From NCBI RefSeq assembly GCF_018599245.1, contig NZ_JAHEVJ010000003.1:297813-361812 (forward strand): DNA of 64,000 nt. Reading direction: 5' to 3'. Below the pieces are notes generated by a model, which was not told the DNA's origin, searched no databases, and saw only the letters and a list, made by a program, of their open reading frames with translations. This document shows positions 1 to 64,000 of this stretch, in pieces. The stretch is from Aliiroseovarius lamellibrachiae. Its GTDB lineage: Bacteria; Pseudomonadota; Alphaproteobacteria; Rhodobacterales; Rhodobacteraceae. The translations under genes and the position numbers were made by a program. How positions within the stretch are numbered: position 1 is the first letter of the stretch; the number at the start of each line of letters is the position of its first letter.

Positions 1-363
1 AAAGCGGCAGCCAAACCCGCAGCGAAGAAGGCCAAAGCCGATAAAGCCGAAGCAGCCACCTCGGCTGTGACGGGTACCCCGAAAAAACCCCGCACGATGA
101 AAGCGCCGCGCAAAGCGGGTGCAGATGATCTGAAACAGCTGAAGGGTGTTGGCCCCAAGCTGGAGACCACTCTGAACGAGCTTGGGTTCTGGCACTTTGA
201 CCAGATCGCAAAATGGAGTGCCGACGAAATCGCGTGGGTGGATGATAATTTGAGTTTCAAAGGTCGCATTGAGCGTGATGGCTGGATCGACCAAGCCAAG
301 ACTTTGGCCGAGGGCGGGGAAACCGCATTTTCGAACAAAGTGAAAAAAGGCAAGGTTTACTAA
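1..363 (+). CDS. nuoE: NADH-quinone oxidoreductase subunit E, C-terminal end (partial)
   Basis: The frame is open from the first base of the window, so only the 3' end of the gene is present. The visible part starts as a Lys/Ala/Pro-rich linker and ends in a helix-hairpin-helix-like domain (LKGVGPKL motif) finishing in KVKKGKVY. Rhodobacterales NuoE proteins carry such a tail after the 2Fe-2S thioredoxin-like domain, and the gene lies directly upstream of the other nuo genes, so I call it NuoE. The 2Fe-2S domain itself is outside the window. The last 94 residues are almost identical to the end of the next gene. Confidence 0.85.
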   Translation, partial: KAAAKPAAKKAKADKAEAATSAVTGTPKKPRTMKAPRKAGADDLKQLKGVGPKLETTLNELGFWHFDQIAKWSADEIAWVDDNLSFKGRIERDGWIDQAKTLAEGGETAFSNKVKKGKVY

Positions 364-474
364 GGATTACTTCTTTGACGATACGTCTGGGACATAAAAA
401 GCAACTAAGGCAAAAGCCAGCGCATCCCAGCGTGTCATTTCGCACGTCCACATTTATCAACGGGGAATTGGACT

Positions 475-1302
475 ATGAGTAATCAAGAAACCGGGCTGTT
501 TTCATGCCGAAACACATGCTGGATCATTGGCGCGCTTTTGGGCGTGGCGGTGTATCTGGTGCTTGGCTGTGGCATTGTGGCGCTGATTGTTGCCGCGATT
601 GTTGGGGTTGGGGCGGCATTTTTGCTGCAGAAACTCTTTTGTGGTGAGGTGGCCGAGGCCAGCCCATCATCGCGCGCACCTATGGCAAGGTCATCGGCGG
701 CGTCTTCAACGACCTCTGCAACTGGCACGTCCGCACCCGCGAGTGCAACGCCTGCGTCCGCAGCGCCCTCTGCGCCGGCATCAGCCGTCGACAGTGCGGC
801 CTTGAACGCGGCACCTGTTGATGCAAAGGCAACAGAAGAAGCGGCGGAACCGGCAGCACCGAAAGCGGCGCCAAAGAAGGCGGCAGCAAAGGCAACGCCG
901 GCCAAGGCGGCGCCTGCGGCAAAAGATGAGCCAAAAACCACAGCGGCGAAAAAGCCTGCTGCGAAAAAGGCCAAGGCGGACACGGTGAAAACCGAGGCTG
1001 CGGGTCCCACAGGAAAACCCAAAAAACCACGGACCATGAAAGCGCCGCGTAAAGCCGGCGCGGATGATCTGAAACAGCTGAAAGGTGTTGGGCCTAAGCT
1101 GGAACAGACCTTGAATGAGCTGGGTTTTTGGCATTTCGATCAAGTCGCCAAATGGGGCGCGGACGAAATTTCCTGGGTCGATGATAATTTGAAGTTTAAA
1201 GGCCGGATCGAACGAGATGGCTGGGTAGATCAAGCAAAAATCTTGGCAGAGGGCGGCGAAACCGCATTTTCCAACAAGGTCAAAAAAGGCAAGGTTTACT
1301 AA
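475..1302 (+). CDS. Membrane-anchored paralogue of the NuoE C-terminal tail
   Basis: A 275-residue protein in the nuo operon. Residues about 15-55 form two closely spaced hydrophobic segments, so the protein should be in the inner membrane. Residues about 60-185 are a low-complexity Ala/Pro/Lys/Ser linker resembling histone H1. Residues about 182-275 are a helix-hairpin-helix-like domain with about 93% identity to the end of NuoE just upstream. The family is not one I can name functionally. Sharing a domain with NuoE and sitting between nuoE and nuoF suggests a role in complex I assembly, anchoring or interaction, which is inference. The helix-hairpin-helix type is often nucleic-acid binding, so another role is possible. 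Confidence 0.8.
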   Translation: MSNQETGLFSCRNTCWIIGALLGVAVYLVLGCGIVALIVAAIVGVGAAFLLQKLFCGEVAEASPSSRAPMARSSAASSTTSATGTSAPASATPASAAPSAPASAVDSAALNAAPVDAKATEEAAEPAAPKAAPKKAAAKATPAKAAPAAKDEPKTTAAKKPAAKKAKADTVKTEAAGPTGKPKKPRTMKAPRKAGADDLKQLKGVGPKLEQTLNELGFWHFDQVAKWGADEISWVDDNLKFKGRIERDGWVDQAKILAEGGETAFSNKVKKGKVY

Positions 1303-1311
1303 GGAATGAAT

Positions 1312-1539
1312 ATGGCAACTGACCCACATCATAAGACGGGCCGCGAGGGGCGCATGGCAGGACTTGTCATCGCCATGACCGGCGCGTTGTGGGTTGGGGC
1401 CTCTTGGGTTGGGAAAAGCTATGGGTGGTCTATGCGGACCATGGCCCTGGTGGATCTGATGGCCCTTGCCGGGTTCGTATTTGGCCTGGTTGTAACGTAT
1501 CGGATCTGGCGCAAGTCGCGCCAGCATGACGAAGGATAA
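1312..1539 (+). CDS. Small membrane protein of the nuo operon (DUF5337-like)
   Basis: A 75-residue protein with two predicted membrane segments (about residues 17-35 and 42-62) and charged ends. An upstream ATG at 1306 directly abuts the ribosome binding site AAGGA at 1301-1305. The ATG at 1312 has six bases of spacing and is preferred. The gene sits 9 bases after the NuoE-tail paralogue and 6 bases before nuoF. From memory it resembles the DUF5337 family found at this position in Rhodobacterales, but I could not check this. No function is known to me. Confidence 0.75.
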   Translation: MATDPHHKTGREGRMAGLVIAMTGALWVGASWVGKSYGWSMRTMALVDLMALAGFVFGLVVTYRIWRKSRQHDEG

Positions 1540-1545
1540 GAGCGA

Positions 1546-2838
1546 ATGCTGCAGGATAAAGACCGGATCTTTACCAACCTTTACGGTATGCATGACCGTA
1601 CTTTGGCGGGTGCACAGGCGCGTGGCCATTGGGATGGAACCGCCGGGATCATCAAAAAAGGTCGTGACTGGATCATTGATCAGATGAAAGCCTCGGGCCT
1701 GCGGGGTCGTGGTGGTGCGGGTTTCCCGACCGGTTTGAAATGGTCTTTCATGCCGAAGGAAAGCGATGGTCGTCCGTCCTATTTGGTGATCAATGCGGAT
1801 GAGTCAGAGCCCGGCACCTGTAAAGACCGCGAGATCATGCGCCATGATCCGCACACATTGATCGAAGGGGCGCTGATTGCCTCTTTCGCGATGAACGCCA
1901 ACACCTGTTATATCTATATCCGTGGTGAATATATCCGCGAGCGTGAAGCGCTTCAGGCCGCGATTGATGAGGCCTATGACAAAGGTATGATCGGCAAGAA
2001 CGCCGCTGGATCCGGTTGGGATTTTGACCTCTTCCTGCATCACGGCGCGGGCGCCTATATCTGCGGCGAAGAAACGGCGCTTTTGGAAAGCCTCGAAGGT
2101 AAAAAAGGCATGCCACGCATGAAGCCGCCGTTCCCTGCGGGGGCGGGTCTTTATGGCTGTCCAACCACGGTGAACAACGTGGAATCGATTGCGGTTGTGC
2201 CGACGATCCTGCGTCGTGGACCGGAATGGTTTGCGGGCTTTGGTCGCGCGAACAACGCGGGCACCAAGATTTTCGGCATTTCAGGTCACGTCAACAACCC
2301 TTGTGTGGTTGAAGAGGCGATGTCGATCACATTCGAAGAGCTGATCGACCGTCACTGTGGCGGGATCCGCGGTGGCTGGGACAATCTGAAGGCCGTGATC
2401 CCCGGTGGGTCCTCGGTGCCTTGTGTAACCGGCGAAAACATCCGCGATGCGGTTATGGATTTTGACGGGTTGCGCGAAAAGGGGTCGTCGCTGGGCACCG
2501 CCGCTGTCATTGTCATGGACAATTCCACCGACATCATCAAAGCGATCTGGCGTCTGTCGAAATTCTATAAACACGAAAGCTGCGGCCAGTGTACGCCGTG
2601 CCGCGAAGGCACCGGTTGGATGATGCGCGTGATGGATCGTTTGGTCAAAGGCGAGGCGCATATCGACGAGATTGACATGTTGCTGTCCGTGACCAAGCAG
2701 GTTGAGGGCCACACCATTTGTGCGCTTGGCGATGCGGCCGCGTGGCCAATCCAAGGCTTGATCAAGAACTTCCGCGGTGAAATCGAAGACCGCATTCGGG
2801 TGAATAAACAGGGTCAGGTCAGCGTCGCCGCTGAGTAA
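1546..2838 (+). CDS. nuoF: NADH-quinone oxidoreductase subunit F
   Basis: A 430-residue subunit of the peripheral arm of complex I that binds NADH and FMN and passes electrons to the N3 4Fe-4S cluster. The sequence shows the glycine-rich flavin/nucleotide loop [10 protein letters not shown] near residue 60, the acidic NADH segment [13 protein letters not shown] near residue 86, and the N3 ligands SCGQCTPC near residue 345 with a fourth Cys near residue 390. The length is normal for the family. It is followed by a 157-base gap containing RNA hairpins rather than directly by nuoG. Confidence 0.97.
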
Positions 2839-2953
2839 GACCTCATAGGGATAGGGCAGAATTACAGGTTATGAACATTGTGATGCATCATAGTAACATC
2901 TTGAACACAGGCGTTAAATCTCTTGTGGGTGGGGCTTGTTATTGCATGACAAA

Positions 2954-2990
2954 GGGGGGCACCCCCATCTCCTTTTTTAGAAAAGGAGAT
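2954..2990 (+). promoter_or_regulatory. Tandem RNA hairpins; the second sequesters the ribosome binding site of the next gene
   Basis: Positions 2954-2966 form a tight G-run/C-run hairpin. Immediately after it, ATCTCCTTTT (2967-2976) pairs perfectly with AAAAGGAGAT (2981-2990) around a TTAG loop. The 3' arm contains the only Shine-Dalgarno sequence (AAGGAG, 2983-2988), seven bases before the ATG at 2996. The stem is rich in A-U pairs. It is not followed by a U-run, so it is not a typical terminator. A thermosensor-like or helicase-dependent translation control is plausible but inferred. Confidence 0.6.
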
Positions 2991-2995
2991 CTTTC

Positions 2996-3406
2996 ATGAC
3001 CAAATTTAAAACCCTTCTGACCTCGGGCGTTTTTGTGTCCCTTGCCAGCGCGGCTTTTGCGGTGGATTACACCGCGATGCGCAATGATGCGCGGGTGCAT
3101 AACGAGCTTTTGGGCGCGTCGATTGCCTATTTGATCGATGAAAATTGCCCTGATTTGAGCTTGCGCAAGTTCCGCCTGCTCAACAAAGCGTATCAGTTGC
3201 AAAAACACGCAAATACGCTGGGCTATAGCTTGGGTGAGATTACAAAATACGTGGACAGCAAGGTAGAGCAGGACCGGTTCCGGGCCATCGCCGAACCGAT
3301 GTTGGCCAAACAAGGCGCCCGTAAGGGCAATGCCGAAAGTTACTGTGCGGTTGGCCGTGCAGAAATCGCAAAAGGGTCCTTCGCCGGAAAGCTTCTCGCG
3401 GACTGA
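2996..3406 (+). CDS. Secreted small protein of the nuo operon (DUF5333-like)
   Basis: A 136-residue protein with a clear Sec signal peptide (basic start, hydrophobic core, probable cleavage after AFA near residue 22). The mature part is mostly helical and has two cysteines, which could form a periplasmic disulfide. It lies between nuoF and nuoG. From memory it matches the DUF5333 family of Rhodobacterales found at this place, without database confirmation. Its ribosome binding site is buried in the hairpin at 2967-2990, so its output is probably controlled separately from the complex I subunits. Confidence 0.8.
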   Translation: MTKFKTLLTSGVFVSLASAAFAVDYTAMRNDARVHNELLGASIAYLIDENCPDLSLRKFRLLNKAYQLQKHANTLGYSLGEITKYVDSKVEQDRFRAIAEPMLAKQGARKGNAESYCAVGRAEIAKGSFAGKLLAD

Positions 3407-3422
3407 CAAGGGCAAGACAAGG

Positions 3423-3444
3423 GCAGGGGGCAGGTGCCCCTTGC
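3423..3444 (+). other. Intercistronic hairpin upstream of nuoG
   Basis: GCAGGGGGCA (3423-3432) pairs with TGCCCCTTGC (3435-3444) with one G-U pair and a two-base apex, or a slightly larger loop if the end pair opens. There is no downstream U-run and nuoG follows 20 bases later, so it is more likely an mRNA stability or processing element than a terminator. Confidence 0.45.
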
Positions 3445-3463
3445 GGGATGAAAAGGGACCGTG

Positions 3464-5482
3464 ATGAGCGACCTGAAAAAGATCGTCATTGACGACATGG
3501 AAGTTGAAGTAGATGGCGCAATGACGCTGATCCAGGCCTGTGAAGTGGCCGGGGTCGAAGTGCCGCGTTTTTGCTATCATGAACGCCTGTCGATCGCTGG
3601 CAACTGCCGTATGTGTCTGGTTGAGGTTGTGGGCGGTCCGCCCAAGCCCGCCGCCAGCTGCGCGATGCAGGTGCGCGATTTGCGCCCTGGTCCCGAAGGG
3701 CAAGCCCCTGTCGTTAAGACCAATTCACCCATGGTGAAAAAGGCGCGCGAAGGTGTGATGGAATTCATGCTGATCAACCACCCGCTGGATTGCCCAATCT
3801 GTGACCAGGGTGGCGAATGTGACCTTCAGGATCAGGCAATGGCTTATGGTCTGTCGGGGTCGCGCTTTACCGAACAAAAACGCGCTGTCGATGATTTGGA
3901 TCTGGGACCGCTTGTCGCGACCACCATGACCCGCTGCATCAGCTGTACCCGTTGCGTACGTTTTACATCCGAAGTCGCTGGCATCACCCAGATGGGCCAA
4001 ACCGGTCGCGGTGAAGACGCCGAGATTACCAGCTATCTGAACCAGACGCTGAACAGCAACCTTCAGGGCAACATCATTGATCTCTGCCCGGTGGGCGCGC
4101 TGACCTCAAAACCCTATGCCTTTACCGCCCGCCCGTGGGAGCTGACCAAAACCGAAACCATCGACGTGATGGACGCGCTTGGGTCTAACATCCGCGTGGA
4201 CACCAAGGGGCGCGAAGTGAAACGCATTCTGCCGCGCAACCATGACGGCGTGAACGAAGAGTGGATTTCGGACAAAACCCGTTTCGTTTGGGACGGTCTG
4301 CGCCGTCAACGTCTGGATACACCTTACATCCGTGAAAACGGCAAACTGCGCAAAGCCTCTTGGGGCGAAGCGCTGTTAGCTGCGGCCACAGCGATGAAGG
4401 GCAAGAAGGTTTCTGGTCTGATCGGTGATCTGGCGTCAACCGAGATGGCATTCTCGCTTAAGACCCTTATCGAAGGTCTGGACGGCAAGGTGGAATGTCG
4501 CGTGGACAACGCGCGTCTGCCAACGGACAGCCGCTATGGCTATGTGGGGGATGCGTCGATCGAAGATATTGATGATGCGAAATTCATCATGCTGGTCGGT
4601 TCCAACCCTCGCATGGAAGCGCCAGTTCTGAACGCGCGCATTCGCAAGGCCTGGACCAAAGGGGCCACCATTGGTCTGATCGGCGACGCCGTTGATCTGA
4701 CTTATGACTACGCACATCTTGGCAATGACCGTGCAGCGCTTGAGAAACATCTTGGCACCGAACATGGTGCGGTGATGGATCAGCCAAGCCTTGTGATCGT
4801 TGGCATGGGCGCGCTGCGCGAAGCCGATGGCCTTGCGGTTCTGGCGGCGTCGATGAAGCTTGCTGAAGAAACCAATTCAAAACTGATGGTTCTGCACACC
4901 GCAGCTGGCCGCGTTGGCGCGCTGGATGTGGGGGCTGTGACTGAAGGTGGCATTGAAGCGGCGACGACCGGCGCGGATGTGATTTTCAACATGGGTGCCG
5001 ACGAGATCGACATCGATGCAGGCCCAACCGTGATTTACATGGGCAGCCACGGGGATCGTGGTGCGCACCGCGCGGATATCATCCTGCCCGGTGCGGCCTA
5101 TACGGAAGAGGCGGGCCTCTTTGTGAACACCGAAGGGCGTCCACAATTGGCACAACGTGCCGCCTTCCCGGTTGGGGATGCCAAAGAAAACTGGGCTATT
5201 CTGCGGGCGTTGTCGGCAGAGCTTGGCGCAACCCTTCCATGGGACAGCATGGCGCAACTGCGTCAGGCCATGGTGGCCGCTGTGCCACATCTAGCCCAAG
5301 TGGATCAGGTTATTGAAAACGAGGTAACACCGCTGACGGTTGGCACGCTTGGCAAAGCAAGCTTCCGCTATGTGGTGGGTGATTATTACCTGACCAACCC
5401 GATCGCTCGGGCGTCAGAAGTGATGGCCGATTTGTCAGCACAAGCCCGCGGGCGTGTTGCTGACAAAATGGCGGCTGAGTAA
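3464..5482 (+). CDS. nuoG: NADH-quinone oxidoreductase subunit G
   Basis: A 672-residue iron-sulfur subunit of the complex I peripheral arm. The N-terminal ferredoxin-like domain shows the 2Fe-2S ligands ([15 protein letters not shown] near residues 37-51). The N5 cluster motif with its histidine ligand ([16 protein letters not shown], near 105-120) and the N4 motif (CISCTRC, near 160) follow. The C-terminal half is a degenerate molybdopterin-oxidoreductase fold. A GTG at 3461 is in frame, but ATG 3464 sits at correct spacing from AAGGGA and is chosen. Confidence 0.96.
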
Positions 5483-5501
5483 AGACAAGACAAGGATCCA
5501 A

Positions 5502-5921
5502 ATGATGCGCAAGGCAGGATTACAGGCGATACTGACTGGGGCCGCGACAGCGGGTCTTTTGTCGGCCTGTGTTCAGCCAGCCGCGCAAAGTCCCGATGCG
5601 AAAAAACCTTTCACGCCTAAGTATTTGGGCGTAGAGACACAGCTTCTGGATGGGGATCTGGTGAATTTTCGCGTGGCCATGATGGGCGCGCGAGAACGCG
5701 AAGATGTGGCGGCATATGGGAAATGTGCTGCCGCGCAATATGCGCTTATTCGCGGGTACGGTTTTGCCCGCCATGTGCGCACAAATGTAGATGAAAATGG
5801 CAAGCGCTGGACAGGCGATGCGGCTTATGTGATTTCAGCCGCGCTTCCCAAAGGTCTGAAAACGATCGACGCGGAAGTGACTGTTCAGAATTGTCTTGAA
5901 AACGGAATACCGACGGTCTGA
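5502..5921 (+). CDS. Putative lipoprotein within the nuo operon
   Basis: A 139-residue protein starting MMRKAG with a lipoprotein signal peptide and a lipobox ending LLSAC, so it should be acylated and anchored in a membrane facing the periplasm. The start at 5502 (or 5505) follows AAGGA at 5492-5496. The mature part contains four Cys and resembles no family I can name. It lies 20 bases after nuoG and 15 bases before nuoH. Presence in the operon suggests co-expression with complex I, but a structural role is not supported by sequence. Confidence 0.8.
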   Translation: MMRKAGLQAILTGAATAGLLSACVQPAAQSPDAKKPFTPKYLGVETQLLDGDLVNFRVAMMGAREREDVAAYGKCAAAQYALIRGYGFARHVRTNVDENGKRWTGDAAYVISAALPKGLKTIDAEVTVQNCLENGIPTV

Positions 5922-5935
5922 GGGCATGAAGAGAT

Positions 5936-6973
5936 ATGTATGAATTCTTCACGACAACCAACCTAGGCATCGCGCTTTTGATCATTGGTCAGTGTTTGCT
6001 GATCGTGGTCCCACTTTTGGTGGCGCTGGCCTTTCTGCTCTATTTTGACCGCAAGGTCTGGGCAGCTGTGCAATTGCGAAAAGGCCCCAACGTTGTTGGT
6101 GCTTTTGGGGTGCTGCAAAGTTTTGCGGACTTCATCAAATATGTGTTGAAAGAGATTGTGGTGCCCGCAGGGGCTGACAAGTTTGTCTTTTTCTTAGCTC
6201 CTTTGATGAGCTTCGTTCTGGCGATGCTGGCCTGGGCGGTGATCCCGTTCAATGACGGCTGGGTGCTGGCGGATGTAAACGTCGCAATTCTCTTTGTGTT
6301 CGCGGTGTCTTCTTTGGAAGTCTACGGCGTGATCATGGGGGGGTGGGCGTCAAACTCCAAATACCCGTTCCTCGGATCATTGCGTTCGGCGGCACAGATG
6401 ATTTCTTACGAAGTCTCAATCGGGTTGATCATCATTGGTGTGATCATCACCACAGGATCGATGAACTTTGGTGACATCGTGATGGCACAAGATGGCGCGG
6501 GTCTGTTCAGCTGGTATTGGTTGCCGCATTTCCCGATGGTGTTCCTGTTCTTGATCTCGGCTTTGGCGGAAACAAACCGTCCGCCGTTTGACCTTCCAGA
6601 AGCGGAATCGGAATTGGTGGCTGGGTATCAGGTTGAATATTCCTCGACCCCATTCCTTCTGTTTATGATCGGCGAATATGTGGCCATTGTGCTGATGTGT
6701 ACGCTGATTTCGATCCTGTTCTTCGGCGGCTGGTTGTCACCGGTTGAGGCGCTTCCGGATGGGTTCTTCTGGCTGGCGATCAAGATTTTCTTCTTCTTCT
6801 TCGTCTTCTCGATGATCAAGGCGATCACGCCGCGTTACCGTTACGATCAGCTGATGCGCATTGGTTGGAAAGTCTTCCTGCCGCTGTCACTGGCCTGGGT
6901 TGTTCTGGTCGCATTCTTTGCCCAATACGGGGCGTTCTGGGGCACTTACGCCCGCTGGACAGTGGGGGGCTGA
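5936..6973 (+). CDS. nuoH: NADH-quinone oxidoreductase subunit H
   Basis: A 345-residue polytopic inner-membrane subunit (about eight to nine helices) at the junction of the membrane and peripheral arms, forming part of the quinone site. Conserved segments visible are [17 protein letters not shown] near residue 40, the EVSIGLI region near 160, and [20 protein letters not shown] near residue 205, which is diagnostic for NuoH/ND1. Length and position between nuoG and nuoI are as expected. Confidence 0.97.
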
Positions 6974-7868
<895 letters not shown>

Positions 7869-7872
<4 letters not shown>

Positions 7873-8483
7873 GCGTTGCCGATTACGCTTTTTACCTCTT
7901 TGCCCTGACCACGGTCACGGGTGGATTTTTCACCGTTATGGCACGCAACCCCGTGCATTCGGTTTTGTGGTTGATCACGGCCTTTGTGGGCGCAACCGGT
8001 CTTTTCGTGCTGCTTGGTGCGGAATTTGTCGCGATGCTGTTGATGATTGTTTACGTCGGCGCGGTGGCGGTTCTGTTCTTGTTTGTCGTGATGATGCTGG
8101 ATGTGGATTTTGCTGAGCTGAAGGCCGAGATTGCACAGTCCTTGCCGATCGCGATGCTGATCGGTGTCGTCTTGCTGATGGAATTGGGCACGATCTTTGG
8201 CACCTGGGTGTTTGCAGATGGGGCCGAGGCCGCGCGTCAATCGATCACGCCAGCGATTTCAGAAATCCACAACACCGAGGCGCTGGGTCTGGTGCTTTAC
8301 ACCGACTACATCCTCTTGTTCCAACTCTCCGGCCTGATCCTTTTGGTCGCGATGATTGGGGCGATTGTGCTGACACTGCGTCACCGTACCAATGTGAAAC
8401 GCCAGAACGTGATTGCACAGATGCACCGCGATCCGGCGCAAGCGATGGAAGTCATCGACGTGAAACCGGGGCAGGGTCTGTGA
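7869..8483 (+). CDS. nuoJ: NADH-quinone oxidoreductase subunit J
   Basis: A 204-residue membrane subunit of complex I with five hydrophobic segments. The conserved third helix ([20 protein letters not shown], near residues 55-75) is typical of NuoJ/ND6. It overlaps the preceding CMD-like gene by four bases. Confidence 0.96.
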
Positions 8484-8485
8484 CC

Positions 8486-8557
8486 ATGACTTTGGAACAA
8501 ACATACGAATGGAAGGGGTCGGCGATCTGCGCCACCCGAGAAGGGAACAGGACATAA
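8486..8557 (+). CDS. Possible 23-codon leader ORF coupled to nuoK
   Basis: Between nuoJ and nuoK an ATG at 8486 opens a 23-codon frame whose TAA overlaps the nuoK ATG (TAATG, 8555-8559). The nuoJ-nuoM junctions in this operon are all very tight, so the 73-base gap filled by an ORF ending exactly on the nuoK start is suggestive of translational coupling. The peptide resembles nothing I know. The alternative is that this is simply a short spacer in which a frame happens to be open. Confidence 0.3.
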
Positions 8558-8862
8558 TGGTTGGACTAGAACATTATTTGGGCGTCGCGGCGGCTTTGTT
8601 CGTCATCGGCATTTTCGGGCTGTTCCTGAACCGCAAGAACGTCATCATTTTGTTGATGTCGATCGAGCTGATGCTTTTGGCGGTGAACATCAACCTGGTG
8701 GCCTTTTCAAGCTATCTGGGGGATCTCACCGGTCAGGTATTTACCCTCTTTGTGCTGACAGTGGCCGCGGCTGAGGCCGCAATTGGCCTTGCGATCCTCG
8801 TCAGCTTCTTCCGTAACCGCGGCTCTATTGCCGTGGAAGACGTCAACGTGATGAAAGGCTGA
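8557..8862 (+). CDS. nuoK: NADH-quinone oxidoreductase subunit K
   Basis: A 101-residue membrane subunit with three helices carrying the conserved membrane Glu residues of the proton channel ([16 protein letters not shown] near residues 33-50, and [13 protein letters not shown] near 70). A longer in-frame start at 8509 would add 16 non-conserved residues. The start at 8557 gives the family's usual length and is preceded by an AGGACA ribosome binding site. Confidence 0.95.
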
Positions 8863-8866
8863 GGCA

Positions 8867-10981
8867 ATGGCAGCACAGATCGTTCTCTTTGCGCCGCTCA
8901 TTGGTGCGCTGATCGCGGGCTTCGGCCATCGCGTGATCGGGGACAAAGGCGCGCAGGTGGTTACCACCGCGCTTCTCTTCCTCGCGGCGGCCTTGTCGTG
9001 GTCGATTTTCTTTGGGCTTGAAGAGCCGCAAACCGTACACCTGATGAACTGGGTGCAATCGGGCAGCTTGACGGTGGATTGGTCGATCCGATTGGATCGT
9101 CTGACCGCCATCATGTTGATCGTTGTGACCACGGTGTCATCTTTGGTTCACCTTTATTCCATGGGTTACATGGCGCATGACCCGCAGTTTGAGGGCGAAA
9201 GTTATCGCCCCCGGTTCTTTGCCTACCTTAGCTTCTTTACCTTCACCATGCTGACGCTGGTGACCTCGGACAATCTGTTGCAGATGTTCTTTGGTTGGGA
9301 AGGCGTGGGTGTGGCCTCATATCTGTTGATCGGCTTCTACTATAAGAAACCATCGGCAAATGCGGCGGCGATCAAAGCCTTTGTGGTCAACCGTGTGGGG
9401 GACTTTGGCTTTGCGCTTGGCATCTTCGGCCTTTTCTATATGACCGACAGCATTCGTTTCGACGATGTGTTTGCGGCCGTCCCGATGTTGGCTGAGAAGA
9501 ACATCACCTTCCTCTGGACAGAATGGAACGCAGCGAACCTTCTGGCGTTCCTCTTGTTTGTCGGCGCGATGGGCAAATCAGCCCAGCTGTTCCTGCACAC
9601 TTGGTTGCCGGACGCGATGGAAGGCCCGACCCCTGTGTCGGCGCTGATCCACGCAGCAACCATGGTGACCGCCGGTGTCTTCCTTGTCTGTCGCATGTCG
9701 CCGTTGATGGAGCATGCACCTGAGGCCACCGCGTTCATCACCTTCTTGGGAGCAACCACAGCGTTTGTCGCCGCAACCATCGGTCTGGTGCAAAACGACA
9801 TCAAACGCGTGATTGCCTATTCAACCATGTCGCAGCTTGGTTACATGTTTGTGGCGGCGGGCGTGGGTGTGTACTCGGTTGCGATGTTCCACCTGTTCAC
9901 ACACGCGTTCTTCAAGGCGATGTTGTTCCTTGGGGCCGGTTCGGTCATTCACGGAATGCATCACGAACAGGACATGCGGAACTATGGCAACCTGCGTAAG
10001 AAACTGCCTGTGACCTTCTGGGCGATGATGATCGGCACGTTGGCCATCACCGGTGTTGGCATTCCGCTGATCACCTTTGGTGGGCTTCCCATTGGTTTCG
10101 CAGGCTTCCTGTCGAAAGACGCAATTATTGAGAGCGCCTATGCGGGCACCAGTGGCGGTTACGCCTTCTGGATGCTGGTGATTGCGGCGCTGTTCACCAG
10201 CTTCTACAGCTGGCGTCTGATGTTCATGACCTTTTATGGCAAGCAACGCGGCGACAAGCATACGCATGATCAGGCGCATGAAAGCCCGCTGGTCATGACC
10301 ATCCCATTGGGTGTTCTGGCGCTTGGGTCGATCTTTGCTGGTATGATCTGGTACGGTTCGTTCTTTGGCGATCACCACAAGCTCAACCACTTCTTTGGCA
10401 TCGAAAGCCACGAAGTGGCGGCGGCCCCTGCGGCGGATGGACATGACGCGGCCCCTGCGGACGATCATGCCCCCGCTGCAACAGCGGATCACGGAACGGA
10501 TCACGGCGAAGCAATGACCCATGCTGCCCCAATGGGCGCGATCTACATGGCACCGGACAATCATGTGATTGACGATGCGCACCATTCGCCCAAATGGGTG
10601 AAAGTGTCACCGTTCATTGCGATGGTCATCGGCTTCATCGTGGCGTTCTGGTTCTATGTTGTGAACACAAGCCTGCCCAAGCGGCTGGCGGCCACCTTCC
10701 CATTTGTCTATCAGTTCCTGCTGAACAAATGGTACTTTGACGAGATCTATGACGTGCTCTTTGTGAAACCAGCCTTTGCCATTGGACGCTTCCTTTGGAA
10801 ACGCGGGGACACGCAGACCATTGACGGTTTCCTGAACGGCGTGGCGATGGGCATTGTGCCTTGGTTCACCAAAATGGCGGGTCGGGCACAGTCCGGTTAC
10901 GTCTTCACCTATGCCTTCGCGATGATCATCGGTATCGTCGCCCTGGTCTCACTCATGCTTCTGAACGGTGGGTCGCACTAA
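8867..10981 (+). CDS. nuoL: NADH-quinone oxidoreductase subunit L
   Basis: A 704-residue antiporter-like subunit at the distal end of the complex I membrane arm. Visible are the conserved [17 protein letters not shown] segment near residue 143, the helix-7/8 [20 protein letters not shown] region near 242, and the helix carrying [18 protein letters not shown] near 310. A His/Asp/Ala-rich hydrophilic insertion lies at about residues 515-568. The C-terminal part forms the lateral helix and last membrane segment. Its stop codon overlaps the nuoM start by one base. Confidence 0.97.
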
Positions 10982-12522
10982 TGAACAACCTGCTTTCCAT
11001 CATTACCTTCTTGCCGTTGGTGGCGGCTGTTATCCTTGCGCTGTTTCTGCGCGGTGACGACGAGGCCGCGGCGCGTAACGCCAAGTGGCTGGCCCTTGCG
11101 GCCACGGTCGCAACCTTCCTCTTCTCGCTGCTGGTCCTTATTGGATTTGACAGCGCCGACACGGGCTATCAGTTCGTGGAAGAGGCGGACTGGATCATGG
11201 GTCTGAAATACAAAATGGGTGTCGACGGGATTTCGGTTCTGTTTGTGATGCTCACGACCTTTGTGATGCCGCTGACAATTTGGGCGAGCTGGGGCGTGAA
11301 AACCCGCGTGAAGGAATACATGATTGCGTTCCTTCTTCTCGAAACCCTTATGTTGGGCGTCTTTATGGCGCTGGATCTGGTGCTGTTTTACCTGTTCTTT
11401 GAAGCAGGCCTGATCCCTATGTTCCTGATCATCGGCATCTGGGGCGGGGCCAACCGCATCTATGCGTCATTCAAATTCTTCCTCTATACCTTCGTCGGCT
11501 CGGTTCTGATGCTGGTCGCCATGGTCTATATGGCGCTGGAGGTGGGCACGGATTTCGAAGTTCTGGCCCATCACCAGTTTGACAGCGAGACCATTTCGAT
11601 CTTGGGCATTCAAATTGTCGGCGGGGTCCAAACGCTGCTGTTCTTGGCCTTCTTTGCCTCGTTCGCGGTGAAAATCCCAATGTGGCCGGTGCATACCTGG
11701 TTGCCGGACGCGCACGTTCAGGCGCCCACGGCGGGGTCTGTGGTTCTGGCGTCGATCATGCTGAAAATGGGGGGCTATGGGTTCCTTCGTTTTAGTTTGC
11801 CGATGTTCCCGGTTGGGACAGAAACCTTGGCCACGTTCGTGTTGTGGATTTCTGTGATCGCCATCGTCTATACTTCTTTGGTGGCGTTGGTTCAGGAAGA
11901 CATGAAAAAACTGATCGCCTATTCATCGATCGCGCACATGGGCTATGTCACGGCGGGGATCTTTTCGCTGAACCAACAAGGTCTGGACGGGGCGATCTTT
12001 CAGATGGTCAGCCACGGGTTTGTTGCCGGCGCATTGTTCTTATGTGTGGGGGTCATTTACGACCGAATGCACACGCGTGAGATCAGTGCCTATGGCGGCC
12101 TTGTAAACCGGATGCCGGCCTATGCGCTGATCTTCATGTTCTTTACCATGGCCAATGTGGGGCTTCCGGGCACCTCTGGATTTGTGGGCGAGTTCCTGAC
12201 GCTTGTGGGCATGTTCAAAGCCAACACTTGGGTTGCTTTTGTGGCCACTTCGGGCGTGATCTTGTCCGCTTCCTATGCGCTTTACCTGTATCGCCGCGTC
12301 GTCTTTGGCGACCTGATCAAGGAAAGCCTGAAAGCGATCACTGACATGGACAAACGCGAGCGGATGATCTTTGCGCCGCTGGTCGCCATGACCCTTCTTC
12401 TTGGTGTCTATCCAAGCCTTGTGACCGATATCATCGGCCCCTCGGTTGAGGCACTTCTTTCCAACTATCACGCCGCGATCCCGACCGAACTGGTCGAGGC
12501 CGCCGTGTCCACGTCGCACTAA
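10981..12522 (+). CDS. nuoM: NADH-quinone oxidoreductase subunit M
   Basis: A 513-residue antiporter-like proton-pumping subunit. Diagnostic segments include [14 protein letters not shown] near residue 80, the [16 protein letters not shown] region near 141, [21 protein letters not shown] near 237, and [18 protein letters not shown] near 305. An upstream in-frame start inside nuoL at 10861 is rejected because the TAATG junction at 10979 gives the standard length. Confidence 0.97.
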
Positions 12523-12533
12523 AGGGGACGGAT

Positions 12534-13970
12534 ATGAGCTCTGTCGACATTCAAACGGTTCTGCCTGAGATCCTCTTGTCGGTCTATGCCATGATCGCCC
12601 TGTTGGGCGCGGTCTATACCGGCAAAGATGCATTGGCCAAACCAATCACTTGGATCACCGCGGGCGTTATGGTGGCGATTGCCATCATGATCGCAGGCGG
12701 GTCGGGGGCCACATCGGCCTTTAACGGCATGTTCCTTGACGATGCTTACGCACGATTTGCCAAAGTCGCGATCTTGCTTGCCGCCGCCGCTGTGTTGGTG
12801 GTGGGCGAGGCGACAATGGCACGTCGTGGCATCCTGAAATTTGAGTACCCCATCCTTGTGGCCTTGGGCACTGTTGGGATGATGATGATGGTGTCTGCGG
12901 GCAACTTGATGTCCCTTTACATGGGGCTCGAGCTTCAATCCTTGTCGCTTTATGTTGTTGCGTCCTTGAACCGCGACAGCTTGAAATCGACCGAGGCAGG
13001 CATGAAGTATTTTGTCCTTGGGGCACTGTCCTCTGGTCTGCTGCTTTACGGTTCATCTTTGGTCTACGGCTATGCGGGCACCACGGATTTCGCCGGGATC
13101 CTTGCGGCGGCAAACGATGGCCACGTTGGCCTTGGTATGCTGATCGGTCTGGTCTTTGTGGTCACGGGTCTTGCCTTCAAAGTGTCGGCTGTGCCGTTCC
13201 ACATGTGGGCGCCAGACGTTTACGAAGGCGCGCCCACCCCGGTCACCGCCTTTTTTGCAACAGCCCCCAAAATGGCCGCGATGGGCCTGTTTGCCCGCGT
13301 GATGTTTGATGCCTTTGGCAATGCCATCTCGGATTGGAGCCAGATCATCGCGTTGATGGCCGTGCTTTCCATGTTCCTTGGCGCCTTCGCCGCGATCGGC
13401 CAAACCAACATCAAACGCCTGATGGCTTATTCCTCCATTGCCCACATGGGTTTTGCGTTGATGGGCTTGGCTGCTGGCACCGAATTTGGTGTGCAGATGA
13501 TGCTGCAATATATGGCGGTTTATGTGGCCATGAACGTCGGCACCTTTGCCTTCATCATGTCGATGGAACGCGATGGCCGTCCGGTCACAGATATCTCTGC
13601 CCTGAAGCAACTTGCCTCAACTGAGAAAGTAAAGGCTTTGGCGATGTTGACCCTGATGTTCTCGCTGGCCGGTGTGCCACCGATGCTTGGCTTTTTTGCC
13701 AAATACGGTGTGCTGATTGCCGCTGTGAACGCGGGCATGACTTGGCTTGCCGTTGCGGCCGTGATCGCATCGGTCATCGGCGCCTTTTACTACCTGCGCA
13801 TCGTTTACTTCATGTATTTCGGTGACGAGGCTGAGGGTGTGGAAATCAATATGTCCCCCGCCGCTTGGGCCGCTCTGATGGCGTCAGCTGTGATTGTGAT
13901 GGTTGGCTTTGTGAACTTCTTTGGCATCGAGGGTGCGGCACAGGCTGCAGCGGCGGCTCTTGTCAAATAA
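12534..13970 (+). CDS. nuoN: NADH-quinone oxidoreductase subunit N
   Basis: A 478-residue antiporter-like subunit and the last subunit gene of the nuo operon. Conserved helices include [20 protein letters not shown] near residue 125, [21 protein letters not shown] near 215, and [18 protein letters not shown] near 290. It overlaps the downstream birA start by 11 bases. Confidence 0.96.
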
Positions 13971-14724
13971 CGGGCCCGATGATTGGCCTGCAGGCGTTGG
14001 TCGAAACATCCTGACCAGCGTTGACAGCACAAATGAAGAGGCCCGGCGTATCGCGCCGGGTCTTCTTGGTCCAACATGGATCTTGGCGCAGGAACAAACC
14101 AAGGGCAGGGGCCGTCGTGGCCGTGCCTGGACCGCGCCCAAAGGACATTTCTCAGCCACATTGGTCATGCGCCCGGCGGAGCCTCCGCAGCAGGTGGCAT
14201 TGCGCAGTTTTGTGGCCTCGTTGGCCTTGTTTGATGCATTTGTGGCGGCGTGCGGACGCCCCGCACCATTTGCGCTTAAATGGCCAAATGATGTGCTGCT
14301 CAACGGCGGCAAAGTTGCGGGCATTTTGCTTGAAAGCGCGGGCATGGGCGAAGGCGTAAGCCATATTGCCATCGGCGTCGGGGTGAACCTTCTGGACGCT
14401 CCAAAATCTGAGCAAGTTGAGGACGGCGCCGTGGCCCCGGTCAGCTTGGCTGGGGAAACCGGTGCCATTGTGACCCCGGAGGAGTTTCTGGACCTCTTGG
14501 CGCCCGCGTATCACCACTATGAAACACAGTTCACCACCTATGGCTTTGCCCCCATTCGCGAAGCATGGCTGGCCCGTGCCGCCCGCTTGGGCGAGACAAT
14601 CACCGCACGTACCATGCACACGGAAACCGTGGGGCGCTTTGACACGGTGGACGAGGCGGGCAACCTTGTTCTATCTACACCCAAAGGCCGCGAGGTGATC
14701 CCCGCCGCCGAGATTTTCTTTTAG
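13960..14724 (+). CDS. birA: Biotin--[acetyl-CoA-carboxylase] ligase
   Basis: About 254 residues. It activates biotin to biotinyl-AMP and transfers it to the biotin carboxyl carrier protein. The catalytic loop GRGRRGRAW, the LKWPNDVL motif and [10 protein letters not shown] are visible. There is no N-terminal helix-turn-helix, so it is the monofunctional (non-repressor) form. No ATG precedes the conserved N-terminus. The best start is TTG at 13960, inside the end of nuoN, which fits translational coupling; an earlier TTG at 13921 is also possible. Alphaproteobacterial genomes commonly place this gene downstream of nuoN. Confidence 0.92.
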
Positions 14725-14733
14725 GGGGCAGAC

Positions 14734-15513
14734 ATGCTTCTGGCGATTGACACTGGTAACACAAACACCGTTTTCTCGATCTGGGACGGCGAGAAATTCC
14801 TGTGCACGCTGCGCACATCGACCCACCATTCGCGCACGGCGGACGCCTATTTCACATGGTTTTCCACGCTGATCAGCCACTATGGGATCAGGCCGGATAT
14901 CACTGGGGTGGTTATCTCGTCCACAGTCCCGCGTGTGGTTTGGAACTTGCGCGTCTTTGCAGATCGCTTCTTTGGGTGCCGCCCGCTTGTGGTGGGGAAA
15001 CCCGATTGCCTGTTGCCCATTCAGCCACGCGTAGACGAGGGGACCGTGCCGGGACCTGATCGGTTGGCAAATGCGGTCGCGGCCTTTGAACGCCACGGCG
15101 GCGATTCAATGGTTGTTGATTTTGGCACGGCGACAAATATTGATGTGGTCGCCAAAGATGGCGCCTATATTGGCGGTGTGATTGCGCCGGGTGTGAACTT
15201 GTCGCTTGGCGCTTTGCATCAGGGTGCGGCCGCACTTCCGCATGTGGATGTGACCCAACCGGACAAGGTGATTGGGACCAATACCGTGGGCTGTATTCAG
15301 TCCGGGATTTTTTGGGGCTATGTGGGGCTTGTTCAGGGTTTGATTGTCCGGGTGAAAGAGGAATATGGCGTGCCAATGAAAGTGATTGGCACCGGTGGCC
15401 TCGCCCCCTTGTTTGAACAGGGCGAACACCTTTATGACGTGATCGAAGACGACCTGACCATGCACGGGCTGATCAGGATTTATGACTATAACAAAGAGCA
15501 GGGCAACATATGA
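14734..15513 (+). CDS. coaX: Type III pantothenate kinase
   Basis: A 259-residue kinase catalysing the first step of coenzyme A synthesis. The P-loop-like DTGNTNT at residues 6-12 and the DFGTATNID and GAYIGGVIAPG motifs of the ASKHA-fold CoaX family are present. It starts nine bases after birA and its stop overlaps the RNase J start (ATGA). It belongs to the nuo-birA-coaX-rnj transcription unit by spacing. Confidence 0.96.
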   Translation: MLLAIDTGNTNTVFSIWDGEKFLCTLRTSTHHSRTADAYFTWFSTLISHYGIRPDITGVVISSTVPRVVWNLRVFADRFFGCRPLVVGKPDCLLPIQPRVDEGTVPGPDRLANAVAAFERHGGDSMVVDFGTATNIDVVAKDGAYIGGVIAPGVNLSLGALHQGAAALPHVDVTQPDKVIGTNTVGCIQSGIFWGYVGLVQGLIVRVKEEYGVPMKVIGTGGLAPLFEQGEHLYDVIEDDLTMHGLIRIYDYNKEQGNI

Positions 15514-17183
15514 CCGCTGACCGCCTGATTTATCTACCTCTCGGGGGTGCCGGCGAGATCGGCATGAACGCTTATGTCTATGGCTATGGCCAGCCGGGCA
15601 AAGAACGTCTGATCCTTGTGGATCTGGGCGTGACCTTCCCGGATATGGACACAACGCCGGGTGTAAACCTGATTATGCCAGATGTGACATGGCTTGAGGA
15701 AAACGCCGACCGGCTTGAGGCGGTGTTTATCACCCATGCCCATGAAGACCACGTTGGGGCAGTTGGGCGTTTGTACCAAAAACTAAAAGCGCCCATCCAC
15801 GCCCGCCCCTTCACCCGCTTTCACGCGCAACGCAAGATGGAAGAGGCAGGCCAAGTGGCCGAGGCTGTGATCGCCGCCGATATCTATCCGCAGGTGATCA
15901 AAGCCGGGCCGTTCAGCGTGTCTTATCTGCCGCTTAGCCACTCGATCCCGGAAAGTGCCGGGCTGATCATCGACAGCCCCGCGGGCCGTGTGGTGCATAC
16001 GGGCGACTTTAAGCTGGATGAGAACCCCGTGCTTGGGGATGCGTTCGACGAAACCCTGTGGCGCGAGATTGCAAAGCCAAAAGATGGCCGCCGCGTGAAA
16101 GCGCTGGTTTGTGACAGCACCAATGTGTTTTCAAATAACCCCGGCCGATCTGAATCCGAGGTTGGGCCCGAGCTGGTCAAACTGATCAAAGGCGCCGACA
16201 AAATGGTGGTGGCAACCACCTTTGCGTCAAACGTCGCGCGGGTCAAACAGCTGGCCGAGGCAGGCGTCGCCGCTGGCCGTTCTGTGTGTTTGCTGGGGCG
16301 CTCCATGCAACGGATGATCATGGCGGGCGAAGAAACCGGCGTGTTGGGCAAATTCCCCCACACAATCTCGGTCGAAGACGCCCGCGACGTGCCGCGCGAT
16401 AACCTGATGCTGATCGTGACCGGAAGCCAGGGTGAACGCCGGGCGGCTTCGGCCCAATTGGCACGCGGTAAATATCTGGGGCTGAGCATGAAAGAGGGCG
16501 ACATGTTCCTTTTCAGCTCCAAAACCATTCCAGGCAATGAACGCGGCGTGATCCGGATCATGAATGCCTATTCGGAAATGGGTGTGGATGTGGTCGCTGA
16601 AAATGACCGTTATCATGTGTCTGGCCATGCCAACCGCCCGGATCTTGAGCGGGTGCATGAGATGATCAACCCCGAAATGGTGATCCCTATGCATGGCGAA
16701 CACCGCCATCTGCGCGAACACACACGGCTTGCCGAAGACGCAGGGCGCAAAGCGATGGTTGTCGTGAATGGTGCCATGTGTGATCTGACCGGGGACGCGC
16801 CGCATATTGTGGAACATGTGGAAGCAGACCGTGTGTATCTGGATGGAAACATCCTGATCGGCGCTCTTGACGGGGTTGTGCGCGACCGGATCCGTATGGC
16901 GCTGAATGGTCATGTGATTGTGAACGTGATTGTCGAAGGTGACGAGCCGCTGGGCGAGCCTTGGGTGGAAATTATGGGCCTGTCCGAATTGGGCAGCTCA
17001 AAAGCGCCCTTGGTGGATATTCTCGAAGAAGACCTTGGTCAGTTCCTGATGCGGGCCGGTAAGAAAACCCTGCGTGACGACGACAAATTGGGGGATGAGC
17101 TAAAGCGCATCGCCCGCAAGTCGACCAATGACGAGATTGGACACAAGCCAGAAGTGACTGTTGTTGTCAGCCGGTTAGAGTAG
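15510..17183 (+). CDS. rnj: Ribonuclease J
   Basis: A 557-residue metallo-beta-lactamase/beta-CASP nuclease with 5'-3' exonuclease and endonuclease activity on RNA. The zinc-binding HAHEDHVGAVG motif lies near residue 75, a GD-rich metal segment (HTGDFKLDENP) near 163, and the beta-CASP domain follows with SGHANRPDL near 371 and MHGEHRHLR near 395. Length is typical. It is the last gene of the long plus-strand run and is followed by terminator-like inverted repeats. Confidence 0.96.
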   Translation: MTADRLIYLPLGGAGEIGMNAYVYGYGQPGKERLILVDLGVTFPDMDTTPGVNLIMPDVTWLEENADRLEAVFITHAHEDHVGAVGRLYQKLKAPIHARPFTRFHAQRKMEEAGQVAEAVIAADIYPQVIKAGPFSVSYLPLSHSIPESAGLIIDSPAGRVVHTGDFKLDENPVLGDAFDETLWREIAKPKDGRRVKALVCDSTNVFSNNPGRSESEVGPELVKLIKGADKMVVATTFASNVARVKQLAEAGVAAGRSVCLLGRSMQRMIMAGEETGVLGKFPHTISVEDARDVPRDNLMLIVTGSQGERRAASAQLARGKYLGLSMKEGDMFLFSSKTIPGNERGVIRIMNAYSEMGVDVVAENDRYHVSGHANRPDLERVHEMINPEMVIPMHGEHRHLREHTRLAEDAGRKAMVVVNGAMCDLTGDAPHIVEHVEADRVYLDGNILIGALDGVVRDRIRMALNGHVIVNVIVEGDEPLGEPWVEIMGLSELGSSKAPLVDILEEDLGQFLMRAGKKTLRDDDKLGDELKRIARKSTNDEIGHKPEVTVVVSRLE

Positions 17184-17208
17184 TTAAATCCCAATAGCTT
17201 AGATATCT

Positions 17209-17239
17209 GAAACGCCCCTTCCTTTGGTTGGGGCGTTTC
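17209..17239 (+). terminator. Terminator hairpin after rnj (first half of a mirror pair)
   Basis: GAAACGCCCC (17209-17218) pairs with GGGGCGTTTC (17230-17239) around an 11-base loop. It lies 26 bases downstream of the RNase J stop. The following bases are moderately T-rich. It is duplicated in inverted orientation at 17275-17302. Confidence 0.7.
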
Positions 17240-17274
17240 CATTTGTAATCACGATTTTTCGACCAGCCAAAAGC

Positions 17275-17302
17275 AAACGCCCCAACCAAAGGAAGGGGCG
17301 TT
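17275..17302 (-). terminator. Terminator hairpin after the DEAD-box helicase gene (second half of a mirror pair)
   Basis: AACGCCCC (17276-17283) pairs with GGGGCGTT (17295-17302). The 28-base element is an exact reverse complement of 17211-17238. In the minus direction it lies about 40 bases after the helicase stop and is followed by a TTTGCTTTT stretch. The two convergent genes thus share matching terminators. Confidence 0.65.
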
Positions 17303-17340
17303 GTAAGAGAGTGATGTGATCCGTGGGTGGCCCTGTGGGG

Positions 17341-18861
17341 TTACCCCGTGCGGCGCTCATCAAAGCTTTTGGCAATGAAATCGGGCATGTGATCGCCCAT
17401 TCCAACCGTGCGGTTGTCATTGCGACGTCCTTGATTGCCACCGCGTGACCGATTTGACCGATCTTGTTTGCCACCGTGCTGCTTTGCGGCGGGGGCGTCG
17501 GCTTTTGCGGCCGCTGCGTCCGTTTGCGGTGCCTCAACAGGTGCCGCACGCTCTTGAACGGTCTCTGCATATACGGCTTCGGACTTTTCAGTGTCAGATT
17601 TTCGCGACCGGCTGCGCGGCGCGCGCTTGGGCTTTTCTTCGTGATTGGTGGCGGGCTTTTTGTCGGCGTCTGAAGTCGCAGATTTACGTGACCGTGTGAC
17701 ACGCTCGTCCGAGGTCTCAGGCAGTTCAATCCGTGGAATTTCGCGCTCAATCAAACGCTCAATCGCATCCAGGTTTTTCTCATCACGCGGTTCGCAGATC
17801 ATGATGGCTTTACCAGTGCGGCCCGCGCGTCCTGTGCGGCCGATCCGGTGCACATAGTCTTCGGCATGGCCCGGAACATCATAGTTGAACACATGGCTTA
17901 CGTTGGGGATATCAAGCCCACGCGCGGCCACGTCAGAAGCACAAAGAAAGCGCAGCGTACCTGCGCGAAACCCGTCTAACACTTCCATACGTTTGGATTG
18001 TTCCAGATCGCCGTGAATTGGTGCCGCATCAAAGCCGTATTTTTTCAAAGACTTGGCACAGGTGTCCACATCGGTTTTGCGATTGCAAAAGATAATAGCG
18101 TTGGTGCAGTTCTCGCCTTCGCGTTCGATCAATTTGCGCAGCAATTGACGTTTCTGCGTCGCAGCGCGATCTTTGCGGCCGGGCTTAAACATGCACAGTT
18201 CTTGCGTAATCGTGGCCGAGGTGGTTGCCTGACGCGCCACTTCGATCCGCACTGGGTTCGACAGGAACGTATTGGTGATCCGCTCGATTTCCGGTGCCAT
18301 TGTGGCCGAGAAAAACAGTGTTTGGCGGGTGAAGGGCACCATATTAAAGATGCGTTCGATATCGGGGATGAACCCCATATCAAGCATCCGGTCCGCTTCG
18401 TCCACCACCATGATCTGTACGCCAGTAAGAAGCAGCTTTCCACGCTCAAAATGATCCAGCAGACGACCTGGGGTGGCAATCAGCACGTCAACGCCTCGGT
18501 CGATCAACTGATCCTGTTCCTTAAAGCTGACGCCGCCAATCAGAAGCGCTTTGGTCAGCTTGACGTGTTTTGCGTAAGCGTCAAAGTTTTCAGCAACTTG
18601 CGCCGCCAACTCCCGCGTGGGGCACAGCACCAAGGATCGAGGCATCCGCGCCCGTGCGCGCCCTCGTGCAAGGGCAGAGATCATCGGCAATGTGAATGAT
18701 GCGGTTTTACCGGTGCCGGTTTGGGCGATACCCAAGACGTCGCGCCCTTCCAAAGCGGGCGGAATGGCACCGGCCTGAATGGGGGTTGGGGTCTCGTATC
18801 CAGCCTCTTCAACGGCTCTTAGAACCTTGGGGCTGAGTTTTAAGTCAGAAAATTTCGTCAT
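17341..18861 (-). CDS. DEAD-box RNA helicase (RhlE/CsdA-like)
   Basis: A 506-residue ATP-dependent RNA helicase. The Q motif region (ETPTPIQAGAIP) lies near residue 24, Walker A (AQTGTGKT) near 46, PTRELAAQ near 81, DEAD box (VDEADRMLDMGF) near 153, SAT near 183, and HRIGRTGRAGRTG near 340. After residue 375 the protein becomes a long, charged, Lys/Arg/Ser/Ala-rich disordered tail, common in helicases that work on structured mRNA or ribosome assembly. Its Shine-Dalgarno sequence is inside a hairpin immediately upstream, suggesting translational autoregulation or temperature control. Confidence 0.94.
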   Translation of the reverse strand: MTKFSDLKLSPKVLRAVEEAGYETPTPIQAGAIPPALEGRDVLGIAQTGTGKTASFTLPMISALARGRARARMPRSLVLCPTRELAAQVAENFDAYAKHVKLTKALLIGGVSFKEQDQLIDRGVDVLIATPGRLLDHFERGKLLLTGVQIMVVDEADRMLDMGFIPDIERIFNMVPFTRQTLFFSATMAPEIERITNTFLSNPVRIEVARQATTSATITQELCMFKPGRKDRAATQKRQLLRKLIEREGENCTNAIIFCNRKTDVDTCAKSLKKYGFDAAPIHGDLEQSKRMEVLDGFRAGTLRFLCASDVAARGLDIPNVSHVFNYDVPGHAEDYVHRIGRTGRAGRTGKAIMICEPRDEKNLDAIERLIEREIPRIELPETSDERVTRSRKSATSDADKKPATNHEEKPKRAPRSRSRKSDTEKSEAVYAETVQERAAPVEAPQTDAAAAKADAPAAKQHGGKQDRSNRSRGGNQGRRNDNRTVGMGDHMPDFIAKSFDERRTG

Positions 18862-18886
18862 ATGTGTCCTGTGTCACGGACACACA
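18862..18886 (-). promoter_or_regulatory. Bistable leader hairpin over the ribosome binding site of the DEAD-box helicase
   Basis: In the minus-strand transcript TGTGTCC (complement of 18878-18884) can pair either with GACACA (complement of 18870-18875, 3-base loop) or with GGACACA (complement of 18863-18869, 8-base loop). The second arm contains the only Shine-Dalgarno (AGGA), five bases before the ATG. The two folds are mutually exclusive: one frees and one hides the ribosome binding site. A regulatory function is inferred from geometry only. Confidence 0.5.
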
Positions 18887-19052
18887 TGGCCCGTGCGACT
18901 GAGAAAGAAGGCCCGTATGGCCGAAACGCGGAACAAAAGCCGCGCTCTTTCGAGATGACGCAAGAGGTAAAGAAAAATAGGACTTTGGTCAACGCGTTAG
19001 CCGGAAATAGGCACAATTGGGCTAATTCACTGCGATTGTTGCGTGTTTTTGG

Positions 19053-19682
19053 TCAATTTTCGGCTGTTTCGTGCCATTTTGGGCGGTACCCGGCGCGCAA
19101 TACGGCAATTGTCGGGGCAGGGGTTAAAACCGTCACCTCCTCCTGCGGGCGCGGTAAATGCGGGCCATAGCCATGGGGCGCATAGGGCGCGAGTGTCTTG
19201 GGCAAAACCAGATGGGGCTGGTCCCTCCAGACGATCATGGCGCCTGTGGGCAGCTCGTGTAGGGGGTGGATATGGCGGACTTGCTCACGGGATGGCGTCA
19301 CGCGGTTAGCATGCAAAACCCGGTCCATTTCTTTATGCAAAACCCGTTCACCTGTGGCTTGCCGCCACGCCTGAACAAAAGACTTATACGCCTTGGGGCG
19401 GCAATAGGCACAGGGACGATGCCCGGCAGCCAGACCAACCGCTTCGTCAAGGAAGAACAAAGGCGTCCAGCCGCGTGTTGGTTGCGGGCCGTGATAGCGC
19501 CCCTTGGGGTGGGTCAGGGTGCAGATGATCCAATGCGGGTGTTTCCAACGCGATGTGCCGAGCTTGCGTGCGTCAAAAGGCAGGATGCCACGATTGCCCG
19601 TGAATGTTCCGCGGGCGGGATCCGACACAATCTCGCCCGTCGGTAAAACGCGATTTTGCAACGGAAGGTGAGCTGAGGTCAT
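19053..19682 (-). CDS. Conserved protein of unknown function with a CxxC motif
   Basis: About 209 residues, starting at the ATG at 19682 (an upstream in-frame ATG at 19760 adds a non-conserved-looking basic stretch). I do not recognise the family. The central part has HRPCAYCRPKAY near residue 98, with two Cys and neighbouring basic residues reminiscent of small zinc sites such as that of Ada, plus several conserved-looking His and Trp (GTSRWKHPHW, RHIHPLHELPTGAMIVW). It is cytoplasmic, with no membrane or signal segment. It is followed by no clear terminator. Confidence 0.65.
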   Translation of the reverse strand: MTSAHLPLQNRVLPTGEIVSDPARGTFTGNRGILPFDARKLGTSRWKHPHWIICTLTHPKGRYHGPQPTRGWTPLFFLDEAVGLAAGHRPCAYCRPKAYKSFVQAWRQATGERVLHKEMDRVLHANRVTPSREQVRHIHPLHELPTGAMIVWRDQPHLVLPKTLAPYAPHGYGPHLPRPQEEVTVLTPAPTIAVLRAGYRPKWHETAEN

Positions 19683-19714
19683 TGCGCTTACACGACAATC
19701 CGCGTCATCGTTGC

Positions 19715-20176
19715 TTAAAGATCGAGAACGCGGGCGTTGATCATCTGGGCGCTTTGCCATGTGGTTTTATCGTCGACGCGTTGCAACGTGCCTTCAATCG
19801 AAATGCGCTGTCCATCGACAAAGCCTTCGAGTGGCGTGTCCAGAACGATCTGCAACGAGGCATTGTGATCGCCGCTGCCGCACAACGGACAAATGCCGCT
19901 ATCCGAGGTGAGCAAAAGTTCCTGTACGGTTTCGCCGGGCGCGCCGGGGATCATCGCGACCGCAAATCCGGTCACGCGCATGTTGCTCAGGTCCTGCGCA
20001 AATGCGTCGGGCCAAGACTTGCGCACTTCGTAACTCGTCTCGGTGACGATCTCTTCGATTTGGATTTGGTCAAGCAACGCCCATACATCAGACGAGCGGG
20101 GGCCACCTGGCTGAGACAGTCCCGAAGTTGCTGTGCTTCCAAGTACGGCGGCAATCGCAAGGGTGCTGGTTTTCAT
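19715..20176 (-). CDS. Secreted protein of unknown function with a CPLC motif
   Basis: A 153-residue protein with a Sec-type signal peptide (cleavage probably near residue 21) and a beta-rich mature domain. A CPLCGSGDHN segment near residue 96 could bind metal or form a disulfide. The architecture (GFAVAM, then LLLTSDSGICPLC, then IEGTL) loosely recalls DUF3299-type periplasmic proteins, where a Cys-containing loop follows the same kind of strand, but this is only a visual resemblance. It ends 32 bases upstream of the preceding unknown gene on the same strand. Confidence 0.7.
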   Translation of the reverse strand: MKTSTLAIAAVLGSTATSGLSQPGGPRSSDVWALLDQIQIEEIVTETSYEVRKSWPDAFAQDLSNMRVTGFAVAMIPGAPGETVQELLLTSDSGICPLCGSGDHNASLQIVLDTPLEGFVDGQRISIEGTLQRVDDKTTWQSAQMINARVLDL

Positions 20177-20240
20177 CTAGGCTCTCCACTGAGTTGTTGC
20201 CAGAGCATGGCCCAGATTTCTGTGCCGAAGAAAGGGGAAT

Positions 20241-20272
20241 AAAACGAATGGGCGATTTTCCACCGCCCATTC
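20241..20272 (-). terminator. Rho-independent terminator after prfC
   Basis: On the minus strand GAATGGGCG and CGCCCATTC form a 9-bp stem with a short loop, directly followed by GTTTTATT. It lies about 40 bases past the prfC stop and upstream of the secreted-protein gene. Confidence 0.75.
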
Positions 20273-20310
20273 ATCACAGGTGACATTTGCCCGTCAAAAT
20301 TGGGCTTGCT

Positions 20311-21918
20311 CTACACCATCATTTCTTTGGTGGCGGTCAGTTTTACACCTTCGAAATCACGTTCAACACGGTCGATATCCCATTGAAGGCGCGTCAGAAA
20401 AACGGGATCTCCGTCGTGATCATGGGCAATATGCTGCTTGTTGGTGTTGATCAGTTTTTCAACACTTGCTTTGTCACCAGACACCCAGCGGGCCGAGTTG
20501 AATTGTGACGGCTCAAACCGCACGGGAAGCCCGTATTCCATCTCAATCCGGCTGGCCAAAACTTCAAACTGCAAGGCCCCCACAACGCCGACAATAAAGC
20601 CCGAACCAATGTTTGGTTTGAACACTTTCGCAGCGCCTTCCTCAGCAAATTGCATCAGTGCTTTTTCAAGGTGCTTGGCTTTCATCGGGTCGCCCGCGCG
20701 CACGCCTTGCAAAAGCTCTGGTGCAAAGCTGGGGATCCCCGTTGCGCGGATCAATTCGCCTTCGGTCAGCGTGTCGCCAATACGAAGCTGGCCGTGGTTT
20801 GGAATGCCGATGATATCGCCCGCCCACGCCTCTTCGGCCAATTCACGGTCCGACGCGAGGAACAATACCGGGTTCGAGATTGCCATTGGTTTTTTGGTGC
20901 GCACATGGGTCAGTTTCATACCACGTTTGAAATGCCCCGAGGCCAACCGTACAAAGGCCACGCGGTCGCGGTGTTTCGGATCCATATTGGCCTGAACTTT
21001 GAAGACAAAGCCCGCGACCTTTTTTTCATCCGGTGCGATGGCGCGCGGCGTGGCCGCCTGGGGTTGCGGTTCTGGACCGAAATCCGCGATCCCATTCATC
21101 AGCTCTTGTACCCCGAAAGAATTGATGGCGGAGCCAAACCAAATCGGCGTCATATGCCCTTCGAGCACCGATTGCGGGTTTATCGCGGGCAAAAGCTCGC
21201 GGGCCATTTCCAGATCCTCAAGAAATTTTTCCAGCAGATGTTCAGGAACATATTCTGCCAGTTTCGGATCATCCAAACCCGAGATTTCGACCGTTTCGGC
21301 AATCACGTTACGATCCGCCCGGTCCATCAATTCAAGCCGGTCATTTAACAGGTCATAACAGCCCATGAAGTCGCGCCCAACACCGATTGGCCAGCTGGCG
21401 GGTGTCACGTCAATGGCGAGCATCTCTTGAATTTCATCAATAATCTCAAAGACGTCCCGGCTTTCACGGTCCATCTTGTTACAGAAGGTCAGAATTGGAA
21501 GGTCGCGCAGGCGGCACACTTCGAAAAGCTTTTGCGTCTGGCTTTCCACGCCCTTTGCCCCATCAATCACCATGACGGCCGCGTCCACGGCGGTCAGCGT
21601 GCGATAGGTGTCTTCGGAAAAATCCGAGTGGCCGGGGGTGTCGACAAGGTTGAACCGCAGATCGCGGAAATCAAACGACATCGCCGATGCCGAAACCGAA
21701 ATCCCACGGTCTTTTTCCATCTGCATGAAATCTGACCGCGTGCGCCGCGCTTCGCCTTTGGCGCGCACTTGACCCGCCATCTGAATGGCGCCGCCAAACA
21801 AAAGGAATTTCTCGGTCAGTGTGGTCTTGCCCGCATCCGGGTGCGAGATAATCGCGAATGTGCGACGGCGCGCAATTTCGGGCGGCAATTCGGGGCGGTT
21901 TGTATCTGTGTCCAACAT
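20311..21918 (-). CDS. prfC: Peptide chain release factor 3
   Basis: A 535-residue translational GTPase that recycles RF1/RF2 from the ribosome after termination. The G1 loop SHPDAGKTTLTEK lies near residue 25, DTPGHSDFSEDTYRTL near 91, and NKMDRE near 145. Together with the C-terminal domain of the RF3 type, the length distinguishes it from EF-G. It is transcribed alone, with a terminator downstream. Confidence 0.96.
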   Translation of the reverse strand: MLDTDTNRPELPPEIARRRTFAIISHPDAGKTTLTEKFLLFGGAIQMAGQVRAKGEARRTRSDFMQMEKDRGISVSASAMSFDFRDLRFNLVDTPGHSDFSEDTYRTLTAVDAAVMVIDGAKGVESQTQKLFEVCRLRDLPILTFCNKMDRESRDVFEIIDEIQEMLAIDVTPASWPIGVGRDFMGCYDLLNDRLELMDRADRNVIAETVEISGLDDPKLAEYVPEHLLEKFLEDLEMARELLPAINPQSVLEGHMTPIWFGSAINSFGVQELMNGIADFGPEPQPQAATPRAIAPDEKKVAGFVFKVQANMDPKHRDRVAFVRLASGHFKRGMKLTHVRTKKPMAISNPVLFLASDRELAEEAWAGDIIGIPNHGQLRIGDTLTEGELIRATGIPSFAPELLQGVRAGDPMKAKHLEKALMQFAEEGAAKVFKPNIGSGFIVGVVGALQFEVLASRIEMEYGLPVRFEPSQFNSARWVSGDKASVEKLINTNKQHIAHDHDGDPVFLTRLQWDIDRVERDFEGVKLTATKEMMV

Positions 21919-21987
21919 GGCTTCGCTATATCCGGCAAGCGAGGGACGCGCAATATTGCTGTTGCGGCAAAGCGCAGCTGGCGGGGG

Positions 21988-22989
21988 TTAGCGTTTGGTT
22001 GCGCCCTTGATCATTTCTACGGCGCCCTTGCGCGAGATCTCATCGACATTCAGTTCGCTTGCGTAAGGCTTGACCACATGGGGGATCATCCCATCGGGCA
22101 GGGCTGGGCGGTTGGTGTCATCGACCAACAGGCTTTCTGCCGGGATACCCTCGGCGTAAATGATTTCGTGCTTGTCAAACAACAGCTGGAAATAGTCGAC
22201 AAAGCCGCCCTCAGATTGTTTTACTGTATCACCGTTGATCAGATGGCCGGCGCGAACAAGCACTTCGTTTTGGCCGACGCCAAGGCGGTCGTGGCGTTGA
22301 TAGATGAACAGGCGATGACTGGGGCTGACGGTAAGCTGTGCGTCGTTGTTCAACACCCCAGCAGCGATGGTGATGGGCGCAAACGCCCCGGTTGCGCGCA
22401 CGGTTTGCTGGCCAATCCAGCGGATCGGTTGCGGGCCGCTGTCGCGGGTCAGAATTTTGTCACCAAGAGAAAGCTGTTCTATGGGCATTTGTTGCCCGCT
22501 GGCCAAAGTGATGTTGGTGCCACGGGTGAACGAAACACAGGCAGATTCGGCAAGTTTTGCACGCGCACCTTCGGTATCTATCGTGACCAACGCGTAAGAT
22601 ACGCCTGGGGTGAACGGGGTCAGAGGGTAAAGATAGATCTCGGCGATCCGGTCGCGTTCTGGCGTGGTTTCCACCAACACCAATGCTTCATGTGTGTCGC
22701 CATGGGGTGGCATAAAGGTCAGCAGGCAATCCAGGAACACTGGTGCGCCTTGTTTGCCCAGCTCGGACCCCGCGACGATGGTGAGCATTCCACTGTCAGA
22801 TGGTGGGGTGACGGCAAGATGCCCAGCTGGGGCGTTGTCCAGCGTATATGAATCTTCAAGAATCAACTCAGACGCATCCGTCAGGATGTCGCCCTCATTC
22901 ACCCCTTGCACCACACAAAACTGCCGGGCACGAAAGACCGGAAGCGTTTGCATTGGGGCACTCTGGTTATGGGTATCTGTGTCGGGCAT
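21988..22989 (-). CDS. Hint-domain protein
   Basis: A 333-residue protein with an N-terminal beta-rich domain (about 15-145) and a C-terminal Hedgehog/intein-type Hint domain (about 150-300), with LSLGDKILTRDSGPQPIRWIG near residue 173 and SPSHRLFI near 225. Such proteins are frequent in Rhodobacterales, often secreted by type I systems. Here no RTX repeats are visible. At the splicing position where most relatives have Cys (CFxxGT), this protein has Ser153 in SFTRGT, with Cys151 two residues earlier. Function is unknown; self-processing is possible. Confidence 0.88.
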   Translation of the reverse strand: MPDTDTHNQSAPMQTLPVFRARQFCVVQGVNEGDILTDASELILEDSYTLDNAPAGHLAVTPPSDSGMLTIVAGSELGKQGAPVFLDCLLTFMPPHGDTHEALVLVETTPERDRIAEIYLYPLTPFTPGVSYALVTIDTEGARAKLAESACVSFTRGTNITLASGQQMPIEQLSLGDKILTRDSGPQPIRWIGQQTVRATGAFAPITIAAGVLNNDAQLTVSPSHRLFIYQRHDRLGVGQNEVLVRAGHLINGDTVKQSEGGFVDYFQLLFDKHEIIYAEGIPAESLLVDDTNRPALPDGMIPHVVKPYASELNVDEISRKGAVEMIKGATKR

Positions 22990-23204
22990 TAACGGTACTT
23001 TTATACGCGCTGATCTGCGGGTGAGCGGATATTAGCGGCGGTGAAACGGTATGCGAGGGCACGGCCCCCGGCGAGAAACTCTAGTGATAATGGAAAACTG
23101 GGTCAATTGTATGGCAATAAGGGGCCTAATTGCTTGCCCTTTCCAGAATAATCCGGTGGAGATGGGCGTTGAACAAATAAACCAACGCGACGGGAGTGTA
23201 TGTC

Positions 23205-23984
23205 ATGGACTTAGGGATTTCGGGAAAAACGGCGTTGGTAACAGCCTCGTCCAAAGGGTTGGGGTTTGGCTGTGCACAGGCTTTGGCACGCGAAGGTGTG
23301 AACCTCGTGATGAACGGGCGCAGTTCAGATGTGCTGGAACGCGCAGCCGAAGCTCTTCGCGCTGAAACGGGGGTAAGTGTGACCGCCGTGGCCGCGGATG
23401 TGACCACTGAGGCGGGGCGCGACAAGTTGCTGGCGGCTGCCCCTCAGGTCGATATTCTGGTGACCAACGCTGGTGGGCCCCCTCCCGGTATGTGGCAAGA
23501 TTGGGATCGGGATGATTTTATCGCGGCCTTTGATGCCAATATGCTTACGCCGATTTCACTGATCCAAGCCACCGTGCCGGGGATGATGGACCGCGGCTGG
23601 GGCCGTGTGGTCAACATCACCAGCCAATCGGTGAAAGCCCCCATTCCGGTCTTGGGCCTGTCCAACACCGCGCGCACCGGGTTGACCGGGTTTGTGGCCG
23701 GCACCGCGCGTCAAGTGGCGGACGCGGGCGTGACCATCAACAACTTGCTGCCGGGGTTGCACGACACCGACCGCGCAAAATCGCTGGACGAAGGGGTGGT
23801 CAAAGCCCAAGGCATCACCATGGACGCGGCGCGCGCCGCGCGAATGGCGACGATCCCCGCCGGGCGATATGGCACCGTGGAAGAGTTCGGCGCCACTTGC
23901 GCCTTTCTCTGTTCACAGTTCGCCGGATTTATCGTTGGACAAAATGTGCTGTTGGATGGCGGCGGGGTGAACGCAACCATCTGA
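23205..23984 (+). CDS. Atypical short-chain dehydrogenase/reductase family protein
   Basis: A 259-residue Rossmann protein with the NAD(P) motif TASSKGLG (13-20) and NNAG-like TNAG near 87. The canonical catalytic triad Ser-Tyr-Lys is altered: Ser140 is present, but the Tyr and Lys positions are Ser153 and Arg157 (GLSNTAR). It belongs to the SDR subgroup with SNxxR in place of YxxxK, whose reactions are poorly known. The start at ATG 23205 has GGGAG at 23192-23196; GTG 23196 is rejected because it overlaps that site. Confidence 0.88.
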   Translation: MDLGISGKTALVTASSKGLGFGCAQALAREGVNLVMNGRSSDVLERAAEALRAETGVSVTAVAADVTTEAGRDKLLAAAPQVDILVTNAGGPPPGMWQDWDRDDFIAAFDANMLTPISLIQATVPGMMDRGWGRVVNITSQSVKAPIPVLGLSNTARTGLTGFVAGTARQVADAGVTINNLLPGLHDTDRAKSLDEGVVKAQGITMDAARAARMATIPAGRYGTVEEFGATCAFLCSQFAGFIVGQNVLLDGGGVNATI

Positions 23985-24075
23985 TTGGCAAAGATCGTGG
24001 GGCAGACGGGCACCAACTGGTTGCAACTCTGCGCCCGATCCCTACCTAATGCGCCTGACAGGAAAACGGAGAAAC

Positions 24076-25122
24076 ATGATGCGAATGAACAGTTTGGCAG
24101 GCGGCGCGCTTGAGGTCAGCGCGCTGTGTCTTGGGGCGATGACTTGGGGAACAACCAATACCGAAGCCGAGGGCCATGGCCAGATCGACATGTTCCTCGA
24201 TCACGGGGGCAATTTCATCGATACGGCCGAGATGTACCCGGTCAATCCGATCAAAGCCGAGAATTGCGGCGCGTCCGAGCGTGTTTTGGGCACATGGCTT
24301 GCGGCCTCCGGGCGACGTAATGACGTGGTCGTCGCAACAAAAGTGACCGGTGACAACCCGGGTTTTGTTCGCGAAGGGCGTGGATATGATGGTGCGATTA
24401 TTGCGGCTGCGGTCGAGAACTCGCTTAAGAACCTGCAAACCGATTACATCGATATCTATCAATTGCATTGGCCGATGCGTGGCGGCTATGCGTTCCGGCA
24501 AAATTGGACCTTTGATGCGACGGGGCAAGACCGCGCCGCGACCGAAGCCCATATGCGCGATGTGTTGACGGCGATGACCGAACTGGTTGCCGCGGGCAAG
24601 GTTCGCCATTTTGCCCTGTCCAACGAAAGCGCGTGGGGCACGATGGAATGGCTGCGATTGGCCCGTGAAATGGGTGCGCCCGAGGTGATCTCGGTCCAGA
24701 ATGAATACAGTTTGATGTATCGTCAGGCCGACACGGATTTCGCCGAGGTTTGCCATAACGAAGGCGTACGCATCCTGTCGTATTCGCCGCTGGCCACAGG
24801 GTTGCTATCAGGTAAATACCAAGGCGGTGCCATTCCAGATGGGTCGCGGATGGCGATTTACCCAGAGCTGGGCGGGCGCAAAACCAAACGGGCGTTTGAT
24901 GCCGTGGCGGCCTATTTGGCCGTGGCGCAGAAACATGGGCTGGATCCGGTGCAAATGGCACTGTCTTTTGTGATGTCGCGTCCATTTATGGGCTCGACCA
25001 TTTTTGGGGCGTCAACACAGGCGCAGCTTGCCACCATCTTGGCGGGCAAAGATCTGGTGCTGTCGGATGAGGTGATGGCCGATATTGACGTGGCGCATCG
25101 TGACCACCCGTACCCTTACTAA
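24076..25122 (+). CDS. Aldo/keto reductase (Tas-like)
   Basis: A 348-residue NADP(H)-dependent oxidoreductase with the (beta/alpha)8 fold. The catalytic Asp/Tyr (NFIDTAEMYP), Lys (VVATKVTG) and His (YQLHWP) are all visible. The internal segment FRQNWTFDATGQD and overall length fit the Tas subgroup. The start at 24076 follows GGAG at 24068-24071. The substrate is unknown. It converges with the GlxA-type regulator three bases downstream. Confidence 0.9.
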   Translation: MMRMNSLAGGALEVSALCLGAMTWGTTNTEAEGHGQIDMFLDHGGNFIDTAEMYPVNPIKAENCGASERVLGTWLAASGRRNDVVVATKVTGDNPGFVREGRGYDGAIIAAAVENSLKNLQTDYIDIYQLHWPMRGGYAFRQNWTFDATGQDRAATEAHMRDVLTAMTELVAAGKVRHFALSNESAWGTMEWLRLAREMGAPEVISVQNEYSLMYRQADTDFAEVCHNEGVRILSYSPLATGLLSGKYQGGAIPDGSRMAIYPELGGRKTKRAFDAVAAYLAVAQKHGLDPVQMALSFVMSRPFMGSTIFGASTQAQLATILAGKDLVLSDEVMADIDVAHRDHPYPY

Positions 25123-25125
25123 AGT

Positions 25126-26109
25126 CTAAAACGCGGCGGCTTCGTGTCGTCGCGTATCGCTCACTGACAGGCCATGTGCCTTTTTGAACGCACGGGCAAA
25201 GCTCGCCGGAGAGGTGAACCCGGTGACAAGTGCGATCTCACTTGCGGGCAGGGCGGTGTCCAATGCCAGGCGCCGGGCCTCGGATAGGCGCAAATCCAGA
25301 AAATAGGCGCCAGGGGATGTGTCAATCGCCGCTTTGAACCGGTGTTCAAGGTTGCGTTGCGTCAGGCCCAACCGCTGGGCAATCACTGAAATGGCCAAAG
25401 GCTCTTCAATGTGGGTTTCCATCAATTGAATGGCCTGTGCGACCTTGGGGGCGCGTGCCATTAACCGCGAGGTTGAGGTGACGCTTTGTGGGCGCGCGCC
25501 ACTGGGATCCGGGTCATAAATCAACGCCCCAGCCGCACGCATCGCCAATGCAACCCCGTGCCGCGTCTGGATCAGATGCAGCATGAGATCCAGCGCAGGT
25601 CCGGCGCCCCCGGTGGTCATAACGCGACCATCAATCACAAAACGATCACGGGTGACGTCAATTTCAGGAAAACTTTGGGTGAATTTCTCCAAGTCTTCCC
25701 AATGGGTTGTTGCCATATGTTGATTTAAAAGACCCGCTCTCGCCAAAATCCACGGCCCTCCATCCACGCCGCAAATGTTGGCCACGCGCCCCGCGACGCG
25801 ACGTATCTGGGACAGCAGAACGGGTGCGCATTGCTCCTCAAGCTCAAACCCCGCCACAACAAACAGCGCATCCAATGCCGGGGCCTGGTCCAATGCAATG
25901 CCCGGTACTTGCAGCCCAGAGGTCAGGGTGACCGGCGCCCCAAGCGGCGTCAGCAGAGCCCAGCGAAACAACTCTTTCCCGGCACGGCGATTGGTGGTGC
26001 GCAACGGATCGAGCACAGCGGCCAGCGACAGTGTATTGGCGGCATGCAGCACCAATACTCCGATGGTCAGGGGGCTAGAATCTGCGGTGAAGATATTTGC
26101 GTGTTTCAT
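25126..26109 (-). CDS. cdhR: GlxA/CdhR-type AraC-family transcriptional regulator of the carnitine cluster
   Basis: About 327 residues. The N-terminal half is a DJ-1/PfpI (class I glutamine amidotransferase-like) ligand domain, with the VAGFELEEQCAP segment. The C-terminal 110 residues form an AraC-type double helix-turn-helix (AISVIAQRLGLTQRNLEHRF and ALVTGFTSPASFARAFKKAHG). Regulators of this type control carnitine and dehydrocarnitine catabolism in Pseudomonas. It is divergently transcribed from the dehydrocarnitine-cleavage gene, which supports that assignment. The start at 26109 is preferred; an upstream in-frame start at 26157 would run through the intergenic inverted repeat. Confidence 0.85.
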   Translation of the reverse strand: MKHANIFTADSSPLTIGVLVLHAANTLSLAAVLDPLRTTNRRAGKELFRWALLTPLGAPVTLTSGLQVPGIALDQAPALDALFVVAGFELEEQCAPVLLSQIRRVAGRVANICGVDGGPWILARAGLLNQHMATTHWEDLEKFTQSFPEIDVTRDRFVIDGRVMTTGGAGPALDLMLHLIQTRHGVALAMRAAGALIYDPDPSGARPQSVTSTSRLMARAPKVAQAIQLMETHIEEPLAISVIAQRLGLTQRNLEHRFKAAIDTSPGAYFLDLRLSEARRLALDTALPASEIALVTGFTSPASFARAFKKAHGLSVSDTRRHEAAAF

Positions 26110-26133
26110 CAAGAATTCATCGTAAAACGCAAA

Positions 26134-26149
26134 GCTTGTTTCGACAAGC
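26134..26149. promoter_or_regulatory. Inverted repeat between divergent cdhR and cdhC genes
   Basis: GCTTGT (26134-26139) and ACAAGC (26144-26149) form a perfect inverted repeat with spacer TTCG, centred in the 74-base gap between the regulator start and the dehydrocarnitine-cleaving enzyme start. It is the obvious operator candidate for the adjacent regulator. Confidence 0.5.
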
Positions 26150-26183
26150 CCCGCCACAGTGAAATGAGAAAAGGGAGATTGTC

Positions 26184-27101
26184 ATGCCACTTCAAATGAA
26201 CCGAGATGTGTTTATCACCTGCGCTGTGACCGGATCAGGCAGCACGCAAGATCGCAGCCCCCATGTCCCGCGCAGCCCGGAACAGATCGCAAATTCCGCC
26301 ATCGATGCGGCCAAAGCGGGGGCCGCCGTGGTGCATTGCCACGTACGCGACCCGGAAACGGGCGTGCCCAGCCGCCGGTTGGATCTGTACCGCGAGGTCA
26401 CCGACCGCATCCGCGCAGCAGACGTCGACGTGGTTTTGAACCTCACCGCAGGTATGGGCGGCGACATTATCTTCGGGGACGTGGAAAAGCCATTCCCAGC
26501 GAACCCAAATGGCACCGATATGGTGGGCGCCTCTGAACGGGTGGAACACATTCGCCAATGTCTGCCCGAAATTTGCACGCTCGACTGCGGCACGATGAAT
26601 TTTGCCGAGGCGGATTACGTGATGACCAACACCCCCGGCATGTTGGAGGCCATGGGGCGGATGATGACCGAAATGGGCGTGAAACCTGAGATTGAGGCCT
26701 TTGATACCGGCCACCTTTGGCACGCAAAAACGCTTGTGGAACAGGGTGTTCTGGACAGCCCAGCCTTGGTGCAACTGTGCATGGGGGTGCCTTGGGGCGC
26801 GCCAGATGACCTCAATACCTTTATGGCGATGGTCAACAATGTCCCGTCCGACTGGACGTTCTCGGCCTTTGGGCTTGGGCGCAATCAGATGCCATATGCG
26901 GCGGCTTCGGTGCTGGCGGGGGGCAATGTGCGTGTGGGGCTTGAGGACAATCTTTGGCTGGAAAAAGGTGTGAAAGCCACCAACGCGCAGTTGGTGGAAC
27001 GCGCTGTGAGCGTGGTTGAGAACATGGGCGCGCGGATCATCGGGCCAGAAGAGGTGCGCAAAAACCTCGGCCTGACCAAACGTGCGCCGGTCGGCGCATG
27101 A
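26184..27101 (+). CDS. cdhC: Dehydrocarnitine cleavage enzyme (BKACE family)
   Basis: A 305-residue TIM-barrel beta-keto acid cleavage enzyme. The zinc-binding HCHVRDPETG motif lies near residue 51, with LNLTAGMGGD near 86 and GLGRNQMPYAAASVLAGGNVRVG in the last third. In carnitine catabolism this enzyme takes 3-dehydrocarnitine and acetyl-CoA to betainyl-CoA and acetoacetate. The family covers many beta-keto acids; this assignment rests on the neighbouring carnitine dehydrogenase/thioesterase and GlxA-type regulator. The start is preceded by GGGAG. Confidence 0.85.
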   Translation: MPLQMNRDVFITCAVTGSGSTQDRSPHVPRSPEQIANSAIDAAKAGAAVVHCHVRDPETGVPSRRLDLYREVTDRIRAADVDVVLNLTAGMGGDIIFGDVEKPFPANPNGTDMVGASERVEHIRQCLPEICTLDCGTMNFAEADYVMTNTPGMLEAMGRMMTEMGVKPEIEAFDTGHLWHAKTLVEQGVLDSPALVQLCMGVPWGAPDDLNTFMAMVNNVPSDWTFSAFGLGRNQMPYAAASVLAGGNVRVGLEDNLWLEKGVKATNAQLVERAVSVVENMGARIIGPEEVRKNLGLTKRAPVGA

Positions 27102-27874
27102 CGCGCGCGGAAACGCAACGTGTGTTGATCACAGCGGGGGCGGCCGGAATTGGCCGCGCCTTGGCTGCGCGGTTTCACTCTGCGGGGGCTGCCATTGCGA
27201 TCTGTGATGCGGACCCTCACGCCGTCGCGCAATTTCAGGCGGAGTTTCCTGATGCCATCGTCCATGTCGCGGACGTCACGGATGAAGCACAGATGGACGC
27301 GTTTCTATCTGATGTCGAAACCCAATGGGGGGGCGTTGATGTGGTCTGCGCCAACGCCGGAACCGGTGGCCCAGCGGGGCCAATTGAAACATTGGATTAC
27401 GGTGAATGGCAGGCTTGCGTTGCGGCCAATCTGCATGGCGCGTTTCTTACCTGTCGTTGGGCGGCACGCTTGATGAAAGCGCAAAAACAAGGGCTTATCG
27501 TTCTCACCTCATCTACGGCCGGTCAATTTGGCTATCCCATGCGCTCGCCCTATGCCTCTGCGAAATGGGCCATCATTGGCCTGACCAAAACCCTCGCGTC
27601 TGAGCTGGGGCCACATGGGGTTCGGGTGAATGCGATCTGTCCGGGCGCCGTTGAAGGCCCTCGGATGGAGCGGGTGCTGGAGCGTGAAAGTGCCGCGACG
27701 GGGCGCAGCATCGAAGAGACCCGGCAAATGTATGTCAAAGGTGTGAGCCTGCGATCATGGGTCACAATGGATGAGGTGGCCGACACCGTGGAATTCCTTG
27801 CGTCAAAGGGGGCCGCGAAGATTTCCGGGCAGATCATGGCCATCGACGGCCACACGGAAAGCCTGATGCCATGA
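27098..27874 (+). CDS. SDR family oxidoreductase in the carnitine cluster
   Basis: A 258-residue short-chain dehydrogenase with an intact triad (Ser of LTSSTAG, then YASAK). The cofactor loop TAGAAGIGR lies near residue 12. Acidic residues after strand 2 (ICDADPH) favour NAD over NADP. It overlaps the cleavage gene by four bases, so it is translationally coupled to it. Its substrate is not evident; acetoacetate/3-hydroxybutyrate interconversion would fit a pathway that releases acetoacetate, but this is inference. Confidence 0.85.
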   Translation: MTRAETQRVLITAGAAGIGRALAARFHSAGAAIAICDADPHAVAQFQAEFPDAIVHVADVTDEAQMDAFLSDVETQWGGVDVVCANAGTGGPAGPIETLDYGEWQACVAANLHGAFLTCRWAARLMKAQKQGLIVLTSSTAGQFGYPMRSPYASAKWAIIGLTKTLASELGPHGVRVNAICPGAVEGPRMERVLERESAATGRSIEETRQMYVKGVSLRSWVTMDEVADTVEFLASKGAAKISGQIMAIDGHTESLMP

Positions 27875-27979
27875 GCCTTGCTTCCTTTCGTCGGGGCAGG
27901 CTTTCCTTGCGAAATGCGCGGTGATTGGCGCATGAAGGGTCTGCGCCATTTGGGGCGTGTAACAGGTGATGAGGCGAGT

Positions 27980-28513
27980 ATGGCTGTCAGCAGACGTTGG
28001 GTGATGATGGGAATGGCAACCACGGGGTTGACGGGGTGTCTCGGCAATACAGCTGGGGTGGGGGTCGAGTTCCACCGCAACACAAAAACGCCCATCAGTT
28101 CGACCACCCGGTTTGACGTGGACCGTTTCGCTGGTTTTTGGCACATCCGGGCGGAGTTTTTACACTCCGGAGAAGAGGCGCTGCGCGGCGCGGTTGACTT
28201 TCGTGCTGTGGCAGGAAAGATCGCTCAGATTGCGGTGCATGGGCCGAAGCGAAGCGGGTTTGGCGTGACGGATATCTATGATGTGAAGCAGCCGATGGCC
28301 GGACGTTTCACATTGGGCCAGAAGCCTTACCAGACAGAATACTGGGTGCTTTGGGTGGACGATGATTATCGCACCGCGGCGATTGGCACCCCGTCCGGAA
28401 GCTTTGGCTGGATCCTCGATCGGGATCGAAAAGGCGGTGGGGATCGCATCAAAGCCGCTGAAGATGTGCTTGAATTTAATGGATATAATATGTCGCGCCT
28501 TCACATGTATTGA
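27980..28513 (+). CDS. Lipocalin-family lipoprotein
   Basis: About 177 residues from the ATG at 27980, which has GAGG five bases upstream and yields a clean lipoprotein signal with lipobox LTGC. Longer starts (27878) lack such a signal. The mature domain has lipocalin features: the GxW motif (FAGFWHI near residue 48) and the late strands YWVLWVDDDYRTAAI and GWILDR, as in Blc-type bacterial lipocalins. It would sit in the outer membrane and bind a hydrophobic ligand. Its place inside a carnitine operon is unusual and its role is unknown. Confidence 0.82.
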   Translation: MAVSRRWVMMGMATTGLTGCLGNTAGVGVEFHRNTKTPISSTTRFDVDRFAGFWHIRAEFLHSGEEALRGAVDFRAVAGKIAQIAVHGPKRSGFGVTDIYDVKQPMAGRFTLGQKPYQTEYWVLWVDDDYRTAAIGTPSGSFGWILDRDRKGGGDRIKAAEDVLEFNGYNMSRLHMY

Positions 28514-28542
28514 CGCGCATCAGGAAAGATCTGGGAGAGAAC

Positions 28543-29988
28543 ATGACCAAAACAGCAGCAATTATTGGTGGTGGCGTAATCGGCGGCGGATGGGCCGCGC
28601 GGTTCTTGTTGATGGGATGGGATGTGCGGGTGTTTGACCCGGACCCCGAGGCCGAGCGCAAGATCGGCGAAGTGTTGGACAACGCGCGCCGCTCGTTGCC
28701 CGGTCTTTCGGATGTGTCGATGCCGAACGAGGGGCAGTTGTCGTATCATGACGAGATTTCGGACGCTGTGTCCGGGGCCTCTTGGGTGCAGGAAAGTGTG
28801 CCAGAGCGGTTGGATCTTAAGCAAAAAGTCTATGCGCAGCTGATGGAGGCTGTGGCGGATGATGCAATCATCGGCTCGTCCACATCCGGGTTTAAGCCGT
28901 CTGAGTTGCAAGAGGGGCTGTCACGCCCCGGTCTGGTCATGGTCGCGCACCCCTTTAACCCGGTTTACCTTTTGCCTGTCATAGAACTTGTTCCGACGGC
29001 GAAGAACAGTCCAGAAATCGTCGCGCGCGCCAAGGAAATCTTGACTGAGGTCGGCATGAAGCCGATTGAAATCAAAAAAGAAATGGATGCCCATGTCGCC
29101 GATCGCTTGCTGGAAGCCGTCTGGCGCGAAGCGCTTTGGTTGGTGTCTGATGGCATCGCGACCACGGAAGAAATCGACGACATCATGCGCTTTGGTTTTG
29201 GTCTTCGCTGGGCACAGATGGGGCTTTTTGAAACCTACCGCGTGGCGGGCGGTGAAGCGGGCATGAAGCATTTCATGGCGCAATTTGGCCCTTGTCTGAA
29301 ATGGCCCTGGACCAAGCTGATGGATGTGCCGGACTTCACCGATGAGCTGGTGGATCTGATCGCGGATCAGTCGGATGCGCAATCGGGCCATATGTCGATC
29401 CGTGAATTGGAACGTACCCGCGATGATAACCTTGTGGCGATGATGCGCGCGCTGAAGGGGCGCGACTGGGGGGCAGGGGCGTTGCTTAATCAACAGGACA
29501 AGCGGTTGGGGCAACCTGTGGTCGATATCACCAAGCCAATCACCACGCTTGCCACCGCGATCCCTGTTGATTGGCTTGATTACAACGGGCATATGACCGA
29601 AAGCCGGTATCTGGACGCCTTTGCGCGCTCTACCGATCGGTTCATGGAAATCATTGGCTGTGACGCGGATTACATCGCGACGGGCGGCAGCTATTTCACC
29701 GCTGAGACCCATATCCGCCACATCGACGAGGCACATTTGGGCCAGCGCATTTGTGTGGAAACCCAATGCCTTCTGGGCAAAGGCAAGAAAATGCATCTGT
29801 TCCACAGCATGTATGAAGGGGATCGTTTGTTGGCCACCGGCGAGCAAGTGTTCCTGCATGTGAGCCTTGAGACCCGCCGCCCGTCTGCGCCCGCGGACCA
29901 CATCGAGGCACGGTTGGTTGAGATTGCCGAAGCACACGCCAAATTGCCCGGGCCAGAGGGCGTTGGGCGCGCGATCAAGGTAAGCTAG
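28543..29988 (+). CDS. cdhA: L-carnitine dehydrogenase fused to a betainyl-CoA thioesterase
   Basis: A 481-residue two-domain enzyme. Residues about 1-320 match the 3-hydroxyacyl-CoA dehydrogenase fold, with the NAD loop IIGGGVIGGGW (6-16) and the catalytic AHPFNPVYLLP motif near 130. Residues about 340-475 match a hot-dog thioesterase (VDWLDYNGHMTESRYLDAF, then FTAETHIRHIDE). The pair oxidises carnitine to 3-dehydrocarnitine and hydrolyses betainyl-CoA to glycine betaine, steps 1 and 3 of the pathway, with step 2 encoded upstream. The start at 28543 has GGGAGAG upstream. Such fusions are known in rhizobia. Confidence 0.88.
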   Translation: MTKTAAIIGGGVIGGGWAARFLLMGWDVRVFDPDPEAERKIGEVLDNARRSLPGLSDVSMPNEGQLSYHDEISDAVSGASWVQESVPERLDLKQKVYAQLMEAVADDAIIGSSTSGFKPSELQEGLSRPGLVMVAHPFNPVYLLPVIELVPTAKNSPEIVARAKEILTEVGMKPIEIKKEMDAHVADRLLEAVWREALWLVSDGIATTEEIDDIMRFGFGLRWAQMGLFETYRVAGGEAGMKHFMAQFGPCLKWPWTKLMDVPDFTDELVDLIADQSDAQSGHMSIRELERTRDDNLVAMMRALKGRDWGAGALLNQQDKRLGQPVVDITKPITTLATAIPVDWLDYNGHMTESRYLDAFARSTDRFMEIIGCDADYIATGGSYFTAETHIRHIDEAHLGQRICVETQCLLGKGKKMHLFHSMYEGDRLLATGEQVFLHVSLETRRPSAPADHIEARLVEIAEAHAKLPGPEGVGRAIKVS

Positions 29989-30011
29989 CAATCGTCTGAA
30001 AAACATGGCAG

Positions 30012-30920
30012 ATGGGGATCATGCAAGCCTGGATCCCCATCACCATCGCCGCCGCCTTCAGCCAAAACTTGCGGTTCATGCTGCAAAAGCGGCTGAAAGA
30101 CACGAAACTGTCGACGGCGGGGGCGACCTTCGCGCGGTTTGTCTATTCTGCACCATTGGTTGCGGTGATTTTGGCGGTTTACCTGTCTGTGACGCAGCAA
30201 GCCGTGCCAACGCCCAACGCGCGCTTTTTTCTCTTTGCCTTTACCGGCGGCATTGCGCAGATCACCGCCACGATGTGCGTGGTGGCCCTGTTTGCCGCGC
30301 GTAATTTTGCGGTGGGCATCACGTTTAAAAAGACCGAAGTGGTGTTGACCGCGTTGGTGGGCTTGGTGGTGCTGGGCGAAGGCATCAGCCTTTGGGGCAG
30401 CCTTGCCATTGCGGTTGGCTTTGCCGGATTGATCCTGCTGTCTGATCCCCCCGAAGGCGGGCAGGGCTGGCGGCGTTTTTTCAACAAAGCCGCGGGGCTT
30501 GGTCTGTTGTCGGGCATCCTCTTTGCCTGTTCGGCCATCGGGTATCGTGGGGCATCACTGTCATTGGGCATTGAGGGGATCGTGGCGCGGGCCGGGTTCA
30601 CCTTGGCTTGTGTGACCGCGTTTCAATCGGTGGTTATGGCCCTTTGGATGCGGATGCGGGAACCGGGTGAAATCACGCGGGTTCTCGCGGCGTGGCGTGT
30701 TGGTGCCCTTGTGGGGGTCAGCTCAATGATCGGCAGCTTTTGCTGGTTTACGGCCTTCACATTGCAAAACGCAGCGCTGGTGAAAGCGTTGGGGCAGGTG
30801 GAGTTGCTGTTTAGCTATCTCGCCACAATATTTGTGTTCCGCGAGGCGATCACCAAGCGAGAATTGGGTGGTACGGCCTTGATCTTACTGTCCGTTTTGG
30901 TGCTGGTGCTGTTTTTGTAA
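30012..30920 (+). CDS. DMT-superfamily (EamA) transporter
   Basis: A 302-residue inner-membrane protein with about ten hydrophobic segments in two EamA repeats (about 1-140 and 155-300). It is typical of drug/metabolite exporters or small-solute carriers. It starts 23 bases after the carnitine dehydrogenase fusion, so it is probably co-transcribed. The substrate cannot be read from sequence. An alternative start at 30021 differs by three residues. Confidence 0.88.
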   Translation: MGIMQAWIPITIAAAFSQNLRFMLQKRLKDTKLSTAGATFARFVYSAPLVAVILAVYLSVTQQAVPTPNARFFLFAFTGGIAQITATMCVVALFAARNFAVGITFKKTEVVLTALVGLVVLGEGISLWGSLAIAVGFAGLILLSDPPEGGQGWRRFFNKAAGLGLLSGILFACSAIGYRGASLSLGIEGIVARAGFTLACVTAFQSVVMALWMRMREPGEITRVLAAWRVGALVGVSSMIGSFCWFTAFTLQNAALVKALGQVELLFSYLATIFVFREAITKRELGGTALILLSVLVLVLFL

Positions 30921-30938
30921 CCCCAACACCGTTGGCGT

Positions 30939-31634
30939 TCAGCTGCTCAGGGGACCGACGCCACCCAAGCGTTCAAACAGACTTTCCTCTTCACCATTGT
31001 TGAAAAACGGCACCGAGGCCGGCGCGTCAAGATTGGGCAGATTGCCGACGATTTCTGCCAAAACCACTTCGGTGATAAATGGCAAATCAAAGCGGCGCAC
31101 CTGATCAATGGGGATCCATTGCAAATGGCTCAGCTCGTCCGAGGCGCGTGAAAAATCATCAGGGTCGGTCTTAAGCTTGGCCGCATCAGCCACAAAAAAA
31201 CGCGCATCAAAGCGGCGCGGGCGTCCCTTTGGGGTGATGGCGCGAAAGGCAAAGGCGAGACCATCCGCGGAGGGCACATAGCCTGCATCCGCAAAGCTTT
31301 GCCAATCTTCTGGAATATCGCCATCCCAGGGGGTCGCTTCGCCCAAAATTTGACCTGTTTCTTCCCAAAGCTCGCGAATGGCGGCAACAAGCAAGGCTTG
31401 GGCCAGATCAGGGTCAGCGTCTTCCGCAAGCCGGGTCAGGCAAGGCTCGGCCCCCCCTTGGGCCAGGGGAACTTGTCCATCCGTGGGATCAACCGCACCG
31501 CCGGGGAACACAAACTTATTGGGCATGAACGCCGCCTTGGCGCCGCGTTGCCCCATCAAAACCTGCGGGTTTGTCTGTGCGTCACGCATCAGGATCACGG
31601 TGGCCGCGTGGCGGATGATCTTGGACTTGTCCAT
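30939..31634 (-). CDS. Nudix hydrolase with an extended Nudix box
   Basis: About 231 residues. The catalytic REXXEE core (AIRELWEETGQIL, near residue 87) is intact. The preceding PGGAVD is separated from it by an insertion of about 30 residues, which is also seen in NUDT8/NUDT19-like enzymes and in many alphaproteobacterial relatives that act on CoA derivatives or remain uncharacterised. The start at 31634 has GAGGG upstream; ATG 31649 with AAGGG is equally possible. It converges with the DMT transporter. Confidence 0.88.
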   Translation of the reverse strand: MDKSKIIRHAATVILMRDAQTNPQVLMGQRGAKAAFMPNKFVFPGGAVDPTDGQVPLAQGGAEPCLTRLAEDADPDLAQALLVAAIRELWEETGQILGEATPWDGDIPEDWQSFADAGYVPSADGLAFAFRAITPKGRPRRFDARFFVADAAKLKTDPDDFSRASDELSHLQWIPIDQVRRFDLPFITEVVLAEIVGNLPNLDAPASVPFFNNGEEESLFERLGGVGPLSS

Positions 31635-31840
31635 TCTGCCCTCTTTCATAATGTCACCCTTACCCATGGTCAGTTTTCGAAAAGGGTCAAGCGTAACCCT
31701 GCGTACCGGCGCTGTTTTCTTGGCAAAATGCAGGAAATGAAAAAAAGGCGACGGAAATGCACGGGCCCCGCGTTGAATGGATATGACGCCGGGCAGGAAC
31801 GCTCCGGTAGGGACAGGCGAAACCTCAAATGGAGAGACCT

Positions 31841-32440
31841 ATGAAACGTGCAACAAAAATCGCAACAATTGCTTTGATGGCTGGTGTGGCAGTCACCGCA
31901 AGCGGGCTGACGGCCTCGGCTTTTGGCGGCAAGGGTGGCCCAATGGGCGGTAAAGGTGGCCGGATGGGCGGCATTATGCAGATGGAATTTGCTGATGTCG
32001 ATATGGACAACAGCGGGCTGATCACCGCAGATGACCTAAAGGCACATGCCGCCGCCAAATTTGCCGAAGCAGATGCCAATGGGGATGGTGCATTGGATTT
32101 GACCGAGGTCAAAGCCCAAGCTGAGGCACATATGAAAGAGCGTATGGCCTCGGCCCCTGATGGCCAAGGCGGCAAGCGTATGGGCGATGGGCCGTCGGCT
32201 GAAAAGCGTATGGGCTGGATGGCCGAGCAGATGATTGAAAAACGGGATGCGGACAATAGCGGAACAGTGTCCCTGGCAGAAATGACGCCAGATCAAAGCA
32301 AGCTTGATCGGATGATCGACCGCTTTGACACGGATGATGACAACGCCATCTCCGCCGCAGAGTTTGACGCGGCCCAAAAGGAAATGTGGATGCGTCATGC
32401 CGGAAAACGTCATGGCAAAGGCGGCAAACACGGCGGCTGA
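31841..32440 (+). CDS. Secreted EF-hand calcium-binding protein
   Basis: A 199-residue protein with a signal peptide (cleavage near residue 27), a Gly/Lys/Met-rich linker, and four EF-hand loops beginning at D54, D78, D136 and D163. The first three keep the key acidic residues and Gly. The fourth has Asn instead of Gly at loop position 6. The C-terminus is His/Lys/Gly-rich. The start at 31841 follows GGAGAG. It lies upstream of an ECF sigma factor gene, which may make it part of an envelope-stress or metal/calcium response. Confidence 0.88.
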   Translation: MKRATKIATIALMAGVAVTASGLTASAFGGKGGPMGGKGGRMGGIMQMEFADVDMDNSGLITADDLKAHAAAKFAEADANGDGALDLTEVKAQAEAHMKERMASAPDGQGGKRMGDGPSAEKRMGWMAEQMIEKRDADNSGTVSLAEMTPDQSKLDRMIDRFDTDDDNAISAAEFDAAQKEMWMRHAGKRHGKGGKHGG

Positions 32441-32449
32441 CGTACCTTA

Positions 32450-32474
32450 GGTGTGCCCCACGTTGGGGCGCACC
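32450..32474 (+). other. Hairpin between the EF-hand gene and the sigma factor gene
   Basis: GGTGTGCCCC (32450-32459) pairs with GGGGCGCACC (32465-32474) with one T-G pair and a five-base loop. There is no T-run, so it may be an incomplete terminator, an attenuator or an mRNA end-stabiliser. Confidence 0.45.
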
Positions 32475-32527
32475 ACCACGAAGGCGTTGCCCCGATGCGG
32501 GGGCTGGGCTAGTCACAAGGAATGACG

Positions 32528-33109
32528 ATGGCGCTGGACGCATATACAGAGGCCACTGATGAGGCGCTTTTGGTCCTTTATGGCAATGGCGATCCGTCAG
32601 CGGCGCAGATCCTGACCAGGCGGCTCGCACCGCGGGTTTTGGGCTATGCGTCGCGTTTATTGGGGGGCGACCGGGCCGAGGCTGAGGATGTGACCCAAGA
32701 GGCGATGTTGCGGTTGTGGAAACAGGCTCCAAAGTGGCGCACGGGCGAGGCCAAGATCTCGACCTGGCTGTATACGGTGGCGACAAACCTGTGCACAGAT
32801 CGGTTACGCAAACGACGTTCGGTGGACATTGACGCGATCGAAGAACCAGCGGATGACACACCAAGTGCGGTGGACGGCATGATCCAGGCCGACCGGGCCA
32901 CCGCCCTTCAGGATGCGCTAAACACCCTGCCAGAACGGCAACGTATGGCTGTGGCCCTGCGCCACCTAGAAGGGGCCTCAAACCCGGAAATTGCGGATAT
33001 ATTAGAGATCAGCGTTGAGGCCGTTGAAAGTCTAACGGCCCGAGGCAAAAGGGCACTGGCCACGGCACTTGCCGGGCGACGTAAGGAGTTGGGATATGGC
33101 GAAGACTGA
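32528..33109 (+). CDS. ECF-type RNA polymerase sigma factor
   Basis: A 193-residue sigma-70 family protein of the extracytoplasmic-function group. Region 2 (AEDVTQEAMLRLWKQ, near residue 56, then ISTWLYTVATNLCTDRLRKR) and region 4 (LPERQRMAVALRHLEGASNPEIADILEISVEAVESL) are clear. The start at 32528 has six bases of spacing from AAGGA; the upstream ATG at 32522 abuts the same site. Its 3' end overlaps the next gene, a typical sigma/anti-sigma arrangement. Confidence 0.93.
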   Translation: MALDAYTEATDEALLVLYGNGDPSAAQILTRRLAPRVLGYASRLLGGDRAEAEDVTQEAMLRLWKQAPKWRTGEAKISTWLYTVATNLCTDRLRKRRSVDIDAIEEPADDTPSAVDGMIQADRATALQDALNTLPERQRMAVALRHLEGASNPEIADILEISVEAVESLTARGKRALATALAGRRKELGYGED

Positions 33110-33500
33110 AACAGATCTGTTAGATGACGCCCAGCTTGAGGCGTTTTTTGAGGCGGGGCGCGAGGATGTGCCAGAGCTGTCCGACAGCTTTATGGCAGCA
33201 CTTTTGCAGGATGCGGATTTGGCGCAACCGCAACTCGCAGCACTTGCGCCTCCGCGTGTCAAACGTTCACTTTGGCAGGACATCATTGCACAAATTGGTG
33301 GCTGGCCCGCACTTGCGGGCATGGCAACGGCAACGGTCGCCGGTGTATGGATTGGCTTTGCGGCACCTGACCAGCTTGAGACACTCTCGGGTGGGGTCTT
33401 ATTGGTGGGGGATTACGCCAGCGTGGACACGATTTATGACGTTCAGGATTTTGCGCCAAACTACTTTGGCACAGACCTTTTGATCGAAGAGGAGGGCTAA
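33096..33500 (+). CDS. Putative anti-sigma factor, single membrane segment
   Basis: A 134-residue protein with an acidic helical N-terminus (about 1-50) and one hydrophobic segment near residues 68-90, followed by a short acidic periplasmic end. It overlaps the sigma factor gene by 14 bases and has AAGGAG seven bases upstream. No zinc-binding HxxxCxxC motif is visible, so it is not a ZAS-type anti-sigma factor. The assignment rests on context and topology. Confidence 0.75.
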   Translation: MAKTETDLLDDAQLEAFFEAGREDVPELSDSFMAALLQDADLAQPQLAALAPPRVKRSLWQDIIAQIGGWPALAGMATATVAGVWIGFAAPDQLETLSGGVLLVGDYASVDTIYDVQDFAPNYFGTDLLIEEEG

Positions 33501-33502
33501 AT

Positions 33503-34015
33503 ATGTCTGACACTCCACACCCTTCAGTGCCGCCAGCGGTGAAACCTCGCCGTAAATGGGTGCGCGTGGCGTTTGCTTTGTCATTGACCATGAACCTTGT
33601 GGTGATTGGGCTCGTGGCGGGGGCCCATCTGGGGGAGCGTCGCGACCACGGTTTTGACCCGCGCGGCCCTGACCGTGGCACCATTCGGGATATGGGGTTT
33701 GGCCCCATCGCGTCGGCCTTGCCAATGAAAGACCGTCGCGCAATTGGCAAAGCTTTGCGTGATGAAAAAGGATCATTCAAAGACAACCGAGCAGCGATGC
33801 GGCGTGATTTTCAGGCCATGTTGTTGGCCTTGCGTTCTGACCCTTTTGATCCTGCGGCTTTGAATGCTGCACTTGATGGTCAGCGCGATCGGATGATTGG
33901 TTTTGGTGATACCGCGCGTCGTTTGATCCTTGAGCGGATCGCATTGATGAGCTTGGAGGATCGGCGCGAGTTTGCGGATAACATTGCGCGGAACATGCGT
34001 GGCGCTCGACGATAA
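33503..34015 (+). CDS. Periplasmic heavy-metal sensor / CpxP-ZraP-like protein
   Basis: A 170-residue protein with an N-terminal cytoplasmic stretch of about 20 residues, one membrane anchor (VAFALSLTMNLVVIGLVAGA, about 24-43) and a helical, Arg-rich periplasmic domain of the metal_resist (ZraP/CpxP-like) type. It starts two bases after the putative anti-sigma gene. ECF/anti-sigma loci in Rhodobacterales often include such a protein, likely to tune the stress response. Confidence 0.82.
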   Translation: MSDTPHPSVPPAVKPRRKWVRVAFALSLTMNLVVIGLVAGAHLGERRDHGFDPRGPDRGTIRDMGFGPIASALPMKDRRAIGKALRDEKGSFKDNRAAMRRDFQAMLLALRSDPFDPAALNAALDGQRDRMIGFGDTARRLILERIALMSLEDRREFADNIARNMRGARR

Positions 34016-34034
34016 CTGTTTGTGATAATTCAAT

Positions 34035-34068
34035 AAAGGTGGAGTGGGGAACCCTCTCTGCCTTTTTT
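34035..34068 (+). terminator. Rho-independent terminator of the sigma factor operon
   Basis: AAAGGTGGAG...GGG pairs with CCC...CTCTGCCTTT, a nearly complete stem with one internal mismatch and G-U pairs, followed by TTTTTTATT. It lies about 20 bases after the heavy-metal sensor stop codon. Confidence 0.75.
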
Positions 34069-34080
34069 ATTGGAACCGTT

Positions 34081-35469
34081 TTATGCGGCGCTTTGAACAA
34101 AGGTCACAAGGTTACGCCCCTCGGCCTTTGAGGCGTAAAGCGCGCGGTCAGCACTTTGTAGCAATGCCTGGGTCTGACCGGGCTCACAGCCCCCGGTGGG
34201 GGCAACGGCAACTCCAATGGACATGGTCACCGGGATTTGTGCCGAAACCGCCCCAGAGTAAACCGGTGTTTCCCCAACCACACGGCGCAACCGTTCGGCC
34301 ATGATCAAGGCCGCGTCATGGTCGGTGTCTGGCATCGCAATCAGAAATTCTTCGCCGCCAAACCGGGCCAGAAGGTCCACATCCCGGATGCTGGCGCGCA
34401 GGCGTTTTGAGACATCGACCAACACCTCGTCCCCGGCGAAATGCCCATAGCGATCATTGATCCCTTTGAATTTGTCCAAATCCAGCAGCATAAGCGCAAA
34501 TCCGCGCCCGCTTTGGGTGGATTGGGCTTCGAGTCGATTGAGGTATGACCCCGCATAGCGGCGGTTGTACAGGCCCGTTAAAGGGTCGGTCATGGCCAAA
34601 TTTAGCCGCTGGTCCACTGTGCTGCGCACCTGATCTGACAGAAATTTACCTGGGATCAATCGGTCCAATCGAACTGAAATTTCTTCGGCATCAAAATAGC
34701 CGGACATCACCGCGTTGGCGCCAAGATCCAGGGCCATTGAGGCCGAAGGGCTGTTTTTCGTCTCATCAATGAATATGATCACCGCGTATCTCGTGGACAG
34801 TCGAGAACGCAATTCAGAGACCAAACGCAGTCCGTCGCCCTGTTCTGATAGATTGGCTGAGATAATAAACACATCGGGGACTGCGCCGGTTTGTGACACG
34901 TCTTCAAGGGCTTGCGCCTTGGTCATAACGGTCACTTTTTGGGACATTTCCTGTGTAAGTGCCTTGCGCCACATCAGGCCGGTTTCCACCGCCGGGGCGA
35001 CGAGGGCGATATTGGCTTGTTTTTGAAAGCTTGCAGGCGCTTCGCCAAATCCCATTTCCTCGGCCAAAACATGGCGGCGGGTGACTTCGTCACGCGTCGC
35101 GTGAACGCGCATTAGGTTCCTCACCATGGCGAGCAATGTGCTTTCATCCAGTGGCTTTGTTAAGAAATCATCGGCCCCGACGCGCAAGGCGGCTAAGCGA
35201 TCGGCGCGATCTGCCACTGGCGAAATGATCACCACAGGGATGGCGGCAAGTGCGGGGATGGCTTTAAGGCGACGACACGCCTCGACCCCGCCGCCACCTT
35301 GCAGCGTTTGCCCCAGTAAAATAAGGTCTGGCTGTTGGGAATGCGCGATGTCGACAACATCAGAAACAGACACCGCTTGCGTCACGTCGTAACATGCAGT
35401 GGTGAGTTTCACCTTTAACACGATGCGATTTGTCGCCACGTCGTCCGCTATGAGAATGCGTCCTGACAT
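34081..35469 (-). CDS. pleD: PleD-like diguanylate cyclase with degenerate receivers
   Basis: A 462-residue protein with two receiver-like domains (about 1-125 and 150-275) and a C-terminal GGDEF domain (about 295-460). The cyclase is intact: FGGEEF is present, preceded by the RDVD product-inhibition site five residues upstream. In the first receiver the acidic pair D9/D10 and the KPLDE lysine are present, but the phospho-acceptor position is Gly53 (LILLGQTLQ). The second receiver also lacks the Asp. It should therefore make c-di-GMP without the usual phosphorylation switch. It is divergent from the DUF3572 gene, a common neighbour. Confidence 0.9.
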   Translation of the reverse strand: MSGRILIADDVATNRIVLKVKLTTACYDVTQAVSVSDVVDIAHSQQPDLILLGQTLQGGGGVEACRRLKAIPALAAIPVVIISPVADRADRLAALRVGADDFLTKPLDESTLLAMVRNLMRVHATRDEVTRRHVLAEEMGFGEAPASFQKQANIALVAPAVETGLMWRKALTQEMSQKVTVMTKAQALEDVSQTGAVPDVFIISANLSEQGDGLRLVSELRSRLSTRYAVIIFIDETKNSPSASMALDLGANAVMSGYFDAEEISVRLDRLIPGKFLSDQVRSTVDQRLNLAMTDPLTGLYNRRYAGSYLNRLEAQSTQSGRGFALMLLDLDKFKGINDRYGHFAGDEVLVDVSKRLRASIRDVDLLARFGGEEFLIAMPDTDHDAALIMAERLRRVVGETPVYSGAVSAQIPVTMSIGVAVAPTGGCEPGQTQALLQSADRALYASKAEGRNLVTFVQSAA

Positions 35470-35561
35470 ATTTGATCCTAGCCCACGTCTTATTAGATTT
35501 GCTCACTGACAGATTGGGTTCAATTGGTTAAGAAAACCTTTCCAAAAGGGAGGAAATGTAA

Positions 35562-35840
35562 ATGAACCGTGAAAAAGCGGAGGTGATTGGGTTAACGGCG
35601 CTTGGCTGGCTGGTCACAAATGAAGACTTGCTCCCGATCTTTATGGGGGCCACTGGGGCAAGTGTTGAGGATTTGAAACAGGGCGCCAATGCGCCGGAGT
35701 TTTTAGGCGCTGTGCTGGATTTCCTGACAATGGATGATGCCTGGGTTATTGCCTTTTGCGAGGCCAATACCCTTGGATTTGAGGTGCCATTGCAAGCGCG
35801 CCAGATGTTGCCGGGTGGTGGGCAGATGAATTGGACTTGA
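35562..35840 (+). CDS. DUF3572-family protein
   Basis: A 92-residue small soluble helical protein. The segment ALGWLVTNEDLLPIFMGATGAS and the MDDAWVIAFCEA helix match, as far as I recall, the DUF3572 family that is conserved in alphaproteobacteria next to pleD. Its function is unknown. The start is preceded by AAAGGGAGGAAATG-like sequence, a strong ribosome binding site. Confidence 0.8.
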   Translation: MNREKAEVIGLTALGWLVTNEDLLPIFMGATGASVEDLKQGANAPEFLGAVLDFLTMDDAWVIAFCEANTLGFEVPLQARQMLPGGGQMNWT

Positions 35841-35899
35841 CGTCGATGCATTGCCAGTGTGTTGATTTGCGAAGGAATTGCTTTCGGGAGGAGCGCTGA

Positions 35900-36598
35900 A
35901 TGTCTGTTAAGGCTGTGTTGTTTGACAAGGACGGAACTCTGTTTCATTTCGGTGCCACATGGGAGAGTTGGGCCAGCGCCGTCTTGGCCCGACTGACCGA
36001 AGGCGACAGCGCGCGCGCGCGGGAAATTGGCGCGGCCATCGGGTTTGACACGGATGCAAAGGTGTTTTCTCAGGACAGTATCGTGATTGCAGGAACCCCC
36101 GAAGAGGTGGTTAATGTGTTGATCACCTTCATTGACATGTCGCCTGATGCCTTAGAAAGAATTCTTAACGAAGAGGCCGCAAATGCCCCTCAAGCCCAAG
36201 CGGTCGATCTTAAGGAATGTCTCGGGGGGCTAAAGGCGCGCGGTATCGCGTTGGGGGTGGCCACCAATGACGCAGAAATGCCTGCGCGTGCGCATCTCTC
36301 AGGCGCCGGTGTGATTGATCTTTTTGACTTCATCGCGGGTTATGACAGCGGGTTTGGTGGAAAACCTGCCCCCGGACAATGTCTCGCTTTCGCCAAACAG
36401 ATGGGGGTCGCGCCTGAGGAGGTGGTTATGGTGGGGGATTCGTTACATGATCTGCACGCCGGACGTGCGGCGGGCATGAGAACGGTTGGGGTCTTAACTG
36501 GGCTTGCGACCGAGGCTGAATTGGCGCCACATGCCGACATTGTCTTGCCCGATATCGGTTATTTACCCAATTGGCTGGATCAACAGGCGGCCCTGTAA
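35900..36598 (+). CDS. HAD-family hydrolase (phosphoglycolate phosphatase-like)
   Basis: A 232-residue HAD phosphatase. Motif I (FDKDGTL, residues 8-14), motif II (VATND, near 115), and motifs III/IV (GGKPAPGQC and MVGDSLHDLHAG, near 153 and 177) are intact. A helical cap lies between motifs I and II. It resembles Gph and related small-molecule phosphatases; the substrate is not determinable. A GGGAGGAGC ribosome binding site precedes the ATG. Confidence 0.9.
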   Translation: MSVKAVLFDKDGTLFHFGATWESWASAVLARLTEGDSARAREIGAAIGFDTDAKVFSQDSIVIAGTPEEVVNVLITFIDMSPDALERILNEEAANAPQAQAVDLKECLGGLKARGIALGVATNDAEMPARAHLSGAGVIDLFDFIAGYDSGFGGKPAPGQCLAFAKQMGVAPEEVVMVGDSLHDLHAGRAAGMRTVGVLTGLATEAELAPHADIVLPDIGYLPNWLDQQAAL

Positions 36599-36743
36599 GG
36601 TCGCGTGGTCCTTTAGATCGCTAAAAATATCGACATATTATTGAACTTGCGTCGGGCGGTTTTCTTTCCCGCGTGCAGGCGTTTTCTGTTTTTTAACAAA
36701 GGCCCCCTAGGCTCAACTGGTCATTTATCAGGGCGAGTGAGAT

Positions 36744-37331
36744 ATGCACGGCTTAATTGACCGATCTTTAGAAAGTTTTTTGCGCGGAACTTATGGTGAT
36801 GAGTTTTGGATGAATCTTATTCGGGAAATTGATCCCGGCTTTGACAGTTTCGAACCGATGTTTCGGTATGATGCCATCTTGACCCAGACCGTGGTCAATC
36901 AGGCGGCGGAGTTGCTGGGGAAGACGCGCGACAATCTGCTCGAGGATTTCGGCACCTATCTTATCGTGGACACCCGATCGGAGCGGGTGCGGCGTTTGCT
37001 GCGCTTCGGTGGCGTGGATTTCACCGAATTTCTTCATTCTCTGGAGGATCTTCCAGGGCGTGCGCGATTGGCCGTACCGGATATGGATATGCCAGAAATC
37101 GAAGTGGATGAATTGTCAGAAGGGGCGTATGTGCTCTCCATTTGTCATCCTGAACCTGGTTTTGGTCATGTCATCCTGGGCGCACTACGCGCTTTGGCGG
37201 ATGATTACGGGGCGTTAGCGTTGTTGGACTATAACGGGCGCTCTGGTCAGACCGAAACCCTGTCTGTGGACCTTTTGGATATGTCACACACTGAAGGGCG
37301 CAGCTTTGATCTTGCAGCTGGGACAGGATAA
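36744..37331 (+). CDS. H-NOX-like (heme NO-binding domain) protein lacking the heme-ligand residues
   Basis: A 195-residue single-domain protein matching the H-NOX fold from its first residues (MHGLIDRSLESFL, LLEDFGTYLI near 65, LLRFGG near 85, FTEFLHSLEDLP near 93). Aligned by hand with a Shewanella H-NOX, the proximal heme His position is Pro104, and the YxSxR heme-propionate motif reads Ile133, His135, Glu137. The nearest His is H98, six residues earlier. It is followed three bases later by a diguanylate cyclase with an H-NOX-associated domain, the usual signalling partner. So the pair is kept while conventional heme binding seems lost. Confidence 0.85.
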   Translation: MHGLIDRSLESFLRGTYGDEFWMNLIREIDPGFDSFEPMFRYDAILTQTVVNQAAELLGKTRDNLLEDFGTYLIVDTRSERVRRLLRFGGVDFTEFLHSLEDLPGRARLAVPDMDMPEIEVDELSEGAYVLSICHPEPGFGHVILGALRALADDYGALALLDYNGRSGQTETLSVDLLDMSHTEGRSFDLAAGTG

Positions 37332-37334
37332 ATC

Positions 37335-38330
37335 ATGACCGCACATTTGCCAATCTCACTCAGCTTTGAGGCACTCGATTATATGATGCCGATGAGCCTG
37401 GTCCTGAATTCCAATGGCGTTGTGACGCACGTCGGGCCGACCCTTCGCAAAGTCCTGCCGGGGAAAGTGCTGGAAGGCACCAGCGTCTTTCGCCTTGTCG
37501 AAATGCGTCGTCCGAAAAAACTGACCAGCATCGATCAGGTGCGGGAGTTTAACGGTGCAAAACTCTACCTGCGTATTCGTGATACCCATTCTACCCCTTT
37601 GATTGGCACAATGACCTGCCTTCCGGGCAGTGAGGGGGTGTTGCTAAATCTGTCTTTTGGGATCTCAGTGGTTGAAGCCGTGGGGCGTTATGGATTGGCT
37701 GGATCTGATTTTGCGCCAACAGATTTGACCGTTGAAATGCTCTATCTGGTCGAAGCAAAGTCCGCTGCGATGGAAGCCACCAACCAAATGGCGCACCGTT
37801 TTCTGGGGGCAAAGACCGAAGCCGAGGCCGAGGCCCTGTCAGACGAACTGACTGGGCTAAAGAATCGGCGCGCTCTTGATCAGGTTTTGTCACGATTTCT
37901 GGCGGGTAAAAATCGCTTTGCCCTGATGCATCTCGATCTGGATTTTTTTAAGGCTGTAAATGACACGTTGGGGCACGCGGCTGGTGATAAGGTCTTGCAG
38001 GAGGTGGCGAGGATTTTGACGGAAGAAACCCGAGAGGGGGACACCGTGGCGCGGGTTGGTGGTGATGAATTTGTCTTGGTTATGAAGGGTCTTACAGATC
38101 AGGTGCGGCTTTCAGCCATTGCACAACGGATGATTGACAAACTCGAAGTGCCCATAACATTTCGCGACGATCTGTGCCAAATCTCTGCAAGTATCGGGAT
38201 GGTCTCAAGCTCGGATTATGCCGAGCCAAATGCTGATCAGATGATGGATGACGCAGATGTGGCCCTGTACGCATCCAAAAAACGGGGGCGCGCCTGTTAT
38301 ACGATTTACACACCCGATCTTCGCGAATGA
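37335..38330 (+). CDS. Diguanylate cyclase with an H-NOX-associated (HNOBA/PAS-like) domain
   Basis: A 331-residue protein. Residues about 8-115 form a PAS-like domain resembling the H-NOX-associated domain (MPMSLVLNSNGVVTHVGPTL start). A helical linker (about 130-170) leads into a GGDEF domain (about 170-325) with DLTGLKNRRALD, the metal segment LDLDFFKAVND and intact VGGDEF. REGD five residues before GGDEF is the product-inhibition site. There is no EAL domain. It should make c-di-GMP under control of the adjacent H-NOX-like protein, probably by direct contact. Confidence 0.9.
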   Translation: MTAHLPISLSFEALDYMMPMSLVLNSNGVVTHVGPTLRKVLPGKVLEGTSVFRLVEMRRPKKLTSIDQVREFNGAKLYLRIRDTHSTPLIGTMTCLPGSEGVLLNLSFGISVVEAVGRYGLAGSDFAPTDLTVEMLYLVEAKSAAMEATNQMAHRFLGAKTEAEAEALSDELTGLKNRRALDQVLSRFLAGKNRFALMHLDLDFFKAVNDTLGHAAGDKVLQEVARILTEETREGDTVARVGGDEFVLVMKGLTDQVRLSAIAQRMIDKLEVPITFRDDLCQISASIGMVSSSDYAEPNADQMMDDADVALYASKKRGRACYTIYTPDLRE

Positions 38331-38446
38331 TGCGCCAGTCTGCGCCAAGCAGTATTGCGTCGGGTTGACTCGCGATCCTGGCTTGCGTACCGCTCATATA
38401 GATCAAGGATATTGTTGATTTAATATGAGTTTGGGGCAGGGTGATT

Positions 38447-38794
38447 ATGGGTAATCTATTGACGATCATAGGGATTGTAACCAGCCTTTGCTGTGGACCT
38501 GCGTTGGCGGAAACCAGTGAAACGGTGCAAGAAATTTTGGGACGCACGATGGAAAACGGCAATGTCAAAAATGCCCATATCTATGCGGATGGCACTTTGG
38601 ACGGCGTTTTTAACGGAATTTCGTATGCTGGGAATTGGTCGTTGGACGGCGGAAAATTTTGTCGTGAATTGACCCGTGGACTGGTCGGAGAACGCACTTG
38701 CCTTGAGTTGGCGCCGGTGCGGGATCTCACGGGGGCTCTCACCGCCGTTGATTTCCTGGCATCAGATGTTGTGACCCGCTTCGAGCTGAGATAG
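38447..38794 (+). CDS. Small secreted protein of unknown function
   Basis: A 115-residue protein with a signal peptide cleaved after ALA near residue 22. The mature part is short, with a beta pattern around DGTLDGVFNGISYAGNWSLDGG and two cysteines (near 76 and 87) that may form a disulfide. The start is chosen at ATG 38447 (GTG 38441 is in frame). I recognise no family. It follows the diguanylate cyclase after about 115 bases and ends at a perfect 7-bp hairpin (38797-38814) that lacks a T-run. Confidence 0.7.
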   Translation: MGNLLTIIGIVTSLCCGPALAETSETVQEILGRTMENGNVKNAHIYADGTLDGVFNGISYAGNWSLDGGKFCRELTRGLVGERTCLELAPVRDLTGALTAVDFLASDVVTRFELR

Positions 38795-38878
38795 CTGCGT
38801 AGTTCATACTACGCCCACCCCGGCTTAACGAAACCGCAACCTTCATCAAGTGAAGTAATAAAGCTATGTGGGTAAAAG

Positions 38879-38953
38879 TGGCAGCCCGTACGAGAATCGA
38901 ACTCGTCTTTCCAGGTTGAAAACCTGGCGTCCTAACCGATAGACGAACGGGCC
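38879..38953 (-). tRNA. tRNA-Glu (anticodon TTC), copy 1
   Basis: The 75-base minus-strand sequence folds as a tRNA with anticodon loop TTTTCAA between CCAGG and CCTGG, T arm GTTCGATTC, and an encoded CCA end (plus strand TGG at 38879-38881). The acceptor stem closes with a G1-U72 pair. It is identical to copy 2, and flanking bases are also similar. Confidence 0.96.
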
Positions 38954-39128
38954 ACGCTGTCGGTGAAGCGGGTTTAGTCAGTCCTCGAATAAGACGCAAC
39001 CCCGAAATTGCATGAAGATCGTGAATTTATATTTCTTTATCAAAGGAATGATTTGGCGCTGCCACGCGTGAAAGATACACAAATGAACTGTGCAATCTGA
39101 AACTTTTAATCGTTGATTGAGGGGGAAA

Positions 39129-39203
39129 TGGCAGCCCGTACGAGAATCGAACTCGTCTTTCCAGGTTGAAAACCTGGCGTCCTAACCGATAGACGAACGG
39201 GCC
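39129..39203 (-). tRNA. tRNA-Glu (anticodon TTC), copy 2
   Basis: The sequence is identical to the tRNA-Glu at 38879-38953 and lies 250 bases away on the same strand, downstream of recJ in the direction of transcription. The CCA end is encoded. About 20 bases 5' of the gene are also conserved between the copies. Confidence 0.96.
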
Positions 39204-39295
39204 ACTCTGTCGGTGAGGCGGGTTTTAGGGAAATCTGCACCGTCACGCAAGAGGGAAAATCAGCTTTTTGGAAAAATATTAAAACCTAAGTGAAA

Positions 39296-41041
39296 TCATG
39301 CTCTTACCGCATCTTCGAGACGCAGCTGGGGGGATGAACGTCCCTGCCAATGATTGACTTCCAACCGTCCCGCCAAATGGAATCTCTGCCCGCCAGACTG
39401 TTCAAGAAGTGGGCCAATTGGGCCATCAAATGCCCCAAAGCAAATTGCGTCGATCCGCGTGCTTAGCCCGTCCCCAAAACTAACTTTCAGGTGATTTTGC
39501 CCAACGCGTTTCGCAAACAGTATTTGCACATCAGGGAAAGCAAAGCGCGGGGCCGGGGCGGAGGCGCCAAAGGGGCCAGCCTGCTCCAATTCCTCAATCA
39601 GTTCCACGGTGACCGCGGAAGGCATCAATATCCCGTCAAGCTTCAGATCCGCAGCCCCCTGGACGCCCGCGCCTTGTTTTGCAAGCAGGTCTGACAGGTG
39701 CGCCATGGCCGGGGCCAATTGCTCGCGCGACAGGCTGAGCCCCGCCGCCATTTTGTGGCCACCACCTTTTTGGATGTCACCATCAGCGGCAAGACGTTGG
39801 ATGCAGGCGCCAAGATCGACACCGGAAATGGACCGCCCGGATCCCTTGCCATCATCACCGTCAAAGCCAATGACCACCGCGGGGCGATTGGTTGTTTCTT
39901 TCAAACGCGAGGCCACAATACCCACCACGCCGGGGTGCCAGCCGTCGCCAGCCGCCCAAACCAGCGGGGCATCAAACCCACGCGCCTCGGCTTGTGTCAT
40001 GGCCTCTTCTTGCACACGGGCTTCAATCTCACGCCGCTCACCGTTCAACTCGTTTAGCCGGCTTGCGATGGATTGGGCTTCATGGGGGTTTGTTGTCGAC
40101 AAAAGTCGTGCGCCAAGGTCCGCTTTGCCGATACGACCGCCGGCATTCACCCGTGGCCCCATCAGATAACCAAGGTGATAGGCGCGCGGCGCTTCGTTCA
40201 TGCCGGACACATCCGCCAGTGCCACCATACCGGTGCGTGCGCGTCGCGCCATGATCTTCAATCCCTGCCGCACGAACGCGCGATTGGCCTCGATCAGGGG
40301 GGCGACATCGGCGACCGTGCCAAGGGCTACTAGATCCAGCATTGAAATCAGATCCGGCCCATTGCGCCCGGTCTCTCGCAAGACGCGGCCCAGTTCGACC
40401 AGCATCAAAAACACCACCCCTGCGGCGCATAGATAACCGGGGGCGTCCAGCTCGTCTTGCCGGTTTGGGTTTACAACGGCCACAGCGGGGGGCAGGGTCT
40501 CTCCCCCCAGGTGGTGGTCCAGCACGACAACGTCTGCGCCTTTGGCAACCGCCGCCGCAATCGGCTCATGCGACAGGGTTCCGCAATCCACACAGATGAT
40601 CAGGTCATGCGCGTCAGCCAGCTGTTCCATCGCTGGAATGTTGGGGCCATAGCCTTCGTCGATCCGGTCAGGGATATAGAGAGTAACTTCGCGCCCCATT
40701 TGGCGGAACCAATCAATCAGAAGGGTGGCAGAGGTTGCCCCATCCACGTCGTAATCCGCAAAAATCGCAATTCTTTCATTATGATCAAACGCTTGCAGGG
40801 TTCTCGCGGCGGCAACCTCCATGTCTTTCATCCCGCGTGGGTCGGGGAGAAGGGCCTTCAATGTTGGGTCTAGAAAGTCGGCGGCTTGCTCTGGCGCCAC
40901 ACCCCGTCGGGCCAGGATTTTACACAACGGCATTGGCAATTGGGTGATTTGCTGAAGGTATTCGGCCTGGCGTTCCATGTCGATGCTGGGCCCAACCCAG
41001 CGCCGCCCGGTGGCCGAGGCATCAACACCCAAAAAGCTCAT
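39296..41041 (-). CDS. recJ: Single-stranded-DNA-specific exonuclease RecJ
   Basis: A 581-residue DHH-family 5'-3' exonuclease used in recombination and mismatch repair. Visible motifs are FADYDVDGATSA (residues 95-106), CVDCG, VVLDHHLGG near 173, GPRVNAGGRIG near 295, and SGRSIxGVDL/GGGHKMAAG near 400-425. Its stop is close to the tRNA-Glu pair, and its start overlaps the stop of the next gene by four bases. Confidence 0.95.
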   Translation of the reverse strand: MSFLGVDASATGRRWVGPSIDMERQAEYLQQITQLPMPLCKILARRGVAPEQAADFLDPTLKALLPDPRGMKDMEVAAARTLQAFDHNERIAIFADYDVDGATSATLLIDWFRQMGREVTLYIPDRIDEGYGPNIPAMEQLADAHDLIICVDCGTLSHEPIAAAVAKGADVVVLDHHLGGETLPPAVAVVNPNRQDELDAPGYLCAAGVVFLMLVELGRVLRETGRNGPDLISMLDLVALGTVADVAPLIEANRAFVRQGLKIMARRARTGMVALADVSGMNEAPRAYHLGYLMGPRVNAGGRIGKADLGARLLSTTNPHEAQSIASRLNELNGERREIEARVQEEAMTQAEARGFDAPLVWAAGDGWHPGVVGIVASRLKETTNRPAVVIGFDGDDGKGSGRSISGVDLGACIQRLAADGDIQKGGGHKMAAGLSLSREQLAPAMAHLSDLLAKQGAGVQGAADLKLDGILMPSAVTVELIEELEQAGPFGASAPAPRFAFPDVQILFAKRVGQNHLKVSFGDGLSTRIDAICFGAFDGPIGPLLEQSGGQRFHLAGRLEVNHWQGRSSPQLRLEDAVRA

Positions 41042-41589
41042 GACAGGATGTCTTCCGTGGCAAGCACCGCGGCAAATTCACCGTTCAAATGGTCAAGGGC
41101 GGCTTGGTGAATGAACTTGGGTGACACGCTGCCGCCATCGCGCCAACTTGTATCTGCGCCCTGGGCCACAGCCGCACAAGCGTCATGGGCAAGGGTGACG
41201 TTGAACCCAAGGTTTGCGGCCATCCGTGTGGTGGTGGACACGCAATGGGGCGTGGTCAGCCCACAAATTACCAGATCGGTGATCCCTCCTGCACGCAATT
41301 GTGCCTCGAGGTCGGTGTCAATAAAGGCAGAGTTGACGTGCTTTTGGATCACCTGTTCCCCCGCCAGCGGGGCGACTTCTGGTTTGAAGTCAACCCTCCC
41401 GCCCTCTGGGTTCAGGGGGCTGCCGGGGGTGGTCGACAGATGCTGGACATGAAAGATCGGCTGGGCCTGATCGCGCCAATGCGCCAATAATCGCGTAGCA
41501 TTCTCTTCGGCGTCAGGATTGTTGCGCGCGCCCCACATCGGGTGATCAAACCCTTGTTGAATATCAATCAGAATGAGGGCGCGCGTCAT
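41038..41589 (-). CDS. Isochorismatase-like cysteine hydrolase
   Basis: A 183-residue Rossmann-like hydrolase with the catalytic triad visible: Asp in LILIDIQQGF (residue 9), Lys in VIQKHVNSAF, and Cys in TPHCVSTTTRMA. The family includes nicotinamidases, isochorismatases and N-carbamoyl amidases; the substrate is unknown here. It overlaps recJ by four bases and lies 15 bases after glpX, so the genes are probably co-transcribed. Confidence 0.88.
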   Translation of the reverse strand: MTRALILIDIQQGFDHPMWGARNNPDAEENATRLLAHWRDQAQPIFHVQHLSTTPGSPLNPEGGRVDFKPEVAPLAGEQVIQKHVNSAFIDTDLEAQLRAGGITDLVICGLTTPHCVSTTTRMAANLGFNVTLAHDACAAVAQGADTSWRDGGSVSPKFIHQAALDHLNGEFAAVLATEDILS

Positions 41590-41604
41590 TTTCTTACAAC
41601 CTTA

Positions 41605-42576
41605 TCAGCCGTTTGAAACCGGATTGCGATAGCTCATCCGCCGAACGGAGCCCGTTTTGGAACGCATCAGGATGGTTTCAGTGGTCAGGAACCCCGGCTC
41701 GCGTTTGATCCCTGATACGATCGAACCATCGGTCACGCCCGTTGCTGCAAAGATCACATCAGCGGTGACCATTTCATCGCGGTTATAGATGCGGTCAAAG
41801 TCGGTGATGCCGGCCTTGGCAGCCCGGCCGCGTTCGTCATCATTGCGGAAGGTCAGCTGCCCCCACATCTGACCACCCATGCATTTCAAAGCGGCAGCGG
41901 CCAAAACGCCTTCGGGCGCGCCACCCAGACCCATATACATGTCGATGCCGGTGATTTCGGCCTCGGCGCAGTGGATCACACCGGCCACGTCACCGTCAGT
42001 GATCAGACGGATCGCAGCGCCGGTTGACCGGATGTCTTCGATCATCGCCTCGTGGCGGGGGCGTTCCAGGACACAAACGGTAATATCCGAGGTGGCACAG
42101 CCTTTGGCCGCAGCCAATGCTTGCACACGTTCGGAAGGGGACATTTTCAAGCTCACAACATCTTTGTCATAGCCCGGCCCAATCGCCAGTTTTTCCATGT
42201 AAACGTCTGGGGCGTGCAACAGTGTGCCGCGCGGCGCCATGGCGATCACGGTCAGTGCGTTTGGCATGTCTTTGGCGGTCAGGGTGGTGCCTTCAAGCGG
42301 GTCCAGCGCGATGTCCACAGCGGGGCCTTCGCCCGCACCGACTTTTTCGCCGATGTAAAGCATTGGGGCTTCGTCGCGCTCGCCTTCGCCAATGACAACG
42401 GTGCCTTCGATCTCCAAAAGGTTCAGCTGGTCGCGCATGGCGTTCACTGCGGCCTGGTCGGCGGCCTTTTCATCCCCACGCCCGATCAACGTGGCAGAGG
42501 CCATTGCGGCGGCTTCGGAAACGCGGGCGAGGCCCAGCGACAGCATTCGATCGGAAAAGACGACTTTATCAGCCAT
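41605..42576 (-). CDS. glpX: Class II fructose-1,6-bisphosphatase
   Basis: A 323-residue GlpX-type gluconeogenic phosphatase (in some relatives also sedoheptulose-bisphosphatase). Motifs include GRGDEKAADQAAVNAMR near residue 32, VVIGEGERDEAPMLYIGE near 60, VDIALDPLEGTT near 87, and GGAPEGVLAAAALKCMGGQ near 218. It stands in the order hom, glpX, hydrolase, recJ on the minus strand. A direct repeat 84-118 bases upstream may be a regulatory site. Confidence 0.96.
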   Translation of the reverse strand: MADKVVFSDRMLSLGLARVSEAAAMASATLIGRGDEKAADQAAVNAMRDQLNLLEIEGTVVIGEGERDEAPMLYIGEKVGAGEGPAVDIALDPLEGTTLTAKDMPNALTVIAMAPRGTLLHAPDVYMEKLAIGPGYDKDVVSLKMSPSERVQALAAAKGCATSDITVCVLERPRHEAMIEDIRSTGAAIRLITDGDVAGVIHCAEAEITGIDMYMGLGGAPEGVLAAAALKCMGGQMWGQLTFRNDDERGRAAKAGITDFDRIYNRDEMVTADVIFAATGVTDGSIVSGIKREPGFLTTETILMRSKTGSVRRMSYRNPVSNG

Positions 42577-42908
42577 GGGAAAGATCCTTGAATATCACGG
42601 TTGCGGTCGGTTTAGAGGCCACGGCCTTACAGGGCAAGGCATAAGGGGGCTTGCGCGGGCAAAATACGTCAATTGGCCAAAATACTTCAATAGGACTGTA
42701 CAGCCGGGCTGCGCCGCAGGCCCCAAACAAAATGGCGGTCATCTGGTCGCTTACGCTGTGCCAAAGAAGGCGGGCGGCCAAAGGGCAATGTGGCACAGAG
42801 ATGCAAGGCGATTGTACGCAGGATCACCTCGGATAGCGCGTTTTACGGCGCACTCCAATATCCAGTCGCGATGCGGTCACAATACCAGCCGATCGGCAAG
42901 AACCGACC
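42577..42908. other. 332-base intergenic region between glpX and hom
   Basis: No convincing gene on either strand; the open frames here lack family resemblance and ribosome binding sites. The only structured element is the 17-bp direct repeat at 42660-42694. The region holds the glpX promoter and the end of the hom transcript, but I see no clear terminator. Confidence 0.6.
42660..42694. repeat. Direct repeat upstream of glpX
   Basis: CAAAATACGTCAATTGG (42660-42676) and CAAAATACTTCAATAGG (42678-42694) differ at two of 17 positions, with an 18-base period. The position, 84-118 bases upstream of the glpX start, fits a regulator binding site, and a TTGACG -35-like hexamer lies within it on the minus strand. 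Confidence 0.5.
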
Positions 42909-44213
42909 CTACTGTTCCTCGATCCGGATTGCCACCGGCACCCCATCCACAACCCCGGTGTCGGCCAGCCCGGCAATCGCCGTGTCCAGCGCATCGCGGG
43001 TGCATTTATGGGTCACGATCAGCACCGGCGCATTGTCGCGCGCATGGCTGATCTGGCGCATCCGGTCGATTGAAACCGCCGCATCACCCAGCACAGAGGC
43101 CACTTTTGCCAGCGCACCCGGTTTGTCAAACAACGCCATCCGCAGATAATACGGCGCCGGTTTGGTGGCTTTGACGCCGGTCACAGGGCGCAATGTGGTT
43201 GCCGCTTGCCCAAAGGTCGCCAGCCGAAAGCCGCGTGCGATATCCATGACGTCCCCTAACACGGCGCTGGCGGTGGGGCCTTCGCCGGCCCCCGGACCGC
43301 GCAACACGATCTGTTCCACGGCGTCGCCTTCGATCACGATCATATTGGTGCCGCCTTCCAGCTGGCCCAAAGGGGATGTGTCCGGCACGAGGCACGGCGA
43401 CATGCGCTGTTCCAGGCCGCGACCGGTCATTTGCGCCACACCAAGAAGTTTGATGCGATAGCCCATTTCGGCGGCGTGTTCGATGTCTTCGAGCTGAATT
43501 CGCTGAATGCCCTCCAGCTCAACCGCTTCAAAATTGACCTGTGTGCCAAATGCGATTGAGCTGAGCAGGGAAAGCTTGTGCCCCGCGTCAATGCCGCCCA
43601 CATCTAGATTTGGGTCCGCCTCCAGATATCCTAGCTCGGCACATTCCTCAAACAACGCATTATATCCCCGCCCAGTGGCCTGCATCTGGGTCAGGATGTA
43701 ATTGCAGGTGCCGTTCATCACCCCCATGATCCGGGTGATTTCATTGCCCGCAAGCCCCTCGGTCAATGCCTTGATCACCGGGATGCCGCCGGCCACTGCC
43801 GCCTCAAAACGAAGGCGCACGCCCTGGGCCTCGGCTGCCAGCGCCAGCGCGTGACCGTGGTGCGCGAGCAGCGCTTTGTTGGCAGTGACGACATCTTTGC
43901 CCGTGGCAATCGCCGCCTCTACCGCATCTTTTGCGGTCCCTTCATGGCCACCCATCAGCTCTACAAACACGTCGACATCGTCACGTTTGGCAAGCTCAAC
44001 CGCATCGTCTTCCCACGCATAGGCAGACAGATCGACCCCCCGATCTTTCCCTTTCGAACGGGCAGAAACAGCGGTGATCACCACAGGATGTCCGGCACGA
44101 TCTTGCAAAAGCTGGGCCTGACGGCGGATGATTTTCACCACGCCAATACCAACGGTGCCAAGTCCCGCAATGCCCAGACGAAGGGGGAGGCGGTTTGGGG
44201 AATTGTCGCTCAT
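42909..44213 (-). CDS. hom: Homoserine dehydrogenase
   Basis: A 434-residue enzyme that reduces aspartate semialdehyde to homoserine (threonine/methionine branch). The NAD(P) loop LGIAGLGTVG lies near residue 12, TANKALLAHHG near 105, MNGTCNYILTQM near 165, and EADPNLDVGGIDAGHKL near 200. A C-terminal ACT domain (about 350-425) implies allosteric control by an amino acid. The start at 44213 follows GGAGA, preferred over ATG 44225. Confidence 0.95.
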   Translation of the reverse strand: MSDNSPNRLPLRLGIAGLGTVGIGVVKIIRRQAQLLQDRAGHPVVITAVSARSKGKDRGVDLSAYAWEDDAVELAKRDDVDVFVELMGGHEGTAKDAVEAAIATGKDVVTANKALLAHHGHALALAAEAQGVRLRFEAAVAGGIPVIKALTEGLAGNEITRIMGVMNGTCNYILTQMQATGRGYNALFEECAELGYLEADPNLDVGGIDAGHKLSLLSSIAFGTQVNFEAVELEGIQRIQLEDIEHAAEMGYRIKLLGVAQMTGRGLEQRMSPCLVPDTSPLGQLEGGTNMIVIEGDAVEQIVLRGPGAGEGPTASAVLGDVMDIARGFRLATFGQAATTLRPVTGVKATKPAPYYLRMALFDKPGALAKVASVLGDAAVSIDRMRQISHARDNAPVLIVTHKCTRDALDTAIAGLADTGVVDGVPVAIRIEEQ

Positions 44214-44396
44214 GTTGGTCTCCATGCGGTCTTACTGTGGGTCTTTAAAGGGGGTTAAACGCGCAGCGCAGTATCATTGTCCAGCGAGACCTAGCGAATG
44301 GGCGGGCAAGACGCAATGCGCGCTGATTAAAATCGCGGGGTTTCCCAAAACCATGTGACATGAACGCAGAGCGGTGACAGGGCGCGCGCTGGCTGA

Positions 44397-44696
44397 TCAG
44401 TGGCGCTCAAGTGCCGCTTGCATCCGCGCCCGCGTGGCCGTGTCCACAATGGGGCCGCGCAGGCGAGCAGCGCGCGCGCGAAGCGTTGCGGCCCGGCTGG
44501 ACAGATTCCCCGTCAGGGCGACCACATCCACCGGCTCCGGGCGTGTGGCCAGCAGGGCGTTAAGCGGTAAAATTTTGGGATAATCCGCACGGCGCGCCGC
44601 GTCAGATATTTGTGCGCGCACAAGTGGATCTTCTGAACAGGCGGCAGCCCCCAAAAGGGTCAGGCACACACAGAAAGCTTCAAAGATATGGCGCAT
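44397..44696 (-). CDS. Small lipoprotein of unknown function
   Basis: A 99-residue protein from ATG 44696 with a lipoprotein signal and lipobox GAAAC near residue 19. The longer in-frame start at 44852 gives an unnatural N-terminus. The mature part is Arg/Ala-rich and helical (ALTGNLSSRAATLRARAARL). No family is recognised. It lies downstream of hom's upstream region and divergent from the TetR gene. Confidence 0.65.
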   Translation of the reverse strand: MRHIFEAFCVCLTLLGAAACSEDPLVRAQISDAARRADYPKILPLNALLATRPEPVDVVALTGNLSSRAATLRARAARLRGPIVDTATRARMQAALERH

Positions 44697-44894
44697 TTGG
44701 CTCTCGAAAGGTGGCCCAGTTGTCCAGGCGGGTGGAATTGGCGCGACCATATCCACGGATCGAACCCGGAGCAACCCAAAGCGCATAGGTGGTCGGCAGA
44801 CATGGCGCACACCGCCTGTTGGCAGCCTGTTGGGGCACTCCATGACGGGCAAACGTGGTGTTCAATCTCTGGGCATTAAGAACGGGCTTTGATT

Positions 44895-44908
44895 TGAACG
44901 ATTGTTCA
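44895..44908. promoter_or_regulatory. Palindromic operator candidate upstream of the TetR gene
   Basis: TGAAC (44895-44899) and GTTCA (44904-44908) are perfect inverted arms with a 4-base GATT centre, 28 bases before the TetR start. Short palindromes at this place are typical autoregulatory sites of TetR-family repressors. Confidence 0.5.
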
Positions 44909-44935
44909 GTTAATCTTGCGCCATGGAAGGTACAG

Positions 44936-45523
44936 ATGGCACGTAAAACCGGATCCCACAGCGAAATCACAGGCCCAAAGGTGCGCGCGGCCGCCCTTAA
45001 CCTTTTTGCGCATCACGGCTTTGCGGCCGTGTCGATGCGCCAGATTGCAAGCGAAGTGGGGGTGCAGGCCGGGGCCTTGTATCTTTACACCAAAGACAAG
45101 CAAAGCCTTTTGTTTGATCTGATGCGCGCCCATATGGATGAGCTTTTGGCCGCGTGGTCAGCGCGCCCTCAACGTGCCACGCCCCTAGAGCAGCTTGAAG
45201 ATTTTGCCCGGTTTCACATCCAGTTTCACCTCGATCGCCCCGATGCGGTCTTCATCGCCTATATGGAACTTCGTAATCTGTCAGAGGATAATTTTGCCGC
45301 CATCGAAGCCCTGCGCCGTCAGTATGAACAGCAATTAGAGCAGATACTTGAGGCCGGCCGTGCCGCGGGTGTGATGTCCGTGCCTGACACGCGGCTCGCC
45401 ACAATGGCGGTGATTGCGATGCTGACCGGGGTGAACACATGGTATCGCGAAGGCGGGCGGCTCAGCCAAGAGGCCGTTGCGGATATTTATTGGGATATGG
45501 TGCGTGGGGCCGTCGGCGCATAA
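44936..45523 (+). CDS. TetR/AcrR-family transcriptional regulator
   Basis: A 195-residue repressor-type protein. The N-terminal helix-turn-helix is clear (ALNLFAHHGFAAVSMRQIASEVGVQAGALYLYTKDKQSL spans about residues 18-57), followed by a helical ligand domain with an AYMELRNLS segment. The start at 44936 has GGAAGG upstream. The ligand and targets are unknown; it may control itself or the divergent lipoprotein gene. Confidence 0.9.
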   Translation: MARKTGSHSEITGPKVRAAALNLFAHHGFAAVSMRQIASEVGVQAGALYLYTKDKQSLLFDLMRAHMDELLAAWSARPQRATPLEQLEDFARFHIQFHLDRPDAVFIAYMELRNLSEDNFAAIEALRRQYEQQLEQILEAGRAAGVMSVPDTRLATMAVIAMLTGVNTWYREGGRLSQEAVADIYWDMVRGAVGA

Positions 45524-45573
45524 GCGTCGCTATACCCGCTGGACAGGCTTTCCGATAAAGCGGATAAAGAGCC

Positions 45574-47541
45574 ATGTCTTTGCCACCCGGATTTCTAGAT
45601 GAATTGCGCACGCGCCTAAGCTTGACCGATGTGGTTGGGCGAAAGGTCATGTGGGACAAGCGAAAATCCCAACCCGGCAAGGGCGATATGTGGGCGCCCT
45701 GCCCCTTTCATCACGAAAAAACCGCGTCTTTTCATGTGGATGACCGCAAGGGGTTTTATTACTGCTTCGGGTGCCACGCCAAAGGGGATGCGATTTCCTT
45801 TGTGAAAGACACCGAGAATGTCGGCTTTATGGAAGCGGTGGAAATCCTCGCCGGTGAGGCCGGATTGCCAATGCCCGCGCGTGACCCGCGCGCACAGGAA
45901 AAAGCAGACCGCCGCACATTGCTGGCAGAGGTGATGGACATGGCCGTGAGCCATTACCAGCTGATGCTGAAAACTGGGGCTGGCACCGAGGCACGCGAAT
46001 ACCTGTCCCGTCGTGGTTTAGATGACGCGGCACAGGCGCGCTGGTCAATCGGATTTGCGCCAGATGCGTGGCAGGGGCTTTGGGATCACCTGAAATCCAA
46101 AGGGGTCGAGGATGATTTGATCCTTGGGGCGGGCCTTGCCAAACCCAGCACAAAAGGCGGCAAACCCTATGACACATTCCGTGGCCGGATCATGTTTCCG
46201 ATCCGCGACGCGCGGGGCCGGACGATCGCCTTTGGCGGCCGGGCTATGGACCCTAATGACAACGCAAAATACCTGAATTCGCCTGAAACTGAGCTGTTTG
46301 ACAAGGGCCGCAGCCTTTACAATCAAGGCCCCGCCCGCGAGGCCTCGGGCAAGGGCAAACCGCTGATTGTGGCCGAAGGCTATATGGATGTGATCGCCCT
46401 GTCCGAGGCAGGATTTCACGCCACCGTGGCCCCGCTTGGCACCGCCATCACCGAGGATCAGTTGCATCTGATGTGGCGCATAAATCCCGAACCGATCATT
46501 GCGCTGGATGGCGACACCGCCGGTCTGCGCGCCGCGATGCGGGTGATTGATCTGGCCTTGCCACTGCTTGAGGCAGGCAAGTCTTTGCGGTTTTCAATTA
46601 TGCCCGAGGGGCAAGATCCCGACGATGTGTTGAAAACCTCTGGTGTGACCGCAATGCAGGGGCTGATTGATCAGGCGATCCCGATGGTGGATTTGCTGTG
46701 GCGGCGCGAAACCGAAGGCAGAGTGTTTGACAGCCCAGAACGCAAAGCGGCCCTGGATAAAGATCTGCGCGAGGTGATCAAGCGGATCACAGATCCCTCG
46801 ATCCGCGCGCATTACGGTCAAGCCATTAAAGACAAACGGTGGGAGTTGTTTCGCGCGCGTCCCAAATCTGGTGACAAAGGGGGCAAGCGTACCCCTTGGA
46901 AACCCGGTTGGAAAAAAGGGCCGGAACCGGCGCTGGCGACCACCAAAAGTTCGTTGCTGGCAGGGGCGGGGATCGAGGCTGAAGAAGCCCTGCGCGAAGC
47001 GGTGATTTTGGCGGTGCTGATCCTGCGCCCTGATATGCTGGAGTTGTGCGAAACGCAGATCGAGCGCCTTGATATGGCGGGGCCAGACCATGCCGTGATC
47101 CAGCGCATGATCCTGCGGCACGCGTTGGATGGTCCCGAGACGTTGCGCGATGCCATTGTGGCACAGATTGGTGCCGCCCCCCTTGAAAAACTATTCCGCC
47201 TCAACCATGTGCAGATTGCCCCGGCGGTTCGCCACGCGCAGGATGATGATATCGTTTCGGCCTGTTTGACCGAAGAATTGGCAAAGCTGGATGCAATTCG
47301 CGGGGTAATGCGAGAGATTGTGGATGCCGCCCATGATCTGGATGCGCTGCCCGACGAGGGGGTGACATGGCGGTTGGGGCAGGCGGCTGAGGCGCGCAAT
47401 CGTGCGATCCGCAGCCAGTCTGAGGATAAGACCACATATGAGCGCGCGGAGAATGGCCTTTTGATGGATCGGGATGAACGCGACGCGCTGGATCGACTGA
47501 TCTCGACCCTGAATATCAGTAAACAGAAGGGTGATTCCTAA
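45574..47541 (+). CDS. dnaG: DNA primase
   Basis: A 655-residue replicative primase. The CHC2 zinc finger (CPFHHEKTASFHV, then YYCFGCHAKGD) lies at about residues 42-70. The catalytic TOPRIM domain contains VAEGYMDVIAL near 266 and ALDGDTAG near 310. The C-terminal helicase-binding region extends after about 470. Gene order dnaG-rpoD is a widespread macromolecular synthesis arrangement. Confidence 0.96.
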   Translation: MSLPPGFLDELRTRLSLTDVVGRKVMWDKRKSQPGKGDMWAPCPFHHEKTASFHVDDRKGFYYCFGCHAKGDAISFVKDTENVGFMEAVEILAGEAGLPMPARDPRAQEKADRRTLLAEVMDMAVSHYQLMLKTGAGTEAREYLSRRGLDDAAQARWSIGFAPDAWQGLWDHLKSKGVEDDLILGAGLAKPSTKGGKPYDTFRGRIMFPIRDARGRTIAFGGRAMDPNDNAKYLNSPETELFDKGRSLYNQGPAREASGKGKPLIVAEGYMDVIALSEAGFHATVAPLGTAITEDQLHLMWRINPEPIIALDGDTAGLRAAMRVIDLALPLLEAGKSLRFSIMPEGQDPDDVLKTSGVTAMQGLIDQAIPMVDLLWRRETEGRVFDSPERKAALDKDLREVIKRITDPSIRAHYGQAIKDKRWELFRARPKSGDKGGKRTPWKPGWKKGPEPALATTKSSLLAGAGIEAEEALREAVILAVLILRPDMLELCETQIERLDMAGPDHAVIQRMILRHALDGPETLRDAIVAQIGAAPLEKLFRLNHVQIAPAVRHAQDDDIVSACLTEELAKLDAIRGVMREIVDAAHDLDALPDEGVTWRLGQAAEARNRAIRSQSEDKTTYERAENGLLMDRDERDALDRLISTLNISKQKGDS

Positions 47542-47595
47542 AAAATGTGCCTTTTATGGCAGACCCCCCAAAGAAATCGCGATAGATGGGGTGGC

Positions 47596-47664
47596 GAATC
47601 ACTGTTCTGAATGTTTTGATTCGATAACGCGAATCAAAGTTGCGAATCAATATGCCCCCGAATC
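47596..47664. promoter_or_regulatory. Cluster of five GANTC sites with an inverted and a direct repeat upstream of rpoD
   Basis: GANTC sites lie at 47596, 47618, 47631, 47644 and 47660. Two form the perfect inverted repeat TTGATTCG (47616-47623) / CGAATCAA (47630-47637). GCGAATCAA is also repeated directly at 47629 and 47642, a 13-base period. GANTC is the target of the alphaproteobacterial CcrM methyltransferase. The cluster occupies most of the dnaG-rpoD gap, 34-102 bases before the rpoD start, so it probably overlaps an rpoD promoter. Confidence 0.65.
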
Positions 47665-47697
47665 GCTTTTGATCGGGAAGCCGTGTAAGGAGAGCCC

Positions 47698-49680
47698 ATG
47701 GCCGCCAAAGACACCGCCACGGACCGCAAGGACGACCAAGACGCCGACCAGATGGGCGATATGAGCCAGGCCGCCGTCAAAAAGATGATCGCCGAAGCCC
47801 GTGAAAAAGGGTACATCACGTATGATCAGCTTAATCAGGTGCTGCCCCCCGATCAGGTAAGCTCGGAACAAATCGAAGATGTTATGTCGATGCTGTCTGA
47901 AATGGGCATCAACATCATCGAAGATGAAGACGCCGATGACGATGACAAAGGGACCACCGATGTGGTCGTGAAAAACGCCGGCGGGGAAATCACCCTTGCT
48001 GGGGCGGACACGGAAAAGCTTGATCGCACCGATGATCCTGTGCGCATGTATCTGCGCGAAATGGGCTCTGTCGAACTCTTGTCGCGCGAGGGCGAAATCG
48101 CCATTGCCAAGCGGATCGAGGCCGGGCGCAACACGATGATTTCTGGGCTTTGTGAAAGCCCGCTGACATTTCAAGCGATCACCATTTGGCGCGACGAACT
48201 TCTGAGCGAAGATATTTTGCTGCGTGACGTGATCGATCTGGATGCAACCTTTGGCAATTCACTTGAAGAAGATGAGGAAGAGCCGATCGTGGCAGGGGGG
48301 AACGCTCCCGGTGCCCCGGAAACGGAGAAAAAGGAAGCAGCCCAAGAATTGGATGCTGACGGCAATCCGTTGACCACCGATGATGATGACGACGAAGACG
48401 AGCAGGCCAACATGTCGCTGGCCGCGATGGAAGCCGCCCTTAAACCCCGCGTTTTGGAAACGCTGGAGTTGATTGCGCGCGACTATACGATGCTGTCGGA
48501 AATGCAGGATCTGCGGATGAGCGCGACGCTCAACGAAGATGATAGCTTCACGGACAAAGAAGAAAAGGCATATCAAAAACTCAGGTCGGAAATCGTGCTG
48601 ATGGTGAATGAATTGCACCTGCACAATAACCGGATTGAAGCGCTGATTGACCAGCTTTACGGCATCAACCGTCGCATCATGCAGATCGACAGTTCAATGG
48701 TGAAACTGGCCGACCAAGCGCGGATCAACCGCCGGGAATTCATCGACGCCTATCGTGGTCGTGAACTTGACCCCACTTGGCTGGATGACATGCGCGAAAA
48801 GACCGGCCGGGCGTGGCAGGGCTTTATCGAGAAATCCACCGACAAAGTGGAAAATCTGCGCGGTGATATGGCGCAAGTTGGCCAATATGTCGGCGTCGAC
48901 ATCCCCGAATTCCGCCGCATTGTGCAGCAGGTTCAAAAGGGTGAAAAAGAAGCGCGCCAGGCCAAGAAAGAAATGGTCGAAGCCAACCTTCGCTTGGTGA
49001 TTTCGATTGCCAAGAAATACACCAACCGCGGATTGCAATTCCTTGATCTTATTCAAGAAGGTAACATTGGTCTGATGAAGGCCGTGGACAAGTTTGAATA
49101 CCGTCGCGGCTATAAATTCTCGACCTATGCAACCTGGTGGATCCGTCAGGCCATCACGCGCTCGATCGCGGATCAGGCGCGCACAATTCGTATTCCAGTG
49201 CATATGATCGAAACGATCAACAAGCTGGTGCGGACCGGTCGTCAGATGCTGCATGAAATTGGCCGTGAACCAACGCCAGAAGAGCTCGCTGAAAAGCTGC
49301 AAATGCCGCTTGAGAAAGTGCGCAAGGTGATGAAAATCGCCAAAGAACCGATCTCGCTGGAAACGCCAATTGGCGACGAAGAAGACAGCCAATTGGGCGA
49401 CTTCATTGAGGATAAAAATGCCGTGCTGCCACTCGACAGCGCCATTCAGGAAAACCTCAAGGAAACCACAACCCGCGTGCTGGCCTCATTAACCCCGCGT
49501 GAAGAACGTGTCCTGCGGATGCGCTTTGGCATCGGGATGAACACCGACCATACGTTGGAAGAAGTGGGCCAACAGTTCAGCGTGACCCGCGAACGGATCC
49601 GTCAGATCGAGGCCAAGGCGCTGAGGAAACTCAAGCACCCCAGCCGAAGCCGCAAACTGCGCAGCTTCTTGGATCAGTAA
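47698..49680 (+). CDS. rpoD: RNA polymerase primary sigma factor RpoD
   Basis: A 660-residue housekeeping sigma factor. It has the N-terminal region 1.1 ([19 protein letters not shown]), region 1.2 ([22 protein letters not shown] near 110), a long acidic non-conserved insertion (about 175-245), region 2 ([19 protein letters not shown] through [15 protein letters not shown] near 430-490), region 3, and region 4.2 ([27 protein letters not shown] near 618-645). The ribosome binding site is AAGGAG. Confidence 0.97.
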
Positions 49681-49688
49681 TGATGAAG

Positions 49689-49713
49689 TGCCCCCGTTTG
49701 GGGGCATTTTTTT
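49689..49713 (+). terminator. Rho-independent terminator after rpoD
   Basis: TGCCCCC (49689-49695) and GGGGGCA (49700-49706) form a 7-bp stem with a GTTT loop, followed by seven T. It starts nine bases after the rpoD stop. Confidence 0.92.
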
Positions 49714-49731
49714 CAGTTTCAGGCTCCGATT

Positions 49732-50040
49732 ATGAAAAACTCCAGCGTATTCCATGCCTCGATCGGCATTTTAATCATGGCGCCAATTGTTGCGGTGATG
49801 AATTGTGTTTTGGGCGCGGGCGGTACTCTATTTCGAGAAGGGGAATGCTTGATTAATGTCTTCCCCCTTTATGAGGCTGCTGCCTTTGTCATGGGGTTGG
49901 CTTTGATCACGGCCTTTGGGGGAGCATCGATTACTCTTGCCGCCATTCTTGTCTATTTGCTATTCGTGTGGATCGTCGCGAAGCTCGTCTCAGTGGTGTA
50001 CAGGAGATGGTCGTCGAAAGTGAAAGTAAGAAAAGGCTAA
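49732..50040 (+). CDS. Small membrane protein of unknown function
   Basis: A 102-residue protein with two or three hydrophobic segments (about residues 8-30, 50-70 and 68-88) and a basic C-terminus. The start lies 19 bases after the rpoD terminator. No family is recognised, and its base composition is slightly more AT-rich than its neighbours. It could be real, but conservation was not testable. Confidence 0.5.
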   Translation: MKNSSVFHASIGILIMAPIVAVMNCVLGAGGTLFREGECLINVFPLYEAAAFVMGLALITAFGGASITLAAILVYLLFVWIVAKLVSVVYRRWSSKVKVRKG

Positions 50041-50124
50041 CAGAGGGCAAGGCAGAGGTGTGAAATCCGGATCTTGCGTCTCGCTTCTAACCTCGTCAAT
50101 CTTTCCGCAAAAAAGGATCCCCCA

Positions 50125-50403
50125 ATGTCCCTCTTCGCCAAACTCTTCGGCGGCGGCTCCAAAACACCCGAAACCCCGCCTGAGCCCGAAATGCACTACG
50201 GCTTTGCGATCTACCCGGAACCTGCAAAAGACACCGGCGGCTATCGCATTGGTGCGCGGATCGAGAAGGAAATCGACGGCGAGTTGAAATCCCACCAAAT
50301 GCTACGCGCAGATGTGTTGGGGTCAGAAGAGGACGCAAAGGCCGAAAGCCTGCGCAAGGCCAAGATCTTCATCGACCAGATGGGCGAACGGATTTTCCGG
50401 TAA
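50125..50403 (+). CDS. HlyU-family protein
   Basis: A 92-residue small protein. The body (YGFAIYPEPAKDTGGYRIGARIEKEIDG, spanning about 26-53, and the C-terminal AESLRKAKIFIDQMG helix) matches the HlyU family, named for a Vibrio haemolysin activator; alphaproteobacterial members have no proven regulatory function. The start at 50125 gives the usual MSLFAKLFGG N-terminus; a longer start at 50074 is rejected. Confidence 0.88.
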   Translation: MSLFAKLFGGGSKTPETPPEPEMHYGFAIYPEPAKDTGGYRIGARIEKEIDGELKSHQMLRADVLGSEEDAKAESLRKAKIFIDQMGERIFR

Positions 50404-50408
50404 GTGCC

Positions 50409-50834
50409 ATGGCAACCAGCTTCACAGTTCAGACCCGTGGCCAAGGCCTTTATGAATTCACCCGCGATGTGACACGGTGGATCGACGGGCAGGGCGTGCG
50501 TGACGGTGTGCTGACCCTTTTTGTGCGCCACACCTCTTGTTCACTGCTCATCCAAGAAAATGCTGACCCAGAGGTGCAGACGGACCTGCGCAACTTTTTC
50601 CACCGATTGGTGCCGCCGACCACCGACCCCAAGATGTCTTATTTGACCCATACCTATGAGGGCCCCGACGATATGCCTGCCCATATCAAGGCGGCGATGA
50701 TGCCAGTGAGTTTAAGTATTCCGATATTTGATGGACAGCTCGCCCTTGGAACTTGGCAAGGGCTTTACCTTTTCGAACATCGCACCGCGCCACACAGCCG
50801 TCAGGTTGCTGCATGTGTCATTGCCTCCCCCTAA
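50409..50834 (+). CDS. YjbQ/UPF0047-family protein (secondary thiamine-phosphate synthase type)
   Basis: A 141-residue protein. Conserved features include FVRHTSCSLLIQENADPEV near residue 37, YEGPDDMPAHIKA near 82, and the end segment LGTWQGLYLFEHR near 113. Members show weak thiamine-phosphate synthase activity in E. coli, but their main role is unknown. It lies five bases after the HlyU-like gene, so the two are co-transcribed. Confidence 0.9.
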   Translation: MATSFTVQTRGQGLYEFTRDVTRWIDGQGVRDGVLTLFVRHTSCSLLIQENADPEVQTDLRNFFHRLVPPTTDPKMSYLTHTYEGPDDMPAHIKAAMMPVSLSIPIFDGQLALGTWQGLYLFEHRTAPHSRQVAACVIASP

Positions 50835-51008
50835 GGGGAGCGATTGCGCCAGTTTCCCACTCGACATCCGTATTTCTCTATCTTGGGGTGCATATTACCC
50901 ACTACACAAAACCTAGCGGCTGTCCTATAGTGCCTGTGGATAAGTGGGCAAAGACCCATGTTTAGACCCAGATGATGAGGCAATAAGAACAAAGAGAGGG
51001 ACGCCCAA

Positions 51009-51482
51009 ATGCGCTGTCCGTTTTGCGGTAATATCGACACCCAAGTAAAAGACAGCCGCCCGGCTGAAGACCATGTTGCCATTCGCAGGCGACGGTTTTG
51101 CCCGGCCTGTGGCGGTCGCTTCACCACCTATGAACGCGTGCAATTGCGCGACCTCGTGGTGATCAAATCCAATGGTCGACGCGAAGACTTTGATCGCGAA
51201 AAGCTGGAACGCTCGATCCGGATTTCCATGCAAAAACGCCCGGTGGAACCGGAACGCATTGATCAGATGATTTCTGGCATCGTGCGCCGTTTGGAAAGCA
51301 TGGGCGAGACGGATATTCCGTCAAAAACCATCGGTGAAATTGTCATGGAAAGCCTCGCGCGGATCGACACGGTGGCTTATGTGCGCTTCGCCTCGGTCTA
51401 TAAAAACTTCCAGGCGGCGGATGATTTTGACAAGTTTGTCAGCGAGTTGCGCCCGAATATCTCTCCTGAAGACGACGCGTGA
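51009..51482 (+). CDS. nrdR: Transcriptional repressor NrdR
   Basis: A 157-residue repressor of ribonucleotide reductase genes. The N-terminal zinc ribbon (MRCPFCGN, then [15 protein letters not shown]) and the ATP-cone domain ([21 protein letters not shown] onwards) are intact. It is often the first gene before ribD, as here; the 4-base overlap with ribD indicates coupling. Confidence 0.96.
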
Positions 51483-52567
51483 ATGACGTAAGATACATGA
51501 GGCTCGCGCTGTCCTTGGGGCGGCGTGGGCAAGGGCGTTGTGCACCTAATCCCGCGGTGGGATGTGTTGTGGTGAAAGACGCGCGCATTATCGGTCGCGG
51601 ATGGACCCAACCCGGTGGACGACCCCACGGCGAAGTTATGGCGCTTGCCCAAGCTGGCATCAAAGCACGCGGCGCCACGGCCTATGTCACCTTGGAACCC
51701 TGCGCCCATCACGGCCAAACCCCCCCTTGCGCACAGGCGCTGATTGACGCGGGCATTGCCCGTGTGGTTGTGGCTCTGGGCGATCCGGACCCTCGGGTAG
51801 ACGGCGGCGGGCATGCAATGCTGCGCGCCGCTGGGATTGAGGTCTCGATTGGCGTATGCGCCGAAGAGGCCGCGCGAGATCACGCAGGGTTCTTGCTCAA
51901 AACCACCGAAACCCGCCCCTTTGTGACCCTGAAACTGGCCAATAGCTTTGATGGGCGGATTGCAACGGCGACGGGCGAAAGCCAGTGGATCACCGGGCCA
52001 GAGGCACGCCGTTATGTTCACGCTTTGCGGGCGCGACACGATGCGGTGATGGTGGGGGCGGGCACGGCCCGTGATGATGACCCAACCTTAACCGTGCGCG
52101 ATTTGGGGGTGACGCATCAACCCACCCGCATCGTTCTGTCACGTCAGTTGGATCTGCCGTTGTCCGGAAAATTGGCCGCAGGCGCGCGCGATGTGCCGGT
52201 CATTATTTGTCATGGCCCGCATGCCCCGAAAGAGTTGCTGGACGTCTGGCGCGATTTAGGTGCGCAGATGGTTTCGGTGTCCGAGGTCCAGGGGGCATTG
52301 TCCCCGGCCTCCGTTCTGAATGAGCTTGGCAAGCTGGGCCTGACCCGCGTCTTTTGCGAGGGCGGCGGAGGGCTCGCGGCATCATTGCTTAAGGCTGGTC
52401 TGGTGGATGAACTGGTCGGCTTTACCGCTGGGCTTGTATTGGGGGCAGAAGGGCGCGCATCAGTGGCTGCGATGGGGGTCAATCGGCTTGCGGTTGCGCC
52501 ACGCTTTGCCTTGATCGAAACACGCGCCTTGGGCGGGGATGTGTTGCACCGCTGGGCGCGGCGATAA
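51479..52567 (+). CDS. ribD: Bifunctional diaminohydroxyphosphoribosylaminopyrimidine deaminase / 5-amino-6-(5-phosphoribosylamino)uracil reductase
   Basis: A 362-residue bifunctional enzyme for steps two and three of riboflavin synthesis. The deaminase domain (about 1-145) has the zinc ligands HGEVMAL and [11 protein letters not shown]. The reductase domain follows from about 145 ([23 protein letters not shown]). The start is GTG 51479, overlapping nrdR by four bases; ATG 51497 would cut conserved residues. It ends where the inverted capsule block begins. Confidence 0.95.
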
Positions 52568-52583
52568 CCGATTTTCGCGCAGA

Positions 52584-54644
52584 TTACCGTCGCCACAAAT
52601 GGGCGTAACTTGCGAAAATTCCTTGCAGTTTTGCCAAAATGCGATTGGCGCGACCGGGGGCGGGGACATCTCCGGCTACCAGACGATCCACGACCACTTC
52701 GACGGGACACGCCGCGTTGATCTTCGGGTCAAAATAACGTGGATAATCAAGCAATGTGGCATGAACCAGCGCCGTCAGGCTGGGGCGCGCATGGCGGCGG
52801 GCCGGCACCTGACCCAGATCGCGTGTCAGCCCCCAGCCCGCATAAAACGGTGCGCCCAGACAGGTGACAGGAACCTTACGGATCAATGCTTCGAACCCGA
52901 GGGTCGACGTCATGGTCCAGACCTCATCCACATCGCCGATGAGGGCCATATGATCGGCGTCATGGGCGACAAAATCCGCAAGGTTGGCCAGGTCTTCGGG
53001 GGCAACCTGCCCATCGCGCAACCCCGCTTCGACATCGGGGTGGGGTTTGTAGATGATCACTGCGTTTGGATTGTCGGCGCGGGTGCGTTGAAGCAGCGCG
53101 AGATTGGTGGAAACCTCTGTGGTGCCCAGTTGGATGGAGGCATCATCTTCGACTTGACCAGGCACAAGGATGCGTTTGCCTTTGGGAAGATGGCTGAGAT
53201 CCGGTGCGGCGCAGGCCAGATTATACTTGCCGATCCGCTGTTGTGTCAGGCGCGTGATCAGACGATCAGCGCGCACATGTGCTTGGGTCGGCAAATTGGG
53301 GCTGGCGGCAATGAAACGCTCTAACCGGCTTTCTCGTGTGGGGTCGTAATAGATCCCCAGATCATCACGCACCAACGAGAGAGGGGGGGTCAGTGCCGCC
53401 CCCAAGCCACGCGAGCGCAAAAAGCCGTCTTCGATGCGCAAGGGCGGTGTGTGTGTGCTGTGTTCCGGTCGTTCTTTGCCTGCCCAAACCATCAGCGGCC
53501 GGGCGATATCATATGCGCCTTTGGCGGCGCGCTCGGGTCTGTCGTCAAAAATCATCGCGTGGTTGGCGTGGAAGAACTGCGCCAGCGGCTTGCGTTTCCA
53601 AAGCCGCATTCCGGTGGCCACATAGCCCCGATGGTCCTCTCGCCATGCACGGCTGCGTGCCTCAAGCATATCAATCACGGTTTCAAGCTCGCAAAGTTGA
53701 TCACGGTGGGGATCATACCATGTGGGAAAAAGGATCATGGCGGCGGCAAAAAGCTGCGCGCGGGTCAGCTTGCGTTGCCGGCGATCTACGGGGTGTTCAT
53801 CTTCGGTCAGCCCCCAACCTGCGTAAAAGGGTTGGCCGAATACCCGCGGTTTATGGCCGGCCAGAACCGCCTCGAATCCCATGCCGGAACTGACGGTGTA
53901 AACGGCTTTTGCACCGGCCAAAAGCTCCCACGGGCTGATCGGGTCTGTGATCAGCGTGACCTGATCGTTTTCATCCTCAACACCGTAATACCCCCCCCGA
54001 TGCCCATGCTGGGTTTCTGGGTGGGATTTGATATAGATGCGGTCATGGGGGTGGCTTAGGCGGGCCTCGACCAGCATCTCACGAAACCGCGCTTCTGACG
54101 CACCAGAATGGGCCACCGAGGCATCGCCATAGGTTTGGTCGATGACCAGAACATAAGGTGCGGTCGGTGGGGGGAGAGCTGGGTCAAAGGCGTTGTATTT
54201 GGATAAATGCGCGGCCTGAATGCGGGCCATCGCATCCCGCGCACGGTTCAATAATGCACTGTTATCAAGGGGATCTGTGGCGAGAATTGTTTCCAAGCGC
54301 GAGGGGGTGCTGCTGTCAAAATGCATGCCCAAATCATCGAGCATCAGACCCAAGGGGCCCTCGCCACCTCGTCCCGGCAGGACCGAGCGCAAAAACGCAT
54401 CTTCAACGCGCAAAACCGGGCTGTTTTTCCAGTTTGAAACCTTTTCACCGCGTCCCGAGGTGGGGCTTTTTCCCCAGGTGCCAACCCAATCACCCTCTTT
54501 GGGCAGGCCAAGCTGAATGTCCCAGCCCGCAAGATCCAGGATCCGGCGAATGCGTGGCTGGGTCAGAAACCCACCGTTGTAAACATAAAGCCGCCGGGAA
54601 GTGGGCTCCCTGGCGGCATCTGTGTTTTTCAAATCAAGATCCAT
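52584..54644 (-). CDS. kpsC: Capsular polysaccharide Kdo-linker transferase, KpsC family
   Basis: A 686-residue protein made of two related halves (about 15-340 and 345-680), each with the Capsule_synth pattern (RVEDAFLRS.../RIEDGFLRS..., LVIDQTYGDASV/LVPGQVEDDASI, GFEAVLAGHKPRVFGQPFYAGWGLTED/LGFEALIRKVPVTCLGAPFYAGWGLTRD in short segments). This is the layout of KpsC, which builds the beta-Kdo linker on phosphatidylglycerol for capsule export. The start at 54644 follows the upstream stop by 14 bases; the longer start at 54743 would overlap that gene. Confidence 0.9.
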   Translation of the reverse strand: MDLDLKNTDAAREPTSRRLYVYNGGFLTQPRIRRILDLAGWDIQLGLPKEGDWVGTWGKSPTSGRGEKVSNWKNSPVLRVEDAFLRSVLPGRGGEGPLGLMLDDLGMHFDSSTPSRLETILATDPLDNSALLNRARDAMARIQAAHLSKYNAFDPALPPPTAPYVLVIDQTYGDASVAHSGASEARFREMLVEARLSHPHDRIYIKSHPETQHGHRGGYYGVEDENDQVTLITDPISPWELLAGAKAVYTVSSGMGFEAVLAGHKPRVFGQPFYAGWGLTEDEHPVDRRQRKLTRAQLFAAAMILFPTWYDPHRDQLCELETVIDMLEARSRAWREDHRGYVATGMRLWKRKPLAQFFHANHAMIFDDRPERAAKGAYDIARPLMVWAGKERPEHSTHTPPLRIEDGFLRSRGLGAALTPPLSLVRDDLGIYYDPTRESRLERFIAASPNLPTQAHVRADRLITRLTQQRIGKYNLACAAPDLSHLPKGKRILVPGQVEDDASIQLGTTEVSTNLALLQRTRADNPNAVIIYKPHPDVEAGLRDGQVAPEDLANLADFVAHDADHMALIGDVDEVWTMTSTLGFEALIRKVPVTCLGAPFYAGWGLTRDLGQVPARRHARPSLTALVHATLLDYPRYFDPKINAACPVEVVVDRLVAGDVPAPGRANRILAKLQGIFASYAHLWRR

Positions 54645-54658
54645 GGTCAACCGGAGGG

Positions 54659-55798
54659 CTAGCCGCCCACCGAGTTGGCCAGCGATGTGATGGATCCGGC
54701 GCTGGACAGCGAGCCAGTGATCGCCGACAGAACCTTCGTCCATTGGACATAAGGCGCTTCGGTCACATACACGGTGTCACCATCGCGGATTACAAAGTCA
54801 CGCGCCATGAACATGCCGTTGGGTTCGGTCAGGTTCAGCACGTAAACCATACGCTGTGCGCCGATCAGATCGGTCCGTCCCAGAACTTGGTTGGCGATCT
54901 CTGCTGCTTCGTTGCGGAAGACAAAGACGCCGGTTGGGTCGGCAATTGCGCTTTGAAGACCACCGACCTGAGCAATCGCCTCAATGGCGGACAGGGTTTT
55001 GGTGTCAAATTTCACGCGGTTTTGCGCGCCCGTTGCCCCAAGGGCGGTATAAGAGCGGCTGTCTTCTTCGACCAAAATTCGGTCGCCGCCACGCAGCGCA
55101 ATATCCAGTTTCGGGTCATGAAACAGATCTTCGAACCAAATCTCGCCAGTTTGATCACCCCGAATGATTTTCACCTTGGCAATCTCGGACGAGACAGCAA
55201 CACCACCTGCGCGCGCCAACATGGCGTTTAGCGTGCGGGTGGGGCGCTCAATCGGGTAAACCCCTTGGCCTGCGATGGCGCCGGTCAGGGTGACGGTGGA
55301 CCCATCCCCCGCCAAGCGACGGACCATGACCTGCGGGTCAGGGGTCTGGCTGGCCAGCTTTTCTGTCACGATGCGGCGAATGGCTTCGGGGCTGTTGCCT
55401 GCGGCACGAATGCGGCCAGCGTAAGGTATGAAGATATACCCAGATCCATCCACCTGGACCTCATCCAGTGACGCTGGTGCGCCTGCGGTGGTCAAGATAC
55501 CGTCTTCGACGTTTTCCCAGATCGCGATGCCAAGCGTGTCACCGGCGCGGATCGTATCAGACCCCACCACGGATGCGTTTTGGAATTTCTCGCTGAACCC
55601 TAATGCGGGGACCACGGCGGTTGCGCGGGTCACACGGTCGTTGACTGACACGATAAATGCATCGCCCTGACGTTCAACACTGCCTGCATAAATTTCAGAT
55701 TTGCTGGGGCCAACGCGCGGCAACCCACAGGCGGCGACGGCGCCTGCCAATGCAAAAAGCGCGGCTCGGCGCGCAATAGTTCTGCCCATTTTAGTCAC
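54659..55798 (-). CDS. Outer-membrane polysaccharide export lipoprotein (Wza/KpsD family)
   Basis: A 379-residue protein with a lipoprotein signal (lipobox AVAACG near residue 24). A Poly_export domain (about 80-170: DTLGIAIWENVEDG, VDGSGYIFIPYAGRIRAAG) is followed by two SLBB-like segments (VTLTGAIAGQGVYPI and the IEAIAQVGGLQ region). It forms the outer-membrane channel for capsular polysaccharide. The start is ATG 55798 or 55789. It sits between the KpsC and KpsS genes on the same strand. Confidence 0.9.
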   Translation of the reverse strand: MTKMGRTIARRAALFALAGAVAACGLPRVGPSKSEIYAGSVERQGDAFIVSVNDRVTRATAVVPALGFSEKFQNASVVGSDTIRAGDTLGIAIWENVEDGILTTAGAPASLDEVQVDGSGYIFIPYAGRIRAAGNSPEAIRRIVTEKLASQTPDPQVMVRRLAGDGSTVTLTGAIAGQGVYPIERPTRTLNAMLARAGGVAVSSEIAKVKIIRGDQTGEIWFEDLFHDPKLDIALRGGDRILVEEDSRSYTALGATGAQNRVKFDTKTLSAIEAIAQVGGLQSAIADPTGVFVFRNEAAEIANQVLGRTDLIGAQRMVYVLNLTEPNGMFMARDFVIRDGDTVYVTEAPYVQWTKVLSAITGSLSSAGSITSLANSVGG

Positions 55799-55901
55799 TG
55801 CTCGGGCTCCTTTATTGGAGGATTGCCTCGGTTTTCTTTTGTTCTTTAGGGGGAGAATAGGTGAGAAGCCCTGTGAAATCCAGCACTTCCTTGCGGTGTG
55901 G

Positions 55902-57194
55902 CTACTTCACAACATGCAACTGTTGCCGCGGTGCCGCTGTGCCTTTTGACAGGGCGTCATAGGGATCATGCTCTGCCAGCATCATATCCACGACTTGCCG
56001 CATCAATTGGCGTCGCCCGCGCGCGGAATAAAACCCGCCGGGCACCTGACTGGTTTCCAGCAAATAATGGCGATAGTCGCGATAGGCACGGCTGTCAGGG
56101 CGCATGGGTTGGGTGAAAAACGCCGGCAGGGTCTGGGTCGAGACAAACTCGGCTTTGGCGTAGACCGCATGGCCAAACACTTTGGTTGGCAGTCCGCGCC
56201 AGAGCGCCTGTTGGGCGGCGGTGGAGTTTACGGTGACCACGCTGCGCGCATGGTTCAAAAGCTGCGCGAGCTTACCTCCGCGCACGTAATGCACCCGATC
56301 TTCGACACCATGTTCGCGCGCTAAGCGTTTGATTTCACGTCGAACTGGGGCGCGTCCATCCTCAAGCGGGTGCGCCTTGAAGACGAGATGGTGATGCGGA
56401 GCGGCGCCTTGGACAAAGCCGTCCATCACAACCCCCAGAAATTCGGTCATGGTGGAAAAAGGGCTGTGCATTTGAAAGCTGCTGTCATGTTCCAGCTGCA
56501 ACAACACCAGATGATAGGGAAAGCCGCCGTATTTGATCCGCAAGGTGGCCGCGCGGCGTTCAAAAGACTGGGCGGGCATCAACAAAAGGCGACGCAGATA
56601 CAGTTTGAATTCTTTGCCAACCGATAGCGCGCGGTGGGGCCGGAAATTGGCATATTGTCCGTTTCGAAACATCACGAACCAATGATAGAGCGCGCCGTAA
56701 AACACATGGTGGCGCATGTCGCCCCAGTGGGCGGGGGCTTCGGGCAAATCAAGCTCCGCATCCGCCAGAACCGTTTGCATATCCTTGATAGACGTGTTCA
56801 TCAGCGCGGAATTGCCGTTTGACCCGCCGCGTTCATAAGTCACCCAGTACGGGCGCAAATATCCCTCTTCAAACACATGAATGCCAATGCCGCGTTTGCG
56901 CGCAATTTCAACGGCTTGGGCGTGAATGGGGCGGGTGTCGCCATAAAGGACAATGTCGGTGATGGCCTTGTCGGTCAGAATGTCTGAAAAGCGCTCGGAC
57001 CAGAGTTCTTGGGCTTCGGTAAAGGGGATATAGCTGGCGTGATCGCGCCAAAACGCCTGATCGCCCCGGTTGAAGCCAACCCGCCACACTTCGGCACCGG
57101 CGGCACGCATCATCCGACCAAGGCGCGCAAAAAACGGCCCGTGCGGTCCCTGCAAAAACAGGAATTTGCGTTGTTTACCCGTCACCACGTTCAT
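55902..57194 (-). CDS. kpsS: Capsular polysaccharide Kdo-linker transferase, KpsS family
   Basis: A 430-residue protein with the Capsule_synth fold: FLFLQGPHGPFFARLG near residue 11, LYGDTRPIHAQAVEIARKRG near 82, VFEEGYLRPYWVTYERGG near 107, and VTVNSTAAQQALWRGLPTKVFG near 320. KpsS adds the first Kdo to the lipid anchor, which KpsC then extends. It lies 103 bases upstream of the export lipoprotein on the same strand. Confidence 0.9.
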   Translation of the reverse strand: MNVVTGKQRKFLFLQGPHGPFFARLGRMMRAAGAEVWRVGFNRGDQAFWRDHASYIPFTEAQELWSERFSDILTDKAITDIVLYGDTRPIHAQAVEIARKRGIGIHVFEEGYLRPYWVTYERGGSNGNSALMNTSIKDMQTVLADAELDLPEAPAHWGDMRHHVFYGALYHWFVMFRNGQYANFRPHRALSVGKEFKLYLRRLLLMPAQSFERRAATLRIKYGGFPYHLVLLQLEHDSSFQMHSPFSTMTEFLGVVMDGFVQGAAPHHHLVFKAHPLEDGRAPVRREIKRLAREHGVEDRVHYVRGGKLAQLLNHARSVVTVNSTAAQQALWRGLPTKVFGHAVYAKAEFVSTQTLPAFFTQPMRPDSRAYRDYRHYLLETSQVPGGFYSARGRRQLMRQVVDMMLAEHDPYDALSKGTAAPRQQLHVVK

Positions 57195-57449
57195 TCCAAT
57201 TCACCTTTATCCGCGTCTCAGGCGCGGTTGCTTTTCTTATAAGCCACCCGAAGGGCGCCTTAAACCCAAACCCGTCATAACGGACGCGTGGGGCGAAAAT
57301 ATGGCCGCAATACCGCAGATCTTATCATTCATTGCAATTCTAAAGTTTTGATGAGCGGCAATGATTTTTTGCGCGCCAGTGAAAAGGCTGGGGATTGGCA
57401 AAGGGCAGGGCGCGCGCTAGGTCTGTGACAAATCAGAAGGAAGACGCTC

Positions 57450-58037
57450 ATGTTTACTGGGATCATCACCGATGTGGGGCGCGTGGCTGCGCTGGAAAAA
57501 GCGGGCGATCTGCGCGCGCGGATTGAAACCTCTTATGACACGACGGGAATTGATCTTGGGGCGTCGATTGCTTCGGATGGGGTGTGTTTGACCGTCGTTT
57601 CCATCGGGGATGGGTGGTATGACGTTGATATCTCGGCTGAAACCGTCTCAAAGACCAATCTTGGCGCGTGGGAGGTAGGCCACCGGGTCAACCTGGAACG
57701 CGCCTTAAAGGTGGGCGACGAGTTGGGCGGGCACATTGTGTCGGGCCATGTGGACGGGGTGGCTGAAATCACCGCGATGACCATCGAGGGCGACAGCACC
57801 CGCGTTTCATTCAAAGCCCCCTCAGCGCTTGCGCGTTTCATCGCACCCAAAGGCTCGGTCGCGTTAAACGGCACCTCTCTGACGGTGAACGAAGTGGAGG
57901 GGGACACCTTTGGCGTGAACCTCATTTCCCACACCAAAGAGGTGACAAACTGGGGGCAGGCCAAGGTGGGCGACGCTGTGAATCTTGAGATCGACACATT
58001 GGCGCGTTATGTGGCGCGGCTGGCGGATTACGGCTAA
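57450..58037 (+). CDS. ribE: Riboflavin synthase alpha chain
   Basis: A 195-residue enzyme with two tandem lumazine-binding domains (MFTGIITDVGRV at the start and a second GHIVSGHVDGVAEI repeat near residue 92). It dismutates two 6,7-dimethyl-8-ribityllumazine molecules to riboflavin. The ribosome binding site is AGAAGGAAG. No FMN riboswitch is visible upstream. Confidence 0.95.
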   Translation: MFTGIITDVGRVAALEKAGDLRARIETSYDTTGIDLGASIASDGVCLTVVSIGDGWYDVDISAETVSKTNLGAWEVGHRVNLERALKVGDELGGHIVSGHVDGVAEITAMTIEGDSTRVSFKAPSALARFIAPKGSVALNGTSLTVNEVEGDTFGVNLISHTKEVTNWGQAKVGDAVNLEIDTLARYVARLADYG

Positions 58038-58127
58038 TACGGCATCACCAAAGCGTCCCTTAAAAAGGGCTTTCCATAAATTCCCATATGCGCATATGTT
58101 AACAGGTGAACCATATGGGAGCCTGCC

Positions 58128-59117
58128 ATGAGCCTGATCAAACCGACCCGCACACTCCTGCAAAGACGCGATGTCTTGCGCCTTGCCGCCGCTGCCCCCG
58201 CCTTTGCGATGGGGGGATTGTCGGCACAGACTGCACAGGCCTTTGGCGCGCCCGACACCACCAACCCCTCGCATTTCAGCTTCACCATGGGGCAGGCGAA
58301 AATCACTGTGGTTTCAGATGGTTGGTTCCCCATTCCAATGTCCGGCCAAGCGATCAACGCGCCTGAGGCGGAAAAGCTGGCGTTTTTGGCTGAACACTTT
58401 ATGCCGACAGACGAAGGTTATTCCCATACCAATCACATGTTCATCGAACTGGGGGATGCAAAGGTGCTGGTTGATGTGGGATCGGGCAACCGGTTTGCTG
58501 ACACCACCGGTGCTTTGATGGGCAATCTGGACGCCGCTGGTATTGATCCAGGCAGCATCACACATGTCGCCATTACCCACGCGCACCCCGACCATATCTG
58601 GGGCATTCGCGATGATTTTGACGAGCCGATTTTCACCGACGCCGAATATGTGATGGGCGAGGCGGAACATGCCCATTGGATGCAGGACGATCTGGTGAAC
58701 CGTGTCGCGCCGACCGAACAATCGGTGGTGCTTGGCGCCGTGAACTCGATCACCGCTGAGGGGCTGGAGTGGACATTGGTGCAGGGGGGGGCTGAAATCG
58801 CACCCGGCATCCGCTTGATCGACAGCCCCGGTCACACGCCGGGCCATATGTCGGTTCAGGTCGAAAGCGATGGTAAGATGCTGATCGCAGTGGGGGATTC
58901 CCTTTCAAACCCCTACCTCAATTTCCGCAAACCCAACTGGTACAATGGCTTTGATGCGGACGGCGAAATGACAGTCGCCACCCGCAAACGCCTGTTGGAT
59001 ATGGCCGCAACCGACCGTGTTGCGGTGCTGGGATACCATTTCCCCTTCCCCGGCGTGGGCCATGTGAGACGGGATGGTGACGTTTATGACTTTGTCCCGG
59101 CGCTGTGGAAATTCTAA
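58128..59117 (+). CDS. Tat-exported metallo-beta-lactamase-fold hydrolase
   Basis: A 329-residue protein with a twin-arginine signal (QRRDVLRLAAAAPAFAMGG, about 12-30). The zinc motif THAHPDHIWG lies near residue 147, followed by SPGHTPGHMS near 234 and a C-terminal GYHFPFPGVGH. It resembles methyl-parathion-hydrolase/lactonase-like enzymes of the superfamily; the substrate is unknown. It is located between ribE and ribB with no evident link to riboflavin synthesis. Confidence 0.9.
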   Translation: MSLIKPTRTLLQRRDVLRLAAAAPAFAMGGLSAQTAQAFGAPDTTNPSHFSFTMGQAKITVVSDGWFPIPMSGQAINAPEAEKLAFLAEHFMPTDEGYSHTNHMFIELGDAKVLVDVGSGNRFADTTGALMGNLDAAGIDPGSITHVAITHAHPDHIWGIRDDFDEPIFTDAEYVMGEAEHAHWMQDDLVNRVAPTEQSVVLGAVNSITAEGLEWTLVQGGAEIAPGIRLIDSPGHTPGHMSVQVESDGKMLIAVGDSLSNPYLNFRKPNWYNGFDADGEMTVATRKRLLDMAATDRVAVLGYHFPFPGVGHVRRDGDVYDFVPALWKF

Positions 59118-59278
59118 CCCAGAGCTGAACAGGCGCTGCACGCGAAATTTGCACATTTCATTCGCGCAGATGCGCAGAAAGACGTCGCGTTTGGGCTTTC
59201 CTTGGCCTGTGCGCTAAGGTATTGCGGGCCAACAGCCATCTTTTTGCACGAAATCCACTGACAGCTGGGGACCCTGAC

Positions 59279-60409
59279 ATGAGCGACAGCACCACATATG
59301 AAACGCCGGGCCCGGTTGAGGCTGGATTAAGCGGCGCCATTTCCAGCGCAGCTGAGATCATTGAAGAGGCCCGCAAAGGCCGGATGATCATTCTGGTCGA
59401 TCACGAAGACCGTGAAAACGAGGGCGATTTTGTCATTCCCGCGGATGCCTGCGATGCGGCGGCGGTGAACTTCATGGCCACTTATGGCCGCGGGCTGATC
59501 TGCCTGCCGATGGAAGCGCGCCGGGTCGAGGAACTGGGCCTGCCGATGATGGCAATGCACAACTCCTCGCGTCACGAAACCGCGTTCACCGTGTCGATTG
59601 AGGCGCGCGAAGGGGTGACCACAGGCATTTCAGCAGGGGATCGTGCGCTGACGGTGGAAACCGCAATTGACCCGGCAAACGGCCCGGCAGAGATCGCCAC
59701 CCCCGGGCACGTCTTTCCGCTGCGTGCGCGCAACGGCGGGGTGCTGGTGCGTGCCGGTCATACCGAAGCCGCCGTGGACCTCGCCCGCCTTGCCGGGCGC
59801 AACCCATCGGGCGTGATCTGCGAGATTATGAACGAAGATGGCACCATGGCACGCCTTCCGGAACTTGTTGAAATTGCTAAGAAACACGGGATGAAGATCG
59901 GTACGATCTCTGACCTCATCGCCTATCGTCGTCGCCACGACAACCTTGTGCGGGAAACCGGCCGCGAGGCGATCACCTCTGAATTCGGTGGCGATTGGGA
60001 GATGCGGATTTTCACCGATCTGACCCATGACATCGAACATGTGGCGTTGATCAAAGGCGATATTTCCACTGACGCGCCGGTGCTGGTGCGCACCCATGCG
60101 CTGACCGAAGCGCAGGATGTGTTGGGCCTTGGTCCCAAGCCCGCAGACGAGCTTCCGCGTGCGATGAAAATCATTGCCGATGAGGGGCGCGGCGTTGTGT
60201 GTCTGTTCCGCGAGCCGCGCAAAACGCTGCATGCAGATGACGAAGAAGGTCCGCAAATTGTGCGCCAAATCGGTCTTGGATCACAGATCCTGTCGACCTT
60301 GGGTCTGACCGATATGATCCTTCTGACCGACAGCCCGGAAACGCGCTATGTGGGGCTTGACGCCTATGGTCTGAACATCACCGGCACCCGCCCCATTCAG
60401 GAGAAATAA
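59279..60409 (+). CDS. ribB: 3,4-dihydroxy-2-butanone 4-phosphate synthase with a degenerate GTP cyclohydrolase II domain (RibBX type)
   Basis: A 376-residue protein. The N-terminal half (about 25-225) is an intact DHBP synthase: [11 protein letters not shown] near residue 42, GLICLPM, and [14 protein letters not shown] near 159. The C-terminal half aligns with GTP cyclohydrolase II, but the zinc-binding Cys cluster (CxxG...CxC) is missing; that region reads [16 protein letters not shown]. So it should not make pyrimidine from GTP, and a separate ribA should exist elsewhere. The start at 59279 is preferred to 59222. Confidence 0.92.
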
Positions 60410-60410
60410 G

Positions 60411-60962
60411 ATGGCCGCAGCTGAACAACATTACATCCTGCCGCGCGCAGAATTCGACAAGCCGGTGAAGATCCTGATCGTCGTCGCCCCTTATTACAAG
60501 GACATTGCGGACAATTTGGTCGCAGGCGCCAAGGCTGAAATTGAGGCGGCAGGCGGCACTTGGGATCTGGTCGAAGTGCCCGGTGCGTTGGAAGTTCCCA
60601 CCGCAATTGCCATCGCAGAACGCATGTCAAGCTTTGACGGTTATGTGGCATTGGGCTGTGTTATTCGTGGAGAAACAACGCATTACGAGACTGTGTGCAA
60701 CGACAGCTCGCGTGCGATCCAGATGATGGGCTTAAACGGCCTGTGCATCGGCAATGGCATTCTGACCGTTGAAAACCGTCCGCAAGCCGAAGTGCGCGCG
60801 GATACGGCTGAGCAAAATAAAGGCGGCGGGGCGGCTGCTGCGGCCTTGCATTTGGTCGCGCTTTCGCGCAAATGGGGCGCTTCGAATAAGGGCGTTGGGT
60901 TTAAGACCCTGTCCGACTCGATCAAACTTGCAGGCGACCCAAAGGATACCCCAACGGCATGA
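60411..60962 (+). CDS. ribH: 6,7-dimethyl-8-ribityllumazine synthase
   Basis: A 183-residue enzyme catalysing the penultimate riboflavin step. VEVPGALEVPTAIA near residue 50, LGCVIRGETTHYE near 82 and FGILTVEN-like NGILTVENRPQAEVRA near 117 are typical. It starts one base after ribB and overlaps nusB by four bases, forming a ribB-ribH-nusB operon. Confidence 0.96.
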   Translation: MAAAEQHYILPRAEFDKPVKILIVVAPYYKDIADNLVAGAKAEIEAAGGTWDLVEVPGALEVPTAIAIAERMSSFDGYVALGCVIRGETTHYETVCNDSSRAIQMMGLNGLCIGNGILTVENRPQAEVRADTAEQNKGGGAAAAALHLVALSRKWGASNKGVGFKTLSDSIKLAGDPKDTPTA

Positions 60963-61426
60963 CGCTCTCTGGTAATCAAAAACGTCAGATGAAATCTGCG
61001 GCCCGTTTTTTCGCGGTGCAGGCGCTGTTTCAGATGGAAGTCTCGGATCAGACTGTGGACCGCGTGCGGGTGGAGTTTGAAGATGTGCGCTTTGGCGAAG
61101 AGTTCGACGATTACACAATGGCCGAAGGCGATGTGAAACTTTTCCGTGAACTCATTGAAAATGCAGTGAATAATCAGGCGGAAATCGACCAGCTGACCGA
61201 CCGCGCCCTGGTGGCCAAATGGCCACTCGCACGCATTGATCCAACCTTGCGTGCCGCCTTTCGCGCAGCAGGCGCCGAGCTGACCCACGGCAAAACGCCG
61301 CCCAAAGTGGTGATCAGCGAATTTGTCGATGTGGTCAAAGCGTTTTTCCCTGAAAGCGACGAAGCCAAGTTCACAAATGCTGTGCTTGATCACATGGCGC
61401 GTGAGGCAAAACCCGAAGCATTCTAA
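60959..61426 (+). CDS. nusB: Transcription antitermination factor NusB
   Basis: A 155-residue all-helical RNA-binding protein of the rRNA antitermination complex. The N-terminal ARFFAVQALFQMEVS helix and the C-terminal PPKVVISEFVDVVKAFFPESDEAKFTN region (in short form VVISEFVDVVKAF) are family hallmarks. It is coupled to ribH, a widespread arrangement. Confidence 0.95.
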   Translation: MTLSGNQKRQMKSAARFFAVQALFQMEVSDQTVDRVRVEFEDVRFGEEFDDYTMAEGDVKLFRELIENAVNNQAEIDQLTDRALVAKWPLARIDPTLRAAFRAAGAELTHGKTPPKVVISEFVDVVKAFFPESDEAKFTNAVLDHMAREAKPEAF

Positions 61427-61535
61427 GGGCTTATGGTGTGACCGGCTGGGTTCTTCCCTGCGACGGCGTGCCCCTTTTGGAAATTCCTGTTTGTGTTAAA
61501 CTGTCCTTGGAAACGCTGACGTTAAGGGGGCAAAT

Positions 61536-61883
61536 ATGCCGAAACTCGTGCAACTTTACATCAAGCAAGTGCTGTTGGGCTTTGGTCTGTCGGGGCTCTT
61601 TGTTGGCGGGCTTCTTTACACCAATGTCGGCAATCTTTGGCACCTTGTGACCAGCTCTGATATTGGCCTGATCGCTGTGATCATGCTGTTTATGGCCAAT
61701 GGGATCATCTTTGCAGGCGTGCAATTTGCCATTGTGATCATGCGCATGGGACATGAGGATGACACGCCAAAAGGTGGGAAACGTCAGCCGATTGCGACCG
61801 ACATTCCGGTCCGGGTTGCGGCCTCAGCGCCATCCCAAAATCTGTCCCAAAACCCGCAAAACGCCCCACAAACCCGGCTTTGA
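61536..61883 (+). CDS. Small membrane protein of unknown function
   Basis: A 115-residue protein with two hydrophobic segments (about residues 9-28 and 43-70) and a disordered polar tail from about 74. It is preceded by AAGGGGG. I recall similar small proteins near nusB in Rhodobacterales but cannot name the family. It ends directly at the TTTAAA-rich repeat region. Confidence 0.72.
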   Translation: MPKLVQLYIKQVLLGFGLSGLFVGGLLYTNVGNLWHLVTSSDIGLIAVIMLFMANGIIFAGVQFAIVIMRMGHEDDTPKGGKRQPIATDIPVRVAASAPSQNLSQNPQNAPQTRL

Positions 61884-61886
61884 AAA

Positions 61887-62000
61887 CTTTAAACTCTTTA
61901 AAGATTTCAAACCCAAAACTGTAAACAGTTTAAAGGTGTCAAACCCGAAACTTTAAAGTTTTGGCGGGCCGAACAAGCGAAACTGTAAACTCTTTAAAGG
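61887..62000. repeat. TTTAAA-rich repeats and palindromes downstream of the membrane protein gene
   Basis: Three perfect inverted repeats occur in 75 bases: CTTTAAA/TTTAAAG (61887-61903), AAACTG/CAGTTT (61916-61931) and AAACTTTAAAGTTT (61948-61961). A 32-base unit (61897-61928) is repeated directly at 61929-61960 with the shared core TCAAACCC. A partial fourth copy lies at 61979-62000. Composition is far more AT-rich than the surroundings. A binding array or transcription-stop structure is possible; the function is unknown. Confidence 0.7.
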
Positions 62001-62270
62001 TCCGGTCGGGGCCGATTTTCCTGTGGCGTGATGGTGGGGGCGGTGGTTGGCGGAACCGCACGCAGACGTCGGGGTCTAGATTCCTGAGGACCTGTATGTA
62101 CAGGTGGGCGCCAGGTAACGTAGCCAGGGCTATGACAGAGCCAGCTCCCTCAGAATTGCTTAAGGCCGCTGGAATATGACCCGGGATGACGAAAAGGGCA
62201 GAAACCGCCAACACCCTAGATAGGGCGCGGGTGGGGATGTTGCAAGGGGTGGCAGGAGGCGCGCGCGCTA

Positions 62271-62276
62271 TTGACA
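62271..62276 (+). promoter_or_regulatory. Putative -35 element of the mmcB promoter
   Basis: TTGACA, a perfect -35 hexamer, lies five bases before the LexA box. No good -10 is seen at 17 bases (TCACAT). With this spacing the transcript would begin very close to the ATG, so mmcB might be leaderless. Confidence 0.35.
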
Positions 62277-62280
62277 ATTT

Positions 62281-62295
62281 GTTCATGAATTGTTC
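62281..62295 (+). promoter_or_regulatory. LexA (SOS) box upstream of mmcB
   Basis: GTTC (62281-62284), seven bases, GTTC (62292-62295): an exact match to the alphaproteobacterial LexA consensus GTTC-N7-GTTC. It lies between the -35 hexamer and the start codon, the expected place for repression. The downstream gene is a DNA repair gene known to be LexA-controlled in Caulobacter. Confidence 0.85.
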
Positions 62296-62304
62296 ACATG
62301 TGAC

Positions 62305-62793
62305 ATGCGCCACTCAACCCCACCTTCGGTCCACACCCAACCCGGCCAACTTTTGGCGCGCGGCGTTTGTCGCCATATGGTGTCCCACGGATTTGTCACG
62401 GTTGAAGAGCTGGTGCCAACGCGTGGCCTTCGCGTGGACGTGATGGCTTTGGGGCCAAAAGGCGAGATTTGGGTGATCGAATGCAAATCCAGCCGCGAAG
62501 ATTTCACCTCTGACAAGAAATGGCAGGGCTATCTGGAATGGTGCGACCGCTATTTCTGGGCTGTGGATGGCGATTTTCCGACGGATTTGTTGCCCGAGAC
62601 CTTTGAAAACCGTGGCACCGGGCTGATCATCGCAGACGCTTATGACGCAGAGATCATGCGCATGGCACCCGAGCACAAACTGGCCCCCGCGCGGCGCAAA
62701 GTCATGGTGCAGAAATTTGCCACCCACGCCGCGCGCCGCCTTCAGGCGTACCGCGATCCGGGGGTGGCGGCGCTTATCAAGAGCCAAATATAA
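62305..62793 (+). CDS. mmcB: MmcB-family DNA repair protein
   Basis: A 162-residue PD-(D/E)XK-type nuclease-like protein. RVDVMALGPKGEIWVIECKSS (in segments: DVMAL, then IECKSS) gives the conserved Asp, Glu and Lys of the fold near residues 46-62, followed by a DKKWQGYLEWCDRYFWAV-type helix and strand. In Caulobacter MmcB is part of the LexA-dependent mutasome response to mitomycin C. The start at ATG 62305 is chosen; TTG 62290 would lie inside the LexA box. Confidence 0.9.
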   Translation: MRHSTPPSVHTQPGQLLARGVCRHMVSHGFVTVEELVPTRGLRVDVMALGPKGEIWVIECKSSREDFTSDKKWQGYLEWCDRYFWAVDGDFPTDLLPETFENRGTGLIIADAYDAEIMRMAPEHKLAPARRKVMVQKFATHAARRLQAYRDPGVAALIKSQI

Positions 62794-62804
62794 AGGATCA
62801 GACG

Positions 62805-62990
62805 ATGATGATTAAATATTACTATCCGGACGGGGATTGGTGCTTTCGCGCGCTGCACACCGCCCATGCGGTGTTTCATGACCCCGAGGGGAAATTAATT
62901 GCACGGGCGCAAAAGCCTGATGGAACAGGGCTTTACGAGTTTGAAATCACCGGGTTTGAACTGATCGGCCCCGGTGAGATCCATCGGTGA
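62805..62990 (+). CDS. Small conserved-looking protein of unknown function
   Basis: A 61-residue acidic protein with a balanced composition and a likely beta-rich fold (DGDWCFRALHTAHAVF, then GKLIARAQ). The ATG follows AAAGGA by eight bases and comes 11 bases after mmcB, so it may be in the same SOS-controlled unit. No family is recognised. Confidence 0.6.
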   Translation: MMIKYYYPDGDWCFRALHTAHAVFHDPEGKLIARAQKPDGTGLYEFEITGFELIGPGEIHR

Positions 62991-63046
62991 AATGCATAGG
63001 TGTGAGCCATAGGTGACGCCCGTGCGCGCACGCGCGTCACGTCGGA

Positions 63047-63247
63047 TTACTTGCTGCCAGCGTCTGACATGGCGCGGGCTTGCTGGGCCGCGGCGCGCAG
63101 CTCTTCGGCGATTTCCTCAGCTTCTTCCGGATCGAAATCCATCGGCACTTCGACCCCGTCGCCTTCGATGAACAACCGGACCATCCCATTGGTGGTTGGG
63201 CCGATTTGCAGGTTGGCTTGGATGTCACTTTCGTCGTTGATGCCCAT
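63047..63247 (-). CDS. Small acidic protein (DUF6324-like)
   Basis: A 66-residue acidic cytoplasmic protein starting MGINDESDIQANLQ, with a Glu-rich helix at about 40-58. From memory it resembles the DUF6324 family of Rhodobacterales, unconfirmed. A strong ribosome binding site (AGGAGG on the minus strand) precedes the ATG. Its function is unknown. Confidence 0.78.
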   Translation of the reverse strand: MGINDESDIQANLQIGPTTNGMVRLFIEGDGVEVPMDFDPEEAEEIAEELRAAAQQARAMSDAGSK

Positions 63248-63353
63248 GATTTGGCCTCCTTATTCTTTGACGTCATGAGTTACGGATCTTTTGTGAATTT
63301 TTCAAGCTTCCCCTCTTGCAAACCCCAGCCTGTGACGCTAAATCAGCGCCAGT

Positions 63354-63430
63354 GCCGCCTTAGCTCAGTTGGTTAGAGCACTGGTTTGTGGAACCAGGGG
63401 TCCCCCGTTCGAGCCGGGGAGGCGGTACCA
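63354..63430 (+). tRNA. tRNA-His (anticodon GTG) without G-1
   Basis: The 77-base cloverleaf has anticodon loop TTGTGGA between CTGGT and ACCAG, T arm CCCCG-TTCGAGC-CGGGG, and an encoded CCA. The discriminator is A73, the first pair is G1-U72, and the base before G1 is T, so the extra G-1 of most tRNA-His is not encoded. This matches the altered tRNA-His identity described in many alphaproteobacteria. Confidence 0.96.
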
Positions 63431-63456
63431 TTCTCCCCACATTGGGGACGGTTGAG

Positions 63457-63481
63457 AAAGACGCCCTTGGGCGTCTTTTTT
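63457..63481 (+). terminator. Rho-independent terminator after tRNA-His
   Basis: AAAGACGCCC (63457-63466) and GGGCGTCTTT (63469-63478) form a stem with only two apical bases unpaired (likely opened to a four-base loop), and the T-run continues to 63481. It lies 26 bases after the tRNA. Confidence 0.9.
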
Positions 63482-63637
63482 CGTTTTGATGCTTGGTCTT
63501 GGCTGAAAAACTGATGGTGTCGCAATCGAAGGACGGTGAGGATTGCGAATGACCAACCGGCTCATGCCCGGCTGCACCACCGATGCCACAATCGGGGGCC
63601 GGCGCGAAAGATGCAAGTGTTTGGTGGGGGCGGTCGA

Positions 63638-63961
63638 TTATCTGCCGGGGGTGATCGCGATGTCCTGATACACGGTTTCCCCATCAAGCCCCATGATCAG
63701 AATGCGGTCATCATTGGTCACAATCGCCAGCCAGCCCGCCCCACGGGTCACGGCGGTGGCGGTCACGCCTTCTGGCAATGTGATGTTTTCCGGCAAGGGC
63801 AGGGCGCTTTCTTGCTGGAAGCGCATGACAATCACCGTGATCAGCACTATGAGACCAATGATTGTGGTCGCCGTCAGGGTGGTCACGAGGATTTTCAGAA
63901 AGCGGACGGTGCCATCAATGGCGCCTGTGTCCGGTGTTTCGTCCTGAGGAGTATTGTCCAT
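63638..63961 (-). CDS. Membrane-anchored protein of unknown function (DUF6476-like)
   Basis: A 107-residue protein with a polar N-terminus, one membrane segment (about residues 20-48, LVTTLTATTIIGLIVLITVI) and a small beta-rich outer domain (LPEGVTATAVTRGAGWLAIVTNDDRILIMGLDG in part). From memory it resembles DUF6476 of Rhodobacterales. The start at 63961 follows AAAGGGG; in-frame ATGs at 63994 and 63991 are less likely. It probably follows another minus-strand gene beyond the window. Confidence 0.78.
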   Translation of the reverse strand: MDNTPQDETPDTGAIDGTVRFLKILVTTLTATTIIGLIVLITVIVMRFQQESALPLPENITLPEGVTATAVTRGAGWLAIVTNDDRILIMGLDGETVYQDIAITPGR

Positions 63962-64000
63962 GGCCGCCCCTTTGCGCCTGATCGAGGTCATCATTGCGGA

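Follow-up and report, generated by a model that had tools for sequence, protein, structure and literature searches.

An H-NOX-like protein lacking the canonical heme-site residues, paired with an HNOBA-GGDEF diguanylate cyclase and putatively acting as its heme-independent regulatory subunit

The H-NOX-like protein encoded in the window, the 64,000-nucleotide stretch of Aliiroseovarius lamellibrachiae DNA analysed here, matches the HNOB profile and has the H-NOX fold. Alignments by two programs agreed in placing Pro104 at the proximal-His column and I133, H135 and E137 at the columns of the YxSxR motif. Loss of the heme-ligand and propionate residues had been claimed in a sequence-only reading of this DNA and was confirmed; that reading had missed that the trait belongs to a published group. 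Judged from the relatives, heme-site loss is the usual state of this large group and not a peculiarity of the window protein. We consider it somewhat probable that the protein is a Group 5-type H-NOX fold whose canonical heme site is unused and which works as a regulatory subunit dedicated to the adjoining HNOBA-GGDEF cyclase, probably as a brake. The heme-independent part of this reading is held because the residues are lost, the ligand column varies freely and a new set of residues is conserved. The features concerned are collected in Table 1.

Table 1. Features of the H-NOX-like/cyclase pair and related loci (window positions unless a locus is named; counts refer to the 142 family rows)
Feature	Position	Strand	Remarks
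PleD-like REC-GGDEF gene	34081-35469	-	378.6 bits, NCBIfam cut-off 474
Putative Group 5-type H-NOX-like protein, HNOB domain, 195 aa	36744..37331	+	P104, I133/H135/E137
E67 D68 codons, acidic pair	36942..36947	+	E67 141/142, D68 140/142
R83 R84 L85 L86 R87 codons, Arg motif	36990..37004	+	R83 139, R84 137, R87 142 of 142
P104 codon, former proximal heme His column	37053..37055	+	P 103, H 17, other 22 (n=142)
R106 codon	37059..37061	+	141/142
Codons 133-137 (I C H P E), former YxSxR propionate motif	37140..37154	+	Y+S+R together 0/142
R149, D153, D154 and Y155 codons	37188..37208	+	135, 141, 137, 140 of 142
HNOBA (PAS-like) - long helix - GGDEF diguanylate cyclase (predicted), 331 aa	37335..38330	+	GGDEF motif and RxxD I-site
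Possible fusion in L139, 549 codons	L139:131-1777	-	HNOB, HNOBA (16.1 bits, under cut-off), GGDEF
HNOBA-like neighbour in L147	L147:1713-3020	+	18.4 bits, under cut-off; no GGDEF recognised
Cytochrome d1-type (nirS-like) genes	G000:C16:267850-283158		~3 kb from a GGDEF+EAL frame

The published group is Group 5 of Lee-Lopez and Yukl, a sequence cluster seeded with the Paracoccus denitrificans H-NOX, in which fewer than 10% of members keep the proximal His and most have Pro (PMC8738867). The available text of that study describes no conserved Cys and calls signal sensing by the group an open question (PMC8738867). The window protein fits Group 5 as described: it shares the Pro for His, the lack of a conserved Cys, the retained glycine columns and the GGDEF neighbour, and comparison by description and alignment found no difference. 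The share of His in our family rows (17/142, 12%, in a biased sample) is near the published figure. A P. denitrificans homologue is 38.9% identical to the window protein over 144 aa, and the protein of another strain of that species (L177) has Pro and all ten of the conserved residues described below. Kumar and Spiro likewise reported P. denitrificans and Rhodobacter sphaeroides H-NOX proteins without the His (PMC5588039).

Among 390 genomes drawn from the order, HNOB was matched in 319 and the window protein in 317; the best E-value in the latter search was ≤1.2e-20 in 312, and the weaker matches came from five genomes (G003, G028, G324, G330 and G349). The window and 176 loci, 177 records in all, gave 173 distinct proteins, which cover part of the 312 genomes and were aligned with Alr2278. 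After additions, and with a fragment (L190) and repeats of places already present (L181-L184 and L186) dropped, the final alignment held 183 rows, 142 from the window family and 41 canonical. Sampling was biased, since the canonical rows are mostly top HNOB scorers and the family rows mostly top matches to the window protein, and the 142/41 split was made on the ten-residue motif score itself; rows under the cut all retain H, Y, S and R, and none of those over it has YSR complete. The loss of functional residues would suit pseudogene decay or an artefact of alignment. Either is extremely improbable and already contradicted: the frame is intact, as the sequence-only reading had stated, dN/dS is ~0.045, which shows that the gene is under purifying selection, the strong matches span 312 genomes, and two programs agree on the columns.

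The four heme-site columns were read across the aligned homologues, a check of the kind that the sequence-only reading had proposed. Pro predominated at column 104, and only remnants of YxSxR were found in the family (Y133 in 6, S135 in 34 and R137 in 8 of 142), while H, Y, S and R were all kept in 41/41 canonical rows. Ranked by entropy, columns 104, 133, 135 and 137 stood at 82, 122, 169 and 194 of 195. Within the window's own genus, the five genomes drawn carried P (window), H (G012/L039), R (G051/L038), K (G384/L080) and K (G233/L086) at column 104, inside an otherwise fixed LEDL-x-GRA stretch; the L086 protein is identical to the Aliiroseovarius halocynthiae record L036. For the family rows, 13 switches between H and non-H were required at this column in a 183-row tree and 11 in an 82-row tree. 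Thus, going by the alignment, the free variation at column 104 has the look of a residue without a ligand role. The glycines G70 (141/142) and G146 (142/142), which we take to be the H-NOX hinge glycines, were kept.

The heme and NO function ascribed to the Dinoroseobacter shibae H-NOX reportedly goes back to an original study by Bedrunka et al. in 2018. In reviews, this single H-NOX is presented as sensing NO through heme and inhibiting Dgc1 (PMC8846402, PMC7232146), which is the main evidence against our favoured reading. On its account we keep, as a rather unlikely alternative, that heme is still bound through packing or a different residue and that NO is sensed to inhibit the cyclase. The same alternative draws on the nirS-like genes of the window's own genome, which may make NO, and on the 17/142 rows that retain His104, 12 of them with the full ten-residue motif, a retention that also speaks against a heme-independent subunit. 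Further, Y and K persist at the ends of YxSxR in one lineage, and three of its proteins (L127, L129 and L139) also have His. However, no replacement ligand is conserved: H98, present in 79/142 relatives, and H135, in 13/142, were both put forward by the sequence-only reading and found no support, and C133 occurs in 70/142 and is Ile in the window protein. E137 occupies the position of the propionate-binding Arg, and the mixture of P, H, R and K within one genus also stands against a heme ligand at column 104. The D. shibae H-NOX probably belongs to the window family; if it is without His104, either it binds heme in an unusual way or the heme claim needs checking. In the lineage of L127, L129, L131 and L136-L139, the motif is whole or partial and some members keep His104 or the Y and K of YxSxR; these proteins are possible intermediates between the heme and heme-less states.

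A redox sensor based on Cys and zinc would have a precedent in the heme-free H-NOX signalling of Vibrio cholerae (PMC7108781). It is hardly credible here and already contradicted, since the window protein has one Cys and none of the three-Cys zinc site of the V. cholerae type, and no Cys is conserved in the family, where the best Cys column is 133; the available description of Group 5 agrees (PMC8738867).

What is conserved instead is a near-invariant charged and aromatic set, E67, D68, R83, R84, R87, R106, R149, D153, D154 and Y155, which in these alignments takes the place of the heme site as what the family conserves. Scored out of ten, the set reached 0-2 in 41/41 canonical rows and 8-10 in 139/142 family rows, the rest being L170 with 4 and L136 and L137 with 6 each. 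All ten residues were among the 21 least variable of the 195 columns by entropy, and they sit in predicted helices (62-75, 77-86, 93-110 and 140-155) and in the loop after 86. In the H-NOX literature available to us, where the motif is not directly searchable, this set was not met. R83, R149 and D154 were lost together in L136/L137 and in L170, which hints at one network, the events being too few to count. In the sGC beta subunit, Asp102 and Asp106 of helix F flank the proximal His105 and contact an Arg and a Lys of the PAS domain (PMC11201058); by analogy with these contacts, an interface with HNOBA is plausible here. That the motif is a plain need of any pairing with HNOBA-GGDEF was rejected, since six canonical H-NOX proteins so paired have 1-2 of the ten.

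In a quick tree of the 183 rows, all 142 family rows fell together, with L170 outermost and unsupported and SH-aLRT values of 55 and 99 at the nodes after it. In the careful 82-row tree, which leaves out L170 and L192, a 7-member lineage was separated from the other family members by canonical rows (bootstrap 96, SH-aLRT 73). An AU test of one clade was marginal and did not reject it (p 0.0598). A single clade of motif-bearing proteins is therefore not proven. In a draw of 385 genomes at class level, in which ≤8 candidates per genome were scored with the family profile, matches came from 12 genomes, five of the window's own taxonomic family and 7 of 380 others. All 7 outside matches were H-NOX proteins bearing the His and YxSxR, and thus the motif family is confined, in this draw, to the window's own taxonomic family. 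A contig scan for near relatives found five only.

The pairing with a diguanylate cyclase, also reported in the sequence-only reading, proved real. Three bases separate the two genes of the window, and HNOBA-GGDEF lies directly downstream in 140/142 family loci, with GGDEF in 140/140 of these partners, which shows that the pairing is near-obligatory. The window partner carries REGD...GGDEF, and thus bears an active-cyclase signature from which cyclase activity is predicted; a profile search found no EAL domain in it. The RxxD I-site is kept in the family partners (R in 138/140, D in 140/140), unlike in the six canonical partners, where the R is absent from all six and the D from five. Among the canonical loci, HNOBA-GGDEF is next in 6/40, and a seventh has GGDEF without HNOBA. 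These six H-NOX proteins keep the His and YSR; an HNOBA-GGDEF partner thus also occurs beside heme-type H-NOX. In L139, all three domains lie in one frame, possibly a natural fusion unless a draft-assembly error removed a stop. The regulator in L147, beside an HNOBA-like neighbour, may have outlived the cyclase domain.

Near-obligatory pairing and a fusion would also be expected of a locked constitutive subunit that receives no input and sets the activity or stability of the cyclase by stoichiometry. Such a subunit would resemble sGC alpha, whose heme-less H-NOX domain provides a precedent (PMC11201058). We think this improbable, because a structural role alone leaves ten new near-invariant residues unexplained and because the six canonical proteins with the same kind of partner have just one or two of them.

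The D. shibae hnox gene is reported to be under CtrA control (PMC7232146). A CtrA-type TTAA-N7-TTAA site was found upstream of 0/139 family loci with enough sequence (shuffle mean 0.175) and of 0/34 canonical loci. The PleD-like gene lies ~1.3 kb from the pair, and two of the five GGDEF genes of the own genome are in the short stretch that holds both. The nirS-like genes of this genome may supply NO next to a c-di-GMP enzyme; a search for a Cu-type nitrite reductase gave no match over the cut-off.

Compared with known systems, the window protein differs from canonical heme H-NOX such as Nostoc Alr2278 in having neither the proximal His nor YxSxR and in having its own residue set. The H-NOX domain of sGC alpha is similar in its lack of a coordinating His and its association with a PAS-like domain and a cyclase (PMC11201058), but the window protein is a separate polypeptide and lacks the pocket-filling N-terminal extension: its M1 aligns with M1 of Alr2278. 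The H-NOX genes of Legionella and Shewanella woodyi are likewise paired with a GGDEF enzyme (PMC8738867, PMC8846402); their products are described as NO sensors with a DGC/PDE partner, whereas no EAL was found in the window partner. Our search for literature joining HNOB, Rhodobacterales and c-di-GMP found none.

In heme H-NOX proteins, NO breaks the Fe-His bond and thereby frees helix F. Applying this general knowledge to our favoured reading of a heme-independent subunit, we infer that helix F, without the His, would never be tethered, and that the resting state would resemble the NO-bound one. In that state the protein, docked on HNOBA and its signalling helix, would by default hold c-di-GMP synthesis down. 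Any tuning of this brake would come from a non-gas cue or a partner, read by E67-D68, R83-R84-R87, R106, R149 and D153-D154-Y155. The direction of the effect is suggested by the P. denitrificans work (PMC5588039) and by L. pneumophila and D. shibae, where NO-bound H-NOX is reported to inhibit the DGC (PMC8846402). A later study did not detect c-di-GMP in P. denitrificans and so lends the brake no direct support there (PMC12582929); the authors of the earlier P. denitrificans work, aware of the missing His, still propose both an H-NOX-dependent and an H-NOX-independent NO pathway (PMC5588039). More tentatively, this H-NOX lineage may have given up gas sensing and been rebuilt around an invariant Arg/Asp/Tyr set that reads a non-gas signal to gate c-di-GMP synthesis. 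An anionic metabolite, a nucleotide or a partner protein might, with equal caution, be named as that signal.

Pro at the ligand column was already known (PMC8738867), and by alignment the window protein joins that known group. What this analysis adds is the absence of an intact propionate motif from all aligned family members, the near-invariant set, the variation within one genus and the pairing counts. The available texts on P. denitrificans and D. shibae still treat such H-NOX proteins as NO sensors; inside a single genus, P, H, R and K all occur at the ligand position, which argues against a heme ligand there. The ten residues offer concrete mutational targets for the stated open question of how Group 5 proteins sense their signal. 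If true, the non-gas reading would cover a lineage found in most sampled genomes of the window's bacterial family. If the heme-independent reading is right, NO does not work a c-di-GMP switch that is widespread in these bacteria.
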